Below, one piece after another: positions 1 to 64,000 of a stretch of DNA of 64,000 nt. This stretch comes from Candidatus Xiphinematobacter sp. Idaho Grape (GTDB lineage Bacteria > Verrucomicrobiota > Verrucomicrobiia > Chthoniobacterales > Xiphinematobacteraceae). Positions within the stretch are counted from its first letter, which is position 1. Each line of letters starts with the position of its first letter. Position numbers and translations under genes: made by a program. The stretch covers positions 806,001-870,000 of the forward strand of contig NZ_CP012665.1 of the NCBI RefSeq assembly GCF_001318295.1, in the 5' to 3' direction. The notes under the pieces are model-generated. The model saw nothing but the letters and a program-made list of their open reading frames with translations, did no database searches and was not told where the DNA came from.

Positions 1-331
1 AGGACAGCCACAGGCCCAAAGCTGCAGGATAAAGAAAGTCTATTGCTACATGGAGTTCTTTAATGGAAGATAACCTCAGCTCCCAACCGTGACGCAGATT
101 TGGAGCGCTTTTTAGAGGGCGGTATTGACCCACATCGTCAAATCTTGCAATCTCTCCTGCGGCCTCTGGCTCTGTGTATACACACAAGTCGCTGCGAGCA
201 GCGTCTTCCGTGTGAAAAAGGCACAAGCCTTTAGTAAACGTTACTTGCCCAATTTGTGTGATCTCTCCCTCCAAGCAAGATTGCAGTAGGGTATGGAAAG
301 TATCAAGGTTTAGGAGGAGAACAGGAGCCAC
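1..331 (-). CDS. Partial unknown protein, possibly CbiX-associated DR2241-like
   Basis: A minus-strand frame is open from a TAA at 341-343 to the left edge, giving about 110 codons, so the C-terminus lies outside the window. The first possible start is GTG at 331, with no convincing ribosome binding site. The product is soluble-looking and includes short stretches such as RYRPL (QYRPL here), APNLRHGW and a terminal hydrophobic YPAALGLW. From memory these resemble the Deinococcus DR2241-type domain that accompanies CbiX chelatases, and a two-domain CbiX protein is encoded at 13.9-14.8 kb here. The family call is inference; that it is coding is better supported by the long open frame and its composition. 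It is divergent from ligA. Confidence 0.45.
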   Translation of the reverse strand, partial: MAPVLLLNLDTFHTLLQSCLEGEITQIGQVTFTKGLCLFHTEDAARSDLCVYTEPEAAGEIARFDDVGQYRPLKSAPNLRHGWELRLSSIKELHVAIDFLYPAALGLWLS

Positions 332-586
332 GGTTACTGGTTATCGACATTAGGATTAACTATAGAATGCAGGAGGCACCTTGTGGACATTTAGTGCAGG
401 GCTGCGCACGAACCCCAGCCGGGTTTGGCTAGGGAGGAGGATCCCCGAGGGCGGCGCGTTCCGGCCGTCCTAGCTCTCTGAAGATAGCTAGAGTAGTGCA
501 ACATACTAAGAGATCTGCAAAGTGCATAACTCTTTCCGTGTGGAAAGAGAAATACAAGCTCTAACTTAGCTACACAGCCTATACTT
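332..586. other. Divergent intergenic region before ligA
   Basis: These 255 bases separate the left-edge minus-strand gene from ligA. I see no RNA gene or recognisable protein. A GC-rich stretch at about 400-470 could fold, but it matches no small RNA that I know. Promoters for both flanking genes would be expected here; no clear consensus pair stands out. Confidence 0.4.
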
Positions 587-2638
587 ATGGCTGAACTAAA
601 ACTTCCTACTGGCTCCACTAGCCTTTTTATGCATCCACCGCTCTCAAAGAATGTCACAGAAGAAATCCAAAGATTGCGCTCGAAAATTAGATACCATAAT
701 TACCTTTATTTCGGGAAGGCAGCTCCTGAAATCTCTGATAGAGAGTACGATATTCTTTACCGTCAGTTATGCAACCTAGAGGCGCTCTATCCTCAGGAAA
801 TTCCACAAGATTCTCCTACACAGAGTCTCGGAGGAGACGATGCTCCTGCCCTGCAAGCTCGGCATCTCACACCTATGCAGAGTTTAGACAACACCTACTC
901 GGAGGCTGAGATACTAGAGTTCGTCAAACGATCGCAAAAGCTCCTTTCTGGAGCACCTCTTTCATTTGTCTTGGAACCCAAAATCGACGGTGTGGCAATT
1001 TCACTCCTCTATAGAAGCGGGCACTTGGTCCGTGCCCTTACTCGAGGCGATGGAATTACAGGAGAGGATGTCACACAGAACGCTCTGACTATCAGAAGGA
1101 TACCCCGTCGACTTCCCTCCTTTTGTCCAGAGGTTGTGGAAATCCGTGGAGAAGTGTTCTTACCACGTAAGGTTTTTTCCGAGCTCAATGCAAGAAGAGT
1201 AAAAAGGGGGAAACCTCTTTTCGCGAACCCTAGGAACGCTGCAGCAGGCTCCTTAAAGCAACTGGATACAAAGGTCGCTGCTGCCAGAAAACTAGATGCA
1301 ATTTTCTATGGACTTGGGATATGGAAGGATGAAAATAATTGCCAGCCAGAAACTGACAAAGAATTTCTAGAGCTTTTAAAGATCTGGCAGTTCTCCCTCC
1401 CTCCATACATTTGGAAGGTGAAATCTCCGGCCGAAATTTTTTCCGCTATCCATGAATTAGAGAAATTACGGCATAGCCTTTCCTTCGAAATCGATGGCGC
1501 AGTTATCAAAGTGAATGATTTCAGGCAACGGGATAAGTTGGGATCTACTACTAAGGCCCCCCGGTGGGCCATCGCCTTCAAATACGAGTCAGAACGTGCC
1601 GAAAGCTTGCTTAAAAAAATTTCTGTTCAAGTAGGACGTACCGGAGTCCTTACTCCGGTAGCAGAATTAGAGCCCGTCTCTATCGGAGGATGTATGGTGA
1701 GCCGAGCAACCTTGCACAATGAGGGAGTAATTAAGCGCAAAGATATTCGGGAAGGAGATTATGTTGTGATAGAAAAGGCTGGTAGCATTATCCCTGCAAT
1801 AGTAGGAGCTCGGAAAGATTTGCGAAGTGGTCAGGAGCAACCATTCCATATGACAGAGAGGTGTCCTGCGTGCCGGGGAGAGTTGTACCAACCCCCGGGA
1901 CAAGTTCTCGTCCGCTGTATTAACCCACAGTGTCCTGCTCAGCTCCAACGCCGCTTAGAACACTTTGCTAGCCGTGGAGCGATGGATATTGGTGGCTTAG
2001 GAAAGATACTGATTACCAAAATGGTGAAGTCTGGCCTGACACGAAAGATTTCAGATATTTACGCTCTTAAAAAGTCAGACTTCCTACTATTAGGTACAGG
2101 GGAAAAGAGAGCGGAGACTCTTCTGTGCTCCATCCTTGAAAGTAAAATGCGTCCCCTTTGGAGGCTAATCTTTGCGCTGGGCATTTTGAATGTAGGTACT
2201 ACTTGTGCTCGGGCACTAGCTTTCCGATATGGTTCTGTAGCTAGATTAAGGGAGGCTAAAGACCTAGAGAGCGTGGAAGATATTGGAACAGTAGTGGCTT
2301 CTAGCATCCGGCAGTTCTTTTCGGACGCTGAGTCCCTTTGTCTACTCTATGAGCTAGAGAAACACGGTGTTCAAACTGCTGCATCCTTTGATTCAGCACA
2401 GGGAATCGATCGTCCCTTGGCGGGTCAAACTTGGGTCCTGACAGGGAGTCTGAGCAGCCCACGCAAAGAAATTATCTATCAAATTTGTATGCGAGGAGGC
2501 TATATTGCAGAAAGCGTCAGTGGAAAGGCGACATATCTACTCGCTGGTAAGAATCCAGGCTCCAAATACGGAAAAGCTAGACGCTTGAGGATCCCTATCC
2601 TGGATGAAGAGGAATTTCAGAGGATGCTTAAAAAATGA
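587..2638 (+). CDS. ligA: NAD+-dependent DNA ligase
   Basis: LigA seals nicks between Okazaki fragments and during repair, using NAD+. The 683-residue length fits the family (about 670). The adenylation motif KIDG places the nucleophilic lysine near residue 132. A four-cysteine zinc finger follows near residues 426-450, then the helix-hairpin-helix region, and a BRCT domain closes the protein. The N-terminus carries the Ia-domain pattern for NMN binding (HNYLY and ISDREYD). ATG 587 and ATG 629 are both possible starts; neither has a good ribosome binding site. Its TGA overlaps the ATG of argD as ATGA, suggesting translational coupling with an otherwise unrelated arginine gene. Confidence 0.97.
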   Translation: MAELKLPTGSTSLFMHPPLSKNVTEEIQRLRSKIRYHNYLYFGKAAPEISDREYDILYRQLCNLEALYPQEIPQDSPTQSLGGDDAPALQARHLTPMQSLDNTYSEAEILEFVKRSQKLLSGAPLSFVLEPKIDGVAISLLYRSGHLVRALTRGDGITGEDVTQNALTIRRIPRRLPSFCPEVVEIRGEVFLPRKVFSELNARRVKRGKPLFANPRNAAAGSLKQLDTKVAAARKLDAIFYGLGIWKDENNCQPETDKEFLELLKIWQFSLPPYIWKVKSPAEIFSAIHELEKLRHSLSFEIDGAVIKVNDFRQRDKLGSTTKAPRWAIAFKYESERAESLLKKISVQVGRTGVLTPVAELEPVSIGGCMVSRATLHNEGVIKRKDIREGDYVVIEKAGSIIPAIVGARKDLRSGQEQPFHMTERCPACRGELYQPPGQVLVRCINPQCPAQLQRRLEHFASRGAMDIGGLGKILITKMVKSGLTRKISDIYALKKSDFLLLGTGEKRAETLLCSILESKMRPLWRLIFALGILNVGTTCARALAFRYGSVARLREAKDLESVEDIGTVVASSIRQFFSDAESLCLLYELEKHGVQTAASFDSAQGIDRPLAGQTWVLTGSLSSPRKEIIYQICMRGGYIAESVSGKATYLLAGKNPGSKYGKARRLRIPILDEEEFQRMLKK

Positions 2639-3903
2639 CTCGCCCTCCTACCCCTACTACGCGCGAGCTAACCTATCGTTACGTTCTTCCTACGTATAAC
2701 CGCTTTGAGCTGGAGATCTTAAGAGGATCTGGATGCAGACTCTGGACAGAAACCGGCCGAGAACTGCTAGACTTTGGAGCAGGCATTGCTGTCTGCTCGC
2801 TTGGTCACGCACATCCGCGTGTTACAGAAGCTGTTATCAAGCAAGCAAGCAGGCTTGTCCATACATCCAATCTGTACTACACTCGCCCTCAGGCTGAATT
2901 AGCTCGCCGATTAGTAGGTATCGTTGGAGCTGAGGGGAAGGTTTTTTTTTGTAACAGTGGATCGGAGGCAAATGAAGGACTCATCAAATTAAGCAGAAAG
3001 TTTGGGAGCTTCTCTGGAAATCGGCACGAAATTATTACCTTTAGCGGCTCTTTTCATGGACGTACGTTGGCCAGCATTTCTGCAACGGGACAAGATAAAG
3101 TTAAACAAGGGTTCTTCCCATTAGTAAGTGGATTCATCCACGTTCCCTACGGGGACCTTGAGTCAACTAGCGCTGCTATCCAACCGCAAACCGTTGCCAT
3201 TCTCGTTGAACCCGTACAGGGGGAAGGCGGTATCCATATTTCTGGCAAAGCATTCCTTCAAGGTCTGCGCACGCTCTGCAACGAGCACAACCTACTACTT
3301 CTTTTCGATGAAGTACAGTGCGGTATTGGCCGCACTGGAAAGTGGTGCGGATGGAAGAGCGTTGGATGTAATGCAGTATTTCCTGATGGTGTGAGTTGGG
3401 CTAAGGGCATTGCTAATGGATTTCCACTGGGAGCCTTTTGGGTTAGCGCCTGCACAAAGGGAAAAATAGGGCCGCTCTGTGATCTATTGGGTCCTGGGTC
3501 ACACGGGAGTACTTATGGAGGAAATCCGGTCTCCTGTGCAGCAGCTCTCACTGTTCTAAGAGTAATTGAGGAAGAACAGCTTCTCAAAAATGCTCTGGAA
3601 TTAGGGGCCCTCTTCTACAAAAAGCTTACCAACATTTCCTGTCCAGTCATCACAGATATCCGTGCTCTCGGACTCATGGTAGGTGTAGAAACTAGTTTGG
3701 CGGCATCTCCTAATGATCGGCGCACCCCAGCTGTCCGCCTTGCAGATGCCCTTATCAAAGAGGGGCTCTTAGCTATCCCAGCTGGAAGGCAGGTCCTGCG
3801 GTTTCTACCTCCTCTCAATGTTCGACAATGTGAAATTGAGGAAGCAGTAGAAAAATTCATACAAGCTCTTTCCGGTCAAAAAGCTTGCGGTCCCCTTTCA
3901 TGA
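2635..3903 (+). CDS. argD: Acetylornithine aminotransferase
   Basis: This is a class-III PLP-dependent aminotransferase converting N-acetylglutamate semialdehyde to N-acetylornithine; the family often also serves lysine synthesis. The 422 residues are close to the usual 400. Visible features are the GAGIAVCSLGH segment near the N-terminus, CNSGSEANE for cofactor phosphate binding, FDEVQCGIGRTG carrying the PLP-ring aspartate, and the Schiff-base lysine in AKGIANG near residue 257. It overlaps ligA upstream and argF downstream (ATGA at 3900), so argD and argF are almost certainly co-translated. Placement beside argF supports ArgD rather than another omega-aminotransferase. Confidence 0.93.
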   Translation: MTRPPTPTTRELTYRYVLPTYNRFELEILRGSGCRLWTETGRELLDFGAGIAVCSLGHAHPRVTEAVIKQASRLVHTSNLYYTRPQAELARRLVGIVGAEGKVFFCNSGSEANEGLIKLSRKFGSFSGNRHEIITFSGSFHGRTLASISATGQDKVKQGFFPLVSGFIHVPYGDLESTSAAIQPQTVAILVEPVQGEGGIHISGKAFLQGLRTLCNEHNLLLLFDEVQCGIGRTGKWCGWKSVGCNAVFPDGVSWAKGIANGFPLGAFWVSACTKGKIGPLCDLLGPGSHGSTYGGNPVSCAAALTVLRVIEEEQLLKNALELGALFYKKLTNISCPVITDIRALGLMVGVETSLAASPNDRRTPAVRLADALIKEGLLAIPAGRQVLRFLPPLNVRQCEIEEAVEKFIQALSGQKACGPLS

Positions 3904-4811
3904 TCATGAAAAACCTCTTTTCCATTCAATCCCTTTCGCAGGAGCAAATTGCTGATATTGTAGAACGGGCGGCAATAATGAAGCTTAAACGTGGTTGTCA
4001 TTCCTCTTACCCATTAGCAGGGCAGATCTGGGCCTTGCTCTTTTCTAGAGCCTCCACAAGAACGCGCATCAGCTTCGAAACTGGTATTCGAGAGCTTGGA
4101 GGAGATGTGTTGTTTCTAGCTACAAGCGACCTTCAATTGGGACGCGGTGAGCCTATCCGAGATACCGCTCGTGTATTTGGGCGTATGGTTCATGGAGTCG
4201 TCATCCGTACGCCACGACAGGAGGAGGTGGAGGAGTTTGCTAAATTTTCTGGCCTACCTACACTTAACGCTTTGACCGATACGGAGCACCCTTGCCAAAT
4301 TTTGTCTGACCTTTTTACCATTCAGGAAAGCTTTGGTAGCCTTCGTGGGCTTCGTGTTTGTTTTGTAGGGGATGGAAACTGTAATGTAGCGTGTTCTTGG
4401 ATTTGGGCAGCAACCCGGCTTAGATTTCCACTCCACATAGCGGCTCCCCCTCCATATCAACCTGCAGCTGCGGTACGCCACTTAGTAGATCCTTCCATTG
4501 TTAGCATAACAGATGATCCCTACATGGCCGCTCGGGGAGCTAATGTACTTTATACAGATGTGTGGGTAAGCATGGGAAAAGAGAAAGAGATCGACAGCCG
4601 TTCTGTTCAACTAGAAGGTTATCAAATTAACCAGAAGACTCTTTCTAAGGCCTTGCCGGGGGCACTTGTCATGCATTGTCTGCCTGCCCATCGGGGCAAA
4701 GAGATTACAGAGGAAATTTTTGAAGCCCACTCTGAAACCATATTTCGCCAGGCAGAGAATCGTCTGCATACTCAGAAAGCCATCCTAGAATGGGCGGTCC
4801 AAAACAGTTAG
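3900..4811 (+). CDS. argF: Ornithine carbamoyltransferase
   Basis: ArgF forms citrulline from ornithine and carbamoyl phosphate in the cytoplasm. The carbamoyl-phosphate loop STRTRISFE is near residues 50-58, HPCQ near residue 130, and the ornithine/catalytic motif HCLPAHRG near residue 260. ATG 3900 is preferred because it overlaps the argD stop as ATGA and gives about 303 residues, the family norm; ATG 3906 is an alternative. The reading frame is open further upstream, but only inside argD. Retention of argD and argF in a decaying genome suggests arginine synthesis matters to this organism. Confidence 0.95.
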   Translation: MIMKNLFSIQSLSQEQIADIVERAAIMKLKRGCHSSYPLAGQIWALLFSRASTRTRISFETGIRELGGDVLFLATSDLQLGRGEPIRDTARVFGRMVHGVVIRTPRQEEVEEFAKFSGLPTLNALTDTEHPCQILSDLFTIQESFGSLRGLRVCFVGDGNCNVACSWIWAATRLRFPLHIAAPPPYQPAAAVRHLVDPSIVSITDDPYMAARGANVLYTDVWVSMGKEKEIDSRSVQLEGYQINQKTLSKALPGALVMHCLPAHRGKEITEEIFEAHSETIFRQAENRLHTQKAILEWAVQNS

Positions 4812-5085
4812 AAGAGAAACTTCTAGCTCCTCCACCTACAAGGTTAAGCTTAAGCGTTGGTAGGAATGGAATTCCAGAGCGCAAATCCGTGTAAGGGGCT
4901 ACGACGAACGGAAGTAACGCAAAACCGGGGCGCCAAGGAGGTTCCCTAGGATTATGAAGCAGCGCTGATTCTAAGGTAGGGAGACCCATGAAGTCCTCAC
5001 ACGGAACGCCCCCCTTCGCCATCCTGCTTAATCTACCATTGATGGGATGAAGCCCTCCGTGCAGTATAAAACACCTCCCTAGGTG

Positions 5086-5158
5086 GGTGGCTGACGGGAC
5101 TCGAACCCGCAGCAGCCAGAACCACAATCTGGAGCTCTACCATTGAGCTACAGCCACC
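5086..5158 (-). tRNA. tRNA-His (GTG)
   Basis: The minus strand folds into a full cloverleaf: 7-bp acceptor GTGGCTG/CAGCCAC, D arm with GCTC/GAGC, anticodon stem CCAGA/TCTGG with loop TTGTGGT (anticodon GTG at plus 5123-5125), and T arm with TTCGAGT. An extra 5' G at 5158 lies opposite C73 at 5086, the G-1:C73 identity pair of tRNA-His. CCA is not encoded. Confidence 0.96.
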
Positions 5159-5234
5159 ATCCGAAGAAATTAAAACACACGGCTCCGTGCAAACCTTACT
5201 GGTCACATGCATCCCCTCACTTCCTGCAAGAGGT

Positions 5235-5256
5235 ATTGCACCTAACTTGGTGCAAT
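5235..5256. promoter_or_regulatory. 8-bp inverted repeat upstream of nitroreductase gene
   Basis: ATTGCACC and GGTGCAAT form a perfect 8-bp inverted repeat with a 6-base spacer, about 90 bases before the nitroreductase start. A plausible promoter (TTGGTG, 17 bases, TAATTT) starts inside the right half. It could be an operator or a small hairpin in the leader; the sequence alone does not decide. Confidence 0.35.
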
Positions 5257-5343
5257 TGTCTTATACTCATAATTTTCTTGTCAATTGTTTAAAGATACTT
5301 TCTAGGAAGACGGTTCTTGTTTACCTGAATAGAAGAATATGTT

Positions 5344-6018
5344 ATGGCTAATGGTAGCTGTGGTGGGGAAAGAGAATTGAGCATAAAGGAGCATGTACTT
5401 ACTCAGTTGCGCTGGCGTTACGCCACGAAGAGGTTTAATTTAACCCGGAAAATTCCAGAAGAAGAGTGGGAAGTTCTAGAGGCAAGCCTTGTTCTTTCTC
5501 CTTCTAGCTTCGGGATGGAGCCGTGGAGGTTCCTCATCGTTACCGACTCAGCGACACGTACTAGGTTGGTCCCAGCTGCGAGAAATCAGACACAGGTTGC
5601 CACCGCTCCGCATCTCGTGGTTTTCACTGCGAAGCAACAAGTTGATCTCTCTGATATAGATGCCCTTGTGACGCGCACCGCCCGGGTCCGCCACATTTCT
5701 CCAGGAGATCTAAAGGAGTTGAGAAACATGGTGGCTGGTTTTGTTAACAGCCTCTCGCAGACTTCTCTTCGCGAATGGGCCATGCGGCAAGTTTACATCG
5801 CGCTTGGTCAGTTTATAACGACGGCAGCCATCCTAGGGATAGATGCTTGCCCAATGGAAGGCTTTATTCCGGAACAAGTAGACGAGGTTTTAAATCTTCG
5901 TAAGACAGGCTACGGTAGTGTCCTTCTCTGTCCCGTAGGCTATCGCCAGACAAACGATCAACATGCTCAGTTGGCAAAAGTTCGCCGTAAAGCCGCTGAC
6001 GTTCTCATGCGGATATGA
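5344..6018 (+). CDS. Nitroreductase-family NAD(P)H oxidoreductase
   Basis: This is a 224-residue flavin (FMN) oxidoreductase of the NfsB-like type, which transfers electrons from NAD(P)H to nitro compounds or quinones. The N-terminal RWRYATKRFN is the FMN-phosphate-binding arginine/serine region of the family. LSPSSFGMEPWRFLIV is the second conserved block, and the glycine-rich end of the fold (ALGQFITTAAILGIDACPMEGF) is intact. The ATG start is clear. It stands alone on the plus strand, downstream of a candidate operator and convergent with exbD. The physiological substrate cannot be told from sequence. Confidence 0.88.
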   Translation: MANGSCGGERELSIKEHVLTQLRWRYATKRFNLTRKIPEEEWEVLEASLVLSPSSFGMEPWRFLIVTDSATRTRLVPAARNQTQVATAPHLVVFTAKQQVDLSDIDALVTRTARVRHISPGDLKELRNMVAGFVNSLSQTSLREWAMRQVYIALGQFITTAAILGIDACPMEGFIPEQVDEVLNLRKTGYGSVLLCPVGYRQTNDQHAQLAKVRRKAADVLMRI

Positions 6019-6053
6019 TTGACTCTCCATTAGATAGGCTAACTTGTGGCATT

Positions 6054-6485
6054 TTATAGCTTGTAGCTGCTGTGCTTTTCTTGGCGGGCGACCACCCCTA
6101 CCTTGGAAATACCGACTCGACCAAGCAAATCCACAATGTAGACAAGTCTTTGGACAGAGAGCTCCTTATGAGCGTGGATTATGATGGCGATTTCAGGATC
6201 CTTGGCATACAAGGCGCGGAGTTGCGTTTCCAATTCCTCAGCAGTAACGTGCTTTCCGTTAAAAATCAGGCTGGAGTCCCGTCGGACCTTGATAGTTTGC
6301 ACTTGATTCACCGGCGTGTTTTTCTTAGCAGAGGAGCCGGTTGGAACGAGTAAGTCCAGATTGTTCTCCATGAATGGCGTAGCAACCATAAAAACGATCA
6401 GGAGGACAAATGCCAGGTCTAGTAATGGGGTGACATTGAGTTCTCCAACAATGGAGGGTTGAAACTTTGAAGAAAATCTTCTCAC
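6054..6485 (-). CDS. exbD: ExbD/TolR-family energy-transducer subunit
   Basis: The protein has 143 residues with a short cytoplasmic N-terminus, one transmembrane helix (about residues 20-40) and a periplasmic domain. The helix carries the channel aspartate in PLLDLAFVLLIVFM, the hallmark of ExbD/TolR proteins that convert proton flow into work on TonB or TolA. It lies 15 bases downstream of exbB, as expected for an operon. No TonB, TolA or TolB gene follows in this window, so whether the pair serves transport or Tol envelope integrity is open. Confidence 0.9.
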   Translation of the reverse strand: MRRFSSKFQPSIVGELNVTPLLDLAFVLLIVFMVATPFMENNLDLLVPTGSSAKKNTPVNQVQTIKVRRDSSLIFNGKHVTAEELETQLRALYAKDPEIAIIIHAHKELSVQRLVYIVDLLGRVGISKVGVVARQEKHSSYKL

Positions 6486-6500
6486 AGTTGCCGCTGCAAG

Positions 6501-7289
6501 TTACAGTAAATCACTGCAGACTACGTATCGGTGTTCAACCTCCGAAGAAAACTCAGCCGCAAAATTCTCGCATTGAGCAATCATGGATCGAATATTCACA
6601 ATAAGAAAGTTATAAGCAAACATAGCAGGGATTGCCACTAGCAGACCAGTGACAGTGGTAGTTAATGCCCCCGCAACACCTGGAGCCATGGCTATAAGAT
6701 TCACGTTGCCGGCTACAGCAATTCCTGCAAATACATCCATAACTCCCCATACTGTTCCTAGTAAGCCAAGAAATGGCGCTCCGCTAACAGCCGTAGAAAG
6801 GATGGTCATAAGGGATTCTAGCTGAAGTGCCGACTCCACGGTTGCCTGCTCCATAGCAGTGACAATGGGACGTATCTGCCTGGAAGAAATTTTCTTTGCG
6901 TTTGTTGTAGCACTGGAATGCAGCCCTTTATCTACGGTTGCGGTGCCCAGTAGTTGGAAGCATAATTCCTCACATCCTGCCTTGTACACTTCAAATAATG
7001 GTGATCCGTCAAAGGGAATCCCCTCTTCATAAATTCTGAGTGGAGACTGATCCTGGCGAAATGTCGCAACAAAGCGGGTATTTTTCTCCTTGGCTGCTCG
7101 AAGGCTGGTTAGCTTATATAGAGCCACTGACCAGCTAAGGGTTGAGGCAAGAAAAAGGGTCGAAAGCACAGCGCGCCCTACGAAACTAGTTTCGCCAAGG
7201 ACATACATCAGTCCAACTGCCATTTGAAACTCGGGCGCCTTAATGAATAATAGGGGTAACAAGGAGAAGTCAGAAAGGACGGTGCTCAT
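6501..7289 (-). CDS. exbB: ExbB/TolQ-family proton-channel subunit
   Basis: This 262-residue inner-membrane protein of the MotA/TolQ/ExbB family has one hydrophobic helix near the N-terminus and two more in the C-terminal half. It carries the conserved LGLLGTVWGVMDVF and ALTTTVTGLLVAIPAMFAYN segments, which line the channel with ExbD. ATG 7289 is the start. It is the first gene of an exbB-exbD unit transcribed away from a decayed plus-strand region. With its N-terminal extension it looks TolQ-like, but no Tol gene is adjacent. Confidence 0.9.
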   Translation of the reverse strand: MSTVLSDFSLLPLLFIKAPEFQMAVGLMYVLGETSFVGRAVLSTLFLASTLSWSVALYKLTSLRAAKEKNTRFVATFRQDQSPLRIYEEGIPFDGSPLFEVYKAGCEELCFQLLGTATVDKGLHSSATTNAKKISSRQIRPIVTAMEQATVESALQLESLMTILSTAVSGAPFLGLLGTVWGVMDVFAGIAVAGNVNLIAMAPGVAGALTTTVTGLLVAIPAMFAYNFLIVNIRSMIAQCENFAAEFSSEVEHRYVVCSDLL

Positions 7290-7457
7290 TTCATAGTGAG
7301 CTAGTAGGTTATAGCCTAAACTGGAATGAAAAAGAAATGCTACCTTTCCTGCATTAAGCAGACTGTAGGATTGAAACTACATAGATGAGCTGAGAAGCTT
7401 GATTTCTTACCTTGAAAGGTGTTCCCTCCCCAGGATGGGTATTTGCTGATACTCTAG

Positions 7458-7953
7458 TTACTCACTTCGACATCAGTTTACATTTCCTCGCAGATTGTCA
7501 GTGACGAATCACTGTCCGATAAGGATAGTGCGGAGTGGGAAATTACGTCACTCAGACCAAAATCTAAAACAGTCAGACGTTTCTGGAATTGCTGGTGCAA
7601 TCTCTTCAGTCGACCACTCGATAGGCTCTGCCGCTTTCTCCGAAAATTCTCCAAGAAATTCACCCTTATTGTGACTGACACCACACAGGTAGGCTCGTCC
7701 GTTTTGAAGAAAAAAACCCAAGCAAGCGACTAGTGAGCGTATCAGAGTAACACTCTGCCACTATCGGCAGGACGTTCTGCCTCTTATCATTAGCTTGCTT
7801 ATTCTTGGAGAGGAAAGCAATCTAGACCAACCTGTATATCCGAATTCAGTGGCTCCACCTCCGTTTGGAGGTTCGGAATATGTAGCTCGCCTTGATATTT
7901 GGGTGCAAAGAATCCATGGAGGAGGCCAATGGTATCTTCTCAAGGTTTGTTAG
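7458..7953 (+). pseudogene. Frameshifted unknown coding region
   Basis: Two plus-strand frames abut. One is open from 7458 to a TAG at 7731-7733, the other from 7708 to a TAG at 7951-7953. They overlap across an A7 run near 7709-7715, and one added or lost A there would join them into about 165 codons. The first part is rich in basic and aromatic residues (RRFWNCW, RKFSKKF). The second has a hydrophobic LPLIISLLILG, then proline/glycine-rich APPPFGGSEY and LDIWVQRIHGGGQW. I see no start codon with a ribosome binding site and do not recognise the family. It is most likely a decayed gene; the rest of 7290-8123 shows nothing else. Confidence 0.3.
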
Positions 7954-8123
7954 TCGAATACATCTGGCCAAGTCCGCATGCTGTATTTTCAAATAATATA
8001 AAGACAGAGTTGACTTTTGGACTAATTGAGGACTACCTAGCGGCCTAGGCCAGGGTAACCTGGAAGGGGAGTTCAGTCCTATGACAGAGGCAGGTTAGTG
8101 GCTTCTTTCTTCTGCCAGTTGGC

Positions 8124-8378
8124 GTGTTCTGTGTGGATAGTAACTACTTGTTGCATATTGTCCGTTGTCCAAAAAGCGGCCAGCCTTTGAGAGAAGCTGG
8201 CGCACTGGAACTTGAGGAGCTCAATTTGCGCGTCTGCTCTGGAACACTTCTCAATCAGCTAGGACAGACTGTCTGTCAGCCTCTGAAGGCCGCGCTCATC
8301 CGTGAAGATGGCAACGTGGCCTACCCCGTACGCGATGATATCCCCTTCCTCCTCCTCGAGGAGGCTATTACCATTTAA
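8124..8378 (+). CDS. Trm112/YcaR-like small protein
   Basis: This is an 84-residue protein of the UPF0434/Trm112-like group: LLHIVRCPKSGQPL at the start and YPVRDDIPFLL at the end are the family's two conserved blocks. Here only one cysteine of the usual zinc-binding pair pattern is visible at the first block (CPKSG, not CPxC), which is common in bacterial members. Related proteins activate methyltransferases in eukaryotes; the bacterial role is poorly defined. The start is GTG (8124 or 8133). It sits 33 bases before thrS and is probably co-transcribed with it. Confidence 0.75.
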   Translation: MFCVDSNYLLHIVRCPKSGQPLREAGALELEELNLRVCSGTLLNQLGQTVCQPLKAALIREDGNVAYPVRDDIPFLLLEEAITI

Positions 8379-8411
8379 AGGGGAGCTCCCCTGCATATCC
8401 TTTCACTCTCC

Positions 8412-10271
8412 ATGTCCAAACTCGAGATGACGCATAAAATGACCAATCTTGAAAGGCTCCGGCATTCTTGTGCCCATGTTCTTGCTACTGCCATTCTCCG
8501 CCTCTGGCCAAATGCCCAACTAGCTACAGGTCCGCCAGTAAGAGATGGATTCTACTATGATGTTGAACTGAGTCACCAGATTACTCCAGAGGACTTTCCT
8601 ACTCTCGAAGAGGAAATGCGTACTGTCATTAACATGAACCAGCCCTTTGAATCTCAAGAAATTAGCCGCGAAGAGGCTTTGCAACTTGGTCAAATTGGTA
8701 GGCTTGCCGCCTTGGGTAAGCGCTCGGTTAGCAGTAAGTTTAAAATCGATATTCTAAGGAATATCCCAGAAGGAGAGGCGATTATTCTCTATAAAAACGG
8801 TGACTTTATAGATCTTTGCGCTGGGCCGCACGTCTCTACTACTAGTGAGCTTGGAGCTTTCAAGCTTACACACCTTGCCAGCGTTTTTTACCGGGGAGAT
8901 GAGCGTAACGCTCAGCTTCAGCGAGTGTATGGTACGGCTTTTCACACACAAGAAGAATTGAATGCCCACTTTTCCCTATTAAAGGAGACTAAAAGGCGTG
9001 ACCATAGAAAACTTGGCAAGGAATTATCTCTCTTTCTTCTTGATGAAGAGGTTGGCCCAGGCCTTGTTCTTTGGCCACCAGCGGGCGCTATCATCCGTCA
9101 GGAACTCCAAAATTTTATTGGTGAGGAGCTTCGACTGCAAAAATACCAGCAAGTTTTTACCCCACACGTTGCAAGACTAAGCCTCTTTCGTACCTCAGGT
9201 CACTTCCCCTACTATGCACAGTCTCAGTTCCCCCCCCTCATCGAGAATGAAACCTTGTTTACTCTTGCAAAAGAAAGTTGCTCTTGTGCCGAGCTCACCA
9301 ACTACTTTCAGGAAAATAGAGTAGATGGGTTTCTTCTCAAACCCATGAACTGCCCAATGCATATGAGGATTTTTGCCTCACATCCTCATTCTTACCGAGA
9401 ACTTCCCATCCGTCTTGCTGAATTTGGTACGGTATACCGATGGGAGCAGTCTGGGGAACTCAGTGGTATGACACGAGTTCGCGGATTTACTCAGGACGAC
9501 GCCCATATTTTCTGTACCGAAGAGCAAATCGATGCAGAAATCCAAAGCTGTCTCCTTCTCGTTCATAAGGTTCTAAAGATCTTTTCTATGCAAAATTATC
9601 GCGTCCGGATAGGACTGAGGGATCCCTCTACAAAATACATCGGCTCTTCTGAAAACTGGAGTCGTGCTGAAAAGGCTTGCCGAGATGCAGCTATAAGGTT
9701 AGGGATTACCTACTCAGAAGAATTGGGGGAGGCTGCCTTCTATGGACCGAAAACCGACTTCGTAGTCAGGGATGTTTTAAATCGTGAGTGGCAGCTTGGG
9801 ACCATTCAGGTGGATTTTAACCTTCCTTTAAGATGTGGCTTGTCCTACATAGGCTGCGATGGAAAGCCGCATACCCCTGTTGTAATTCATAGGGCCCCGC
9901 TTGGCTCACTGGAACGCTTTGTGGGCATCCTTATCGAGCATTTTGCGGGTAATTTTCCTCTTTGGATTGCTCCAGAGCAGGTGCGCGTCCTGCCTATATC
10001 GGATAGGTTCTTTGCATTCGCCCAGTCCACTGCAGAAGTATTGCTAGGGTCTGATATCCGTGCTTCAGTAGATACGTCCTCTGAGAGGATCAGTGCCAAA
10101 ATTCGTCTTGCCCAACTAGAAAAAGTTCCTTACATGCTTATCGTTGGAGGGAGTGAGCAGGCCTCCGGAGAGGTTTCTGTGCGAAGTCGAAAACGTGGCA
10201 GGGAAGGGACTATGTCCATCGGTGAATTTCAGCAACGAATCCAGTTTGAAGTTAAAAGTTACAGTCTATAA
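8412..10271 (+). CDS. thrS: Threonyl-tRNA synthetase lacking the TGS domain
   Basis: ThrRS charges tRNA-Thr and edits mischarged serine. The editing domain opens almost at once, with HSCAH at residues 18-22 and CAGPH further on; in the usual 640-residue enzyme an N-terminal TGS domain of about 60 residues comes first. Class II catalytic motifs follow (NCPMHM with the zinc cysteine, the TVYRWEQSGELSGMTRVRGF motif 2, and QVDFNLP). A C-terminal anticodon-binding domain closes the protein (619 residues). No upstream in-frame TGS remnant is visible because the Trm112-like gene ends just before. It is followed by infC, as in many bacteria. Confidence 0.95.
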   Translation: MSKLEMTHKMTNLERLRHSCAHVLATAILRLWPNAQLATGPPVRDGFYYDVELSHQITPEDFPTLEEEMRTVINMNQPFESQEISREEALQLGQIGRLAALGKRSVSSKFKIDILRNIPEGEAIILYKNGDFIDLCAGPHVSTTSELGAFKLTHLASVFYRGDERNAQLQRVYGTAFHTQEELNAHFSLLKETKRRDHRKLGKELSLFLLDEEVGPGLVLWPPAGAIIRQELQNFIGEELRLQKYQQVFTPHVARLSLFRTSGHFPYYAQSQFPPLIENETLFTLAKESCSCAELTNYFQENRVDGFLLKPMNCPMHMRIFASHPHSYRELPIRLAEFGTVYRWEQSGELSGMTRVRGFTQDDAHIFCTEEQIDAEIQSCLLLVHKVLKIFSMQNYRVRIGLRDPSTKYIGSSENWSRAEKACRDAAIRLGITYSEELGEAAFYGPKTDFVVRDVLNREWQLGTIQVDFNLPLRCGLSYIGCDGKPHTPVVIHRAPLGSLERFVGILIEHFAGNFPLWIAPEQVRVLPISDRFFAFAQSTAEVLLGSDIRASVDTSSERISAKIRLAQLEKVPYMLIVGGSEQASGEVSVRSRKRGREGTMSIGEFQQRIQFEVKSYSL

Positions 10272-10414
10272 TGAAGCAGCTTGCTTGGGAGAGTTCCTGA
10301 CCCTATTCCGTTCCAATGGTATGAAACTGCCTTTGCCAGCACCATCGGCTCCTACTGGTAAGCTCAGTGTGAATGTGAATTTTGTTGGGCAGAAGGTAGG
10401 ATGCTAATTTAGCC

Positions 10415-10428
10415 AAGGAGGTCCTATT
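10415..10428 (+). promoter_or_regulatory. Ribosome binding site and AUU start of infC
   Basis: AAGGAGGT at 10415-10422 lies just before ATT at 10426, with four bases between GGAGG and the start codon. A rare AUU start at infC is the classical basis of IF3 autoregulation: IF3 rejects non-canonical starts, including its own. Confidence 0.85.
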
Positions 10429-10971
10429 AATCCACAGTATATTCGTATTAACGAACGCATCCGTGCCAGTGAAGTTCGAGTTGTCCTAGCTTCTACCAAC
10501 GAACAGCTTGGCGTGATGAAGTTTGAGGATGCCATATGTAAGGCTAAAGATCTAGGTTTAGACCTCGTGGAGGTTGCTCCAATGGCTAACCCGCCGGTTT
10601 GTCGGATTACAAATTATGGTAAATTCCGATACGACCTCTCTAAACAAGAGAGGGATCGCAAGCCTCATAGTGGTAAGGTTAAGGAAATTAAGTTTCGCGT
10701 TAATATTGACCAGCACGACTACCGTACCAAGCTACGCCACGCCGAAGATTTTCTTGATAAAAACAATAAGTTGAAGATTTACCTGCAATTTCGAGGACGT
10801 GAAATGGCTCATAAAGAACTTGGCATGCTCCTGATAGAGCGTGTTCGTGCTGACCTGCAAACCATGGCCCATGTGGATATGGAGCCAAAGCTTATCGGAC
10901 GGGCAATCTCTATGACTCTTAGTCCACTTCCTGTTTCTAAGCGTAAGAAGAAATTCTTAGAGGAAAACTGA
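10426..10971 (+). CDS. infC: Translation initiation factor IF-3
   Basis: IF3 binds the 30S subunit, prevents premature 50S joining and checks the initiation codon. Starting at ATT 10426 gives 181 residues, the normal length, beginning I/M-NPQYIRINERIRA with the expected N-domain. The C-domain runs through KVKEIKFRVNIDQHDY to the basic KRKKKF tail. No ATG, GTG or TTG gives a complete N-domain: the nearest conventional start, GTG 10513, would remove about 29 residues. The usual downstream partners rpmI and rplT are absent; a HAD phosphatase gene follows instead. Confidence 0.95.
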   Translation: MNPQYIRINERIRASEVRVVLASTNEQLGVMKFEDAICKAKDLGLDLVEVAPMANPPVCRITNYGKFRYDLSKQERDRKPHSGKVKEIKFRVNIDQHDYRTKLRHAEDFLDKNNKLKIYLQFRGREMAHKELGMLLIERVRADLQTMAHVDMEPKLIGRAISMTLSPLPVSKRKKKFLEEN

Positions 10972-11018
10972 GTCCCTGAAGAGGAGCATATACAAGCGTA
11001 TACAAACATGGCTAATGG

Positions 11019-11717
11019 ATGCAGAGAGTAATTTCTTCTAGACGTCTGTTTCTTTTTGACATTGATGGTACTCTCCTTACTTCTGCTCATGCCGGCAAGC
11101 ATGCGCTGAGGGATAGCATGCAGAGCCAATTTGGTATCAGAGAAGACCTTACCGGCATCCCTCTTGCTGGAGCTACGGATGGGGCGGTTGCTAAAGCTTT
11201 ATTAGCCAAAAACGGAATACCGGTTACTCAAGAGAATACTGCCTTCTTGCTAGAAGGATATCTTAGGCATCTTAGCGAGCGTATCTACTACCATCCAGGA
11301 AATCTCATGCCAGGAGTTCTAGAATTGCTCCAGTATCTGTCTCTGCGTCCTGACTGTGTGCTAGGTCTCCTTACTGGAAATCTCGTGCGAGGTGCCCAAA
11401 TCAAGCTGACATTTTACGGTGCTTGGCATTTCTTTGAGTTTGGTGCCTTTGCAGACGACCATGACAACCGCAACGAGCTTGGAAACGTAGCTCGCACCCG
11501 CGCTTGCAAAATCTACGGAATCGAATTCCCACCCGGGCACATTTACGTTGTCGGAGACACCCCAAGCGACATTGACTGCGGAAGAGCCATCAATGCGCAC
11601 ACCGTGGCAGTCGCCACGGGGGAGCATTCTATGGAAGAACTGTCTCAATTTCAACCAGACTTTCTTTTCAAGGACCTTCTGGATACAAGCAGCGTGCTTT
11701 ACTCACTACTCAGGTGA
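11019..11717 (+). CDS. HAD-family phosphatase, phosphoglycolate-phosphatase-like
   Basis: The protein has 232 residues with all HAD motifs: motif I DIDGTL with the nucleophile at about residue 14, motif II LLTGN, a lysine-containing segment, and motif IV GDTPSDI. The cap region is of the small helical Gph type. It probably dephosphorylates a small metabolite such as phosphoglycolate, but HAD specificity cannot be read from sequence. It begins 47 bases after infC. Its last 12 bases overlap the convergent glycosyltransferase gene. Confidence 0.85.
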   Translation: MQRVISSRRLFLFDIDGTLLTSAHAGKHALRDSMQSQFGIREDLTGIPLAGATDGAVAKALLAKNGIPVTQENTAFLLEGYLRHLSERIYYHPGNLMPGVLELLQYLSLRPDCVLGLLTGNLVRGAQIKLTFYGAWHFFEFGAFADDHDNRNELGNVARTRACKIYGIEFPPGHIYVVGDTPSDIDCGRAINAHTVAVATGEHSMEELSQFQPDFLFKDLLDTSSVLYSLLR

Positions 11718-12809
11718 AGTAAAGCTTGACGTCCAAATTTGGAGGCTGACCGCGATTCTAATCGCGTCCAGAGTTCTTCGCACATTTTTTTCGACGGAAA
11801 AGGTTGCCGCGGTCTCTATCCTCATGTATCGGCCAGCTGTACGCTTCTCTTGCGGCAACCATCGCTCTAATGCTGCAGTAAGGCTGCCTACATCGCCAAC
11901 CTCTACTGCATTTCCAAGCTCCTCATTTTCGAGCAGCTCTGAAAAACCATTGGAAAATGTAGTAATTACTGGCAACCCCGATGCAAGTGCCTCCAGGCAT
12001 GCATTTGAAGAGGGATCGTAAATAGTTGGTAGAAGAAAAATGTCTGCTGCTGCATAAAACGGAGCAATACAGGAGGTGGGCCCAGCGAATATGGTGTGGG
12101 GAAGAGCATATTTTTTTGAGGGCCCTTGCCCTACTACCAGCAATTTTGCTTGCCCCTTCAAAGCATAGATCGCTTGTACTGCAAAGCGTAATCCCTTACG
12201 TTTCCAACCAGTTCCGGCAAAAAGCACTACTGTTTCTTTAGAAGACAGACCATACTGGTTTCGGATACGCATGCGATCCCTTGAGGAAGCTGGTTGAGGC
12301 TGAAACCCATTTGGAATCAGCAAAATACGCTCCCTTGGAAAGTCATAGTACTTTAGAATCTCTTCCAGAACCATCTGTGAGTTTGCAATTACCAGCGCCG
12401 TACGATAGGGATCGAAAGCAGACCGTTCTAGTCTTAAAATCTCCATGTGCTTGGAATTAAGAGAACGGAACCAGGCTTTCCACGCAGGCTCAAACTTTTT
12501 TCTCCTACGTAGCCAAGATGCATGTACCCCATCCCCTGCACGGTAAACATCGCACCTTAAGACTCTTTCCAGGCTCAATAGACAGTCAAAGTCTCGTTTT
12601 TGAGCATGAAGGGCACGCGCAAATCTTAGGGGAGTATCGCCAGGAATGTAGCAAACTTTACCGTAAGGCCATGCCCTCACAGGCCACTTATCTGAGCTGT
12701 AAAGCCTCACCTCCTCCCCATTATCTACCAACCCTTGTACCAACCGAGATAGGTATGCTTCCGCCCCACCAGTGGAAGAATAGCCACGACGGGCTAAGGC
12801 TATCCTCAT
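11706..12809 (-). CDS. GT4-family glycosyltransferase, LPS-core-like
   Basis: This is a 367-residue GT-B glycosyltransferase resembling WaaG. It opens with MRIALARRGYSSTGGAEAYL and has CDVYRAGDGVHASW, the nucleotide-sugar site VLFAGTGWKRKG, and the donor-binding EALASGLPVI preceded by DIFLLPTIYDPSSN. The family adds sugars to the LPS inner core on the cytoplasmic side of the membrane. ATG 12809 is preferred; TTG 12824 would add five residues. It lies beside a GT9 gene (divergent, 12940), and gmhA and lptD elsewhere in the window fit an LPS role. The exact sugar is unknown. Confidence 0.82.
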   Translation of the reverse strand: MRIALARRGYSSTGGAEAYLSRLVQGLVDNGEEVRLYSSDKWPVRAWPYGKVCYIPGDTPLRFARALHAQKRDFDCLLSLERVLRCDVYRAGDGVHASWLRRRKKFEPAWKAWFRSLNSKHMEILRLERSAFDPYRTALVIANSQMVLEEILKYYDFPRERILLIPNGFQPQPASSRDRMRIRNQYGLSSKETVVLFAGTGWKRKGLRFAVQAIYALKGQAKLLVVGQGPSKKYALPHTIFAGPTSCIAPFYAAADIFLLPTIYDPSSNACLEALASGLPVITTFSNGFSELLENEELGNAVEVGDVGSLTAALERWLPQEKRTAGRYMRIETAATFSVEKNVRRTLDAIRIAVSLQIWTSSFTSPE

Positions 12810-12939
12810 ACTATGAGGGGCCAAACTCGACCTGGTAGGCTAGAATGGATTCCGCTAGGAAAACTTCCCTCATAATTTCAAAAGACGCTAACACTGGATC
12901 GCCCTGGTACAATCTATCACCAATCACCATAAAGTTCCG

Positions 12940-13968
12940 ATGAAAATCCTCTGCTTTCAATTGAAGCGCATAGGAGATCTCCTCCTAACTACGCCTGCCC
13001 TTGCAGCCCTTACACGAGCCTATCCAGAGGCAGAGATCCATGTTGCTGTTGATAAGGCATTTTCTTCTCTCTTCCCCTGCCTACCAGCACATCGCATCCA
13101 TCCCCTTCGGGGAGGAGGGAGTTCCGTTTGGATAGGCCTTCTTCGCGAGCGATATGACGTCTGCCTAGACTTTAATTCAAGTGATCGTTCTGCACTTGCT
13201 GCCTTTCTCGTCAACTCTCCGCTAAAAATCACTTATTCCCAATTTGCGTGGCGCCCATTCCGAAAAAAAATCTACAATACCTTTGTTTCTTCCATTCCAA
13301 ACCAGCGACACACTGCTGACTTTCACACTGACCTTCTCTCTCCTTTGGGCATACGATGCACAGAGACCTCTTTGCTCATCCGTCTACCTACAGGAGTACT
13401 CCAAACAACTGATGCTCTACTAGAAAAACTTCACGTTACGTCCCCATTTGTCATCGTCCATCCCGGTACATTCCGAAGGGAAAAATACTGGCTCAACGAG
13501 CGTTGGTTGACTGTGATTCGTCACCTCCGTGAGTACCACCATTTGCCAGTCCTTCTAACAGGCTCTTCTTCCTGCAAAGAACGGCAGTTTTTAAAAAGTC
13601 TAATTAGCTATAAGAAAGCGCCTTGGCATGACCTTACAGGAAAGTTAAATCTTTCCCAATTTGCTGCACTCATTTTTAGAGCTCATTTGCTGTGCGGAGT
13701 AGACTCTGCTCCAATCCACCTTGCTGACGCTTTATCCATACCGTGCATTGCTTTATTTGGTCCTACCAACCCTTTTCAATGGCGTCCTAGAAATCTGAAC
13801 TCGCGGGTCCTGACACCATCTCGCATAGCTCCGCATTCTTCACAAGCTCAAGAAGGGACTATGGAAGATATTTCTGTAGACATGGTTATTTCAACCATCG
13901 ATACTTTGCTCGCAGATATTTCTATTACTCCTTCCTCTCTTGGAATTGCATGTCCCTCTCCAGGATAG
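12940..13968 (+). CDS. GT9-family heptosyltransferase-like protein
   Basis: The 342-residue protein starts MKILCFQLKRIGDLLLTTPAL, the N-terminal signature of WaaC/WaaF ADP-heptose:LPS heptosyltransferases. The C-terminal half has VIVHPGT, LTGKLNLSQFAALI and the donor-site GVDSAPIHLADALSIPCIALFGPTNP pattern. It probably adds heptose to the LPS inner core; GmhA in this window makes the precursor. The 3' end overlaps the convergent cbiX-like gene by 44 bases. WaaC, WaaF and WaaQ cannot be separated by eye. Confidence 0.87.
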   Translation: MKILCFQLKRIGDLLLTTPALAALTRAYPEAEIHVAVDKAFSSLFPCLPAHRIHPLRGGGSSVWIGLLRERYDVCLDFNSSDRSALAAFLVNSPLKITYSQFAWRPFRKKIYNTFVSSIPNQRHTADFHTDLLSPLGIRCTETSLLIRLPTGVLQTTDALLEKLHVTSPFVIVHPGTFRREKYWLNERWLTVIRHLREYHHLPVLLTGSSSCKERQFLKSLISYKKAPWHDLTGKLNLSQFAALIFRAHLLCGVDSAPIHLADALSIPCIALFGPTNPFQWRPRNLNSRVLTPSRIAPHSSQAQEGTMEDISVDMVISTIDTLLADISITPSSLGIACPSPG

Positions 13969-14755
13969 ATCCTATTTGTACCGCCTGATCTATAATGATA
14001 TCAGCGAATAACGATTCTGTTCCAACAGAACTACCGTAGAATAATTTTCGGCCACGCAGAGTGTAGGGGTTTTTCCGAAGGACTTCGGCCTGACTTGTTA
14101 CAGTTCCAGTTTCGGAGGAAATCCCTAATAGAATTGGGATATCTTGGTAGCTATGAAGTCCGTCGGAGATGAAGAAGGGGATTACTATCACGTAAGGGTG
14201 CCTGCTAAGCTGATCCCACTCTGATACTAGAGGAGGTTCCTCCATATAAGCCGAGATAACTTGTGGATAGAAGCCAGTTGCGCTAATGCGGGAAACCTGT
14301 CTCTTGACAGCGGCGGCTGAATTACTATCGAGCTTGGTTCCATGTCCAACGATAATAAGGCTAGTTTGCTCCCTTGGAACTCCAGCTGCAATCTCTGATG
14401 CCTGGCGCAGAAGCAGGTCAGTCATCTTTAGGTGACTCCCTACTGGAGGACAGTACCTAATACAGCGTCCGCCTCTCCTCGTAAGGATACCCTCTAATTC
14501 TAACTCACGCGGAATGATAGTGTTGGTAAAATACCCTTCACTGATGAAGTTTGGCACAACAAAGATTTCTTTGGAATCAAGCATATGATACACCTCCCGC
14601 ATCGAGGGTTCTTCCTTCCAAAAACAACAAGCTACCTCGCGGAAAATGTTGCGCTTCCGGATACAAGCTGCATGGATTCGCGTAGGTATGCTGGAGTCAG
14701 GGTTAACTGTAGAACCGTGACCTACGACAACGAGAGCAGACTCGTGAAGTGCCAT
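13925..14755 (-). CDS. CbiX-like sirohydrochlorin chelatase, two-domain
   Basis: The 276 residues hold two CbiX/SirB-type half-domains. The first starts ALVVVGHGSTVNPDSS at the N-terminus and the second LIIVGHGTKLDSNS near residue 130, each with the metal-binding histidine after the glycine turn. Such proteins insert Co2+ or Fe2+ into sirohydrochlorin. Both halves also keep a downstream block (VVPNFISEGYFT and VIPFFISDGLHS). No other cobalamin or siroheme gene is nearby, so the product is uncertain. The left-edge protein at 1-331 may be a functional partner. It overlaps the GT9 gene by 44 bases at its 3' end. Confidence 0.75.
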   Translation of the reverse strand: MALHESALVVVGHGSTVNPDSSIPTRIHAACIRKRNIFREVACCFWKEEPSMREVYHMLDSKEIFVVPNFISEGYFTNTIIPRELELEGILTRRGGRCIRYCPPVGSHLKMTDLLLRQASEIAAGVPREQTSLIIVGHGTKLDSNSAAAVKRQVSRISATGFYPQVISAYMEEPPLVSEWDQLSRHPYVIVIPFFISDGLHSYQDIPILLGISSETGTVTSQAEVLRKNPYTLRGRKLFYGSSVGTESLFADIIIDQAVQIGSILERDMQFQERKE

Positions 14756-14848
14756 AAAATTCTTTTATTGCAATCTCTATTGGTACCCTCTACGAATGCC
14801 AGGATGCTTCGGTTGCTTTGCTATAAGTTTGGCCAAAACACCCCCATA

Positions 14849-15100
14849 ATGGGGGCCGTGGCTGTGTCACAGGTGATTACGGGTTTTGGTCTGGGTTTGC
14901 TAGTTGCTGAGAAGGTAAAGCGTTCTGCTCGTGAGCCAGCCGCACTTGCTTTGATCGGTGCCGGCATTGCTGCACTCGTCCCCGCTATTGTAGGGGTGAT
15001 AGACCGGGTTGCTAACCGCCCTACCTCGAGGCGCCTGATGAAGCGTCGCCTGGAAGGCATTCGTAGAAATTCCGGCCTTTCCGAGACGGAATCCGTCTAA
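14849..15100 (+). CDS. Small membrane protein, unknown
   Basis: An 83-residue hydrophobic protein is predicted from ATG 14849. In-frame ATG 14804 would add 15 residues (MLRLLCYKFGQ). Two hydrophobic segments (VSQVITGFGLGLLVA and LALIGAGIAALVPAIVGVI) flank a short basic loop, followed by a very basic tail with SRRLMKRRLEGIRR. This looks like a two-helix inner-membrane protein with a cytoplasmic basic C-terminus. I do not recognise the family. It lies between the divergent cbiX-like gene and the convergent ispH. Confidence 0.6.
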   Translation: MGAVAVSQVITGFGLGLLVAEKVKRSAREPAALALIGAGIAALVPAIVGVIDRVANRPTSRRLMKRRLEGIRRNSGLSETESV

Positions 15101-15163
15101 ACTTTATTTGGTGTATTTTGGTATGCATAGGGGTAGAGAAAGGGAAAATTGGTGGGTGGTCGT

Positions 15164-16393
15164 TTATAGCTTTAGCAGGTCAGCTTTTTGGAAAGGATGA
15201 GCAGGGAGAGTCCCCACATGCTGCAGGTCTTCTCCTCGTAGGAAAAGGAGCCGGCGGATAACCTCCTCGATAAGATTGTTGGGGCAACTAGCACCTGCAG
15301 TGATCCCGATTTGCAGAGGGATACTGGGAAGCCACTCCAGGGTTCTTACTTCTCTCTTAAGGCTGACGTGGAAGTGACGGATAAGGTTTACAGATTCTAA
15401 ACACTGGCTTTCATGAATGAAATACGTGGGCAGTTCCATCGTACTTCCAATCTCTGCGAGATGGGCCGTGTTGGAGCTGTTGTATCCGCCAACGACTAGA
15501 AGAAGATGTAGTTGCTTTGAATGAAGTAGACTAAAAAGGGCATCCTGGCGTTCTTGGGTTGCGCTACAGATAGTATCAAAGGAACGAAAATTCCTCTCCG
15601 AGCCTCCATCGCGCCCTGTGATGGCGTTCCGAACACGGCGCTGAACCTCCTCCGTTTCCATTCGCAGCATGGTAGTTTGATTGGCCACTCCCACCCTTTC
15701 TAAATGGAGATCTGGATCAAATCCAGGTGAATAGGCCCCTTGAAAACAGCGTAAAAAACTACTTTTTCTTCCTCCTTTTCGTATATACTCGCAGAGGGTT
15801 TCCGTTTCCTCCAAATTCAGGACAATGAGGTAGTGGTTGGTATCCTTTCCCAGGGCATAGGAAGCTGTGGCCTGAGTTTCCTCGTGAAAGGCCTTTCCAT
15901 GGATGATGGAGGTAATGTTCTCGCTGGCGTTCTGCCGCACTCGCTTCCATACACTCATTACATCTCCGCAAGTGGTATCCACAATTCGGCAGCCAATCTG
16001 TCTAATCCGCTTGAGAAGTAACAGCGGGACACCAAAGGCCGGGACAATCACCACATCTTCCTGCCGAAGAATGCTAAGATCTGGATGTGTCTTATTGACA
16101 AGGAGGTTCTGAATCTCTAGCGCACGCATCTGGCGGTTTACCTCCGGGTTATGGATGATTTCGCCAAGGACGAAAATCCTGTTCCCCTGAAAGACCTTGC
16201 GGGCTGCGTAGGCGAGATCTATAGCGCGCTCAACACCGTAGCAGAACCCGAATTTTTTTGCCAGATGGATGGTGGTGTACCCTAACTTAAAGGTGCCTCC
16301 GTGGGACCGGATATACTCCACTAATGGGCTCTGATAGTGCGCTTCCACCTGGGCTTGAACACGTCCCATCACTTCTGGCGTACGGAGATTCAC
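15164..16393 (-). CDS. ispH: 4-hydroxy-3-methylbut-2-enyl diphosphate reductase, long form
   Basis: IspH carries out the last MEP-pathway step, giving IPP and DMAPP from HMBPP with a 4Fe-4S cluster. The three cluster cysteines are in FCYGV, DTTCGD and GASCPN; GEIIHNPEVN, HGKAFHEET and VGGYNSSNT are the substrate-site blocks. At about 409 residues it is the long form seen in cyanobacteria, plastids and PVC bacteria rather than the roughly 315-residue E. coli form. The start is uncertain: TTG 16432, GTG 16393 and ATG 16369 are in frame, and GTG 16393 gives the usual VNLR beginning. The gene looks intact although dxs is broken at 55 kb. Confidence 0.93.
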   Translation of the reverse strand: MNLRTPEVMGRVQAQVEAHYQSPLVEYIRSHGGTFKLGYTTIHLAKKFGFCYGVERAIDLAYAARKVFQGNRIFVLGEIIHNPEVNRQMRALEIQNLLVNKTHPDLSILRQEDVVIVPAFGVPLLLLKRIRQIGCRIVDTTCGDVMSVWKRVRQNASENITSIIHGKAFHEETQATASYALGKDTNHYLIVLNLEETETLCEYIRKGGRKSSFLRCFQGAYSPGFDPDLHLERVGVANQTTMLRMETEEVQRRVRNAITGRDGGSERNFRSFDTICSATQERQDALFSLLHSKQLHLLLVVGGYNSSNTAHLAEIGSTMELPTYFIHESQCLESVNLIRHFHVSLKREVRTLEWLPSIPLQIGITAGASCPNNLIEEVIRRLLFLRGEDLQHVGTLPAHPFQKADLLKL

Positions 16394-16595
16394 TGTAGTG
16401 ACCAGATAAATTATCTGTTGGACGAATGTCAACTATTTCCTAAAATGGTTCACTTTCCTGCGGCGCAAGGTAATGAGATACAAAGCCTTTGAAGCGGAAA
16501 GCGCGAAGGGTTGCCTGCTAAGAAAATAAAGGTACACTTTTCAGGAGTTTTTGTATACCCTGCAGCCGCTTCGGGCGTGTCTACCAAAAAAAATA

Positions 16596-17123
16596 ATGGT
16601 GTTCAGCGAATCTGACTTTCAGTATGCGATAGAAAATACCCGGGTGATTATTCCTCCTGAAAGGGTAATTGCAACCTTTGGGCCCACTACATTTCGTTTC
16701 ATACTGGTGAGTGAGCTGATGGACCGGGTTAACTGTATTCGGATCAGAAAAGGACGCGTCGAAGCTGACCGACCTCAGATTCTTTCTCCTTACCACTTAA
16801 AGCAGGTTCTGTTAGAGGGATTCTCTGAAGAGGCTAAGGGTTTTTCGAGTTGGTTACTGCAGCAGAGTGCGAATCTTACATTCCTTCGCTATGGGTTCCA
16901 CTTCAGAAAGACGGATCTTTTAGAGGAAATTGTCCATGAACCGATTGGGGAAGTGATAAAGCAACTCGCTGCTAGATTCCAAGAAGATCGTGATCCCCTT
17001 TACAGCCTTATTGAAGGAGTCGATGACACGTGGGAGGTGTGCGTCTTGAAGTTTGCAATGGACCTAATCCGTCAGTCTGCCCCTGACAATGTGGGAGAAT
17101 GGAGAAGACGTGGGCTTCTCTGA
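16596..17123 (+). CDS. Conserved unknown protein, Verrucomicrobiota-type
   Basis: This is a 175-residue soluble protein with no signal peptide or membrane helix. It starts MVFSESDFQYAIENTRVI, has FRFILVSELMDRVNCIRIRKGRVEADRPQIL in the first half, a central FSSWLLQQSAN and FLRYGFHFRKT, and ends EWRRRGLL. I recall close relatives across Verrucomicrobiota with the same start and RRRGLL end, but no known function. ATG 16596 is preferred over the in-frame ATG 16551 because it gives the typical start. It is divergent from ispH. Full conservation of the motif blocks suggests it is functional. Confidence 0.75.
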   Translation: MVFSESDFQYAIENTRVIIPPERVIATFGPTTFRFILVSELMDRVNCIRIRKGRVEADRPQILSPYHLKQVLLEGFSEEAKGFSSWLLQQSANLTFLRYGFHFRKTDLLEEIVHEPIGEVIKQLAARFQEDRDPLYSLIEGVDDTWEVCVLKFAMDLIRQSAPDNVGEWRRRGLL

Positions 17124-17226
17124 CAAGGGCAATAAAAACGAGCACCTACAACATCAACGGTCTTGAACCTTTCATGGAGGGCAAGCATCAGCCGGTACTC
17201 TAGGTGCTGGGAGGTATCTGGATGAG

Positions 17227-18079
17227 ATGAGAGCTATCAAAGCTAGTAGTCTTTCTTCTCACGTCTCTTGTCATAGGAGGATGGCTTTTGTACTACCAAG
17301 AGTTTTTGGAACCTCAGCAGCTCTTCAAGCAGAGAAGGAAGCCAGGATTTGTTCATCTACAAGCATCTTCTGGGCCTAATGCTGCCTCGGACTGTACCCT
17401 AGCTTCGTTTGAGAGGGTAATGAATATCCTTTAAAAGATTAGGGGACACTGCCAAAGCTAGGGGAAGCCTGATTGACTTTCTTAACACACATCCCCCCAC
17501 TCCAATTCGCAAAAATTGCTGACGTCAAAAAGGCGCTTGGAGACCTCAATACAGGCAGGCTTTTCTCCGCGCTTCTTCTTCCCAGTAGAAAAAATATCCT
17601 ACATGGTAGTAGCTTGGGGCTCTCTTGCCCACATTGCTTCTAAATTTGGGAGCAGCGCCGAGCTCATTTTTCGGGTAAACAATCTTACAAATATCAATCT
17701 CCGTGTTGGTCAACAGTTGTTGGTTCCACAACTTGCGATAAGCATCTTAATAGACGGCAAAAGTCGTACTCTAACACTTCTCAATCACGGTCGGTTTTTT
17801 TTAAAAGGGATACCCCATTGTATCAATACGGATGACCAATCGATATGGAGTGCTCCAGACAGAAGGATAAGCTCGCTGTACGAGATGGGAAGCGTACCCC
17901 ATTCGGGGACAAAAACTATCTTTGCAGTAGACGTTTAGCCGTCTTGGCACAAGCCGGGTTTGGTAATCTGCCCTGCACAGGAGGAAATGGAGCCTGCTGC
18001 AGGAATCGTGTTAGCAGCTCCTGATATTGAAGAAATGTTCATGCTAATTCACCGTGGCACTTTAGTCACTATTCGGTAG
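17227..18079 (+). pseudogene. Broken LysM / L,D-transpeptidase (YkuD) gene
   Basis: Coding signal switches frame several times. A start at 17227 leads, one frame over, into a membrane anchor (VFLLTSLVIGGWLLYY), followed by a stop near 17434. A further block ADVKKALGDLNTG lies near 17517. Then comes a LysM domain (AHIASKFGSSAELIFRVNNL through RVGQQLLVPQ) at 17590-17730, and the beginning of a YkuD domain. The YkuD C-terminus, APDIEEMFMLIHRGTLVTIR, ends at TAG 18077 in another frame. The catalytic SHGCIR motif is reduced to GACCRN at the last frameshift. L,D-transpeptidases make 3-3 peptidoglycan cross-links, and this copy cannot be functional. Confidence 0.85.
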
Positions 18080-18103
18080 TGTACTACTAGTATTATCCCT
18101 CAC

Positions 18104-19069
18104 GTGTTTTTGAAAAAACCGATAGCCAAGTTAGAGCGTAAGCTGAAAAAATTGGCTCAGCACTCTAACAAAGGAGGTGGCGTGCGTCCCAAAGGAAAGA
18201 TTCAGCAAACGCGACGGAAGCCTGTTGATTCTAGCAGAGAGAATTACGAAAACCTGACAGCCTGGCAACGAGTGCAGCTTGCAAGACACACCTCTCGTCC
18301 ATATTTTCTGGACTATATACGAAAAGTCTTTACGGATTTTGTCGAATTAAAGGGTGACCGTTATTTTGGAGACGACCCGTCCATGCCATGTGGATTAGCA
18401 AAAATTGACGGCATGCCCTGCGTAGTTATTGGCCAACAAAAAGGCAGAAATGTTAAAGAAAACTTGCTCCGCAACTTTGGTAGTCCGCACCCAGAGGGTT
18501 ATCGCAAGGCGCTACGCCTAATGCACATGGGGGAAAAATTTCATCTACCTATCGTAGCGCTGATCGACACTCCAGGTGCCTATCCTGGCATTGGTGCCGA
18601 GGAGCGACATATCGCGAAAGCCATCGCTGTGAATATCCAGGAAATGATGGTTCTACGTACTCCGATCGTAGCAGCCATTATTGGAGAGGGTGGCTCAGGA
18701 GGAGCACTTGGGATAGGTGTAGCCGACCGCCTTCTCATGCTAGAGAATGCTTATTATTCAGTGATTAGCCCCGAGGGATGCGCTGCCATCCTTTGGAAGC
18801 ACCGTAAGTATGCACCTGAGGCCGCAGAAGCTCTAAAAGCCAATGCTTTCGATTTATACAAACAGGGGATTGTAGATGAGCTCGTTCCAGAACCTTTTGG
18901 GGGAGCCCATCAGGATATTGAGGCAACAGCCAACTACCTCAAATCTGCTCTTGTTGCTGCTTTGAGGAGTATTAGAAAACTCCCTATGGAGCAACTGCTT
19001 TGTGAGCGCTATTCCAAATTTCGCAAAATAGGGATTTTTTCTGAGGAAAGATCCCCCCCATTAAATTAA
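18104..19069 (+). CDS. accA: Acetyl-CoA carboxylase carboxyltransferase subunit alpha
   Basis: AccA, with AccD, transfers CO2 from biotin to acetyl-CoA, the first step of fatty acid synthesis. The 321 residues start at GTG 18104 and carry a long basic N-terminal helix. The crotonase-like core follows, with VELKGDRYFGDDP, PEGYRKALRLM, LIDTPGAYPGIGAEERHIA, and the oxyanion-hole GEGGSGGALGIGVADR. Length matches the E. coli protein (319). It follows the L,D-transpeptidase pseudogene directly and precedes tRNA-Ser. Its partner accD lies at 44 kb. Confidence 0.95.
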   Translation: MFLKKPIAKLERKLKKLAQHSNKGGGVRPKGKIQQTRRKPVDSSRENYENLTAWQRVQLARHTSRPYFLDYIRKVFTDFVELKGDRYFGDDPSMPCGLAKIDGMPCVVIGQQKGRNVKENLLRNFGSPHPEGYRKALRLMHMGEKFHLPIVALIDTPGAYPGIGAEERHIAKAIAVNIQEMMVLRTPIVAAIIGEGGSGGALGIGVADRLLMLENAYYSVISPEGCAAILWKHRKYAPEAAEALKANAFDLYKQGIVDELVPEPFGGAHQDIEATANYLKSALVAALRSIRKLPMEQLLCERYSKFRKIGIFSEERSPPLN

Positions 19070-19082
19070 GTTCTCTAGATTT

Positions 19083-19172
19083 GGAAGGGTGGCTGAGTTT
19101 GGGTTAAGGCACTCGATTCGAAATCGAGCGTAGGAAGAACACCTACCGTGGGTTCGAATCCCACCCCTTCCA
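19083..19172 (+). tRNA. tRNA-Ser (CGA)
   Basis: This is a class II tRNA with acceptor GGAAGGG/CCCTTCC, anticodon stem CTCGA/TCGAG around loop TTCGAAA (anticodon CGA at 19119-19121), a long variable arm, and T arm GTGGG-TTCGAAT-CCCAC. The long variable arm and anticodon both indicate serine (UCG codons). CCA is not encoded after the discriminator A at 19172. Confidence 0.97.
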
Positions 19173-19188
19173 CTACTAACTATCAGTA

Positions 19189-20232
19189 TCAGAGTTGTCG
19201 GATGGCTTCTTTTGCTAGCTTCCGCAAAGCTTCGGAGCACCGGACAAAGGAAACGGTCTCTAAGGCCCTTTGGTGCAGTGCCGCTATAACTTCTGTGTAG
19301 AGAGGTAAGCTGGTTAACAACCGGCTAGCATATGCTATTGTTTCCTCAAAGTCTTTCCTACTTGCTGGATATACGCTACTCAAGAGGTTGTCCAATGCTC
19401 CACCTCCTCCCAGAGAGGGTACGCCACAGAGCACCGCATCACCGGCAACTTGACCTGGAACACCGCTGCGGTCAAATTGCAGAACCAGTTTATGTTGAGC
19501 AATTAACCTAAGATAGTCGCTATAAGCAAGGCGCCCCTGTATAATCTGCAAGACACCTCGTCCAGCATCAATGCTCCGTAGCAAAGCATACCCGCGACTT
19601 CCCTCTGTATTGATGCAAGTGACGTGCATTCTTAATTGAGATGCAAGTTCGCAGGCAGACAAAACGGCTGCAGCATGATTCCTGGAGGGAACGAAAAATT
19701 CCCGTGTTCCAAGAAAGATCCCGGAACGCTCCCTGATGGGAAGGCGGAAATCCCATTCCTTAAAATCCAGTGGATATGGAGTAGGAATAAACTCACCAAG
19801 AGTCAAGTGTACTGCACGGTAAACGGGTAGTAGCCAGGGGGTACTTGCAAGGAATCCAGTAGCCATCCGGCCTATCTCCATAAATCGTGTGAAAACACGG
19901 GTATGAGAAAGCGATTGAGCCACTTGATGATAACCAGCCTCCTTCCAGGAGATAAGGAACGGAATCCTGCGAGACACAAATTTTTTTCCTACTTGTAAAG
20001 AATCAGAAAGATTACCCCTTAGTAGTACGAGAACTACTTTAGCTTGAATATCCGCCATCCGGCGGGTGAACCTCCCGCCAGTACATGCTGCGTAGGCGTG
20101 ATAGTTGACCGGGGGATGCCCTGCTGATACGCTAGGGGAGGGTGGTCCACCCGAGAAATCCTGGGTGGCATCTTTTCCACCAGGGTTGATAACATCCAAG
20201 CTTAACTCTCGCTGATTCTGAAGTTCCTCCAA
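19189..20232 (-). CDS. GT-B-like glycosyltransferase, uncharacterised
   Basis: The 347-residue protein has a two-domain GT-B look: an N-terminal half with VVLVLLRGNL and FLISWKEAGYHQVAQSL, and a C-terminal half with YSDYLRLIAQHKLVLQFDRSGVPGQVAGDAVLCGVPSLGG, a typical donor-site glycine-rich arrangement. I recall similar hypothetical glycosyltransferases in Verrucomicrobiota. The start is unsure: TTG 20232 gives the full frame, and ATG 20058 would drop 58 residues, including part of the conserved-looking region. It ends 17 bases after tRNA-Ser (convergent). Acceptor and sugar are unknown. Confidence 0.6.
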   Translation of the reverse strand: MEELQNQRELSLDVINPGGKDATQDFSGGPPSPSVSAGHPPVNYHAYAACTGGRFTRRMADIQAKVVLVLLRGNLSDSLQVGKKFVSRRIPFLISWKEAGYHQVAQSLSHTRVFTRFMEIGRMATGFLASTPWLLPVYRAVHLTLGEFIPTPYPLDFKEWDFRLPIRERSGIFLGTREFFVPSRNHAAAVLSACELASQLRMHVTCINTEGSRGYALLRSIDAGRGVLQIIQGRLAYSDYLRLIAQHKLVLQFDRSGVPGQVAGDAVLCGVPSLGGGGALDNLLSSVYPASRKDFEETIAYASRLLTSLPLYTEVIAALHQRALETVSFVRCSEALRKLAKEAIRQL

Positions 20233-20660
20233 ATCTATGTCATCTCGGATGATCTATGATGTCCAACTGCCTCGCAACTAGGTTCAAAAATTTGGAGCCG
20301 GCGACGAATTTCTGCAATCCTCTGAGGAGTCCCCCAAACTTTTTTCTGAGACCAGTCGATAACATTCACCACTTGTTATATCTCCCTGGGGAAGACGCGG
20401 CGAAAAAGCAGCCATGTTGACTCGTGACCACCTGCTCAAGCACAATCCCCAGCGATGTTTCTTTAACTATCAGATTCAGGTTCCATTCGCAACCTTCTAA
20501 GAACAGCTAGTGTCGCGAAACGAAAACCATAGGGAACGCCATAGTTGGTCACAGCGCACAGCGGTCGAATAGTGTCTGCTAAGGCAGTAAGGTTAGGGGC
20601 AGGAAAGAGGTTCCAGAGAATGCCAATCCAATTTGCCTTTCCGAAAGAAAAAAGGCACAC
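20233..20660 (-). pseudogene. Decayed gene remnants upstream of the GT-B gene
   Basis: On the minus strand three coding-like blocks are split by stops and frame changes: LTALADTIRPLCAVTNYGV with PYGFRFATLAVLRRL (ending at 20463), SLGIVLEQVVTSQHGCFF (about 20370-20460), and VIDWSQKKVWGTPQRIAEIR (about 20260-20360). The order and strand match the following glycosyltransferase, so they may be one decayed envelope-polysaccharide gene. I do not recognise the family. A small intact gene at 20463-20660 cannot be excluded. The remaining 25 bases to pckG show nothing. Confidence 0.4.
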
Positions 20661-20685
20661 CCAATTCCACCGAAAAACGAGATAA

Positions 20686-22545
20686 ATGGCACTGCCGGCC
20701 AGCTATCAACAGTTTGTACCTTCCTTTCTTGCCCTAGTGAATATTCAGGGGCAAAGTGCGTTCATGACATCTATTAGCACACACTTTGGAAGTACACAGC
20801 CTACTCATGCTGCTATTCTGGAATGGGTTAAGAAAGTTGCTTCGCTTACTAAGCCAGACATGATCTTTTGGTGTGATGGAACGGAAGGGGAAAAAAGTTA
20901 CCTACTTAGCCAGGCAGTGCAAGGAGGTGTCCTTCATCCTTTAAACCAAAAAAAGTGGCCTGGCTGCTATTATCACCGCTCCCACCCAAATGATGTTGCA
21001 CGCGCTGAGCAGCATACTTTTATCTGTACTGAGAATAAAGAGGAGGCTGGCCCTACAAATAATTGGACAGAGCCCAAGAAAATGTATCAAAAACTTTATG
21101 AGATACTTCAAGGTAGTATGCAAGGCCGCACCCTCTTTGTCGTTCCCTACCTTATGGGCCCCCCCCAGTCCACATTGAGCAAAGTTGGCATCGAGTTGAC
21201 TGACTCTATCTATGTCGTGCTTAACATGCGCATTATGACTCGTGTAGGAGCGGTTGCCTACCAGCAGCTGTTTCATGAGAATGGTTTTAACCGCGGTATC
21301 CATTCTCTGTTAGACTGTAGCCTAGATCGGCGTTTCATCTGCCACTTTCCTACAGACAACGCAATTATTTCTGTTGGTTCAGGTTATGGTGGAAATGCAC
21401 TCCTCGGAAAAAAATGCCTTGCTCTACGCATCGGCTCTGTGCTGGGGAAAAAGCAGGGATGGCTAGCTGAACATATGCTTCTCCTCTGTGTAGAAAGCCC
21501 ATCTGGTGAGAAGTTTTATGTAGCTGCCGCCTTTCCGTCCGCTTGTGGCAAAACTAATTTTGCCATGATGATTCCTCCAAAAGCCTTACAGGGATGGACA
21601 ATTACTACTATTGGAGACGACATTGCCTGGATGCATCCAGGCTCTGATGGCCGACTCCACGCCATTAACCCTGAGACAGGTTACTTTGGGGTTATACCTG
21701 GGACTAGCAGACAGTCTAATCCAAATGCTATGCGCTGTATAGAAAAGGACACTCTCTTCACTAATGTAGCTGTTACTCTAGATGGAGATGTCTGGTGGGA
21801 AGGTAAGGATGGTACTCCACCAGATAATTTACTCGATTGGCAAGGCAATCCTTGGGATCCAAAAAGTGAAAAGAAGGCGGCACATCCTAATGGCCGTTTC
21901 ACAGCTTCGATGTACAATAATCCGATGTTGGCAGGAGAGGTAGATAATCCTCAAGGGGTGCCCATCGATGCTATCATTTTTGGTGGTCGTCGAGCTACTA
22001 CGATACCTCTGGTCTTTGAAGCCTTTAATTGGATACATGGTGTATACATTGGTTCTACCGTAAGCTCGGAAATGACAGCTGCCGCCTTCGGCGAAACGGG
22101 ACAAGTTCGCCGCGACCCTATGGCCATGCTTCCCTTTTGTGGGTACAACATGGGAAGTTACTTCCAGCATTGGCTGAACATAGGCCGCCGCATTGCTACT
22201 CCGCCAAGGATCTTTCACGTAAACTTGTTCCGAAAAGATAATGACGGCAATTACCTCTGGCCTGGATATAGTGAAAACATGCGTATACTTAAGTGGGTTA
22301 TAGGGCGTTGCAAAAACTCCACCGGAGCCTCGGAAAGTCCAATTGGCTGGATCCCAAGCTACCAAGACCTGGACTGGGCCGGTCTATCCGAAGTTACTCC
22401 GGAGAAGTTTGATCAACTAATGAAGATTGATCCCGAGGAGTGGTTTCATGAACTCACCTCACAGGGCGAACTTTTCATGAAAATCTATCCTACTCTTCCG
22501 AAGGAACTCATCTATCAGCGCGAGCTGCTAATCGCCCGGTTATAA
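20686..22545 (+). CDS. pckG: Phosphoenolpyruvate carboxykinase (GTP)
   Basis: PEPCK converts oxaloacetate plus GTP to PEP and CO2, the gateway to gluconeogenesis. At 619 residues it is the GTP form (about 600-620). The kinase P-loop appears as FPSACGKTNFAMM, followed by the metal-binding GDDIAWM. The guanine/ribose region IFGGRRATTIPLVFEAF and the C-terminal FGETGQVRRDPMAMLPFCGYNMG are also present. ATG 20686 is the full-length start; ATG 20764 (MTSISTHFG) is a plausible shorter start. Convergent with the histidine kinase gene. Confidence 0.95.
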   Translation: MALPASYQQFVPSFLALVNIQGQSAFMTSISTHFGSTQPTHAAILEWVKKVASLTKPDMIFWCDGTEGEKSYLLSQAVQGGVLHPLNQKKWPGCYYHRSHPNDVARAEQHTFICTENKEEAGPTNNWTEPKKMYQKLYEILQGSMQGRTLFVVPYLMGPPQSTLSKVGIELTDSIYVVLNMRIMTRVGAVAYQQLFHENGFNRGIHSLLDCSLDRRFICHFPTDNAIISVGSGYGGNALLGKKCLALRIGSVLGKKQGWLAEHMLLLCVESPSGEKFYVAAAFPSACGKTNFAMMIPPKALQGWTITTIGDDIAWMHPGSDGRLHAINPETGYFGVIPGTSRQSNPNAMRCIEKDTLFTNVAVTLDGDVWWEGKDGTPPDNLLDWQGNPWDPKSEKKAAHPNGRFTASMYNNPMLAGEVDNPQGVPIDAIIFGGRRATTIPLVFEAFNWIHGVYIGSTVSSEMTAAAFGETGQVRRDPMAMLPFCGYNMGSYFQHWLNIGRRIATPPRIFHVNLFRKDNDGNYLWPGYSENMRILKWVIGRCKNSTGASESPIGWIPSYQDLDWAGLSEVTPEKFDQLMKIDPEEWFHELTSQGELFMKIYPTLPKELIYQRELLIARL

Positions 22546-22600
22546 AACGCGCGTTATGGCTGGGGGTCACATCACAACCGCAAGCTATAGATAGTTTTGG

Positions 22601-23794
22601 CTATGTTGTCTCTCTTTTTAGCCCCGATCGGGGACAACCCGAGTTTAGGAGGCGCGTTCGTTGGACGGTGCATGGTAGTCGTAAAATAACGCTTACTCCC
22701 TTTCCCTCAATACTTTCAATACCAACTTCTCCTCCATGCGCCTGGAGTATACGCTTGACAACCATAAGTCCCAATCCAGATCCAGATTCTCTGGTGGTAA
22801 AGTATGGCGCAAAGATATGCGACATGTTTTCTGCCGGAATTCCTGGTCCCGTATCAGAAAAAATGACGAAGGCGCAAGATGCATCTACTCCAGTTTTTAT
22901 CCGTAGAATACCGCCTGTCTTCATAGCCTGAAAGGCATTACGGATGACGTTGTAAAAAGCCTGTTTGAGCTGATTACGGTCCACACGTAACTTTAATAGT
23001 GTGCTTCCCAGTTCAAGCTCTACAAGGATATCGCGGTTAGAAATTTCCACCTGAAGGAAGGCAACGGATTCCTGCACCAGGCAATTAAGGTTTTCCACAT
23101 CCAACTTAAGAGGTTGGGGGCGGATTGCTCGCAGAAATTGAGTAGTGATTTGATCTAAACGGGCGACTTCATGCCGAGCCACACCGACGGATTTCTCTAG
23201 TTCCATGCGGAGAGACTTCGGCAACTTCTTCATGCAGCGCTTCATGAGCTGTAGATGAATATCTAGGGAATTGAGGGGATTACCTATCTCATGGGCAATA
23301 CCAGCTGCCAGGAGAGTTAAAGCAGAGGAGCGCTCAGATTCAATCGTGGCCTGAGTCATACGACGTGTTTCTGTGATGTCTCGTAAAATAATTCCCTGTC
23401 CTTCCAACTGCATTTCCTTTTCTATTCCCGCCTCACTCATCAGTGGTACCACATAAAAATTTAGAAACCGATGCTGAGGATAACAGACTTCTAGGTCTCC
23501 ACTTATAGTTGCTGTAGCACCAGAGACTGCTTCTAAATCAAGACCATGCATAATTTCCCCAACAGAAGTCCCTAAACTAGCATCTTCTTGGATTCCAAAA
23601 AACGCGCACGCCGAGCGGTTAAGATAAAGAACTTTGCCTTGAATGTCAGTAACAATGACACCTTCTAGGATTGCATTAAAAATGGTTTCTAAAAATCCCT
23701 TCTCCCGTGCCAGATTCTCCAAATAGACTTGTACCTCCCCAGGGGAAATACGCGGAATCCGACCTAGCAATTTCTCAAGGAACGCGCGCTTCAT
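22601..23794 (-). CDS. PAS-domain sensor histidine kinase, NtrB-like
   Basis: The 397 residues contain no obvious transmembrane helix, so it is a cytoplasmic kinase. A PAS domain (about 35-145, with ILEGVIVTDIQGKVLYLN) precedes the HisKA dimerisation helix with the phospho-accepting histidine in AHEIGNPLNS (about residue 168). The HATPase domain follows, with N box NVIRNAFQAM, G1 DTGPGIP, F box and G2 GSGLGL. The arrangement resembles NtrB/AtoS-type partners of sigma-54 activators, and the only response regulator in the window (53.5 kb) is of that class. ATG 23794 is preferred over TTG 23806. No regulator is adjacent. Confidence 0.9.
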   Translation of the reverse strand: MKRAFLEKLLGRIPRISPGEVQVYLENLAREKGFLETIFNAILEGVIVTDIQGKVLYLNRSACAFFGIQEDASLGTSVGEIMHGLDLEAVSGATATISGDLEVCYPQHRFLNFYVVPLMSEAGIEKEMQLEGQGIILRDITETRRMTQATIESERSSALTLLAAGIAHEIGNPLNSLDIHLQLMKRCMKKLPKSLRMELEKSVGVARHEVARLDQITTQFLRAIRPQPLKLDVENLNCLVQESVAFLQVEISNRDILVELELGSTLLKLRVDRNQLKQAFYNVIRNAFQAMKTGGILRIKTGVDASCAFVIFSDTGPGIPAENMSHIFAPYFTTRESGSGLGLMVVKRILQAHGGEVGIESIEGKGVSVILRLPCTVQRTRLLNSGCPRSGLKRETT

Positions 23795-23806
23795 AAAACA
23801 AGACAA

Positions 23807-24116
23807 TTAAGACTTAGCCAAAACGATGAGGTATTGGTAGGGTACTCTAAACTGTAAGCTCCAATCCTAAACTTGTCGTTGTGTACTCAACACCTCCACT
23901 TTGATCGTGCTTGCTTCAGCGGAACTTGACGTACATCGAGGTACTCTAAATTTTTTCCTAAACGCATGAGACTGAGGCGCACTAACTGAACAAGTAGCGT
24001 ACGGGGTTTTCTACAAGTTGAGAGAAAACTTAGATACCCAGCGCCGCTATTCGTCTTTTTTCTAGTTAACAGATCGTTTTGGAGCTAAAACTACGCAAAC
24101 AGTAACACCCACAAAG
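23807..24116. other. Gene-poor spacer
   Basis: About 310 bases lie between leuA (3' side) and the histidine kinase start, both on the minus strand. I see no RNA gene, repeat or recognisable protein fragment. The histidine kinase promoter should lie at the low end of this region. Confidence 0.4.
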
Positions 24117-25778
24117 TTACGTTAGACGGTTCAATGCGCTAACCACTGCTTGTATAGAAGCTAGTTCAATGTTGGTGTCTATCCCTGCTCCCCAAATGTG
24201 TTTCTTTCCAGAGAGAAGTTGCACATATGCAATGGCGCTCGCCTCCGAACCGAATCCTAAAGCGTGCTCCCTATAGTAGGCAACTTCGAAATGGGGCCCA
24301 CCTGCTTCTCTGATGGCATCGACAAATGCAGCAATTGGGCCGTTTGCCTTTCCTACTAAGCGAATAGCCCTTGTGTTATGGAAGACTGTGGCCTGGCACT
24401 GAAAAAGCCCCCCCGGATCTTCTTCCATCTGAAATCGCTCTAACTTCCATGGTGTATCAAGATTTACGTATTCACGACAAAAGATTGCGCGCAGCTCCGT
24501 AGAGCTTACTTCACGCCCGAGATGATCTATTTCGTCATTGGCAATCGGGCCAAATTCCCTTTGCATCTCCTTCGGCAGTTCAATGCCACACTCGCTCTCC
24601 AGCAAAAAGGCCACTCCACCCTTTCCACTTTGACTATTCACCCGGATCACTTCATGGTACTCTCTGCCGATGTCCCTTGGGTCAATCGTTAAGTACGGGA
24701 CGTCCCAAGTGCTCCGTCTACCCTTTTCCCACTCCGCCAGTCCTTTTTTAATAGCATCCTGGTGAGATCCACTAAATGCAGTAAAAACCAACTCACCGGC
24801 ATAAGGGTGACGTACAGGAATAGCCATGCCTGTACAGCGTACGTAAGCTTCAACTAGTTCATTGAAGCGGCTCAAGTCCAAGCCAGGGTGGATACCGTGC
24901 ATGTAAAGGTTAAAGGAAATAGTCACAATGTCTAGATTTCCGGTTCGCTCCCCATTTCCAAAAAGAGTACCCTCCACACGGTCTGCTCCTGCTAATAAGG
25001 CAAGCTCCGCAGCTGCGATCCCTGTACCACGGTCATTGTGGGTATGCACACTGATGATCGCAGATTCCCTATGTTCTAAATTTCGGCAGAACCATTCCAC
25101 TTGGTCAGCAAAAACATTAGGCATTGCTACTTCCATTGTAGCAGGCAGATTGAGAATTATCTTTCGTTGAGGAAAGGCCCCCCACTCTACCATCACTGCC
25201 TCGCATATATCACGGGCGAAGTCGACCTCAGCACAAGAAAAACTCTCTGGGGAATATTGCAGAATTACTTCCGTTTCCTTTAGCAAGGCGTCTGCACATT
25301 CCTTAATCCATCGAGTGCCCTGTACGGCCAGCTCTAGTATTTGAGGCTTATCCATACCAAAAACTGCCCGTCGTTGAGCTGGAGAAATCGAATTATAGAG
25401 GTGGATAATAACACGCCTGGCTCCCTTAAGGGATTGCACAGTTCTTTCGATTAAATCTTTTCTTGCTTGGACCAAAACCTGCACTGTAACGTCGTCGGGG
25501 ATCCGGTTTTCCTCTATCAGATGCCGATTAAAGCTATACTCAGTTTTGGATGCTGCTGGAAAACCAATCTCGATCTCCTTAAAGCCGCATTGCGATAGAG
25601 TCTGAAACAAATCTAGTTTTTGTCCTATGCTCATCGGAACGGCCAGAGACTGATTCCCATCTCTTAGATCCACACTGCACCATATTGGAGGGTGATCCAA
25701 AAGTCTATCCGGCCAGGTACGATCTTGAAAGGTAATAGGATGAAAGCGAACATACTTTTGGGAGGGGTTATCTAACAT
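24117..25778 (-). CDS. leuA: 2-isopropylmalate synthase
   Basis: LeuA condenses 2-ketoisovalerate with acetyl-CoA, the first committed leucine step. The 553 residues fit the longer actinobacterial/LeuA2 type: it begins KYVRFHPITFQDRTWPDR and has WCSVDLRDGNQSLAVPM, the DRDG-like catalytic/metal motif. HTHNDRGTGIAAAELALLAGADRVEGTLFGNGERTGN supplies the metal histidines and HxN pattern. A C-terminal regulatory domain for leucine feedback follows (from about residue 420). ATG 25778 is chosen over the longer frame start because it gives the family's normal beginning. Remaining leucine genes are not in the window. Confidence 0.94.
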   Translation of the reverse strand: MLDNPSQKYVRFHPITFQDRTWPDRLLDHPPIWCSVDLRDGNQSLAVPMSIGQKLDLFQTLSQCGFKEIEIGFPAASKTEYSFNRHLIEENRIPDDVTVQVLVQARKDLIERTVQSLKGARRVIIHLYNSISPAQRRAVFGMDKPQILELAVQGTRWIKECADALLKETEVILQYSPESFSCAEVDFARDICEAVMVEWGAFPQRKIILNLPATMEVAMPNVFADQVEWFCRNLEHRESAIISVHTHNDRGTGIAAAELALLAGADRVEGTLFGNGERTGNLDIVTISFNLYMHGIHPGLDLSRFNELVEAYVRCTGMAIPVRHPYAGELVFTAFSGSHQDAIKKGLAEWEKGRRSTWDVPYLTIDPRDIGREYHEVIRVNSQSGKGGVAFLLESECGIELPKEMQREFGPIANDEIDHLGREVSSTELRAIFCREYVNLDTPWKLERFQMEEDPGGLFQCQATVFHNTRAIRLVGKANGPIAAFVDAIREAGGPHFEVAYYREHALGFGSEASAIAYVQLLSGKKHIWGAGIDTNIELASIQAVVSALNRLT

Positions 25779-26653
25779 GGTAGAACAAGCGGGATGATAT
25801 GGGAGGGAAAGCAAATTCTCGAGCAAAGTTTGATTTTAAAGCAAAAAACTCTCTTTCGGGGAAAAAGCGTCACATTTCTGGATAAAGTCCATTTTTTTGT
25901 AACTGCTCCACCCCTGTAAGTTATTCTCTTCTTCCTTGAAAGGGGCAATTTCAGTTGAATCCCCATGGTAACACACTGTACCTTCCCGATGAAGCCTTGC
26001 CTCCAAAACTCGCTCCTTAAGTAGAAAGCGGAGCAGCTACAAGCTAAAATACCCAGCGCAGATCATTCCTCTCCGAGGAAGCCTTCCTCCCAGCACCTCC
26101 CCCTTCAGGGGGTGAGGCAAAAAAGCGGTTTCGCTCAGGGCAGCAGTTTGCATTGCTAGACAGAGAAAGTCATTCACATTTCTCGGCGTTACCACGAGTT
26201 GGAAAATGCAGAGATAATCTAAATCTACTGGGGTCCAATATGTCCTCATTTTATGAGGCTCCCTCCTCTGTCGTATGCCATTGACACCCAGGCAATTATG
26301 AGCTACCAGCGTACCAACTACTAAATGCAGTTCCTTCCCAATTGGATTCTATCTACGTTATCAGGTCTAGGTTTGTAGAGATAGGTTTCTCCCGACACAC
26401 ACGCTTGTCCTAATTTCCAAATTCCATGAGATGCGGGCAGATGTAGGGCTTCCAGTATAGATTATAAAAAGATCTCCCTTCAATCTTTGCTCTAAAGACT
26501 CGTAATACAAGCAACCGTCACGGGTTTAATGGTTTGGGAGTAATAATACAAGCGTTGGTCCATGTGATTCTTCAAAGTAAAAGCTTTAGCGAGGCCATAT
26601 ATACTCTTCGTGGAGAGTCTTTCCCTTGCTGTGTAGGAATAGTGTGCATGGCA
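25779..26653. other. Long gene-poor region, probably decayed DNA
   Basis: About 875 bases show no intact gene. A GC-rich hairpin with five C:G pairs around TTCA lies near 26098-26122. A minus-strand stretch near 26340-26450 reads like coding sequence (GIWKLGQACVSGETYLYKPR) before hitting stops, but I cannot assign it. Other short open frames look like chance. This is probably the residue of one or more lost genes. Confidence 0.4.
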
Positions 26654-27247
26654 TCAAGGACTCAGAAAACAGCATTCCCGTTCTACCCATTCACAAAGTA
26701 TATGACCACAAATCATGTGACACTCTTGGATAAAGGATGTTTTGTTTGAAGGTGCTGCCAATATGACATCAGCAAACTCTGCTAAACAGCAGGATTTCCT
26801 CCCACAAAATACAGTTACTTTTAGCCCTTTCAGGCGTGCTATCTTCGCTGCCTCTACTATGTTGCGGCTCTCACCAGAGGTAGATATTGCTACCAGAACA
26901 TCGCCTGGTTGGCCGAGGGCTTCAACTTGACGAGCAAAAACATTTTCAAACCCGAGATCGTTTGAACAAGCCGTCAGCACGCTAGTATCAGTGGTAAGTG
27001 CGAGCCCAGGGAGGGCTCGTCGGTTCGTGCAAAAACGCACTACAAGCTCAGCTGCCAAATGCTGGGCATCTGCTGCACTCCCTCCATTCCCAGCAAACAA
27101 GATACGTTTTCCACTGGTTAAACTCTCCACCCAAATTTCCGCAATTTTCTCCAACTGAGCACTACAGTCTCTTACCAGGGCGTTTAGAACCAATTGGTGC
27201 AGATTAACACTTCTTCGAAAGAGATGGTAAAAGGACGTTTCGTTCAT
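26654..27247 (-). CDS. gmhA: Phosphoheptose (sedoheptulose-7-phosphate) isomerase
   Basis: GmhA makes D-glycero-D-manno-heptose-7-phosphate, the first step to ADP-heptose for the LPS inner core. The 197-residue SIS-domain protein has FAGNGGSAADAQHLAAELV, LTTDTSVLTACSND, and VAISTSGESRNIVEAAKIA, all family hallmarks, plus the C-terminal QECHMICGHILCE carrying the zinc/catalytic residues. ATG 27247 is preferred; GTG 27268 and ATG 27256 are in frame. A flippase remnant lies just upstream on the same strand, suggesting a former polysaccharide/LPS cluster. Confidence 0.93.
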   Translation of the reverse strand: MNETSFYHLFRRSVNLHQLVLNALVRDCSAQLEKIAEIWVESLTSGKRILFAGNGGSAADAQHLAAELVVRFCTNRRALPGLALTTDTSVLTACSNDLGFENVFARQVEALGQPGDVLVAISTSGESRNIVEAAKIARLKGLKVTVFCGRKSCCLAEFADVILAAPSNKTSFIQECHMICGHILCEWVERECCFLSP

Positions 27248-27311
27248 GTGAGGCATGCAAAAACCCACCCGGTACAGTTCTTCACAGCAGCATGCATCCC
27301 CCCTCTGCTCG

Positions 27312-27569
27312 TTAAGAACCTGACCACGAAATCTCTAAACAAACATGCAAAAGCCAAAACGTGGGCGCTGAGAGAGTGGTATTCGGATAACAGTCTGAGA
27401 ATATATCTGCCTTCTCCCGCGTGTATTCCAATGGCGGGCAGGAAACAGCGGTCCATTCTAACTCACTCAGAGTCAAAAGAAAATGGACGGCTGAAACGAC
27501 GTAAGCAAAGTTTCCATAAATTTCCTTAGGTAGGAAACGGACAATAATAAAACTGGTCAATGTACCAAG
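27312..27569 (-). pseudogene. Polysaccharide flippase (Wzx-like) remnant
   Basis: A minus-strand fragment of about 80 codons reads LTSFIIVRFLPKEIYGNFAY then VVSAVHFLLTLSELEW. This is the first-helices pattern of MATE/Wzx O-antigen flippases, where a reaction-centre-like YG follows the first helix. The remainder of the roughly 450-residue protein is gone, and stops occur on both sides. It sits immediately upstream of gmhA on the same strand. The family call is by pattern only. Confidence 0.5.
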
Positions 27570-27932
27570 TAAACGCTAACCGTCTCTTAGAGAGCAGCAG
27601 CCCGTATTTTTTATATAGTGTCACCTTCTAACGAGTAAGTTGACACGGGGCTCTAGCAATCCCTCTAATTCCTTTTACTGCCGGGTCTTTCTTGGGCGAG
27701 AAATGTGTGCCAGCTTATCTTGGTATGAAAGCAGTGCTTAAAACACGTTTGAGCGGCAGATCGTGCAGGCAACATGCTCTTGACCAGAAATTTCTTTCTA
27801 CCCATGCTTTTCAGTAAAAGATGCGATATCCGGAAGACTGTCGTTTCCTACTAGACCGCTCCGTCTTGTCGAATTTCTATCCAAATATTTACTCTACGTG
27901 AAATCAACAGCCATTCCGAAATTCTCTTAGCA

Positions 27933-28207
27933 TCAGCAAATGAAAGGCTCTTCCCACTTCAGCAGGCCGGCGAGCATACTAGTCCAGGACCTCCTGTCAC
28001 CAACTTGCAGTTTTTCAGCTAAATGCTTCATTCTGCGAGCATAGCTGCCTTCGCCTGGGCCAGCGGAGAGTACCGCAATCTTGCCTCGGCATTTTTCAAG
28101 CAGAAGACTTTAGCGTGTGCCTGTAAGAGGAGATCCACTCCCTTCTTTTCGTGGATAGTTCTCTCCGCCTCGAGCTTCTGAAAATGTTCGAGGACGACCC
28201 CCTGCAT
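27933..28207 (-). pseudogene. Decayed gene, possibly LOG-family (lysine-decarboxylase-like)
   Basis: One minus-strand frame from ATG 28207 reads VVLEHFQKLEAERTIHEKK and stops. An overlapping frame reads GKIAVLSAGPGEGSYARRMK then HLAEKLQV, and a third gives VTGGPGL. Joined, they resemble the nucleotide-binding start of LOG proteins (GSAR, long helix, VTGGGPG). At least two frameshifts are needed. The assignment is tentative, but the broken coding signal is fairly clear. Confidence 0.35.
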
Positions 28208-28563
28208 TTTGTTGCTACTCCTCCGCTGGTGGGCACTCCTATGGGGCCATGACTAACTACTATAACCGGACACAACTTAGCGTCCAAAAATACGAAAAGC
28301 TAACCGACGTTCTTTTTTTTAGGGGTAAAAAGAAGCACTGCATCCCCCTTTAACCTAAACCTCCCCTGCCAAAATAACTGCTCTTTAAGGGGCTTCCATG
28401 GATAATAGCGCCTAAACTTTTCGTATCCACCGAGTCAGGAGAAACCACACCGATAGGTAGAAACCCGGGAAGAGCTTGAATGTCAACAAAAGCCCCCAAG
28501 GGTTTTCCATGATCCGGCAGAAGAACGGGCCCTGAAACCCCTCCCCAGAGGCTACCACCTTTT
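28208..28563. other. Spacer downstream of rplQ
   Basis: No gene is recognised. An A/T-rich inverted repeat (TTCTTTTT...AAAAAGAA) lies near 28310-28335 and could fold. A minus-strand open frame rich in glycine, proline and serine covers 28350-28610, but it overlaps rplQ in another frame and has no recognisable motif. Confidence 0.35.
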
Positions 28564-28959
28564 TTATTCTGTAGGACCAGACTTCTCCTTCTCCTCATTA
28601 CAGGGTGCATCTACCCATTCAATATAAGCCATGGGGGAAGCGTCACTTGCACGGGGCCCCAATCTCACGATTCGAGTGTATCCCCCATTGCGATCCATAG
28701 CACGCGGAACGAGCTCCTCAAAGAGCTTTTTCACGGCGCGTTTTTGCACAAGACGGCTCATAACTTGACGGCGGGCAGCAAGGCTGGCCCGCTTTCCAAG
28801 GGTCAGCATCTTTTCTGCAAAAGGGCGCATTGCCTTAGCCTTAGCGAGGGTTGTCTTGACCCGCCGATGCTGAATCAGGTCGCACACCTGATTAGCTAAC
28901 AGAGCATCGCGATGTGCAGTGGTACGCCCCAATTTGGCGATCTTTTTTCTATGTCGCAT
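28564..28959 (-). CDS. rplQ: 50S ribosomal protein L17
   Basis: The 131-residue protein starts MRHRKKIAKLGRTTAHRDAL, the universal L17 beginning, with the conserved VKTTLAKAKAMRPFAEKML and a C-terminal YTRI block followed by an acidic tail. It binds 23S rRNA on the solvent side. It lies 10 bases after rpoA, as in nearly all bacteria, and ends the alpha-operon tail. Length is normal (about 120-130). Confidence 0.97.
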   Translation of the reverse strand: MRHRKKIAKLGRTTAHRDALLANQVCDLIQHRRVKTTLAKAKAMRPFAEKMLTLGKRASLAARRQVMSRLVQKRAVKKLFEELVPRAMDRNGGYTRIVRLGPRASDASPMAYIEWVDAPCNEEKEKSGPTE

Positions 28960-28969
28960 GGGAAATATG

Positions 28970-30013
28970 CTACTCAGCTGTAGCGATCGGATCTTTCTTC
29001 TCTAAGTCAGACCTCTCTTCTCTGAAAGACTCAACAAGCCCCGGCTCAAATTTCATCCCCAAACTTAGGCCAAGCTGAGAAAGTTTATCTTTAATTTCAT
29101 TGAGAGACTTTTTTCCAAAGTTACGGTATTTAAGCATTTCAGTTTCTGACTTCATAGCTAGCTGACCTACAGTAGTAATATTGGCGTTGTTAAGGCAATT
29201 AGCCGCACGCACAGAGAGCTCAATTTCGTTGACGCTCATATTAAGCAGCTTTTTTACACGCGTGCTTTCTTGACTTAATTCCTGTGGTGTTTCATCGAAC
29301 ACAACCTGGCTATCATCGTAGTTGACAAATACATCAAGGTGATGACGGAGAATAGCCGAGGCATGCAATAGAGATTCGTTTGGAGTTAGGCGCCCATCAG
29401 TCCAAACTTCGAGGATCAACCTATCGTAGTCCGTACGCTGCCCAACGCGAGTATTTTCCACTGTGTATCGGACACGAACTACTGGGGAAAAGACTGAGTC
29501 GATGGCGATAACACCGATAGGCTGATCTTTCCGTTTATTTTCGTCCCAAGTTGCGAACCCTCTCCCGAGGTGGACTTCCAGCTCTGCCTCAAATTTTTGT
29601 TTCGTGTCAAGGATGCAAATATGCTGCTCAGGATTAAGAATTTCACACTGCTGATGAGGTTGGATATCTGCTGCAGTAACAGGCCCTTCCTTATTTACAG
29701 AGATAACTAAAGTACGGACTCCACAGTCGTGCACTCTGAACTTAATTTTCTTCAGGTTAAGGATAATGTCTACCACGTCTTCGACTACTCCTGGCAGAGT
29801 AGTGAACTCGTGCAAGGCCCCTTGAATTCTTATAGAAGTGATAGCGGCACCCTCCAGCGAGGAGAGAAGAACTCGGCGTAACGAATTTCCAACCGTGTGT
29901 CCGTATCCGGCTTCAAAAGGTTCTGCAATAAACTTGCAATAAGTATCAGTTGCTGTTCCCTCGTCTCGGACAAGGCTCTTAGGCATTTCAAAGCGCCCTA
30001 ATTGAGTAACCAT
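28970..30013 (-). CDS. rpoA: DNA-directed RNA polymerase subunit alpha
   Basis: The 347-residue alpha subunit nucleates RNA polymerase assembly and contacts activators. The N-terminal dimerisation domain has EPFEAGYGHTVGNSLRRVLLSS. The C-terminal domain begins near residue 250 with LSVRAANCLNNANITTVGQL, then KSLNEIKDKLSQLGLSLGM. It precedes rplQ. The gene normally upstream (rpsD/rpsK/rpsM side) is missing; aconitase lies there instead, so the alpha operon is broken at this point. Confidence 0.97.
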   Translation of the reverse strand: MVTQLGRFEMPKSLVRDEGTATDTYCKFIAEPFEAGYGHTVGNSLRRVLLSSLEGAAITSIRIQGALHEFTTLPGVVEDVVDIILNLKKIKFRVHDCGVRTLVISVNKEGPVTAADIQPHQQCEILNPEQHICILDTKQKFEAELEVHLGRGFATWDENKRKDQPIGVIAIDSVFSPVVRVRYTVENTRVGQRTDYDRLILEVWTDGRLTPNESLLHASAILRHHLDVFVNYDDSQVVFDETPQELSQESTRVKKLLNMSVNEIELSVRAANCLNNANITTVGQLAMKSETEMLKYRNFGKKSLNEIKDKLSQLGLSLGMKFEPGLVESFREERSDLEKKDPIATAE

Positions 30014-30191
30014 GAACTAGGATTTCTGTTTTCTGGGTTTCCAGCAGAACAAGCACTGGAGTATCGACAACACTTTTCTTCTGGGAAGACAACGGAGCCT
30101 TGTTTCACCAGTGCATCTAGAAGGCCTTCGCTTATACTTCCTATTTCCCCCTTGTAAAGAAAAATGACCAAGTTCTACACTGCAGGCAGCT

Positions 30192-32990
30192 TCACCTGAC
30201 GAGCAACTTCCGCAACACCAACGGCAGGATTCCACCATGGCGCAGATAGTCTACTTCAATACAAGTATCGACTCTTAGTTGCACTTCTACGTCTTTCACA
30301 GAACCGTCTTTGCGCTCAATTCGGAGAATAAGAGCCTGTCTGGGTTGAACTTTTTCATTTAGCTTAAGGACACTGAATTTTTCTGTACCGTCAAGTTGAA
30401 GCGTTTTTGCGCTGATCCCCTCCGGGAATTGAAGAGGTAACACTCCCATACCAACTAAATTGGAGCGGTGAATACGCTCATAGCCAATAGCTATCACTGC
30501 ACGCACCCCTAACAGCTTAGTTCCCTTTGCCGCCCAATCCCGGCTACTGCCTGCGCCATATTCCTGACCCGCAATCACAACCAAGGGAACCCCCTCTGCT
30601 TTGTAAGCCATTGCTACGTTGTAAATAGAACGTTGCTCAGCTTCAGGGTACTTGATACTGACTCCTCCCTCCGTGTTGGGCAGCATTAAATTCCTAATCC
30701 TTGCATTAGAAAAAGTTCCCCGTGTCATAACCCGGTCATTACCGCGACGACTACCATAGCTGTTGAAATCTCTAGGTTGAATTCCACATTCAATTAAATA
30801 CTCTCCTGCTGGAGAGTTGGCTTGAATAGCTCCCGCTGGAGAAATATGGTCGGTGGTCACAGAATCTCCGAGTATGGCTAGCGGACGCGCGTTATAGATC
30901 TCCGAGAGACTAGCTGGCTCTATAGAAAAATCTTCGAAAAAAGGGGGTTCTTGGATATAAGTGCTTCTGTGGTCCCACTGGTAGAATTTGCCTGTGGTGC
31001 CTTCGATCTCGTCCCACTTAGAGTTTTTAGAAACGAAGTCTGCATACAAGCGGCGGAATACCTCAGGCCGGAGTGCGTCAGCCATTACCTCGCGAATTTC
31101 AGAAGTTGAAGGCCAAATCTCTCTTAAGTAGACATCCTTCCCATTCAGATCCTTGGAAATAGGATCGTGAACGAGGTCGACATCTATGTAGCCTGCCAGA
31201 GCGAAGGCCACTACCAGTGGGGGTGACATAAGAAAATTGGCTCGAACACTTTGATGGATACGTGCCTCGAAGTTTCTGTTTCCGGAAAGTACAGCCACCC
31301 CTACCAGGTCACTCGTAACAACAGTCCTTTCAATTTCTGGATTTAATGGCCCCGAATTACCAATGCAAGTAGTACACCCATAACCCACAATATTGAACCC
31401 CAACTGGTCTAAATAGAACTGCAGCCCTGTCTGCCTCAGGTAATCCTCTACTATTCGCGACCCAGGCGCCAAAGAAGTTTTTATGGAGGGCTCCACTCGC
31501 ATTCCACGTTGAACTGCCTTTTTAGCTAGAAGGCCAGCTCCAATCATTACACTAGGATTACTTGTATTGGTGCAACTGGTAATAGCTGCGATAAGGATGC
31601 TCCCATCACGCAACCTCGTGTTGGTTGCATGGACAGCAGAGCAGTGGAGCTCATTGTTAGAGCTCAGCGTAGGATGGTCATCCACCATCTCGATGTCATT
31701 TTTTGGACTGCCATTCCTAGCTGCAGTAGTTGCAAATGCCGCCCCTTTTCCAGACCCTTTTTTTCCATATCCCCCCTCAGAAACAGGAATAGCTAAAAGA
31801 TCCTGGAAGGTCTTCTTTACTCGATGGAGAGAAATACGATCCTGGGGGCGTTTAGGACCTGCCACACTAGGCTGGATTCTACTGAGATCCAATTCTAGAT
31901 TGGTGCTATAGTCAATGTCTCCTTTATCCGGCATCCCGAACATTTTTTGGACCTTAAAATATCTCTCAAAAGTGGCAACCTGAGCCTCGCTCCTCCCGGT
32001 TAACCTCAGGTAGGAGATAGATTCTTCGTCCACGGGAAAAAATCCCATGGTGGCCCCGTACTCAGGAGCCATGTTCGCAATTGTAGCACGGTCTGGTAAT
32101 GTAAGCGACCTAGCCCCCTCTCCATAAAATTCGACAAATTTACCAACAACCTTAGAAGCCCGTAGCGTCTGGGTGACAGACAAAGCAAGGTCAGTGGCTG
32201 TCACTCCCTCTCTTAGCCGTCCAGCGAGATGTACGCCGATTACTTCGGGTGTCAAAAAATATACGGGCCGACCTAACATCCCCGCTTCCGCCTCGATGCC
32301 TCCTACCCCCCAACCTACGATGCCTAGTCCGTTGATCATCGTAGTATGGGAGTCCGTACCGACCAAGCTATCCGGATAAAAAACCTCACCATCAGCATAC
32401 CTGGCGCTCAAGATTCCCTTGGCTAAGTATTCAAGATTCACTTGATGAACAATCCCAATACCAGGAGGCACCACGCAAACATTCTTAAAAGCTTGTTGCC
32501 CCCACTTAAGAGCTTGGTAGCGCTCGCGATTGCGGGTGAATTCCATCTCTAGGTTGAGATGGAGTGCTTGCGGTGTACCGTAAAAATCCACTTGCACAGA
32601 GTGATCCACCACTAGATCTACTGGTACCAGGGGTTCGACCAAGTCAGGATTTCCTTGGAAGCGCCGAACGGCGCTGCGCATCGCGGCAAGATCTACTAGA
32701 AGGGGCACTCCGGTAAAATCCTGTAGGACAATGCGAGCCGCTACAAAGGGAATCTCTACCGGATCTGGAGACCTTGCATTCCAATTTGCCAGGGTATGGA
32801 CGTCCTTATCGGAAATTCTATGGCCATCCCAGTTACGCAAAACGGACTCCAAAATTATACGGATGGTTACCGGCAACCTAGAGATTCTCCCTATCCCATT
32901 TTGCTCCAGGGCCGGCAGAGAATACAGCAACCCCTCCTGGCCATAACCCGTGCAGAATTTTTCTAGCGTATGAAACGGATCGCCTATCAT
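30192..32990 (-). CDS. acnA: Aconitate hydratase A
   Basis: AcnA isomerises citrate to isocitrate in the TCA cycle with a 4Fe-4S cluster. The 932 residues fit the AcnA/IRP type (about 890-930). Cluster cysteines appear in [11 protein letters not shown] and [44 protein letters not shown] and the C-terminal swivel [16 protein letters not shown] are intact. A low-complexity lysine/glycine insert sits near residues 405-420. Its ATG overlaps the stop of the upstream peroxiredoxin gene (ATGA), suggesting co-translation. Confidence 0.96.
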
Positions 32991-33481
32991 TGCAACGACT
33001 TCAGCGCATCACGCACTTTGAGAAAATCAGGAACCTGCTTAGGGTCATCGTTCGACTCTGCGTATTGAACGTAACCCCGACGATCAATGAGAAAGGCTGA
33101 ACGCTTCGGTACTCCACTCATTCCGAGACCCGCCTCCGGTAGGAAACTGCCGTAGGCAATCCCATATGCTTTGGCGACCATGTGATCATAATCACTCAGT
33201 AACACAACTCCAATCTTCTCCTTTTCAGCCCACGCCTCCTGTGCAAATGGATTGTCTCCACTAATGCCATAAACAGTCGCATGTAGAGAGGAATAGATCG
33301 ACAAATCCTGGGTGACGCAGCACAGCTCGCCGGTACAAACAGGAGTGAACGCCATGGGAACAAACAACAGGAGAACGTTCGAGCTGGCAAATTGATCCGA
33401 AAGCCTGACGCGCCTCAAGCCGTCCCGGCTCTTACTACTTAACGTGAAATCTGGCGCCAGAGTACCAATAGACAGAGCCAT
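32987..33481 (-). CDS. Peroxiredoxin, AhpE/Bcp-like
   Basis: This is a 164-residue thioredoxin-fold peroxidase with the peroxidatic cysteine in [10 protein letters not shown], and the APDFTL start and [16 protein letters not shown] blocks. A second nearby cysteine follows (GELCC), and no distant resolving-cysteine pattern is obvious, which favours an AhpE-like one-cysteine mechanism. It detoxifies peroxides in the cytoplasm. It overlaps acnA, whose iron-sulphur cluster is oxidant-sensitive; co-expression would make sense but is inference. Confidence 0.9.
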
Positions 33482-33638
33482 GATCCCTTTTAACTTCCTT
33501 TCTTCATTAGGTCAAGAGACTTTCTTAAGTTTGACAATGAGCTCTCTTTGTCAGAGAGTCGGATAGCTCTTAGGGAGCTTGTGTTTAGCCCAGGGCTCAG
33601 AAGCGCATCGCCTCGAGTCACTTTGGCAGTCTTGCAAC

Positions 33639-33712
33639 TGCCTCGTGGTGTAACGGTAGCACTGCAGATTCTGGATCTGCATGTCATGGTTCGAATCCAT
33701 GCGAGGCAGCCA
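33639..33712 (+). tRNA. tRNA-Gln (CTG), CCA encoded
   Basis: The acceptor TGCCTCG/CGAGGCA, anticodon stem GCAGA/TCTGC with loop TTCTGGA (anticodon CTG), and T arm with GGTTCGAATCC form a full cloverleaf. The discriminator is G33709, followed by CCA at 33710-33712. The U1:A72 pair fits glutamine tRNA identity. The tRNA lies alone between minus-strand genes. Confidence 0.96.
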
Positions 33713-33829
33713 GGAGTACGCTTCTGCTCTAATGAATTAAAACGCACACTTATCAACCTCTGCAGATAGGGGAAAGCTGGGAGACTGGTACTGACTAACC
33801 AAGCCACACCAATCGCATTTCCTAACACT

Positions 33830-34414
33830 TCATTCTTTTGCTTGCTGAGCGTCCAATAGAAAAAGGAGTTTGGATGAATAGCGGGAGAAAGCGGAATTTG
33901 GGAACTTCACAGCAAGGTTTTGCAACCGTTCTCTAGCTTCTGGTATTCTCCCGGCCTGTGTCATAAGTAATTCTGCTTGGGCGTAAAGGGAAAAAGGTAC
34001 TACGAAGGACACTGGATATTTGGTGGTGAGGGCTTGCAGCTCTGCTATACCAGCTGGAAGATTTCCGGACACTAGTGCATTCTCGGCCCTTCCTAAGGCT
34101 GCAATCGGTGCAAGAGAATGTTTTGGGAATGCTGCAAGAAACCTTTGATAGGTCATGCTCGAATCCTCCAGTCTGCCAAGACGCCTCTGCTCCGCTGCCA
34201 ATAGGAGCAGTGCACCAGCTGCCGCATCTGACCGAGGATATTTAGAGATTACTGTCTGCAGCTGCTCCACAGTAGAGGCATTGGCGAACAAAGCTGCGGC
34301 AGCTTGTCGTGCTCGGCAAACGGCAACTAGAGAGATGGCTCCTCCTGCGCAAATTATCCCCACCGCTACCCCACCTATAATAGCTTTCTTAGACTTCTCT
34401 ACGAAAAATTCCAT
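33830..34414 (-). CDS. Membrane-anchored TPR-like protein, YfgM-like
   Basis: The 194-residue protein has a basic N-terminus (VEKSKKAIIGG), one transmembrane helix (about residues 12-32), and a periplasmic helical-repeat domain with TPR-type units (YPRSDAAAGALLLLAAEQRRLG, FPKHSLAPIAALGRAENAL, FPNSAFSRYSSKLLFL). This fits YfgM/YbgF-like or BamD-like envelope scaffolds. It is preceded by a 60-base gap and the tRNA. The exact partner is unknown. ATG 34414 is preferred over TTG 34435. Confidence 0.65.
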   Translation of the reverse strand: MEFFVEKSKKAIIGGVAVGIICAGGAISLVAVCRARQAAAALFANASTVEQLQTVISKYPRSDAAAGALLLLAAEQRRLGRLEDSSMTYQRFLAAFPKHSLAPIAALGRAENALVSGNLPAGIAELQALTTKYPVSFVVPFSLYAQAELLMTQAGRIPEARERLQNLAVKFPNSAFSRYSSKLLFLLDAQQAKE

Positions 34415-34754
34415 TCTAAGCTCTTTGTAGACCAAGCAGGGAGTGGTGTATCCATTCCGTTTTCGTTTTATAACAGAGCTGCAACGCTAAGCGCCGCCAG
34501 GATAGAGATTTCCCTTTTCTCTCCAGAGAGATACAAAGTAACACATTGTAGGAGCAAATCTTCTCTCCTTGGAAGAAAATAAAGAATAGTGAAAACCCAT
34601 ACATCAGGGGCTAACTCCGATCGTACATTTAAGTTGCTTGGGAAGGAAATCTCTGATCCTATGTCATGGGTTGCGCCGTTGCTACCTCCGCGAGTGCCCG
34701 ACCTACAGGAGGAGCACGTTGATTTCTTAAAACCTTACCTAACCTGCTTTAGTC
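34415..34754. other. Divergent intergenic region before the pterin dehydratase gene
   Basis: These 340 bases hold promoters for the flanking genes. A plus-strand 61-codon frame from GTG 34589 to 34774 runs into the next gene's start and includes a proline-rich LLPPRVPDLQEEH. It has no clear ribosome binding site or homology that I can name and is not called as a gene. Confidence 0.35.
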
Positions 34755-35051
34755 ATGTCTTCCCGGTGCCTTAGAGAGGCTGACATCGCCCTTCTTCTCT
34801 CCAGACTGCCGCACTGGAATTACCAATCGCAAGAGATCTCCCGTGTCTTTCGATTTTCTAGCTTTATTCAATCAATCGATTTTGTGAATCAAGTCGCTAA
34901 ATTATCTGAAGATACTCACCACCATCCGAAAATTTTAATTTGTTGGAGGAAAGTTTCCCTTACACTGAGCACCCACAGCGTGGGAGGATTAACCTCTTTG
35001 GACTTTGATCTTGCCTCTAAAATAGACCTCCTATTTGCTGACTTTTCATGA
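34755..35051 (+). CDS. Pterin-4a-carbinolamine dehydratase
   Basis: This is a 98-residue PCD/DCoH protein with the active-site block THHHPKI preceded by SED, and the C-terminal STHSVGGLTSLDFDLA typical of the fold. The classical role is regeneration of tetrahydrobiopterin after aromatic amino acid hydroxylation; no hydroxylase gene is in this window. In bacteria without one, PCD has been linked to folate/pterin metabolism and moonlighting roles. The gene converges with dnaB. Confidence 0.9.
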   Translation: MSSRCLREADIALLLSRLPHWNYQSQEISRVFRFSSFIQSIDFVNQVAKLSEDTHHHPKILICWRKVSLTLSTHSVGGLTSLDFDLASKIDLLFADFS

Positions 35052-35110
35052 CTTCTGGAAGGAGAAGGACCTAACCCTGCTTGGGACTCCTCCCTATGGG
35101 CTTTCTGTGC

Positions 35111-36493
35111 TTAGCTTCCCTCCTCTCTTCCAAGCTCAGCAGTTTCAAAGCGTGTAAACTGCTTTAGGAAGGTAAGCTCTACTTCCCCAATGGGGCCATT
35201 TCTCTGCTTGGCGATAATAAGTTCCGCCCTGCCACGTAGGTTCTCACCGTTTTCTCGATCTCCCTTCTCGTAAACTTCTGGACGCACTAGAAGAGCCACC
35301 ACATCAGCATCTTGCTCAATTGCTCCTGACTCACGAAGATCAGAGAGGCGTGGCTTCCCCCCCTCACGGGTTTCAGGCTGGCGATTAAGTTGAGCAAGTA
35401 CAATAACGGGGATATTGAGTTCCCTAGCTAAGGCCTTAATCCCATAGGAAATCTCGGAAATCTCAATTTGCCTATTCTCCTGCCCTCTTCGCGAGGAGGA
35501 ACGAAGAAGCTGCAAATAGTCAATTACAATAAGCTCGACTCCTTCAGTATCCTTCATACGGCGTGCCTTAGAACGCATTTCCAAGATGCTAAGTGCAGTA
35601 GTATCGTCAATGAAGATTTTACACTTCGCTAGTCTGTCCGCAGCTGCAAAAAGGATATGCAAAGCATTACTGGAAATGAATCCGTCGCGAAGTTTTTGCA
35701 AATCTAGGCGAGCACTAGAGCAAAGAATACGCTGGACAAGCTGCTGGCTGCTCATTTCCAGGCTGAAAATACCAACGGCCTTCCCGATTTCTAAGGCAAC
35801 GTGCTCTGCAATATTCATGGCAAGCGCTGTTTTACCCATGGATGGACGAGCAGCTATTACAAACATTTCCCCACCATGTAAACCATTAGTTATTTGATCT
35901 AATTTCTTAAAACCAGTAGACAAACCGGTGATGCCACCACGGTTTTTGTAGAGTCTATCAATATTCTCGACGGCCGCCATGACCAATTCCTTCATCTGTG
36001 GAAATGTGTTGCGGTAGCGCGCTTCGCCAATAGAAAGTACTCGACTTTCTAACTCATCCAATAAGGTCCAAACCTCGCCCTGCTCGGTGTAGCAGCGTGA
36101 AGCCATTTCCGTGCAGATAAAAATCACCTGACGAAGCAAAAATTTCTCCTGAACGATATCCAAATAGTAGCTAGCATTCGCTGCCGTTGGAACAAATGTC
36201 AGAATCTCGTAAAGAACAGCTTCTCCACCTACTCGATCCAGGAGCTGGCGATCTTCTAAATACTGGAGGAGAACGATGATTTCTACTGGCCGAGAGAGCT
36301 TATAAAGTTCCACCATAGCCTGGTAGATAATCCTATGCGCTGGATGATGGAAGTGCTTGTCGTTAATGCGCTCAATACAGCGGTCAAGGGTTTGTTCGGG
36401 GGAAAGTAGAACAGAGCACAACACACCCTTCTCAGCGTCTGTACTTTGAGGCAGGGTCCTATGAATGTCTGATGGATGAGTCCCCTTCTGCAC
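35111..36493 (-). CDS. dnaB: Replicative DNA helicase
   Basis: DnaB unwinds DNA 5' to 3' at the replication fork. The N-terminal primase-interacting domain (DAEKGVLCSVLLSPE, about residues 20-125) is followed by the RecA-like motor with Walker A ARPSMGKTALAMN, Walker B LIVIDYLQLL and SDLRESGAIEQDADVV. GTG 36493 gives 460 residues (E. coli 471) and has a strong GGGGGGAG just upstream. The frame continues upstream to TTG 36607 with a cysteine/glycine-rich stretch unlike any DnaB. It is last in the prs-to-dnaB minus-strand cluster. Confidence 0.95.
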   Translation of the reverse strand: MQKGTHPSDIHRTLPQSTDAEKGVLCSVLLSPEQTLDRCIERINDKHFHHPAHRIIYQAMVELYKLSRPVEIIVLLQYLEDRQLLDRVGGEAVLYEILTFVPTAANASYYLDIVQEKFLLRQVIFICTEMASRCYTEQGEVWTLLDELESRVLSIGEARYRNTFPQMKELVMAAVENIDRLYKNRGGITGLSTGFKKLDQITNGLHGGEMFVIAARPSMGKTALAMNIAEHVALEIGKAVGIFSLEMSSQQLVQRILCSSARLDLQKLRDGFISSNALHILFAAADRLAKCKIFIDDTTALSILEMRSKARRMKDTEGVELIVIDYLQLLRSSSRRGQENRQIEISEISYGIKALARELNIPVIVLAQLNRQPETREGGKPRLSDLRESGAIEQDADVVALLVRPEVYEKGDRENGENLRGRAELIIAKQRNGPIGEVELTFLKQFTRFETAELGREEGS

Positions 36494-36714
36494 ACTTCTC
36501 CCCCCTTTCGGAAGATTCCTTGGACAAGTGTGGCCGGCTTGCGAAGGACAGCATCGCTGCAACCGCCGGAAAAGCTGAGGGGAAACTAAGGAAGTTCCAC
36601 CAGACAAAATCTAGCAGAGGAAACTGGCACACTTTGGAATGCCAAAAATTTTCTATAAAGACTCCCCAGACGGTTTCTCCATTACTGGATTGAGAGAACT
36701 GAAGGAAAAAGTGG

Positions 36715-37251
36715 CTATTCCAGGTTACTGCCATTGTTCTTTACAAGGCTTTCTACGTGGAAAGCGGGGATTGTTTCAGATTGAACGTCTTTTTTCACAC
36801 CTTTCACGGAGACGCTTAAGTATACCGCCACCCGAGAATGTAACTTCACCTGCACTTTGTAATCTCCACTTTCTTTAATTGGCTTCTCTAGAGAAACGGC
36901 ATGCCTAGGGAGTGCAACGGACCGAGATTCGCTAAGGATCTTGTCCGCAATATCTTTAGCGGTGACAGAGCCAAATACCCTGCCCCCTTTTCCGACCTCA
37001 AGTTCAAAGGTAAGCCTGAGCCTACTAATGCTATTTCCTAACTCCTCCGCAGCAGCGATTTCACGCGCCTCACGTTTGGCCCGCTCGGCTTTAAGGTAGT
37101 TGAGTTGCTGCAAGGAGGAAGGGGTTAATTCTAGTGCCTTCCCACGTGGAAAAAGAAAATTACGTGCATAACCACGACGCACCTTGACTATATCTCCCTC
37201 TACACCGATAGACCCAACGCTTTCAGTAAGAATGACTCTAGTGTTCGCCAC
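36715..37251 (-). CDS. rplI: 50S ribosomal protein L9
   Basis: L9 binds 23S rRNA with two domains joined by a long helix. The N-domain (ILTESVGSIGVEGDIVKVRRGYARNFLFPRG) and connecting helix (YLKAERAKREAREIAAAEE) are clear. The C-domain has GGRVFGSVTAKDIAD. GTG 37251 is preceded at five bases by GGGAGG and gives the normal N-terminus; the frame is open further upstream without meaning. At 178 residues it is about 30 longer than E. coli L9, owing to a C-terminal tail of low conservation. Confidence 0.95.
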   Translation of the reverse strand: MANTRVILTESVGSIGVEGDIVKVRRGYARNFLFPRGKALELTPSSLQQLNYLKAERAKREAREIAAAEELGNSISRLRLTFELEVGKGGRVFGSVTAKDIADKILSESRSVALPRHAVSLEKPIKESGDYKVQVKLHSRVAVYLSVSVKGVKKDVQSETIPAFHVESLVKNNGSNLE

Positions 37252-37485
37252 AAAAACCTCCCACCCGGAGTCCCAGGAGATACAGAATGCTCCCTGGGTT
37301 GTCAACTACTACTCTTGCCTACAAAGACAAAAGGGAAGGCCTTAAGAGATTTTAATCGAGCCCAAGGGTCATTTTCTCATGCCCGCAAGAACTCCCCTCT
37401 CTGCGCATTCACCCATGAAGCGTAAGTTGCGCAAGAAGTAGCTGTTGTAATCTTACAGCCAAGTAACCCCATTCTTAAGAAGATC

Positions 37486-37938
37486 TTAAAATGGAATATC
37501 ATCCTCCTTTTCCTCCTTTACGCTGGAAGAAGGAGGTTGGCTAGGAAAGCCAGAGGCATCCTCAAAATGTTGTGGAGGAGTGTGTTGTCCCCCCTGCCGC
37601 CCCCAAAGAAGTTGGAAATTTTCGGCAACCACGCGCAGGCGACTCCGTTTTTGCCCTGTCTGTTTATCTTCCCAGGTATCCATTTGGAGGCGTCCTTCAA
37701 CATAAACTGTACTTCCCCTCTTTAAGTACTCACTAGCTACTTCAGCCTGTCTTCCCCAAAAAGTTACCTCTATAAAGGCTGTTTCCTCTCTCTTCTCCCC
37801 GTCAACATTATAACGCCGATTAACAGCCAACCCAAGATCGGTAACCGCAGTCCCCTTGGGGATGTACTTAATCTCAGGATCGCGGGTGATATTGCCAATT
37901 AGAATAACTTTGTTAACACTAGCCATAGAATCAGCCAT
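37486..37938 (-). CDS. ssb: Single-stranded DNA-binding protein
   Basis: This is a 150-residue OB-fold protein starting ASVNKVILIGNITRDPEIKY, with TAFIEVTFWGRQAEVASEYLKRGSTVYVEGRL, a glutamine/proline-rich linker, and the acidic C-terminal tip EDDIPF that recruits replication and repair proteins. It forms tetramers on ssDNA. ATG 37938 or 37926 can serve. Position between rpsF and rplI is the usual one, but rpsR, normally next to ssb, is missing from the 234-base gap downstream. Confidence 0.96.
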   Translation of the reverse strand: MADSMASVNKVILIGNITRDPEIKYIPKGTAVTDLGLAVNRRYNVDGEKREETAFIEVTFWGRQAEVASEYLKRGSTVYVEGRLQMDTWEDKQTGQKRSRLRVVAENFQLLWGRQGGQHTPPQHFEDASGFPSQPPSSSVKEEKEDDIPF

Positions 37939-37991
37939 AGTAACCGCACTCCTACCTACAAGGAAATGCAGTCCTTATCCGACAAGAGAGG

Positions 37992-38306
37992 TTATAGGAC
38001 AGAGCAGTATTGCTGTAGGGCAATCTCTTCATCCAGTTTGAACCTCTGGCGCAGGCGTTCAATAAGAGAGGGCTCCGCCTCAAATACAAAATTCACGTAG
38101 TAAGCAGTTTTCAACCGCCTATGTTCATAGGCGAGCTCACGCTTCTCAAGGCGCTGCACTTGCAAAGTGTTCACACCCTCAGCAGTCAGGGTATTTTCAA
38201 TACGCTCGATAATTTCTTTGCTTCCCTCCTCCCTACCCTGCGTATCTAGGGCAAAAAGGACTTCATATCGACGGGTGTTAATAAATGTATGCATTTCTTT
38301 GTGCAT
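37992..38306 (-). CDS. rpsF: 30S ribosomal protein S6
   Basis: The 104-residue protein has the ferredoxin-like fold. RRYEVLFALDTQGREE, the central RLEKRELAYEHRRLKTAYYVNFVF and a short C-terminus without the glutamate tail match S6. It normally pairs with S18 on 16S rRNA; the S18 gene rpsR is not in this cluster. It lies 10 bases after pth. ATG 38306 and ATG 38294 are both possible. Confidence 0.94.
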   Translation of the reverse strand: MHKEMHTFINTRRYEVLFALDTQGREEGSKEIIERIENTLTAEGVNTLQVQRLEKRELAYEHRRLKTAYYVNFVFEAEPSLIERLRQRFKLDEEIALQQYCSVL

Positions 38307-38316
38307 TGTGCTGTTA

Positions 38317-38880
38317 TTAGTTGAATCGATTCATAACGGCGTTGATTCCGGAAGATTCCAGCATTTCGATGGCATCGCATGCGCGGGCTACGGCGCGGTC
38401 CACCGCAGGCTTTTCTTCCTTCGAAAAAACGCCAAGAACGTACTCCGCAAGACTGGAACCTGTTACATTACCGATTCCGATACGAAGCCTGGGGATTGCC
38501 TCCGTAGAAAGACAACAGAGGATAGAAGCTAATCCATTGTGACCACCTGCGCCTCCGCCCTTGCGAATTCTCAACTTTCCAAGAGGAATAGTGAGATCAT
38601 CAAGGATGACAAGGGCTTGCTCTGGTGAAATTTTATGAGAACGCAAGAGTGTTACCACAGGATAACCAGAGTAGTTCATGTATGTGAGCGGCTTCATAAA
38701 GATTCTCCCCATAGTATCCTTAGCAATCTCAAAACCATCATGAAAGCTGCGTTCGAAACGCAATCCCTTGGTGCTTGCAAAGCGATCGAGAGTCATAGAT
38801 CCAACATTATGACGCGTTTCGTCGTAAGCAGGGACAGGATTGCCTAGTCCAACGAAAAGCCGCAGCCTAGCTTCTCCCAT
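38317..38880 (-). CDS. pth: Peptidyl-tRNA hydrolase
   Basis: Pth recycles peptidyl-tRNAs dropped during translation. The 187 residues carry the catalytic histidine in YDETRHNVG, preceded by LFVGLGNP, then FMKPLTYMNYSG, ILDDLTIPLGKLRIRKGGGAGGHNGLASI with the catalytic aspartate, and RLRIGIG. It lies five bases after the L25/Ctc gene, the conserved ctc-pth pairing, and is probably co-translated. Confidence 0.96.
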   Translation of the reverse strand: MGEARLRLFVGLGNPVPAYDETRHNVGSMTLDRFASTKGLRFERSFHDGFEIAKDTMGRIFMKPLTYMNYSGYPVVTLLRSHKISPEQALVILDDLTIPLGKLRIRKGGGAGGHNGLASILCCLSTEAIPRLRIGIGNVTGSSLAEYVLGVFSKEEKPAVDRAVARACDAIEMLESSGINAVMNRFN

Positions 38881-38885
38881 ATGAA

Positions 38886-39545
38886 TTATGGAAGCCCCCG
38901 ATTTTTTTCCTTGATTACCTCAGGGGAAGAGGTACTCCCACCCAGTGGGGGTGTAACAGGCTCAGAAATTCGAAAGACGGCAAGCTCTGCATCCGTCACG
39001 GGTCGCACTCCTTCTGGGAGTACAATATCCCTTACATGATAGGAGTCCCCTACGTCTAACGCTGTGACGTCTACCTGAATAACTGCAGGGAGATTCTGTG
39101 GAAGGCACTCAACTGACAGGACACGCAAACTTTGCTCAAGGAGGCCTCCACCAGCTTTGACTCCTTTGGCTTCTCCTCTAGCTTCCAAGGGAATTGCAAC
39201 TTCAATTTTTGAAGTAGCAGAAATGGCCCGGAAATCTACATGCAAAACCCCCCCGTTAACAGGGTGGTGCTGAACCTCTCGAATCAGGGAGAGTTGATTA
39301 ACTACTCCACTCTCCTCTTCTGACCCTGGGTCATTACTAACGATCCGGAGCTCTACTAGGAGATTTTCGCCCGTGGCATGAGCGAGAATTTGCTCCACTT
39401 CGCAACGCTTAACTTCTATGGAACGTGCTCCGCCGCTCACGCCATAGAGAATTGCTGGAACACATCCCCGGGCATGCACCTTCCTCACCGCATTCCTTCC
39501 ACGTTCCACGCGCGGAGCCGCTGAGAGCATAAGCTGCTTAACCAT
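38886..39545 (-). CDS. rplY: 50S ribosomal protein L25/general stress protein Ctc
   Basis: This is a 219-residue L25-family protein of the long (TL5/CTC) form: an N-terminal 5S-rRNA-binding beta-barrel domain (RNAVRKVHARGCVPAILYG) and a C-terminal domain with HHPVNGGVLHVDFRAIS, VAIPLEARGEAKGVKAGGGLLEQ, and LPAVIQVDVTALDVGDSYHV. ATG 39545 gives the usual start. A poorly conserved tail ends the protein. It lies 26 bases after prs. The prs-ctc-pth order is common in many bacteria. Confidence 0.94.
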   Translation of the reverse strand: MVKQLMLSAAPRVERGRNAVRKVHARGCVPAILYGVSGGARSIEVKRCEVEQILAHATGENLLVELRIVSNDPGSEEESGVVNQLSLIREVQHHPVNGGVLHVDFRAISATSKIEVAIPLEARGEAKGVKAGGGLLEQSLRVLSVECLPQNLPAVIQVDVTALDVGDSYHVRDIVLPEGVRPVTDAELAVFRISEPVTPPLGGSTSSPEVIKEKNRGLP

Positions 39546-39571
39546 TCTAATTCCTAACTCCACTTTCCCAC

Positions 39572-40504
39572 TTACCTTTTTAATTCAAACAGAGAACTGA
39601 CTGACTCATCGCGATGAACGCGCCGGATACCCTCACCAAGCAACGGCGCAACAGAAAGAACTCTGACGAGCCCCCTAGCCTCCTGAGAGAGCGGCACGCT
39701 ATCCGTCGTGATTAACTGTCTTATTCCAGAGGAACTTAACCTTTCTATTGCGCAGCTTGTCAAGACCGCATGCGAAACCCCTGCATAAATATTCTGTACG
39801 CCGGATTGGTGGAGAATCTTAGCTGCGCTAGTTAATGTGCCAGCAGTTTCTGTCAAATCATCTACTATCAAAGCATTCTTTCCCTGTACCTCTCCTATGA
39901 CATATAAGGTGTCGACTTCAGTGGCAGAGCAACGTCTCTTTACCGCGATGGCAAGCCCGGCACCTAATGCCTGGGCGTAGGCGGAAGCCATTTTCACTCC
40001 ACCTACATCTGGTGAAACTACTACCAGATTATCCAAGCCTGTTTCCCAAAGATAACGGTTTAAGACGGGCAGTGCATATAGATGGTCCACTGGGATGTCA
40101 AAAAAGCCCTGTAGCTGCTGAGCATGTAGGTCCATGGTCAATACCCGGTCAACCCCAGCTGCGACGAGTAGATTAGCCACCAATTTTGCCGTAATGGGGA
40201 CGCGCGGTTGATCTTTGCGATCCTGCCGGGCATACCCAAAAAATGGAATCACGGCGGTAACCCGCGCAGCGCTGGCACGTCGCGCAGCGTCCACCAAGAT
40301 TAAAAGTTCCATCAAATTCTGATTTGTTGGAGGGCAAGTAGGTTGGACAACAAAAACATCCTGTCCGCGGATATTCTCATTTATCCTTACGAAAGTTTCC
40401 CCGTCCGGGAAGGAAGAAATGGAAGCATTTCCAAGTGGAACCTGGAGATAAACAGCAATGTCCATGGCGAGTTGGGCATGTGCCCTCCCTGTAAAGATCT
40501 TCAT
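39572..40504 (-). CDS. prs: Ribose-phosphate pyrophosphokinase
   Basis: PRPP synthetase makes PRPP from ribose-5-phosphate and ATP for nucleotides, histidine and tryptophan. The 310 residues include SSFPDGETFVRINENIRGQDVFVVQPT, YARQDRKDQPRVPITAKLVANLL, VVSPDVGG and the PRPP-binding ALIVDDLTETAGTL. In the usual PRPP-loop pattern DDMIDTGGT the residues here are DDLTETAGT, a mild variant. First gene of the prs-ctc-pth-rpsF-ssb-rplI-dnaB run. The expected ispE neighbour upstream is not visible. Confidence 0.95.
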   Translation of the reverse strand: MKIFTGRAHAQLAMDIAVYLQVPLGNASISSFPDGETFVRINENIRGQDVFVVQPTCPPTNQNLMELLILVDAARRASAARVTAVIPFFGYARQDRKDQPRVPITAKLVANLLVAAGVDRVLTMDLHAQQLQGFFDIPVDHLYALPVLNRYLWETGLDNLVVVSPDVGGVKMASAYAQALGAGLAIAVKRRCSATEVDTLYVIGEVQGKNALIVDDLTETAGTLTSAAKILHQSGVQNIYAGVSHAVLTSCAIERLSSSGIRQLITTDSVPLSQEARGLVRVLSVAPLLGEGIRRVHRDESVSSLFELKR

Positions 40505-41048
40505 CTCATTCTAAAAGGTGGAACGCGTTAGAGAAAGTACGGGCTATAACTAGAAAGGACTGCTAAGAAGTCGTATCGAGACGGTAAATGGCAACCCGAC
40601 GCAAAATCTACAAAATCTAAGCCGGAGCCGGCAGGGACCAATTCTCTGCACACTGCCCCATAGAGAGCGCGGGAGAACAACAACTAAAGAGCTCTAAAAA
40701 CCAAAACACCACCGGTGTAGTAGAGAACAAACAGACTCTGCTAGCAAGCGGATTCACATCGAAATAGTTTTTGAACCTAGTGCGACAAAATAATTGGTTA
40801 GGTTGAGGTGTGTGGCGAGAATTAGAATCAGCCTGTCTTGGAAGTGGCTTAAACCATACAACTACATTAGTGATTTTCTCTGTTGAAGTGGCAGAACATA
40901 ATGTGCAACCCTAGCTGGGTTGTCCTTTAGCCTCTATCTTAGTGATGGGTTATTACGCCACCTTGGAAATGATAACTAAGGAGCTAGGAGCTGTTACTCC
41001 AGTCCCAACGTCCGCGACGGACCAAATTCCGTTGCCAAATGATTTCTA
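40505..41048. other. Gene-poor divergent region upstream of prs and plsY
   Basis: About 540 bases show no intact gene. I looked on the minus strand for the ispE that often precedes prs and found no GHMP-kinase glycine motif. Promoters for prs and plsY should lie here. No repeat or RNA gene is seen. Confidence 0.4.
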
Positions 41049-41684
41049 GTGCCTAATGCAATCAGCCAATTTGCTGCAGTGGGTTTGCTGTCCTACTTGT
41101 TGGGCAGCTTTCCTGCAGGGTGGGTCGCTGGAAAGATCTGTCATAAGGATCTGCAGAGAGAAGGTAGTAGTAATACTGGTGCCACTAATGCACTGAGAGT
41201 TCTGGGCAAAAAGTGGGGATGTACAGTCTTCGTTGTTGATTTTTTTAAGGGAATCGTTGCAGTCGCTCTAGCTTCAGAATTCTCAGAGGAGAAATCTCAA
41301 CAAGACTGGCTGGGGCTTGTTGCAGCACTATTTGTCATTGTCGGACACAATTTTCCACTTTGGTTGGGCTTTAAAGGTGGGAAGGGAATTGCTACCACTG
41401 CAGGAGTAACACTCTCAATTTTTCCGTACCCTGTTTTCGTGGTAGCGCTGATTTCTTGGGGATTAGTATTCTCTACTACACGTTATGTTTCTCTTGCCTC
41501 TTTAGCAGCCGTGATCGCACTTCCACTTGCGTGTTTTACTTTGCTTTTCTTGGGCAAGATAGGCCAGGTGTTTGCTTTGGTGTCGCTTGGAATCTGTATG
41601 CTTGCTATCTGGCGACATCAGAGCAATATCTCTCGCCTAGCGGCTGGCACAGAACCCAGATTTGTAAAAGAGAAAAATGATTGA
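41049..41684 (+). CDS. plsY: Acyl-phosphate:glycerol-3-phosphate acyltransferase
   Basis: PlsY is an inner-membrane enzyme that transfers an acyl group from acyl-phosphate to glycerol-3-phosphate. The 211 residues hold about five transmembrane helices. Family motifs are SYLLGSFPAGWVAGK, GSSNTGATNALRVLG, and GHNFPLWLGFKGGKGIATTAGV. The start is GTG 41049. It overlaps the longer frame of gpsA, which makes the glycerol-3-phosphate substrate, so the pair forms a phospholipid operon. Confidence 0.95.
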   Translation: MPNAISQFAAVGLLSYLLGSFPAGWVAGKICHKDLQREGSSNTGATNALRVLGKKWGCTVFVVDFFKGIVAVALASEFSEEKSQQDWLGLVAALFVIVGHNFPLWLGFKGGKGIATTAGVTLSIFPYPVFVVALISWGLVFSTTRYVSLASLAAVIALPLACFTLLFLGKIGQVFALVSLGICMLAIWRHQSNISRLAAGTEPRFVKEKND

Positions 41685-41722
41685 CAAATATCTTCCTATC
41701 TACGGCATTCTCCGGCAAATGC

Positions 41723-42751
41723 ATGTATGAGAAAATTGGCGTTATTGGTGCTGGTAGTTGGGGAACAGCCCTTGCCATTTTACTTTCCGAAAGCAGTACA
41801 GCTGTTTGCCTATGGGGGCGTAGGCCTGCCTTGACAGCAGAGCTAGTCGACCATCGTATCAATTCTACGTACCTTCCTGGATTACGGCTACCGTCAAACG
41901 TCTATGCAACGCATCAATTGGCTGATGCTCTAGATGCCAAGTTGATACTCGTAGTTACACCTTCCAAGGCTATTCGTGAAGTTGTTGGCCAAATGGTTAT
42001 GCTCGGTGTTCCGCCCCAAAGTATTTTGGTTTCCTGCATCAAGGGAATTGAGTATGACACGGGAATGCTAATGAGCGAGGTGTTAGCAAGTTATCTTCCC
42101 CACAACCCTCTCGCCGTTCTCTCTGGACCTAACCATGCTGTGGAGGTCGCTAGGAAGTGTCCTGCTGCAGCAGTCGTGGGTTCAGCCGATGAGGAAGTGC
42201 TACAGGAGCTTCAACAGAAGCTTTTCCTTCCTAGTTTTCGGCTCTATACAAGCGAGGATATTAGGGGTATCCAATTAGGGGGGGCTCTAAAAAACGTCTT
42301 TGCTATTGCTGCGGGGGTTTCTGATGGATTTCGTATGGGGAGTAATGCAAAAGCTTCCCTCATTACTCGTGCACTTGCAGAAATGATACGTTTAGGGGTG
42401 GCCTTAGGGGGACATTTGGAAACGTTCTATGGCCTAAGTGGTATAGGGGATTTAATGGTTACCTGTTTTAGCTGTCATAGTCGCAACCGAGCTATTGGAG
42501 AGAGAATTGGGCGGGGTGAATTTCCAGTTAAAACTCAAGGGTCCATGAAGATGATAGCCGAAGGGATCCCGGCTGCTCGTAGTGCTAGACAGCTAGCCCT
42601 CAAGTACAGTGTGGATGCTCCTATCCTAGAAGCAGTATATCAAGTCCTCTACGAGGGTAAGGCTCCCTACAATGCATTGTGGGAGCTACTGGGGCGTCGC
42701 CAGCGCCATGAATCTGATTCTACCGTGCAACCCCACTCTCCTAAATCCTAA
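41723..42751 (+). CDS. gpsA: Glycerol-3-phosphate dehydrogenase (NAD(P)+)
   Basis: GpsA reduces dihydroxyacetone phosphate to sn-glycerol-3-phosphate for phospholipids. The 342 residues begin with the Rossmann motif IGVIGAGSWGTALA, then LSGPNHAVEVARKCPAA. The catalytic lysine is in QLGGALKNVFAIAAGVSDG, and SGIGDLMVTCFSCHSRNR forms the substrate site. ATG 41723 is the natural start; the frame is open upstream to TTG 41681, inside plsY. plsY-gpsA is a common bacterial pairing. Confidence 0.95.
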   Translation: MYEKIGVIGAGSWGTALAILLSESSTAVCLWGRRPALTAELVDHRINSTYLPGLRLPSNVYATHQLADALDAKLILVVTPSKAIREVVGQMVMLGVPPQSILVSCIKGIEYDTGMLMSEVLASYLPHNPLAVLSGPNHAVEVARKCPAAAVVGSADEEVLQELQQKLFLPSFRLYTSEDIRGIQLGGALKNVFAIAAGVSDGFRMGSNAKASLITRALAEMIRLGVALGGHLETFYGLSGIGDLMVTCFSCHSRNRAIGERIGRGEFPVKTQGSMKMIAEGIPAARSARQLALKYSVDAPILEAVYQVLYEGKAPYNALWELLGRRQRHESDSTVQPHSPKS

Positions 42752-42809
42752 ATCCTAAAATAGGTAGCAGATTCGTTTTCTCCTTTCTCTTGGTAAGGAG
42801 ATTAAGATA

Positions 42810-44030
42810 TTAGCGCGCCTTTCCTAGAGGCAGCGGCCAATAAGAGATCGTCCTCTTTTCTGCCAGGATTTCCCCGACCAAAAAAAGTGATCCCGTTACC
42901 AGAGTGATAGTGTTTTCTGGTTGAAGAGGAGAAATTAAGGCAGCACCAAGGCTTTCGAAATAACCAATGGTTTTGCACGGGGGTGCTTGATATTTGGTAT
43001 CGAACCGGTGGCCAGTAATAGGAACGAAGCGAAACTCTCGAGTAATGGTAGAAAGTACTTCTAACATCTCTTTGCTCTCCTTATCTTCCAACGAACCGAA
43101 TACTATACAGGCTCTTTGATTTCCAAACACCTCCTGCCAGGTGGCAACAAGGGCGCACGCGGCCCCAAGGTTATGTGCTCCGTCTACTACCAGCCTGCTG
43201 GAGAGAATCTGAAATCTTCCCGGCCAGTAAGTGTTAGCTAGGCCATAGGAAATAGAACTGGCAGAGACGGTGACGCTGCTAGCTTCCAAAGCCGCTACGG
43301 CTAGGGCCGCATTCCATCGTTGGTGTTCTCCATGTAGTCCTATCTTGGAGCTACTCCAGGGAGCTTCCACGAAATACAGAGGTATACGACTAGCAGCTGC
43401 TCTACTCCGCAATGTCTCTTCTACCTCGATGGACTGAGGCGCAGAAACTGCGGGAATGCCTGGCTTAAAAATCCCAGATTTTTCAAGAGCGATCTCTCTC
43501 AGAGAGTTTCCTAACCATTGCCGATGATCAAAAGAAATAGATGTAATAACAGAAACTAGCGGGGTAACCACATTGGTTGCATCCCAATACCCTCCCATGC
43601 CTGTCTCCCAAATAGTGACTTCCACATCTTGTTGCAGGAAATACCAGGTAGCCAGTACTGTAGTGAGCTCAAAAAAGGTGGGCTCTAATTTATGGGAAAT
43701 TTCTAAATCCCTTAACAAATCTTTTAAGAGGGTTAAACCTTCTGCAGTTGCCTTCCTAGAAATTGGCCTACCATTCACACAGATACGTTCTCGAAAATCT
43801 ACCAGATGCGGAGAAGTGAAAAGGCCAGTTTTTTTCCTTTCTGCCCTCAAAATTGAGTCTAAGAACGCGCAAACGGATCCCTTACCATTAGTTCCTGCGA
43901 TATGTAGGAACCTCAGCTTGTTTTCCGGATTACCAAGGAGGGCAAGAAGGGATTGTGTAGTTTCTAACCCCAACCTAATGCCAAAACGCTGCTTGGAATA
44001 CAGCCACTTTAAGGCTTTATCGAAAGTCAT
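42810..44030 (-). CDS. folC: Folylpolyglutamate/dihydrofolate synthase
   Basis: FolC adds glutamate to dihydropteroate and to folates. The 406 residues include HIAGTNGKGSVCAF (ATP-binding P-loop), LFTSPHLVDFRERI, and the Mur-ligase-like C-domain with VVDGAHNLGAA and VFGSLEDKE. ATG 44030 overlaps the accD stop as ATGA; accD-folC adjacency is a widespread arrangement. A longer frame to TTG 44045 lies inside accD. Other folate genes in the window are folE2 and the pterin dehydratase. Confidence 0.94.
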   Translation of the reverse strand: MTFDKALKWLYSKQRFGIRLGLETTQSLLALLGNPENKLRFLHIAGTNGKGSVCAFLDSILRAERKKTGLFTSPHLVDFRERICVNGRPISRKATAEGLTLLKDLLRDLEISHKLEPTFFELTTVLATWYFLQQDVEVTIWETGMGGYWDATNVVTPLVSVITSISFDHRQWLGNSLREIALEKSGIFKPGIPAVSAPQSIEVEETLRSRAAASRIPLYFVEAPWSSSKIGLHGEHQRWNAALAVAALEASSVTVSASSISYGLANTYWPGRFQILSSRLVVDGAHNLGAACALVATWQEVFGNQRACIVFGSLEDKESKEMLEVLSTITREFRFVPITGHRFDTKYQAPPCKTIGYFESLGAALISPLQPENTITLVTGSLFLVGEILAEKRTISYWPLPLGKAR

Positions 44031-44875
44031 TCTTGTTTCTGGCAAAGATAATTGAGGATCTGTGCTAGGAAGGATCGCAACTGGGTGCGGTGCACAATAT
44101 GATCGACTAGTCCGTGCTTTTCTAGGAATTCGGCAGTCTGAAAGCCTTCCGGCAAATTTTGGTGTGTTGTTTCCTGGATGACACGAGGCCCAGCGAAGCC
44201 TATCATACTTCGTGGTTCTGCAAGAATAACATCCCCTAGGGAAGCAAAGCTTGCCATGACACCTGCATAGGTAGGATTGCTAAGTACCACGATATAGGGC
44301 AGCCTTGCCCTAGCATGTAGGGCCAAGGCACCGCTGGTTTTCGCCATTTGCATCAGGCTAAATATGCTCTCGTATATGCGAGCTCCTCCAGAAGCACAAA
44401 CGGCAACAATAGGTCTCTTTCTACAGGTGCTCCACTCAATGAGTCGAGTGACTTTTTCTCCAACTACCGAACCCATGGTAGCCGCAAGGAAACGAAAATC
44501 CATTACTGCAAGACCGATCGGATATCGGGCAATAGAAGCCTCCCCGGTAATAACCGCGTCAACTAGACCGGTTTTCTCACGATAGGTTTGCAGTCTTTCC
44601 TCATAGGCAGCTACCCCCCTGAACTTTAGAGGATCAGCAGCAATCATTTTGGCATCGTGTTCCTTAAACGAGCCCGGGTCAACGAGATGCACGATCCGCT
44701 CCCACGCACCTAATGTAAAGTGATAATTACACCTAGGGCAGACAAAAAGATTTTCTGCTAAAGCTAGGTTGTAAATAATGTCTTTGCAAGAAGGACACTT
44801 GGTCCACAGTCCCTCTGGAATTTCCTGATGTTTGTTGCCACGAGCATTAAAGACTGGCTCTTTGAAGATAGGCAT
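44027..44875 (-). CDS. accD: Acetyl-CoA carboxylase carboxyltransferase subunit beta
   Basis: AccD pairs with AccA (18 kb) to form malonyl-CoA. The 282 residues have the N-terminal zinc ribbon CPSCKDI...FVCPRC at about residues 28-50. The crotonase core includes DPLKF, GLVDAVITGEASI, VVGEKVTRLIEWS and the oxyanion region CASGGARIYESIFSLMQMAK. It is translationally coupled to folC. A gene-poor 324-base stretch lies upstream. Confidence 0.95.
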   Translation of the reverse strand: MPIFKEPVFNARGNKHQEIPEGLWTKCPSCKDIIYNLALAENLFVCPRCNYHFTLGAWERIVHLVDPGSFKEHDAKMIAADPLKFRGVAAYEERLQTYREKTGLVDAVITGEASIARYPIGLAVMDFRFLAATMGSVVGEKVTRLIEWSTCRKRPIVAVCASGGARIYESIFSLMQMAKTSGALALHARARLPYIVVLSNPTYAGVMASFASLGDVILAEPRSMIGFAGPRVIQETTHQNLPEGFQTAEFLEKHGLVDHIVHRTQLRSFLAQILNYLCQKQE

Positions 44876-45199
44876 GTGTAGTCTCTCTCACAGAGGGTGG
44901 AGGCCTGTCACGCAAGACTAGCTTAAGCTAAGAAAGACCTCTTGGAACATCGCTCTAGGTGCGAGGCTGGGGGATTGGGCACGCCCTGGAAGCGTCGTGC
45001 GGCTGGGAGGCAATGGCCACTTGGTCGTGCTGTAAACCATGGACAGCCATTCTTTCCATCCAATAAACTTAGGCAGATGCGCCCGGGTGCGCATGGCAAA
45101 GCAGGCAATTCCAGCGTGCATTGTCTTCTCGGTAATCGAAATAAGACCGACACGGTACATAACCCACGAAAAAACTAAAACAAAGAATCGCGACACAAG
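44876..45199. other. Spacer with an unassigned minus-strand open frame
   Basis: Downstream of the CPBP protease, a 92-codon minus-strand frame (44918-45196) starts within 5 bases of that gene's stop. Its sequence is not recognised. Another minus frame carries PCRSYFDYRED and NCLLCHAHPG, faintly recalling the ComF zinc ribbon. Neither is supported enough to call a gene; the region is probably decayed. Confidence 0.35.
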
Positions 45200-46081
45200 T
45201 CACGCAACCCTTTTTGTGCGGAGGTACCTCCAACACAGGCAGAAAGTGAAGCAAAATGCTAGAATAGCAAGAACTCCGACAGGTATGGTGCCAGAGATTA
45301 CATGAGGGCCCACCCACGGCAAATTATCCGGCGTCTCCATCCTGAATTCTACAAAAAAATTTCCTGTTTGAATAACAAAAATCCATCCAACGTGAAGCCC
45401 GATCGGTAAGGCTAAAGAACAAGTCTGCTCTGTTGCCCAGCAGAGTAGGAGACTAATAGCAGTTAGGCTCGCTAGAGCAAAAAGAAAAGTCGACCAAGGC
45501 ATTGCAGGGTTAAATAAGCACTGCAATTCCCTCCACCCACTCCAAATATCTACTGGATGCGTAGAATCCGAAGGGCGCATGAAGTGGAGAATAGCGAATA
45601 TCCCGGAAGTCCATAGAGCAGAGGTAATGGCACTCATTTCCTGACGACTTAGCCCATACAACAGACCTCGGAAGAGGGCTTCTTCAAAAATGGAGACCCC
45701 TACAGCTCGCGCTGTCACACTAAGAAGGGAGGGTAATTCCATACCCCCCTCGATTCTACATACATCCAAATGAACATAAGTTGCTATAAGAAGCACCGTC
45801 GGTGCAGCTGCGAAGAGAAAACCCCAGCCAAAGTCATGCCACCTATACCTATTTTTTTGTAAGTGTAATTTCCCAAAGTCTAAGGTTTTTAGTGAGGCTA
45901 GTAGCGCCCCTATCGTGCATACTGACAGTACGCGCCTCCATACACGGTGGAAGGATAGCGCCCCAAGAAAGGGGAACTCTTCACTAAATGCCTGCAACAG
46001 CCAATATACGGGTGGCGCAAGCCACATGGATGCTATTACCCCAATGACCAGGACTAGGCTACTCCTCATCGCTGTAGGCAT
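45200..46081 (-). CDS. CPBP-family (CAAX/Abi) intramembrane metalloprotease
   Basis: The 293-residue protein has about seven or eight hydrophobic helices and the family's glutamate pair in FEEALFRGLLYGL, a histidine in ILHFMRP and a second conserved histidine in GLHVGWIF. Such enzymes cleave prenylated or membrane peptides; in bacteria substrates are mostly unknown. It is followed by a gene-poor spacer and then accD on the same strand. It overlaps nothing upstream. Confidence 0.85.
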   Translation of the reverse strand: MPTAMRSSLVLVIGVIASMWLAPPVYWLLQAFSEEFPFLGALSFHRVWRRVLSVCTIGALLASLKTLDFGKLHLQKNRYRWHDFGWGFLFAAAPTVLLIATYVHLDVCRIEGGMELPSLLSVTARAVGVSIFEEALFRGLLYGLSRQEMSAITSALWTSGIFAILHFMRPSDSTHPVDIWSGWRELQCLFNPAMPWSTFLFALASLTAISLLLCWATEQTCSLALPIGLHVGWIFVIQTGNFFVEFRMETPDNLPWVGPHVISGTIPVGVLAILAFCFTFCLCWRYLRTKRVA

Positions 46082-46134
46082 ATCATCACTTAGAAGAAAG
46101 CATGGAGGGAGAGTACAGGCTGGAGCTGAAAAAA

Positions 46135-47436
46135 TTAAAAGCGACCAACACTATAATAGCTGAAGCCAAATTGACGCACTACTGACGGGTTAAGGAGATT
46201 TCTCCCGTCAAAAATAGACCAGGCTTGCATCCGAGCTTTCAGTTCCCTAAGGCCAACGGCAGCAAATTCTTTCCATTCGGTTGCAATAACCAGCGCCTCC
46301 GCACCTTGCGCCGCATCAAGAGGCGAAGAGGCAAAACGAGCCGTCGGTACTACGCCCAGTTCTTTGGACTTCTTCATCCCCTTGGGGTCATATACCTGTA
46401 CTATCGCCCTCTCGGAAATTAAAAGATTTATTAAGTCAACAGCGACTGAATTACGGATATCATCCGTATCCGGCTTAAAAGTGAGCCCCCAAACGGCAAT
46501 TTTTTTTCCTTCAAGTACCCGAAGCACTCCTCGAATTTTACTTACAAAGTATTCTAGCTGAGTATCATTGATCCTCTGGACCTCCTTAAGAAGTGCGAAG
46601 GGTTCTCCCAATTGCTGCTGGCATATGGCAATAAATGTTGCAATGTCCTTGGGAAAGCAGGAGCCTCCGTAGCCAATTCCGGCATCTAAAAAATCTCTTC
46701 CAATACGTTTATCCAGACCGATTCCATCTGCAACTTTCTCAACATCAGCTTTGTTAGCCTCACAAATTCGTGCCACCATGTTGATATAGGAGATTTTGAG
46801 AGCGAGGAAAGAGTTGGCCGCGTGTTTAATCAACTCTGCACTGTTTACATCTGTGATGAGAAGTGGGGTAGAAAAGGGTTCATAGATTTTTTCCATAAGC
46901 GCTATTGCGCGCTGACTGGAGCTACCAATCACGATACGATCAGGGTGCAGTGAATCCCTGACAGCACACCCCTCTCTTAGAAATTCTGGGTTGCTGACAA
47001 TGTCGAATGGTATATCGGCTGCGTTATAGCGGTGAATGATTTCCGCTACTTTTTCACCTGTCTTGACTGGAACGGTGCTCTTATCCACAACGACTCGGTA
47101 TGCCCTAAGGGCTAGGGCGATTTCGCAAGCTGCTTCCTCGACACAGGAGAGATCCACGTTTCCGTCCGTTCGGAGAGGAGTGGGCACGGTAACAAATATC
47201 ACTTCCGCGGCATCGACCCCACATTTGACACTGCTGCTAAAGAAGAGTCTCTTAGCAGCCGCATTTCTGCGAATTAATTCCTCCAATCGTGGTTCGTAAA
47301 TGGGGACTTTGCCCGCTACGAGCATATCTACCTTGTGCTGATCATTGTCTACACAAATGACATGATGGCCTACTTCCGCAAAACAAGCACCCGTCACTAA
47401 TCCAACATGTCCGGAGCCGATAATACATAACTTCAT
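46135..47436 (-). CDS. ugd: UDP-glucose 6-dehydrogenase
   Basis: Ugd oxidises UDP-glucose to UDP-glucuronate, a precursor for acidic polysaccharides. The 433 residues start with the Rossmann motif IIGSGHVGLVTGACFAEVGH; the catalytic cysteine is in GYGGSCFPKD, and the C-terminal UDP-binding domain has VWGLTFKPDTDDIRNS. The usual partner galE is a pseudogene at 50-51 kb, so the UDP-glucose source in this organism must come another way. Both are on the minus strand near lptD. Confidence 0.95.
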   Translation of the reverse strand: MKLCIIGSGHVGLVTGACFAEVGHHVICVDNDQHKVDMLVAGKVPIYEPRLEELIRRNAAAKRLFFSSSVKCGVDAAEVIFVTVPTPLRTDGNVDLSCVEEAACEIALALRAYRVVVDKSTVPVKTGEKVAEIIHRYNAADIPFDIVSNPEFLREGCAVRDSLHPDRIVIGSSSQRAIALMEKIYEPFSTPLLITDVNSAELIKHAANSFLALKISYINMVARICEANKADVEKVADGIGLDKRIGRDFLDAGIGYGGSCFPKDIATFIAICQQQLGEPFALLKEVQRINDTQLEYFVSKIRGVLRVLEGKKIAVWGLTFKPDTDDIRNSVAVDLINLLISERAIVQVYDPKGMKKSKELGVVPTARFASSPLDAAQGAEALVIATEWKEFAAVGLRELKARMQAWSIFDGRNLLNPSVVRQFGFSYYSVGRF

Positions 47437-47612
47437 GAAAGTCCAAAGCCGAAGTCAGGATGGGTCGCGTAGTTCTTTACAGTAGCAGAATGTGGCTCGA
47501 AAGGCCGCACGGCTCTACCAAAGAAACTAGTCACACTACATTCGGGGAAATATTATAGAGGGCTGTGGAAACCTTCTCGTATGCCATGTACTAGGTTTGC
47601 TCTTCGGTTCCC

Positions 47613-50084
47613 CTAGAGACTTTTAGATGGCCACAGAGGTCTATGAAGGGAATCCAACCCTAAAGGAATGATCACCTGGGGTGCAGCTTTTAATGTCATT
47701 ACCAATACAAACCCAGTCTGTAGCTTTTGATCCTGGTTTCTACGTATGTCCATGCCAAAGGAAGCAATCCAAGAAGACAAATCCCGATGAATGAAATAGC
47801 GCTGGTACAAAAGCAGTCTTCGGTTAGCATCATATTGCTCCTGACCGCTTATTGCCCAGTTGTCATTCAAACGAAAGTAGGCATCAAGGGCCATCTGACT
47901 TACATCGCTGGGAGACGAGTCATGGGCGCCAAGCGAACATCGCGTTGGATAGCTGTTTAGGTAGTAGTAACCAATTGTAAACTGTAAGTTTTGAGCTGGC
48001 ATTAAGCTAAAATTTAAGTCGAACTGCGTAAACCCTTCTCGATCCAGAGGGGCCTGGATATCGCAGCCTACAGTGAACCAACGGGATGGACAATACGCAA
48101 CGAGATTACTGAGATTCCCTACCTTTGCCAAGGAGTATGGGTTGTGTAGATTGTAGTCAAAGAAGGTATCTACAGTAAGCCACTGATGGTTTCTGCTATC
48201 GCGGCGGGTGATGAAATTGTTGCGGACTCCTGTCCGGAAAATGTTCCAAGAATCAATGGCGTCGATGGCCAGAAAATCTGGGAAATTAATGGGGAGATAC
48301 TGAGTCGTTTGTTGAACGGTATCAAACTGGTAGGTCGGACTGGGTTTGCTTCTGAGATTTTGGACTACCGAATGGCTTACATAAGGTTGAATGATATGCA
48401 TTAAACCATCTAAGCCAAGCAGTTGAGACTGCAGCCGATACACGCGGGAAATCTTAAAGGATGATTCAAGACCACAATTGATTCCTGGATGGAAGGAAAT
48501 TCCATCCCTTGAGCCCATCGGTTTGTGGAAATTGTCTTCTTTTCCGTGGAATGCACTGTTCCAAACGGTAGTATGATTCCCTTGAGTATTCGGAGCAACG
48601 AAGCCCTTTTTCCTAAAAGGCCCTCTTCTGTCAGCAAAGGCTGTATATGTTCCTAAATGGCCATCCGGGTCTATAGGTAGAGTAGGTAACTTGTCAAAAA
48701 ATCCGCTTGACTGGCTATATAGCGTAGCGTGAAATCCAGCATATGGCATAAGGGTGATCCACCCGAAGTAGGTTTTTGGCATTGAAATTTTGGCGAAGCT
48801 TCCAAGGCGGAAAACTGGGTAGCCTGCTGACTTGGTAACAAAGTGCAAGTCCCTCTTTTTCAAGAGTTGCTTACTGCTTGCTCTGGACCGTAATCTATCT
48901 CCAAAAGACCGTTCTAATTGCCCCAGCGTCCATGTACCCTCCAAGTAGAAGGGACCCCCAAGGATGGGGTGTTGTTTAATGTCCCAAGCTAATTCTGGAA
49001 GGCGCTTAACCGTGTTTTGGAAACTATTGGTTTGAAAGCGATTCAGGAGGTTTAGGGTGTAATTTTGGCCACGCCTGGTTAGTGAGATATTGTTGTCTGG
49101 TCTTGGATTTGTTTGTGACTCAGCAGGAAAAAAATCCTGCATTACATTGCAATCACTTAGTGCGTTCAGGTCGCAGCTAACATAAGTGTTTTCCGAAAAA
49201 ACGATGTGCCGGTTGTAGGAAAGTCGATAGCGATTGCAACTAGCATTATCTGGAGTTGGACCCCTTTTTCCGACAAAAGGTTTTTTACTATTACAGGTCC
49301 AGTAGGAAATGAAGTTCCTGTAGTTGTCTTCATTTTTGCTAGTTTGTACGGTGGTATCAAAGCCAAAAGCCATCCCATGACGTGCGCGACAGTCTACATG
49401 TACTGTTCCAAGTCGGCTACTGTTTGGTCCATCGTAGGCGAATGAATACATGGCTAGCGTGAAAACTCCCCAACCTCTGTCATATCCAGGGAGAACCTTG
49501 AATCCGGTATCGTTTGGACCGACGGAAAGGTAAGGAATCCAGAAGATTGGTATCCTTCCTATGTAGAAAGTTGGAAAAAGAAACACCATCCTAGCATTTT
49601 TATTTTTGTAAATGTACACAGTCTTCGCTCTAATGTGGTAGCCTGGTTGTAACTGGTCATCCGTAGTAAAGTAGACTTGCCTGGCGCGGAACGCATGGGG
49701 CAATATGCAGGCGCTGCGGGCATACAGGAGCATTGGAAAGCTTGTTGTGAAAAATTCTGAGATACGTGCTTGCTTACTTTGCACGTTGTAGAGTACGTGT
49801 TGGCCGCTGGTTAAGCTGTTTGGCGAATAGATGCTAACGTTTCCCATAAGAAGGGCTTCCTGAGCGTCCGCCTTATACTCGGCATAGTCGCAGTAGGCAC
49901 AGATGTCTTTGTGATGAATCTGTACGTGGCTTTCTGCAGCAACGATGCCTTCTTCAAAACTGACAGCCTTCTCAGCTGTAATTTCTACCGGCGATGACGC
50001 ATCCAGGCCATTCAACTGGATAATACAGGTAAAGGAAGACAGCGTAATGGCAATAGCCGTTAACGCCCCTATATGCCTCTTCAT
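47613..50084 (-). CDS. lptD: LPS-assembly outer-membrane protein LptD
   Basis: LptD forms the outer-membrane barrel that inserts LPS. The 823 residues begin with a signal peptide (MKRHIGALTAIAITLSS). The N-terminal OstA/jellyroll domain follows (VEITAEKAVSFEEGIVAAES, YCDYAEYKADAQEALLMGNV), and then the long aromatic-rich barrel with LPTFYIGRIPIFWIPYLSVGPNDTGFKVLPGYDRGWG. The C-terminal barrel region shows many alternating strands. Its presence supports a full LPS outer membrane despite genome reduction. It is followed by ugd, and the galE pseudogene lies upstream. Confidence 0.9.
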   Translation of the reverse strand: MKRHIGALTAIAITLSSFTCIIQLNGLDASSPVEITAEKAVSFEEGIVAAESHVQIHHKDICAYCDYAEYKADAQEALLMGNVSIYSPNSLTSGQHVLYNVQSKQARISEFFTTSFPMLLYARSACILPHAFRARQVYFTTDDQLQPGYHIRAKTVYIYKNKNARMVFLFPTFYIGRIPIFWIPYLSVGPNDTGFKVLPGYDRGWGVFTLAMYSFAYDGPNSSRLGTVHVDCRARHGMAFGFDTTVQTSKNEDNYRNFISYWTCNSKKPFVGKRGPTPDNASCNRYRLSYNRHIVFSENTYVSCDLNALSDCNVMQDFFPAESQTNPRPDNNISLTRRGQNYTLNLLNRFQTNSFQNTVKRLPELAWDIKQHPILGGPFYLEGTWTLGQLERSFGDRLRSRASSKQLLKKRDLHFVTKSAGYPVFRLGSFAKISMPKTYFGWITLMPYAGFHATLYSQSSGFFDKLPTLPIDPDGHLGTYTAFADRRGPFRKKGFVAPNTQGNHTTVWNSAFHGKEDNFHKPMGSRDGISFHPGINCGLESSFKISRVYRLQSQLLGLDGLMHIIQPYVSHSVVQNLRSKPSPTYQFDTVQQTTQYLPINFPDFLAIDAIDSWNIFRTGVRNNFITRRDSRNHQWLTVDTFFDYNLHNPYSLAKVGNLSNLVAYCPSRWFTVGCDIQAPLDREGFTQFDLNFSLMPAQNLQFTIGYYYLNSYPTRCSLGAHDSSPSDVSQMALDAYFRLNDNWAISGQEQYDANRRLLLYQRYFIHRDLSSWIASFGMDIRRNQDQKLQTGFVLVMTLKAAPQVIIPLGLDSLHRPLWPSKSL

Positions 50085-50143
50085 CTAGCCTAGAGGAGCT
50101 GGGTAGATTGATGGCATGAAACGTCGTAGGGGAACGTTGTTCC

Positions 50144-51105
50144 CTAAAGGGGTGAGGGAGCGCTAGAACCTTGATATTCGAATGGAAATTTGGACTTCCA
50201 GGCCAATACACTTTCAATGATGTTTCGTATATCCTGATGACAGGGATACCAACCCGGTTCATTTCTGATCTTTCCTGCCGCAGCGATTAGTGCGGGAGGG
50301 TCTCCTGGACGTCGGGTTTTTTTCACGGTGGGGATCAGGCGCTGCCTGTAACCTTCCTGCAACATTCGATCATCTCCTGCACGGGAAATTGTTCCCCCGT
50401 CCCCTAAAAGTCGTACCGGGCACTTTCTGGGGCCTTAAGAACAAGAGTATGGGCCTGAGTAACGTCCCCAGGACACGAGTGTAATCCCGAATACAAGCGC
50501 TATCTGGAGTTGGATAGTCGATACCGCAAATCGCAACCGCTCCTTTTTGCTCAAGGGCTACTCTAAAAGCATTAGGAATGAAGGGTATTTCACAGCAGTG
50601 GTCTGCCCCAAGCTTTTCTGCAGCTTCTGCCGGATCGAAACAACCTAACACCACTACGGTAAATCCATAGAGCCTTTCGCACCAGCAGAGGATTCCTTCA
50701 AAAAGGAGCTCGGACGCACCACAGAAATTAGCCGGAGTCTGAGCTGAAGTTTTACCAACCGGCATTCTCTCTGGAAATCCAAACATGGTACAAGCGGACA
50801 AAAAGACCAACCCAGACGCACCATGCTAGTGTGTCTAACAAGATTAGTTCCATAAGAAAATGTTGTTCCGAAAATATTTCTTCGGGCTGGATGTGGACCC
50901 CCACTGAGGCAGTGGCAGTAAAATTATACAACCGCTCGCGTGATCCTAATTCATTATCATTACACGATGAAGAGCCCGTGCATCTCCTAGATCACCCCCG
51001 AAAAGGGCAGGACGCGAAACCAGCCCCATATTGGCCACCATCAGGCAGCTGCTCAATGCAAATGCTACCAATACAATCCGCTCTGCCAGTAATAAAAATC
51101 TTCAT
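50144..51105 (-). pseudogene. galE: UDP-glucose 4-epimerase pseudogene
   Basis: Blocks matching GalE appear in order on the minus strand but in different frames. From ATG 51105, MKIFITGRADCIGSICIEQL corresponds to the Rossmann start with GGAGYIGS mutated. GDLGDARALHR and KYFRNN follow near 50900-51000. A long frame at 50370-50810 has VFLSACTMFGFPE, IDYPTPDSACIRDY; the catalytic YxxxK is not recognisable there. RRPGDPPALIAAAGKIRNEPGW ends the gene at 50144. Several frameshifts and lost catalytic residues make it non-functional. GalE normally interconverts UDP-glucose and UDP-galactose. Confidence 0.88.
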
Positions 51106-51814
51106 AATGCAACATGGGACAAAGCGACCAGAACTACTAAAGGGGGCCCCTGGGCTAATCTAGGGATACCCACAGAATCAAACTGGCGGCTACATAAACC
51201 CGTGCAACTGCGGCCGAGATTCTTGGACGATTGACCCCCCAACTTAGGGGGATACCTCCCAAATGCAGGAGACTCAGCACGTGGTAGCGGAGGTCAGATC
51301 ACACCTATCCAATATCCTAGTCTAGGCTGTAATCTTTGCATGGCCTGAACGCAAACCCTGTCTTATCAAGACAGAAGGGGTCCCGCGCTAGTTGTGTTTA
51401 CCTTTCTGCTAGAAAGTCTCTGAGAGCTATAATACCGTAGCAGCGATGATACCCAGAAATTTCTAGGCCACGTCTATTTCTAAATAAATGGGAACCGATC
51501 TACTTTCATAGTGGGCAATACTTTCTGGCCTCCCCTACTAACTGTTTTTTTACAGAGGAATCGGCGATGGGTTCCACTCTTTAAGGATTCCGATCCATCT
51601 CAAGCTTCTTGCTAGGGAACTATCAACAACACCACGGTCAAGGGCAGTAGAGGCTACAAGAGTCAGTTAACAAAATACGGGATGCTAGGAAATCCTCCTT
51701 AGGAAGTTTTTTCCTGTGAATGGAAAAACTTCATCAATAATTAATCCCACTTAGAGCCTTTTTGAGATCCTGACTACTGACAGAGTTGTTTTTCCCCAGC
51801 GCACTCCACTACTT
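51106..51814. other. Gene-poor divergent region before folE2
   Basis: About 700 bases between the galE remnant and folE2 show no intact gene, RNA gene or clear repeat. Short frames on both strands lack family motifs. A folE2 promoter should lie near the right end. Confidence 0.4.
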
Positions 51815-52657
51815 TTGGCCCCCATGAAGAGCATTGATTATTCATTAATAGACACACAGAGCTCACTCGACCACCGCAAAATTGCCATCAAGCGAGTGGG
51901 CATCAAGAATCTTCGTTATCCTGTCCAGATCAGAGACAAACAGCGCCATACCCTTCAAAGTACCATCGCCACGGTACTTCTCACAGTTGATCTACCTGCA
52001 CACCGCAGGGGTACTCACATGAGCCGCTTTATTGAAGCTCTACATTCACATAGCTCCATCCTCCACGTAGAGAACATCTACGATATCCCCATCCAACTCC
52101 AGAGAAAGCTTCAATCTTTTGGTGCCCACATGGAGCTCGAGTTTCCCTTTTTCTTAGAAAAAAAAGCACCAGTTACCCACTCCAGTGGTTTAATTGACTA
52201 TACGGTACGGCTTGGTGTTACCCTGGTTGGGGAAGAACGTGACTTCATGCTGACCGTTGTTGTTCCTATCACAACTCTCTGTCCTTGCTCCAAGGCAATC
52301 AGTATTCAAGGGGCACATAGCCAGAGAGGGCAAGTTGCTTGCTCTGCACGGTTTGAACGGCCAATGTGGATTGAAGACTTAATTCGGATGGTAGAGAAAA
52401 GTGCTAGCTGTGAGCTCTACAGCTTGTTAAAGAGACCAGATGAAAAAGCTGTTACCGAACACGCCTATACGCACCCCGTTTTTGTGGAAGATCTGGTCCG
52501 GAATATTGCCATACTAGCAGAGGAAAATTCAAAAATTGTCTGGTATCGAATAGAAGCTGAGAACTTTGAATCTATTCATAATCACAACGCGTATGCCCTT
52601 GTAGAGAGGGAGGCCACGGGTAGCACCAAGAAATGTGACCCATACTGCCTACGATAG
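51815..52657 (+). CDS. folE2: GTP cyclohydrolase FolE2
   Basis: FolE2 (GCYH-IB) makes dihydroneopterin triphosphate from GTP, the entry to folate. The 280 residues show GTHMSRFIEAL, VPITTLCPCSKAIS with the active-site cysteine, GAHSQRGQV, and the HPVFVEDLVRNIA end block with a C-terminal FESIHNHNAYA. FolE2 is the zinc-independent alternative to FolE. With folC and PCD it points to retained folate synthesis. It converges with acpP. Confidence 0.95.
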   Translation: MAPMKSIDYSLIDTQSSLDHRKIAIKRVGIKNLRYPVQIRDKQRHTLQSTIATVLLTVDLPAHRRGTHMSRFIEALHSHSSILHVENIYDIPIQLQRKLQSFGAHMELEFPFFLEKKAPVTHSSGLIDYTVRLGVTLVGEERDFMLTVVVPITTLCPCSKAISIQGAHSQRGQVACSARFERPMWIEDLIRMVEKSASCELYSLLKRPDEKAVTEHAYTHPVFVEDLVRNIAILAEENSKIVWYRIEAENFESIHNHNAYALVEREATGSTKKCDPYCLR

Positions 52658-52672
52658 AAGATAAACAGGGTC

Positions 52673-52930
52673 TTAATCCTCACTGCTCGCAGCTTTTTTC
52701 TCCTCGATGTACCTGATGACATCACCGACAGTTTGTAGCTTCTCCGCATCTTCATCAGGGACATCAACAGAGAATTCCTCTTCAAAAGCCATTACAAGCT
52801 CCACAGTATCAAGGGAATCGGCTCCTAGGTCTTCGATAAAGGAAGCAGAAGGGGTTATCTGCTCTGGGTTAACCCCGAGTTGTTCGACAATAATATCTCT
52901 CACTTTCTCTTCAACGGGTATATCGGTCAT
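52673..52930 (-). CDS. acpP: Acyl carrier protein
   Basis: This is an 85-residue ACP with the phosphopantetheine serine in [20 protein letters not shown] (S39) and an acidic helical surface, ending with a short [15 protein letters not shown] tail. It carries acyl chains in fatty acid and phospholipid synthesis. ATG 52930 gives the standard length but lacks a clear ribosome binding site. The frame is open upstream to ATG 53173, adding 81 residues rich in lysine and cysteine ([19 protein letters not shown]); see the findings. The usual fabD/fabG/fabF neighbours are absent. Confidence 0.92.
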
Positions 52931-53173
52931 AGGGCGCAGATAGTTTGGATTGAGGTGGTACAACGTAGAGATGTCTAACACCTTCCGGCAATGAACTTTG
53001 TCCACTTCACAGGGCAAAGTTCCTGTTTTCCCCGCAGGAGCAGAACAATTCTCTTTTTTTGCCTCCCTTTTGCAGGAAGAGCAGTTGTCTATTGCATTGC
53101 ATGAGGTGACATCCTTATTTACTGATTTCTTTTTTTTAGAATGCGGTGAGCGCAGCTGCTGTGTGGCCTCCAA

Positions 53174-53510
53174 CGCAGTAGCTATGCTGCCCTCCTAAGA
53201 GGTAAAAGTCCATTTCGATTGTTCTATATTTTGCTACACATGGGGTTGGATACCTTCTCTATGCAGTAAGCATCAAAGGGTTGGCAAAAGTCTCCTGGGC
53301 ACCAGTACGCACAGCTTTTTCCAAAATTAGTGGAGGAGCAAGGGCGTTCTGCCATAATGCTTTACTCTACATAAAGAGGAGTTGTTGATTTAATGGGGCC
53401 AAGGGGCATTCAGCTTACTGCTTCTCTTCCCAGAGTAGTGGTGTTACCCTGGAGAGGTCTCTGGCTTGCGTGCGTCACATTAATCTGTACAGCTAAGTGC
53501 CTTAAAGAAA
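53174..53510. other. Divergent spacer between acpP and the response regulator
   Basis: About 340 bases. On the minus strand near 53270-53360 a short coding-like stretch (LAPPLILEKAVRTGAQETF) is visible but has no start or recognisable family. No RNA gene seen. It is probably promoter DNA plus decay. Confidence 0.35.
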
Positions 53511-54896
53511 GTGGCCCCCTTAAAACCAACGCTCCTAGTTGTCGACGACGAGAAGAACACTAGGGAAGGGCTACAGGCGTCTCTGGAAGATGCATTTGAA
53601 GTCTTTATTGCAAGCAATATGGATGGGGCTCTTGCTATATTGTGCGAAGACTCAATAGATGTACTTATCACAGATCTAAAGTTGGGAGCAGATAACGGTA
53701 TACGTCTTATAGATGCTGCATTAAAACTTCACCGTCCTCCCCTTTGTATCATGGTAACTGCCTATGGCACGGTAGACGTGGCTGTAGAAGCCATAAAGCG
53801 TGGCGCTTATGACTTTGTTACCAAGCCTGTGAATCTAGAAAGGCTAGAGCTGCTTATCAGACGTGGTTTGCGAGAGAAGGGGACTAAAAAAGGAGATCAG
53901 GATTTAAAGCAGCAAATGGAGCGTAAATTTGTGTCGGAAGGCATCATTGGCACCTCTTCTGTGATTACTGAAGCCGTACAGACCATCAGGCAGGTTGCCT
54001 CCTCAAGAGCTACAGTCCTCATCTTAGGGGAAAGTGGGACAGGCAAGGAGCTAGCAGCTAGAGCTATTCATTACTTGAGCCCTCGCTCTGCTGCATCATT
54101 TGTGGCTGTACACTGCGCTGCCCTTTCTCCCCAATTGCTAGAGAGCGAGCTTTTTGGTCACGAGAAAGGAGCTTTTACTGGAGCTGTGGAGAGGCGTATT
54201 GGGCGTTTTGAACAGGCAAGTGGTGGGACGTTATTCCTGGATGAAATTGGTGAAATTGACCTTAATACACAGGTGAAAATTCTGCGTGTCCTAGGGGAGC
54301 ACACTTTTGAACGTGTGGGCAGTAATCGCACCCTCAAAACCAATGTACGGCTTATTGCTGCTACGAACAGAAATCTCACGAAACTCGTAAGTGATGGAAA
54401 ATTTCGGGATGACCTCTTTTTCCGTTTGAATGTGGTACAAATTACCATGCCCCCTCTGAGAAGGCGTCGAGAAGACATTCCCATACTAGCTCAGGCTTTT
54501 CTCAAGGAGTCCTGCCGGGAAAATGGGAAACCTCTCAAGGAAATAGATACTGATGCAATGGCCCATCTATTGGAGTATCATTGGCCTGGCAACGTGAGGG
54601 AGCTCCGCACAGTCATTGAACACGGTGTGGTGATGAGCAACAACCCACGTATTCTTTCCAGAGATCTCCCTGTTGCAATACACTCTAGACTGGTCTCTAC
54701 ACCCACCACTCATTTGCCAAGTCCCTACTTACCACTACCTCCAGAACCTCTAACTCTCAGAGAAACTCAACATAATCTCATCCTCCAGACTCTGGAAATA
54801 TGTAAGGGTAACCGTAGTGAAACCGCTCGCAAGCTGGGTATTAGCCGCCGCACTCTATACCGACGTCTACGCCAATTAGGGGTCCAAAGGGACTGA
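53511..54896 (+). CDS. NtrC-family sigma-54-dependent response regulator
   Basis: The 461 residues hold three domains. The receiver (phospho-acceptor D55 in VLITDLKLG, KPVNLERL near 109) is followed by the AAA+ domain with Walker A GESGTGKE at 173-180, the sigma-54-contacting GAFTGA at 220-225, and Walker B GGTLFLDEIGEI. A C-terminal Fis-type helix-turn-helix (NRSETARKLGISRRTLYRRLRQLG) completes it. It should remodel sigma-54 RNA polymerase at enhancers. The start is GTG 53511. Its kinase is not adjacent; the NtrB-like kinase at 22.6-23.8 kb is a candidate partner. Confidence 0.93.
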   Translation: MAPLKPTLLVVDDEKNTREGLQASLEDAFEVFIASNMDGALAILCEDSIDVLITDLKLGADNGIRLIDAALKLHRPPLCIMVTAYGTVDVAVEAIKRGAYDFVTKPVNLERLELLIRRGLREKGTKKGDQDLKQQMERKFVSEGIIGTSSVITEAVQTIRQVASSRATVLILGESGTGKELAARAIHYLSPRSAASFVAVHCAALSPQLLESELFGHEKGAFTGAVERRIGRFEQASGGTLFLDEIGEIDLNTQVKILRVLGEHTFERVGSNRTLKTNVRLIAATNRNLTKLVSDGKFRDDLFFRLNVVQITMPPLRRRREDIPILAQAFLKESCRENGKPLKEIDTDAMAHLLEYHWPGNVRELRTVIEHGVVMSNNPRILSRDLPVAIHSRLVSTPTTHLPSPYLPLPPEPLTLRETQHNLILQTLEICKGNRSETARKLGISRRTLYRRLRQLGVQRD

Positions 54897-54940
54897 TCGC
54901 ACACCCGTTTTTCATTTCACCCTTCTCATCCTCTTGTTCT

Positions 54941-55560
54941 TGCAATATCGTGCTGGACTTTCGAGGAGATGGGCCGAGACACGTACTACGTTTGATATTG
55001 AGATGAAGTCGAATTTCGAGGCGTGCTGTGGGCCATGATGCACTATCAGGGTAGACCAATTGCTATCCGTTATCCTCGTGGTGTCAGTACTGGGGCGCGC
55101 CTGGAAGGATCCTCTCGACCTTTGGAAATTGGCAAATCGGAGGTTCTCCATCATGGAACGCAAGTTGCTCTGTTTAGACCCGGCAATATGTGTGAATTGG
55201 ACTTGGAGACTTCTGAATTGCTCAAAAAAGAAGGAATCAGTATAGCTGTAGTCAACGAACGCTGGATTTGAAGCCGCCAGATGGTCTCACACTCAAATTC
55301 TTTGCCCGCTGTTGCTTGTAATTTGTATAACGGAAGACCGTCATGTTCTTCACAATGGATTTGGCAGTGCTGTACTCGAACACCCTAATGGTATTTACAT
55401 TACAATTCCTGTGGTGTGCATGGGATGGCCAGACAGCTCCGTCAAACATGGGACCGTTTCTATTTTATGCCAGAAGTACGGAATGATCGCTACAGTCACA
55501 GTTAGTCGAACTTTAGCAACTCTCTCCTCCCATTCACCCCAATCTGCCATCAACACCTAG
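54941..55560 (+). pseudogene. dxs: 1-deoxy-D-xylulose-5-phosphate synthase remnant
   Basis: Only the C-terminal third of DXS remains, in several frames. It includes GDGPRH near 54970, then PIAIRYPRGVSTGARLEGSS (about 55060-55120), the transketolase C-domain start LEIGKSEVLHHGTQVAL, ELLKKEGISIAVVNERWI (to about 55270), and after further shifts ITEDRHVLHNGFGSAVLEH (about 55325). It ends at TAG 55558. The thiamine-diphosphate domain is missing entirely. DXS makes the first MEP-pathway intermediate, so this copy cannot work. Confidence 0.85.
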
Positions 55561-55595
55561 AAGGTTTTACGTAGAGACTTTTTTTATTTGCTACT

Positions 55596-56954
55596 ATGCC
55601 TAGTGCTATTCGTATGGAGAAGATAGTTAGCCTCTGTAGGCGTAGGGGATTTATCTTTCCGTCCTCTGAAATCTATGGAGGTCTCAGTGGCTTTTGGGAT
55701 TATGGGCCATTGGGAGTCGAACTAAAACGTAATCTTAAGAACTTCTGGTGGCGGCGTGTCGTCCATGAGCAGGAGGATGTCATAGGGCTAGATGGATCTG
55801 TCATAATGAACCCTGCTGTATGGAGAGCTAGCGGCCACGAAGAATCCTTCATCGATCCCATGGTGGACTGTCGGTCCTGCAAAATCCGGTACCGTGCAGA
55901 CCAGCTTCCAAAAGGGGAAAACACTGTTCCCTGTTGCCCACATTGCGGGAGTCGCGATTTAACTGCTCCTCGTTCCTTTCATCTCATGTTCAAGAGCTTT
56001 ACGGGTCCTGTAGAAAGTAAGGAGAGCCTCGTCTATTTACGTCCTGAAACTGCGCAGGCTATTTTTGTTCAATTTAAAAATATCCTAGATGCCTCTCGTC
56101 AGAAAATCCCCTTTGGGATCGCTCAAGTTGGAAAGGTATTTCGCAACGAAATTAATCCCCGCAACTTTACCTTTCGCTCTCGCGAGTTTGAGCAAATGGA
56201 ATTGGAGTACTTTTGCAAAGAGGAGGACAGCCTTTTTTTTCTAGAAAAATGGCTGAAGGAAAGGCTTCGCTTCTATGCCGACATTGGCATTCCCGGTACC
56301 AAGATTTGCGTGCGCGAAATTCCTGAAGAAGAACGTGCTTTTTACTCTAAAAAAACTTATGATCTCGAGTACGAGTTTCCTTTTGGGACTCAGGAACTAG
56401 AGGGTATTGCCTATCGTACCAACTACGACCTTGTCCAGCATGCTCGTTCCAGCGGTAGGTCTTTAGGGTGTTTTGAAGAAGAAACCAGGCGACACTTTAT
56501 TCCCCACGTGGTAGAACCCAGCGCTGGTGTAGACCGTGCAGTTCTTGCTCTCCTTTGTGAAGCATTTGACGAAGAAATGATAACTGGCAGCCTGGGAAAA
56601 TCCGAAGTCCGTACCGTTCTCCGTTTTCATCCACGGATGGCCCCCATTAAATGTGGAGTCTTTCCCCTCCTCAAAAATAGGCCCGCATTGGTAGCAAAAG
56701 CTAAGGAAATTGCTTTCTCCCTTCGTGGCCATTTAAATATCGCCTACGATGAGGCCGGCGCTATCGGCCGCCGCTACAGGCGGCAGGATGAGATAGGCAC
56801 CCCCTATGGCATCACCGTTGATTTTGATACCGTCAGCGAAAGAAACCCTGTCCTACGTAATACAGTCACCTTACGTCACCGCGACTCCATGAAACAGGAA
56901 CGTATTCCCATCTCCGAACTAAAGTCCTTCCTCCTCCGAGGAATAGAGGAATGA
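55596..56954 (+). CDS. glyS: Glycyl-tRNA synthetase, alpha-2 type
   Basis: A 452-residue class II synthetase of the homodimeric (eukaryote-like) type: FPSSEIYGGLSGFWDYGPLGVELKRN, motif 2 around IAQVGKVFRNEINPRNFTFRSREFEQMELEYF, and motif 3 in PSAGVDRAVLALL. A zinc-ribbon-like CRSCKIR...CPHCGS insert lies near residues 90-112. A C-terminal anticodon-binding domain follows. It charges tRNA-Gly. It follows the dxs remnant on the same strand. The gene-poor stretch 56955-57828 follows. Confidence 0.95.
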   Translation: MPSAIRMEKIVSLCRRRGFIFPSSEIYGGLSGFWDYGPLGVELKRNLKNFWWRRVVHEQEDVIGLDGSVIMNPAVWRASGHEESFIDPMVDCRSCKIRYRADQLPKGENTVPCCPHCGSRDLTAPRSFHLMFKSFTGPVESKESLVYLRPETAQAIFVQFKNILDASRQKIPFGIAQVGKVFRNEINPRNFTFRSREFEQMELEYFCKEEDSLFFLEKWLKERLRFYADIGIPGTKICVREIPEEERAFYSKKTYDLEYEFPFGTQELEGIAYRTNYDLVQHARSSGRSLGCFEEETRRHFIPHVVEPSAGVDRAVLALLCEAFDEEMITGSLGKSEVRTVLRFHPRMAPIKCGVFPLLKNRPALVAKAKEIAFSLRGHLNIAYDEAGAIGRRYRRQDEIGTPYGITVDFDTVSERNPVLRNTVTLRHRDSMKQERIPISELKSFLLRGIEE

Positions 56955-57828
56955 AGAAGGCCAGATGGCGCGTCACTGGCCAACACAACCACTTGATCAT
57001 CTTCCGTCCATCAGGATGTAATAAATGTCATGGATGGCCACGTCCTCTTGTGTTTTGAACCATACACACTGCAAGGAATCATCTACAGAGAGAACTAGAC
57101 ACCATCTAGAAGAGAAATCCGCGGTTTCCATCCAAGAGAAAGCAGGAGCGATGTAACCAAGAGCTTGCGCAGAACACCATTAGGATAAAGAGACATCGAA
57201 TAACTATAGTGCTTCCCTCAAAACTGAGCGCATCACTAGTGATCTCTTGATCTCTGCTAGCCGGCAAACGGTGTGATGTCCCTCCCGTGGAGGCTATCAT
57301 GATTTGTGGAGAGTCATGGTTTTCTCCAACAGGAAAATATAAGCTTTTGCTAGACCATCCCTCATATCCGTGCAATGGCGCGGTACTCGTTAGTCGGTTC
57401 AAGCATGCCAATTTTAGGTAGAGCAGACTCCGAAATCAGCTGAGTAACTAAACTCGGATAGACACAGAACCATACAAGAACTCAAGAATTCCTGGGAAGT
57501 AATAACTTTTCAAGGCCAGATTCGAGCGCGGAAGAAACAAAATTGTTCCGAACTCTTAGGTTCTCCAGTAAAAATTCAACTGCTTTTTCAAAAAAAAGAC
57601 TCGCACAGCTCTCTTTTCACGAAGGTCAAGATCCACTCATTTCCCAGTGAGGAAAGAAGCAAAATTTAGCGCCGCAAGCCTTTACTCGACTGCGCTCCCT
57701 GTAAATCTGGCCTACTAATCAGATGAGTCTAGTCTTGAGCATACACAGTTTAGGCCAATAGCAAGGGCACAAAGGACAAGGATTGTCCTTATGTTGACTC
57801 TTCTCATCTCTTGCCTTATAGGTGGGGG
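56955..57828. other. Gene-poor region downstream of glyS
   Basis: About 870 bases with no recognisable gene. A 101-codon minus-strand open frame (57106-57411) has no family motif or good start. No tRNA or repeat seen. Probably decayed DNA. Confidence 0.4.
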
Positions 57829-58380
57829 GTGAGGAATTACTTGTCTCCAGTTAGCTTGACTGGCTCTGTCCTGATAGCCACTCCAGCTCTGAAAGATCCC
57901 TATTTTCGTAAAACGATTCTCTTCCTTCCTTATCATAATCCAGAAGAGGGGGCGCTGGGTTTTGTCTTGAATCGCCCTTTGCACAAAACTATCGGTGAAG
58001 TATTTCCTGCTCCTTCGGCTTTTTCTCCGGTTCCTCTTTTCTACGGGGGCCCTGTCGCCCCAGAAGAGGTAAGTATTGCAAGCCTGCGGTGGGTTGAGTG
58101 CCCACGGGGGGTAAAGTTTCAGTCCTTTACAAACCTTTCAGAGTCCTTAGACATGTCACCCGAGTGGAGTCGAGGGTTACGTGCCTTTGCTGGATATTCT
58201 GGATGGAATCGTGGACAGTTAGAAGAAGAGATTGCTGCAAATGCATGGTTTCTCATCCAGCCTAGTCGTGACTTAATTAACATGCCTCATCCTAGTTCTG
58301 CTTGGAAAGACGCCATCTGCCAGATGAACCCTATCTTCAAACTCCTTACAGAAGTACCCGATGACCCTTCCCTAAATTAG
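57829..58380 (+). CDS. YqgE/AlgH-family protein
   Basis: A 183-residue soluble protein of the UPF0301/AlgH family. SLTGSVLIATPALKDPYFRKTILFL, GALGFVLNRPL, FYGGPVAPEEV and the C-terminal FAGYSGWNRGQLEEEI are the family's conserved blocks. Function is not well defined; AlgH in Pseudomonas influences alginate gene expression. GTG 57829 is preferred over TTG 57811 because a purine-rich AGGTGGGGG precedes it. Confidence 0.88.
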   Translation: MRNYLSPVSLTGSVLIATPALKDPYFRKTILFLPYHNPEEGALGFVLNRPLHKTIGEVFPAPSAFSPVPLFYGGPVAPEEVSIASLRWVECPRGVKFQSFTNLSESLDMSPEWSRGLRAFAGYSGWNRGQLEEEIAANAWFLIQPSRDLINMPHPSSAWKDAICQMNPIFKLLTEVPDDPSLN

Positions 58381-58576
58381 ATTAATAGCTCCCTTAGAGG
58401 GGAGCACCGATTGCTTCTCTTGCAAAGAAGAGTCCGTATGGACTTTTGGTTGGTGGTGTGTTGGTCTAGTTTGTAGATGGGAGAATTATGACGGGTCCCT
58501 TCCACCCTTCTACTTCCTTGTTGGACTTAACCTGGCGCGGAGCACGTGAGAATGGGATCTTATTACTTGAATTCCT

Positions 58577-60097
58577 ATGGACACAGTTTTTAGTGGTGCC
58601 ATATGGAGTGTCTGTTACCTGTTAGTAGTTGCTAGCCTTTCCATTTATGGAATACATCGGCTCGTTATTTGCTACCTCTTTCTCCGTTATAAAAACCAGG
58701 GGGTTCAACCATTAAGACGGTGGGATCACCTTCCGCTGGTGACAGTCCAATTACCCATCTTTAATGAATATTACGTAGGAAAAAGGCTCCTAAGTGCCGT
58801 TAGTAGAATTGACTATCCTAGAGAAAAGCTCCAGATCCAGATACTGGATGATTCTAGCGATGAAACTCGTGTCATTTTAGAACGTGGATCTAGGCTACTT
58901 CGTAAAGCTGGTTTTGATGTGGTGTACCTTTATCGAAAGGATCGTGTTGGATTTAAGGCTGGGGCTCTTGCTGCTGGCCTAGAAGCAGCAAGGGGAGAGT
59001 TCATCTTTATTCTCGATGCAGATTTTGTCCCACCACCCTGTATCTTGCTTGAGACCATTCACCATTTTACCAACCCTAAGATCGGTATGGTTCAGATGCG
59101 GTGGGGGCATCTTAATCGCTATTATTCCCTTCTGACTCGGATCCAGGCCATCTTTTTGGATGGGCATTTTCTCCTAGAGCAGACTGCTCGCTGCAGAAGT
59201 GGTAGGTTCTTCAACTTCAACGGTACGGCCGGAATCTGGCGGAAGTCCTGTATTGAAACCTCTGGAGGATGGCATTATGACACGCTCACGGAGGACTTGG
59301 ACCTTAGTTACCGTGCGCAGATGGGCGGGTGGAAATTCTTATTTCTTCCTGATATTGTGGTTCCCGCCGAATTACCAGTTGATATGAATGGGTTTAAGTC
59401 CCAACAGCATCGGTGGACCAAAGGGTCTATTCAAACCTGTAAAAAACTTCTTCCGCTGCTTTGGAAATCTAACATTCCACTACTTACCAAACTGGAGGGT
59501 ACTATCCACTTGGTTTCAAATTTCAGTTATCTTCTGCTTCTCCTTCTCTGTTTACTGATCCTTCCTAATTCCTTTGCCGCAACACATAGCACTGTTTATA
59601 TGTTTCTGGTGGATGTACCGATTTTCATTGCTACTTCGATCTCCATCCTTTTTTTTTACATCATTGCTCAGCAGTACGTTAATCCACGTGGATGGTTGAG
59701 GGAGATTTGGCTGTTTCCCATGCTGCTCGCGCTGGCAGCTGGTATGTCAATTAACAATGCCCGAGGGGTTATTGAGGCACTCTTTAACCATCGGTCTGAG
59801 TTCAAGCGCACTCCGAAATATGGAATTAAGAGTGGGTTTAATTCGAGACATCGAGGAGCTAGCGCTCGCTATTGGCCATTGTGTTCATCTCTGCCTCTCG
59901 CTGAGGTTCTCTTCACCGTCTACTTCGGGTTTTGTATAGGTTCAGCCATTTTAAATGGACAATGGTTTTCCATACCGTTTCTGTTAGTGTTTCTTGTCGG
60001 GTTCAGCTACGTGGCATTTCTGTCCATTGCGCTCTGGTTACAACGTTGGTTAATCCTTGCTAACCCGCAGGATCGACAAAAGGAGGTAATAGCTTGA
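58577..60097 (+). CDS. GT2-family processive glycosyltransferase, cellulose-synthase-like
   Basis: The 506-residue membrane protein has an N-terminal helix (about 10-35), a cytoplasmic GT-A domain with DD (91-92), DADF (147-149), TED (238-240) and QQHRW (276-280), the D,D,D,QxxRW signature of processive beta-glycosyltransferases, and four or so C-terminal helices. It resembles CslA/mannan-glucan synthases or bacterial cellulose synthases rather than chitin/hyaluronan synthases; the exact product cannot be told. No bcsB- or c-di-GMP (PilZ) domain is present. It may make an exported polysaccharide. Confidence 0.85.
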   Translation: MDTVFSGAIWSVCYLLVVASLSIYGIHRLVICYLFLRYKNQGVQPLRRWDHLPLVTVQLPIFNEYYVGKRLLSAVSRIDYPREKLQIQILDDSSDETRVILERGSRLLRKAGFDVVYLYRKDRVGFKAGALAAGLEAARGEFIFILDADFVPPPCILLETIHHFTNPKIGMVQMRWGHLNRYYSLLTRIQAIFLDGHFLLEQTARCRSGRFFNFNGTAGIWRKSCIETSGGWHYDTLTEDLDLSYRAQMGGWKFLFLPDIVVPAELPVDMNGFKSQQHRWTKGSIQTCKKLLPLLWKSNIPLLTKLEGTIHLVSNFSYLLLLLLCLLILPNSFAATHSTVYMFLVDVPIFIATSISILFFYIIAQQYVNPRGWLREIWLFPMLLALAAGMSINNARGVIEALFNHRSEFKRTPKYGIKSGFNSRHRGASARYWPLCSSLPLAEVLFTVYFGFCIGSAILNGQWFSIPFLLVFLVGFSYVAFLSIALWLQRWLILANPQDRQKEVIA

Positions 60098-60155
60098 GGT
60101 TGCCACATTAGGTTGAAGATCACATGGTTTTTGGGGGGGCAACAGTAGGGTACAA

Positions 60156-60188
60156 AAGCGGGGGCCGTTCTATAGGCCTAGGCTTTTT
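60156..60188 (+). terminator. Possible terminator after the GT2 gene
   Basis: AAGC, then GGCC, pair with GGCC, then GCTT across the 8-base loop GTTCTATA, with a 3-base internal loop, followed by a short T-run. It lies about 60 bases after the GT2 stop. The fold is plausible but not strong. Confidence 0.35.
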
Positions 60189-60394
60189 GGAGGGGAGCCA
60201 GGCACAGCGAGTCCTGGCACTACTTTGATCGGAGGAAAGTCCTTCTTTGAAGGAGGCCGGACTCTATCTTAGGGGAAAAAGAAGGGGGGCTATGCAACCC
60301 CACTGGGAAATTTTCTGGTTTGCAAAAAGATTGGCGCTGGTGCACCAATGGGGCTGTTTAAGAGGGGATCGATCTAGTTTTTTGGATTAGGCCA
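60189..60394. other. Hairpin-rich spacer between convergent genes
   Basis: Two small perfect hairpins occur: GCCAGG/CCTGGC at 60197-60218 and TCCTTC/GAAGGA at 60240-60254. No protein is recognisable. It lies between the converging GT2 and frr genes, so termination signals are the simplest reading. Confidence 0.35.
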
Positions 60395-60955
60395 CTAGAA
60401 TCTCATTAATTCTACCTCTTTAGCTTCTACCTGCCTATCCACCTGCCCAATAAAACAATTAGTCAGCCTCTGGACTTTTTCTCCAGTGGAACGGAGCTCA
60501 TCCTCGGTTAGAACACCTGTCTTCTCCAATTTTTTAGCAGAATCCAAGGCTTCCCGACGAAAAGTACGTATACGTACACGAGACTCTTCGGCAATCTGTT
60601 TAACAACGCGTGCCAGTTCTCTACGGCGTTGCTCGGAGAGTTCCGGAATGAAGATGCGAATCAACTTCCCTTCCACCTGTGGTGGAAGCCCAAGGCGAGA
60701 TTCGTGAATAGCACGTTCTATACTGCGTATAGTAGACATGTCAAAAGGCTGAAGGAGAAGCAAGCGGGGTTCTGGAACAGTGATCAGTGCAAGTTGCTTG
60801 AGTTTAACCATTGTGTCATAGACTTCCACGTCTAAGTTTTCCACTAACGCAGGAGAGGCTGTTCCCGTACGAACGGTCCTGAGCTCATGGACCATATGAC
60901 TCACAGCTTTTTCCATGTTCTCCTCGGCTAAGAAGAGTATCTCTTCCAGGCTCAC
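60395..60955 (-). CDS. frr: Ribosome recycling factor
   Basis: RRF splits post-termination ribosomes with EF-G. The 186 residues show the family's [40 protein letters not shown] and three-helix-bundle C-terminus (EEIRD-like [24 protein letters not shown]). The start is GTG 60955, overlapping the pyrH stop as GTGA. pyrH-frr is a conserved pair. Confidence 0.95.
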
Positions 60956-61716
60956 GGCAGCGGTTCACAAGATTCGGAAACTAGCGTGCCAATTGGCTTC
61001 CCCATGACTGCCTTATAAATATTCTGACTTTCAAACATATCAAAGACAATAATAGGAATGTGGTTATCCATGCAAAGGCTAAAAGCAGTGGAATCCATAA
61101 CAGCTAAACGACGTGAGAGCGCGTCCCGATAGGTAACATGCGCAAAACGCGCTGCGTGGGGGTAAACTAAAGGATCAGCCTCGTAGATTCCATCTACTTT
61201 CGTGGCTTTCAGAATAACCTGCGCGCCTATTTCGTTGGCACGCAACGCTGCGGTGGTGTCTGTCGAAAAAAAGGGATTGCCTGTGCCTGCCGCAAAGATC
61301 ACAATGCGCCCACGCTCTAGATGACGTACAGCACGACGCAAGATAAAGGGCTCGGCAATGTTGTGTATTTCAATGGCTGTTTGGAGGCGCACAGTGCAGC
61401 CAATCTCCTCTAGAGTACTCATCAAGGCCATGCCGTTGATAACAGTGGCAAGCATACCCATGTAATCTGCCGTCACACGGTTCATGCCACGGTGGCTTCC
61501 GGCAAGACCGCGCCAAATATTCCCCCCCCCCACTACAATAGCTACTTCCACACCTAGGCGTTGCACCTCTTTGATCTGACTAGCAATACCAGCTACAATT
61601 TGTGGGGAAATGCTGTCATCACTCCCCGCTATACGGAGAGCTTCTCCACTCAACTTGAGAATAATTCTGCGATATCTTGGTAAGGTCCTGCTGTTCTGCT
61701 CATTAGCCAATCCCAT
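60952..61716 (-). CDS. pyrH: Uridylate kinase (UMP kinase)
   Basis: PyrH phosphorylates UMP to UDP. The 254 residues start [14 protein letters not shown], then [13 protein letters not shown] (encoded over a run of ten G bases), [17 protein letters not shown], and [25 protein letters not shown] 61716 gives MGLANEQ; GTG 61725 is in frame upstream. Bacterial UMPK is hexameric and allosteric, distinct from eukaryotic UMP/CMP kinase. It is coupled to frr. Confidence 0.95.
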
Positions 61717-61773
61717 AAATGGCACTAGTACCCATCATTGCAAAGGTGATATTAAGTCCTGTCATCACTCTGC

Positions 61774-62739
61774 TTACCCAAGGACATCTCCTACCTGAAT
61801 CCGATGTCTCCTAGCAAACTCAGTGGCAAGCATGGAACGCCTTCCCTCCGGTAGTACCTTGCGAACTAGCAGGCTACCTTCAAAACATTGGACTATAATC
61901 CCCTCCCTCTCAACGGAGAGTACTTTACCCGGTACTCCTCCCTTATCCTCCCTTGGCTCGGCTTCTAAAACGCGTAGACGCTTGCTACCCATCCTATTTT
62001 CCTTCCATAAGCAAAATGCTCCTGGCCAAGGATGCATCGCCCGAACTCGACGGTCCGATAACTTTGCATCTTCTGTCCAGCGGAGGCGGGCATCCTGCTT
62101 GGTCAGTCTAGGGGAATAAGTTACCAATGCAGGATTCTGAGGGAGTCGAGGCGCTGCTCCGCTTTCTAGCAGATGAAGCGCCCTCATCAAAGTGTGTGGG
62201 GCCATTTTGGAAAGGCGTTCCTGCAGATGCCCATTTGTTTCCCTATGGAGAACCGCAAGGGGCTCCTTGAGGAGGATATCGCCACTATCCAGTTGGCTAG
62301 ACATATAGGTTATAGTAATGCCAGTTTCCGTATCCCCGCAAAGCAAAGTTGCATGAATGGGTGAAGCACCACGGTGCCTCGGCAAAAGGGATGGGTGTAC
62401 ATTTAAGCAAGCCACCTTAGGCAGTTGTAAAATTTCCCTAGGGAGGATCTGTCCATATGCCATTGTAACTATCAGGTCGGGCTCAAGTGCCGAGATAATT
62501 TGCAAATCTGCTTGTAGCTTTTCTGGCTGTAGTACGGGAATACCTCTCTCCAAAGCAAGGATCTTGGGGGTTGGAGCGCGCAGTATGAGGGATCTTCCCG
62601 CAGGGCGGTCCGGTTGAGTTATTACGGCTATTACCCGATATTTTCTAGAGTTCAGAAGCGTGACCAATGTAGGCACCCCAATTTCTCCGGTCCCTAGATA
62701 AATGACCTTTGTAGCAGTTTTTTCTTCTCCTACTCCCAC
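61774..62739 (-). CDS. fmt: Methionyl-tRNA formyltransferase
   Basis: Fmt formylates initiator methionyl-tRNA. The 321 residues contain VIYLGTGEIGVPTL, ITQPDRPAGRS, the formyl-folate site LNVHPSLLPRHRGASPI, and the catalytic GDTETGITITYMSSQLDSGDIL. A C-terminal OB-fold domain ends it. The start is GTG 62739, overlapping the adk 3' end by ten bases. def, its usual partner, is not seen. Confidence 0.95.
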   Translation of the reverse strand: MGVGEEKTATKVIYLGTGEIGVPTLVTLLNSRKYRVIAVITQPDRPAGRSLILRAPTPKILALERGIPVLQPEKLQADLQIISALEPDLIVTMAYGQILPREILQLPKVACLNVHPSLLPRHRGASPIHATLLCGDTETGITITYMSSQLDSGDILLKEPLAVLHRETNGHLQERLSKMAPHTLMRALHLLESGAAPRLPQNPALVTYSPRLTKQDARLRWTEDAKLSDRRVRAMHPWPGAFCLWKENRMGSKRLRVLEAEPREDKGGVPGKVLSVEREGIIVQCFEGSLLVRKVLPEGRRSMLATEFARRHRIQVGDVLG

Positions 62740-63344
62740 GGGGAACGCGATGCATCTGGTTCACAAATGATACACGAGACGATCCTCCGGAGCACCCGTA
62801 TTGGAGATTGAGTAGCATCGATATTCACAACAATTTCCGGTGGATAATACTCTAAAAGAGGCTTAGACTGCTGTTCGTAGGTCTCCAAACGGCGGCGGAT
62901 TATCTCTTCATTAGCATCATCTAATCGGTTGTCTTTGACGGCTCGTTTCTTCAGACGCCTAACTAGTTCTTCTCGAATGGGGCAGGTCAGATGAAATACG
63001 CGGCGGACGTCAATGATCTGTTGCATAAGTTCTGCTTGTCTCGGGGTGCGAGGGATACCATCTAGTACCAAAAAGTCAATGTCAGGCTTAAATTCGTGAG
63101 ACTTGACACTCTGTCGGATGCGTACTCTCCATAGTTCAAGGGTTACCTCATCAGGAACTAACTTTCCTCTGCTAGAGAACTCCAAAAACTGCATACCTAA
63201 ACGGGTGCGTGTATCAACGGCGCGAAAAATATCGCCGCATGAATAGTAAAATAGCCTAGGAACTTTCCCAAGAATTCTTCCCTGCGTGCCCTTGCCACTT
63301 CCAGGTGCCCCAAAAATGAGAAATGTACGATAACGTCTTGACAT
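62730..63344 (-). CDS. adk: Adenylate kinase
   Basis: Adk balances AMP, ADP and ATP. From ATG 63344 the protein has 204 residues, starting MSRRYRTFLIFGAPGSGKGTQ with the P-loop, then CGDIFRAV, VLDGIPRTPRQAELM (AMP site) and RLDDANEEIIRRRLETYEQQ. The lid is short, of the non-zinc kind. The frame is open upstream to ATG 63419 and further, but those residues are not family-like. It overlaps fmt at its 3' end. Confidence 0.92.
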   Translation of the reverse strand: MSRRYRTFLIFGAPGSGKGTQGRILGKVPRLFYYSCGDIFRAVDTRTRLGMQFLEFSSRGKLVPDEVTLELWRVRIRQSVKSHEFKPDIDFLVLDGIPRTPRQAELMQQIIDVRRVFHLTCPIREELVRRLKKRAVKDNRLDDANEEIIRRRLETYEQQSKPLLEYYPPEIVVNIDATQSPIRVLRRIVSCIICEPDASRSPWE

Positions 63345-63497
63345 ACCATTAGACTTTTCTTGTCTTGCTTTGTCCTGCAAGGCCACGACCGTAGCGGGTT
63401 TTTCTATCTTAGTTGGCATGGCAAGATAGAAGGCGGAAAAACCCATGTACGAGTAAGAAGAGTTTCCCACACGCAAGTTGATAACCCTCCATTATCG

Positions 63498-64000
63498 CTA
63501 AGATGATGATGTTTCCGCTATCTCGCGAGCAAAGTAAGTCAAAATTAGATCCGCTCCGGCTCGACGAATTGCAAGCAGAGCTTCATCCCTCGTCTGCTTG
63601 TAGTTAAGCCAACCAAGTTGTGCCGCAGCATGGATCTGTGCGTACTCTCCAGAGGTTTGATAGGCAGCTAAAGGCAGAAGGGTCTGTTCACGCACAACGC
63701 GGATTATGTCCAAGTAAGGTCCTGCTGGCTTCACCATGAGCATATCGGCACCTTCTTGAACATCTAGTAAAGCCTCACGGATGGCCTCTCTTACATTAGC
63801 CGGATCCATTTGGTAACTTTTTTTATCCAGCAGGGAAAGGTTCCCGCCACTCCCCACAGCATCTCTAAAAGGATTATAGTAGGCGCTAGCATACTTGACA
63901 GCATAGCTGAGGATGGAAACTTCCTGAAACCCTGCATTATCCAGTGCTCCACGGATGGCCCCCACCCGTCCATCCATCATATCAGAAGGCGCTACTATAT
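63498..64000 (-). CDS. hemB: Delta-aminolevulinic acid dehydratase (partial)
   Basis: HemB condenses two 5-aminolevulinates to porphobilinogen. Only the C-terminal 160-odd residues are in the window; the coding frame continues past the right edge through [10 protein letters not shown]. The second catalytic lysine is in [13 protein letters not shown], followed by [14 protein letters not shown] and the C-terminal [14 protein letters not shown]. The N-terminal half with the metal cysteines lies outside. hemB here and the CbiX chelatase at 14 kb suggest tetrapyrrole work is retained. Confidence 0.94.

Follow-up and report, generated by a model that had tools for sequence, protein, structure and literature searches.

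Bacteria lacking only Dxs, the first enzyme of the MEP pathway, have already been reported. A survey of 4,400 species counts 181 that lack only Dxs, and the origin of DXP in such bacteria is an open question, since the mechanism is given as unknown for 172 of the 181 (PMC10663253). A 2026 review also mentions one Spiroplasma species without Dxs (PMC13001223). E. coli can overcome the loss of Dxs through suppressor mutations in either aceE or ribB (PMC3424233). The genome of Candidatus Xiphinematobacter sp. Idaho Grape, resident in a root-feeding nematode, is a well-resolved and testable new case. It adds a dead gene, the branch on which it died and the continued constraint on one later gene, all visible in a pair of reduced genomes.

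The complete sequence of Idaho Grape is a single contig of 915,884 bp (99.84% complete) that encodes approximately 818 proteins, and the window analysed here is a stretch of 64,000 nucleotides covering its positions 806001-870000. The reduced congener G003 (contig of 917,278 bp), a sister symbiont, served as the reference for the pairwise comparisons, and G001, of the same genus and 2.5 Mb in size, as the third sequence in the branch tests. G003 looked collinear with Idaho Grape, as the expected gene was present in 10 of 11 stretches picked on the assumption of collinearity. No reduced Xiphinematobacter genome appeared among the best 80 of 288 glyS matches to genome contigs, from which very near genomes were possibly omitted. 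The features discussed below are listed in Table 1.

Table 1. Features of the Idaho Grape window bearing on the loss of dxs (window coordinates)
Feature	Position	Strand	Evidence and remarks
NtrC-family sigma-54 response regulator	53511..54896	+	Upstream neighbour of dxs in Idaho Grape, G003 and G001
Deletion junction (1,463 nt relative to G003)	54946..54947	+	Alignment to G003 L038
dxs remnant (decayed C-terminal third)	54947..55542	+	TIGR00204, tblastn with congener Dxs and DNA alignment; 3' limit approximate
glyS (glycyl-tRNA synthetase)	55596..56954	+	Downstream neighbour of dxs in Idaho Grape, G003 and G001
ispH	15164..16432	-	TIGR00216 227.2 bits (cut-off 187.85), residues 54-395 of 422; NF009911 494.7 bits

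The initial annotation described dxs as a C-terminal fragment spread over several frames, and three kinds of alignment bear this out. The TIGR00204 model matches the locus in two pieces, the first at window 54999-55271 (G000:C1:860999-861271; model positions 443-532, E 3.6e-16, 57.2 bits), with two TGA codons inside it, and the second at window 55333-55494 (G000:C1:861333-861494; model positions 552-605, E 0.005). The intact Dxs of G003 aligned to the remnant by tblastn as three pieces in differing frames. At the same place and between the same two neighbours, G003 has an open dxs of 633 codons, and 534 of the 654 positions aligned between this region and the ntrC-glyS interval of Idaho Grape are identical. 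Compared with G003, the large deletion took 198 nt upstream of the dxs start together with approximately the first 421 codons, and the remaining sequence carries six further, smaller frame-breaking indels. The deleted part includes the N-terminal domain PF13292, so no open frame for Dxs is left, and the best remnant piece reaches 57.2 bits against a full-length TIGR00204 cut-off of 465.95 bits, far from what a functional Dxs would score. Because the order ntrC-dxs-glyS also occurs in G003 and in G001 (where the dxs locus, L017, lies within the glyS locus, L049), the remnant is the ancestral copy and not a spare one. This synteny rules out an old duplicate, a reading that the initial annotation had left open. 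A large deletion and several small indels wrecked the ancestral dxs on the Idaho Grape lineage, after its split from the dxs-bearing sister.

No second dxs, as had also been suggested, and no split one was found when the single-contig genome was searched as a whole with PF13292 and TIGR00204. PF13292 gave three matches, of which two are alpha subunits of E1 and one is transketolase. Among the seven TIGR00204 matches (up to E 1), two are the remnant pieces and the other five fall into three regions, namely two alpha/beta pairs of pyruvate-dehydrogenase-type E1 and, again, transketolase. The dxs of Idaho Grape is a pseudogene of the sole copy found. Across Idaho Grape and its relatives, at least 51 of the 57 genomes searched have a dxs above the cut-off among the matches listed. 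The other six are Idaho Grape itself; G002, G039 and G048 (73, 82 and 88% complete, respectively); G031, whose dxs is in two pieces that lie on separate contigs; and G032, with a C-terminal piece only among the matches listed. Several relatives encode an additional protein, about 320 codons long, whose match to the Dxs model is confined to the C-terminal half, with roughly 140-185 bits (for example G044:C60:3554-4471, G023:C426:3708-4625 and G016:C45:16127-17038); it is perhaps a split transketolase-like enzyme. The TIGR00204 search found no such protein in Idaho Grape, and none is among the matches listed for G003.

The initial annotation proposed checking for dxr, ispD, ispE, ispF and ispG, and all five are present. 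Together with ispH they are open, family-typical and above their TIGR cut-offs, while several narrower PRK-named models place MEP proteins of both symbionts below the cut-off. IspH is intact as the initial annotation had read it: in addition to its TIGR00216 match, it has the cysteines of GFCYGV, DTTCGD and DTICSAT, which we take to be the cluster residues. Alignment of Dxr to solved structures shows that the stretches PVDSEHNA, SGGPF and NKGLE, presumably catalytic, are kept; what we take to be a phosphate-site serine reads cysteine in both symbionts. At the DNA level, neither DXR nor IspD has any internal indel relative to G003. IspG has one compensated +1/-1 frame-shift pair at codons 296-301, and the parts of the six proteins covered by their family models (approximately 5.7 kb) contain no other frame-shifting indel; the rate of the remnant (six per 654 aligned bases) predicts about 53. 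On this count it is unlikely that ispH is about to be lost, an option that the initial annotation had offered. Outside those spans, the pairwise comparisons with G003 contain frame-shifting indels close to the start of both IspE and IspH, in the last ~20 codons of IspF (L036:1486-2031) and IspH, beyond the family domains, and in the last two codons of IspG. Only two GHMP kinases were found, IspE and homoserine kinase, and since both are otherwise assigned there is no mevalonate kinase of this family among them.

Substitutions in the remnant were assigned to branches by three-way parsimony with G001, leaving out the sites where all three sequences differ. Changes at codon positions 1, 2 and 3 number 18, 19 and 14 on the Idaho Grape branch versus 11, 4 and 16 on the G003 branch, and there are 30 amino-acid changes on the former versus eight on the latter (binomial p 0.0005). 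To judge by these sequences, the change is neutral on the Idaho Grape branch and constrained on that of G003, which suggests, in relative terms and not as a formal date, that dxs has been non-functional over much of the Idaho Grape branch. By comparison, 12 orthologous control genes accumulated 151 changes on the Idaho Grape branch and 195 on the G003 branch, and dxs differs from them in relative rate (p 5e-5). IspD, the sole MEP gene with a G001 sequence for a branch-specific test, behaves as the controls do (8 changes in Idaho Grape versus 15 in G003, p 0.52). The input to this test was 34 of the 38 gene pairs for which omega was calculated (E2_2, rseP?, W18104 and W19189 were omitted, the data giving no reason); 15 of the 34 had a G001 match, IspD and 14 others, of which E1a_2 and E1b_2 were dropped as paralogue matches, leaving the 12 controls. 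Names in the control list such as cdsA, rseP and pyrF are partly our guesses. One control, W11706, is itself uneven: this glycosyltransferase (window 11706-12824, minus strand; L048:11411-12493) has changed much faster in G003, with 22 changes versus six in Idaho Grape.

The pairwise omega between Idaho Grape and G003 is 0.348 for the remnant versus 0.10-0.21 for the six MEP genes. The median of the latter (0.13) is, against our reading of continued use, slightly raised compared with 32 controls (0.096, p 0.03), with every MEP value inside the control range of 0.036-0.229 and below that of the remnant. Family scores, an indirect view of selection on the MEP genes other than IspD, are higher in Idaho Grape than in G003 for DXR (432.9 versus 414.6 bits), IspD and IspE, and lower for IspF, IspG and IspH. 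The neutral remnant, set against an unaccelerated IspD, indicates that the later MEP genes seem still in use and, we infer, have been used continuously since the death of dxs.

With Dxr retained, what has to be supplied is DXP itself, and a Dxr under selection would mean that DXP is available. The initial annotation had proposed import of DXP or of a later intermediate. Supply from outside survives as an option; a later intermediate is disfavoured, since Dxr is intact and family-typical, which speaks for DXP, and the source that we regard as likeliest, another enzyme of the same cell, had not been considered. The cell probably obtains DXP by a route other than Dxs. Other uses of this compound appear to have lapsed. 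The gene pdxJ, present in G001 (G001:C6:44062-44781), was not found in Idaho Grape or G003, so DXP is seemingly no longer used for vitamin B6 in the two reduced genomes. The thiG gene is broken in Idaho Grape (G000:C1:629317-629864; L135, L136, L139), where it lies in several pieces with a stop and a missing stretch, and in G003 (L134:1501-2241), where it is interrupted by a single internal TAG and has a stretch out of frame. Since it is also broken in the dxs-positive G003, the loss of thiG is not supported as a consequence of the loss of dxs. By their sequences, the uses of DXP for PLP and thiazole are gone or broken in both symbionts. The remaining need would be for isoprenoids, and the predicted demand should be low; the symbiont cell is slow-growing. 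Elsewhere in the window, an open frame of 146 codons (window 50370-50810, minus strand) has no Pfam match and reads to us like a remnant of a nucleotide-sugar epimerase. The Idaho Grape genome paper lists both thiazole synthase and UDP-glucose 4-epimerase among the pseudogenes.

We propose that dxs was lost while the genes from dxr to ispH stayed in use and the cell still had DXP for Dxr, and that this DXP would come from a side reaction within the cell, in which a thiamine-diphosphate E1 acts on pyruvate and glyceraldehyde 3-phosphate. This last step is the least certain of the proposal, a guess. We put the E1 side reaction first on three grounds: its chemistry is suitable, Idaho Grape has two such enzymes and the demand should be low; with slow growth, and with the PLP and thiazole uses gone or broken, synthesis at a low level could be enough. 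Deoxyxylulose formation has been reported for purified PDH, and E. coli that has no dxs is rescued by mutant forms of E1; however, the wild-type E. coli PDH does not rescue the loss of dxs, which counts against the E1 step (PMC3424233). None of the known bypass mutations was found in the E1 subunits or RibBA of Idaho Grape. Where at least 90% of relatives share a residue, its E1 subunits depart at T152S (21/22), M79I (22/22) and R198H (21/22), and those of G003 depart at five other positions. Three candidate bypass changes were rejected. A run of substitutions in the alpha subunit of the first pair falls in a stretch that varies among the 22 relatives; isoleucine is found at the M79 column in both solved E1 chains aligned, presumably of Thermus and Bacillus type; and RibB G108S/D113G is absent, the RibBA stretch TTGISVQDR, whose G and D we take to be E. 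coli G108 and D113, being kept. That an ordinary enzyme common to both symbionts, most simply a PDH-type E1, is now the natural DXP synthase of the Idaho Grape lineage is put forward tentatively, at rather less than an even chance. The explanation as a whole, with a dead dxs, six later genes in use and DXP from an E1 side reaction, is the best that we have, and we would give it a probability somewhat short of one half.

Alternatively, some other, unrecognised enzyme of Idaho Grape, neither E1 nor a RibBA with the known mutations, may have taken over the synthesis of DXP, which we consider unlikely. It would account for a Dxr that is still open and family-typical, and it agrees with the large share of Dxs-lacking species (172 of 181) without a known mechanism (PMC10663253). 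Each of the two symbionts has one aldo-keto reductase. We take this to be the family of E. coli YajO, but none of the NCBIfam models recognised the Idaho Grape protein at 1e-25, the solved structure that it matches best is IolS, and the dxs-positive G003 has it too. Nothing positive points to a particular candidate. A YajO-like replacement was thus rejected as non-specific.

A supply of DXP from outside, or of deoxyxylulose combined with a kinase, would draw on the plant diet of the nematode, on the host or on another resident microbe, and is in our view unlikely. Animals are not known to have an MEP pathway. Nevertheless, the host is described as a plant-parasitic nematode whose symbiont is proposed to be nutritional (PMC4607532), and deoxyxylulose can be phosphorylated by E. 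coli XylB (cited in PMC3424233). The host also carries a minor strain with 99.4% identity and no reported change of gene content (PMC4607532); being so similar, it must be much younger than the decay of dxs and is an unlikely donor.

The whole MEP pathway might also be useless by now, the host providing IPP or prenyl chains, with the six genes not yet decayed. Rickettsia and Orientia reportedly obtain isoprenoids from their hosts (PMC13001223), and the slightly raised omega of the MEP genes, the frame-shifting indels in the IspF and IspH tails and the altered stretch of IspG all fit such a reading. We nevertheless hold it to be unlikely too, given a single compensated indel pair where some 53 indels were expected, an IspD that is not accelerated on the Idaho Grape branch and a DXR more family-typical there than in G003, all this although dxs has apparently been dead for much of that branch. 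Finally, an assembly artefact hiding an intact dxs is extremely improbable: the conclusion comes from assembled sequence, but the published genome has a depth of approximately 1,290x (PMC4607532), the flanks are collinear with G003, and the neutral-pattern substitutions spread along the remnant are not something that an assembly error would create.

No report of a dxs pseudogene, or of the loss of dxs in a symbiont, was found among the titles and abstract openings listed in literature searches, and the terms "dxs", "deoxy" and "xylulose" are absent from the main texts of two published Xiphinematobacter papers. With the loss on one branch, a dxs-bearing and apparently collinear sister, some 818 proteins and the other uses of DXP gone or broken, a replacement within the cell must be sought in a very small list. 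If an E1 does act as the natural DXP synthase, Idaho Grape would be a natural version of the dxs bypass seen in the laboratory, and its dxs-positive sister genome would offer a matched comparison. Such an in-cell replacement would be relevant to metabolic engineering and to the use of Dxs as a drug target.

Compared with the bacteria reported to lack only Dxs (PMC10663253, PMC13001223), Idaho Grape likewise keeps the enzymes after Dxs, all six being present, with Dxs undetected in a single-contig genome that is 99.84% complete and no mevalonate kinase among its two GHMP kinases. Unlike them, its dead gene is visible in place and the loss is polarised by the intact syntenic copy of the congener, and one later gene has been tested for continued selection, with estimates for the rest. 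As in the dxs-deficient aceE and ribB suppressors of E. coli (PMC3424233), its MEP pathway would run from Dxr on without Dxs; in contrast to these, the known RibB suppressor positions are unchanged, and the E1 enzymes found are of the alpha/beta type, not AceE, and have no comparable change. Idaho Grape is host-restricted and has lost a step of the pathway, as have Rickettsia, Orientia and some Mollicutes, host-dependent bacteria that have given up making isoprenoids (PMC13001223), but it differs from them in having lost the first step only, with its six later genes open.
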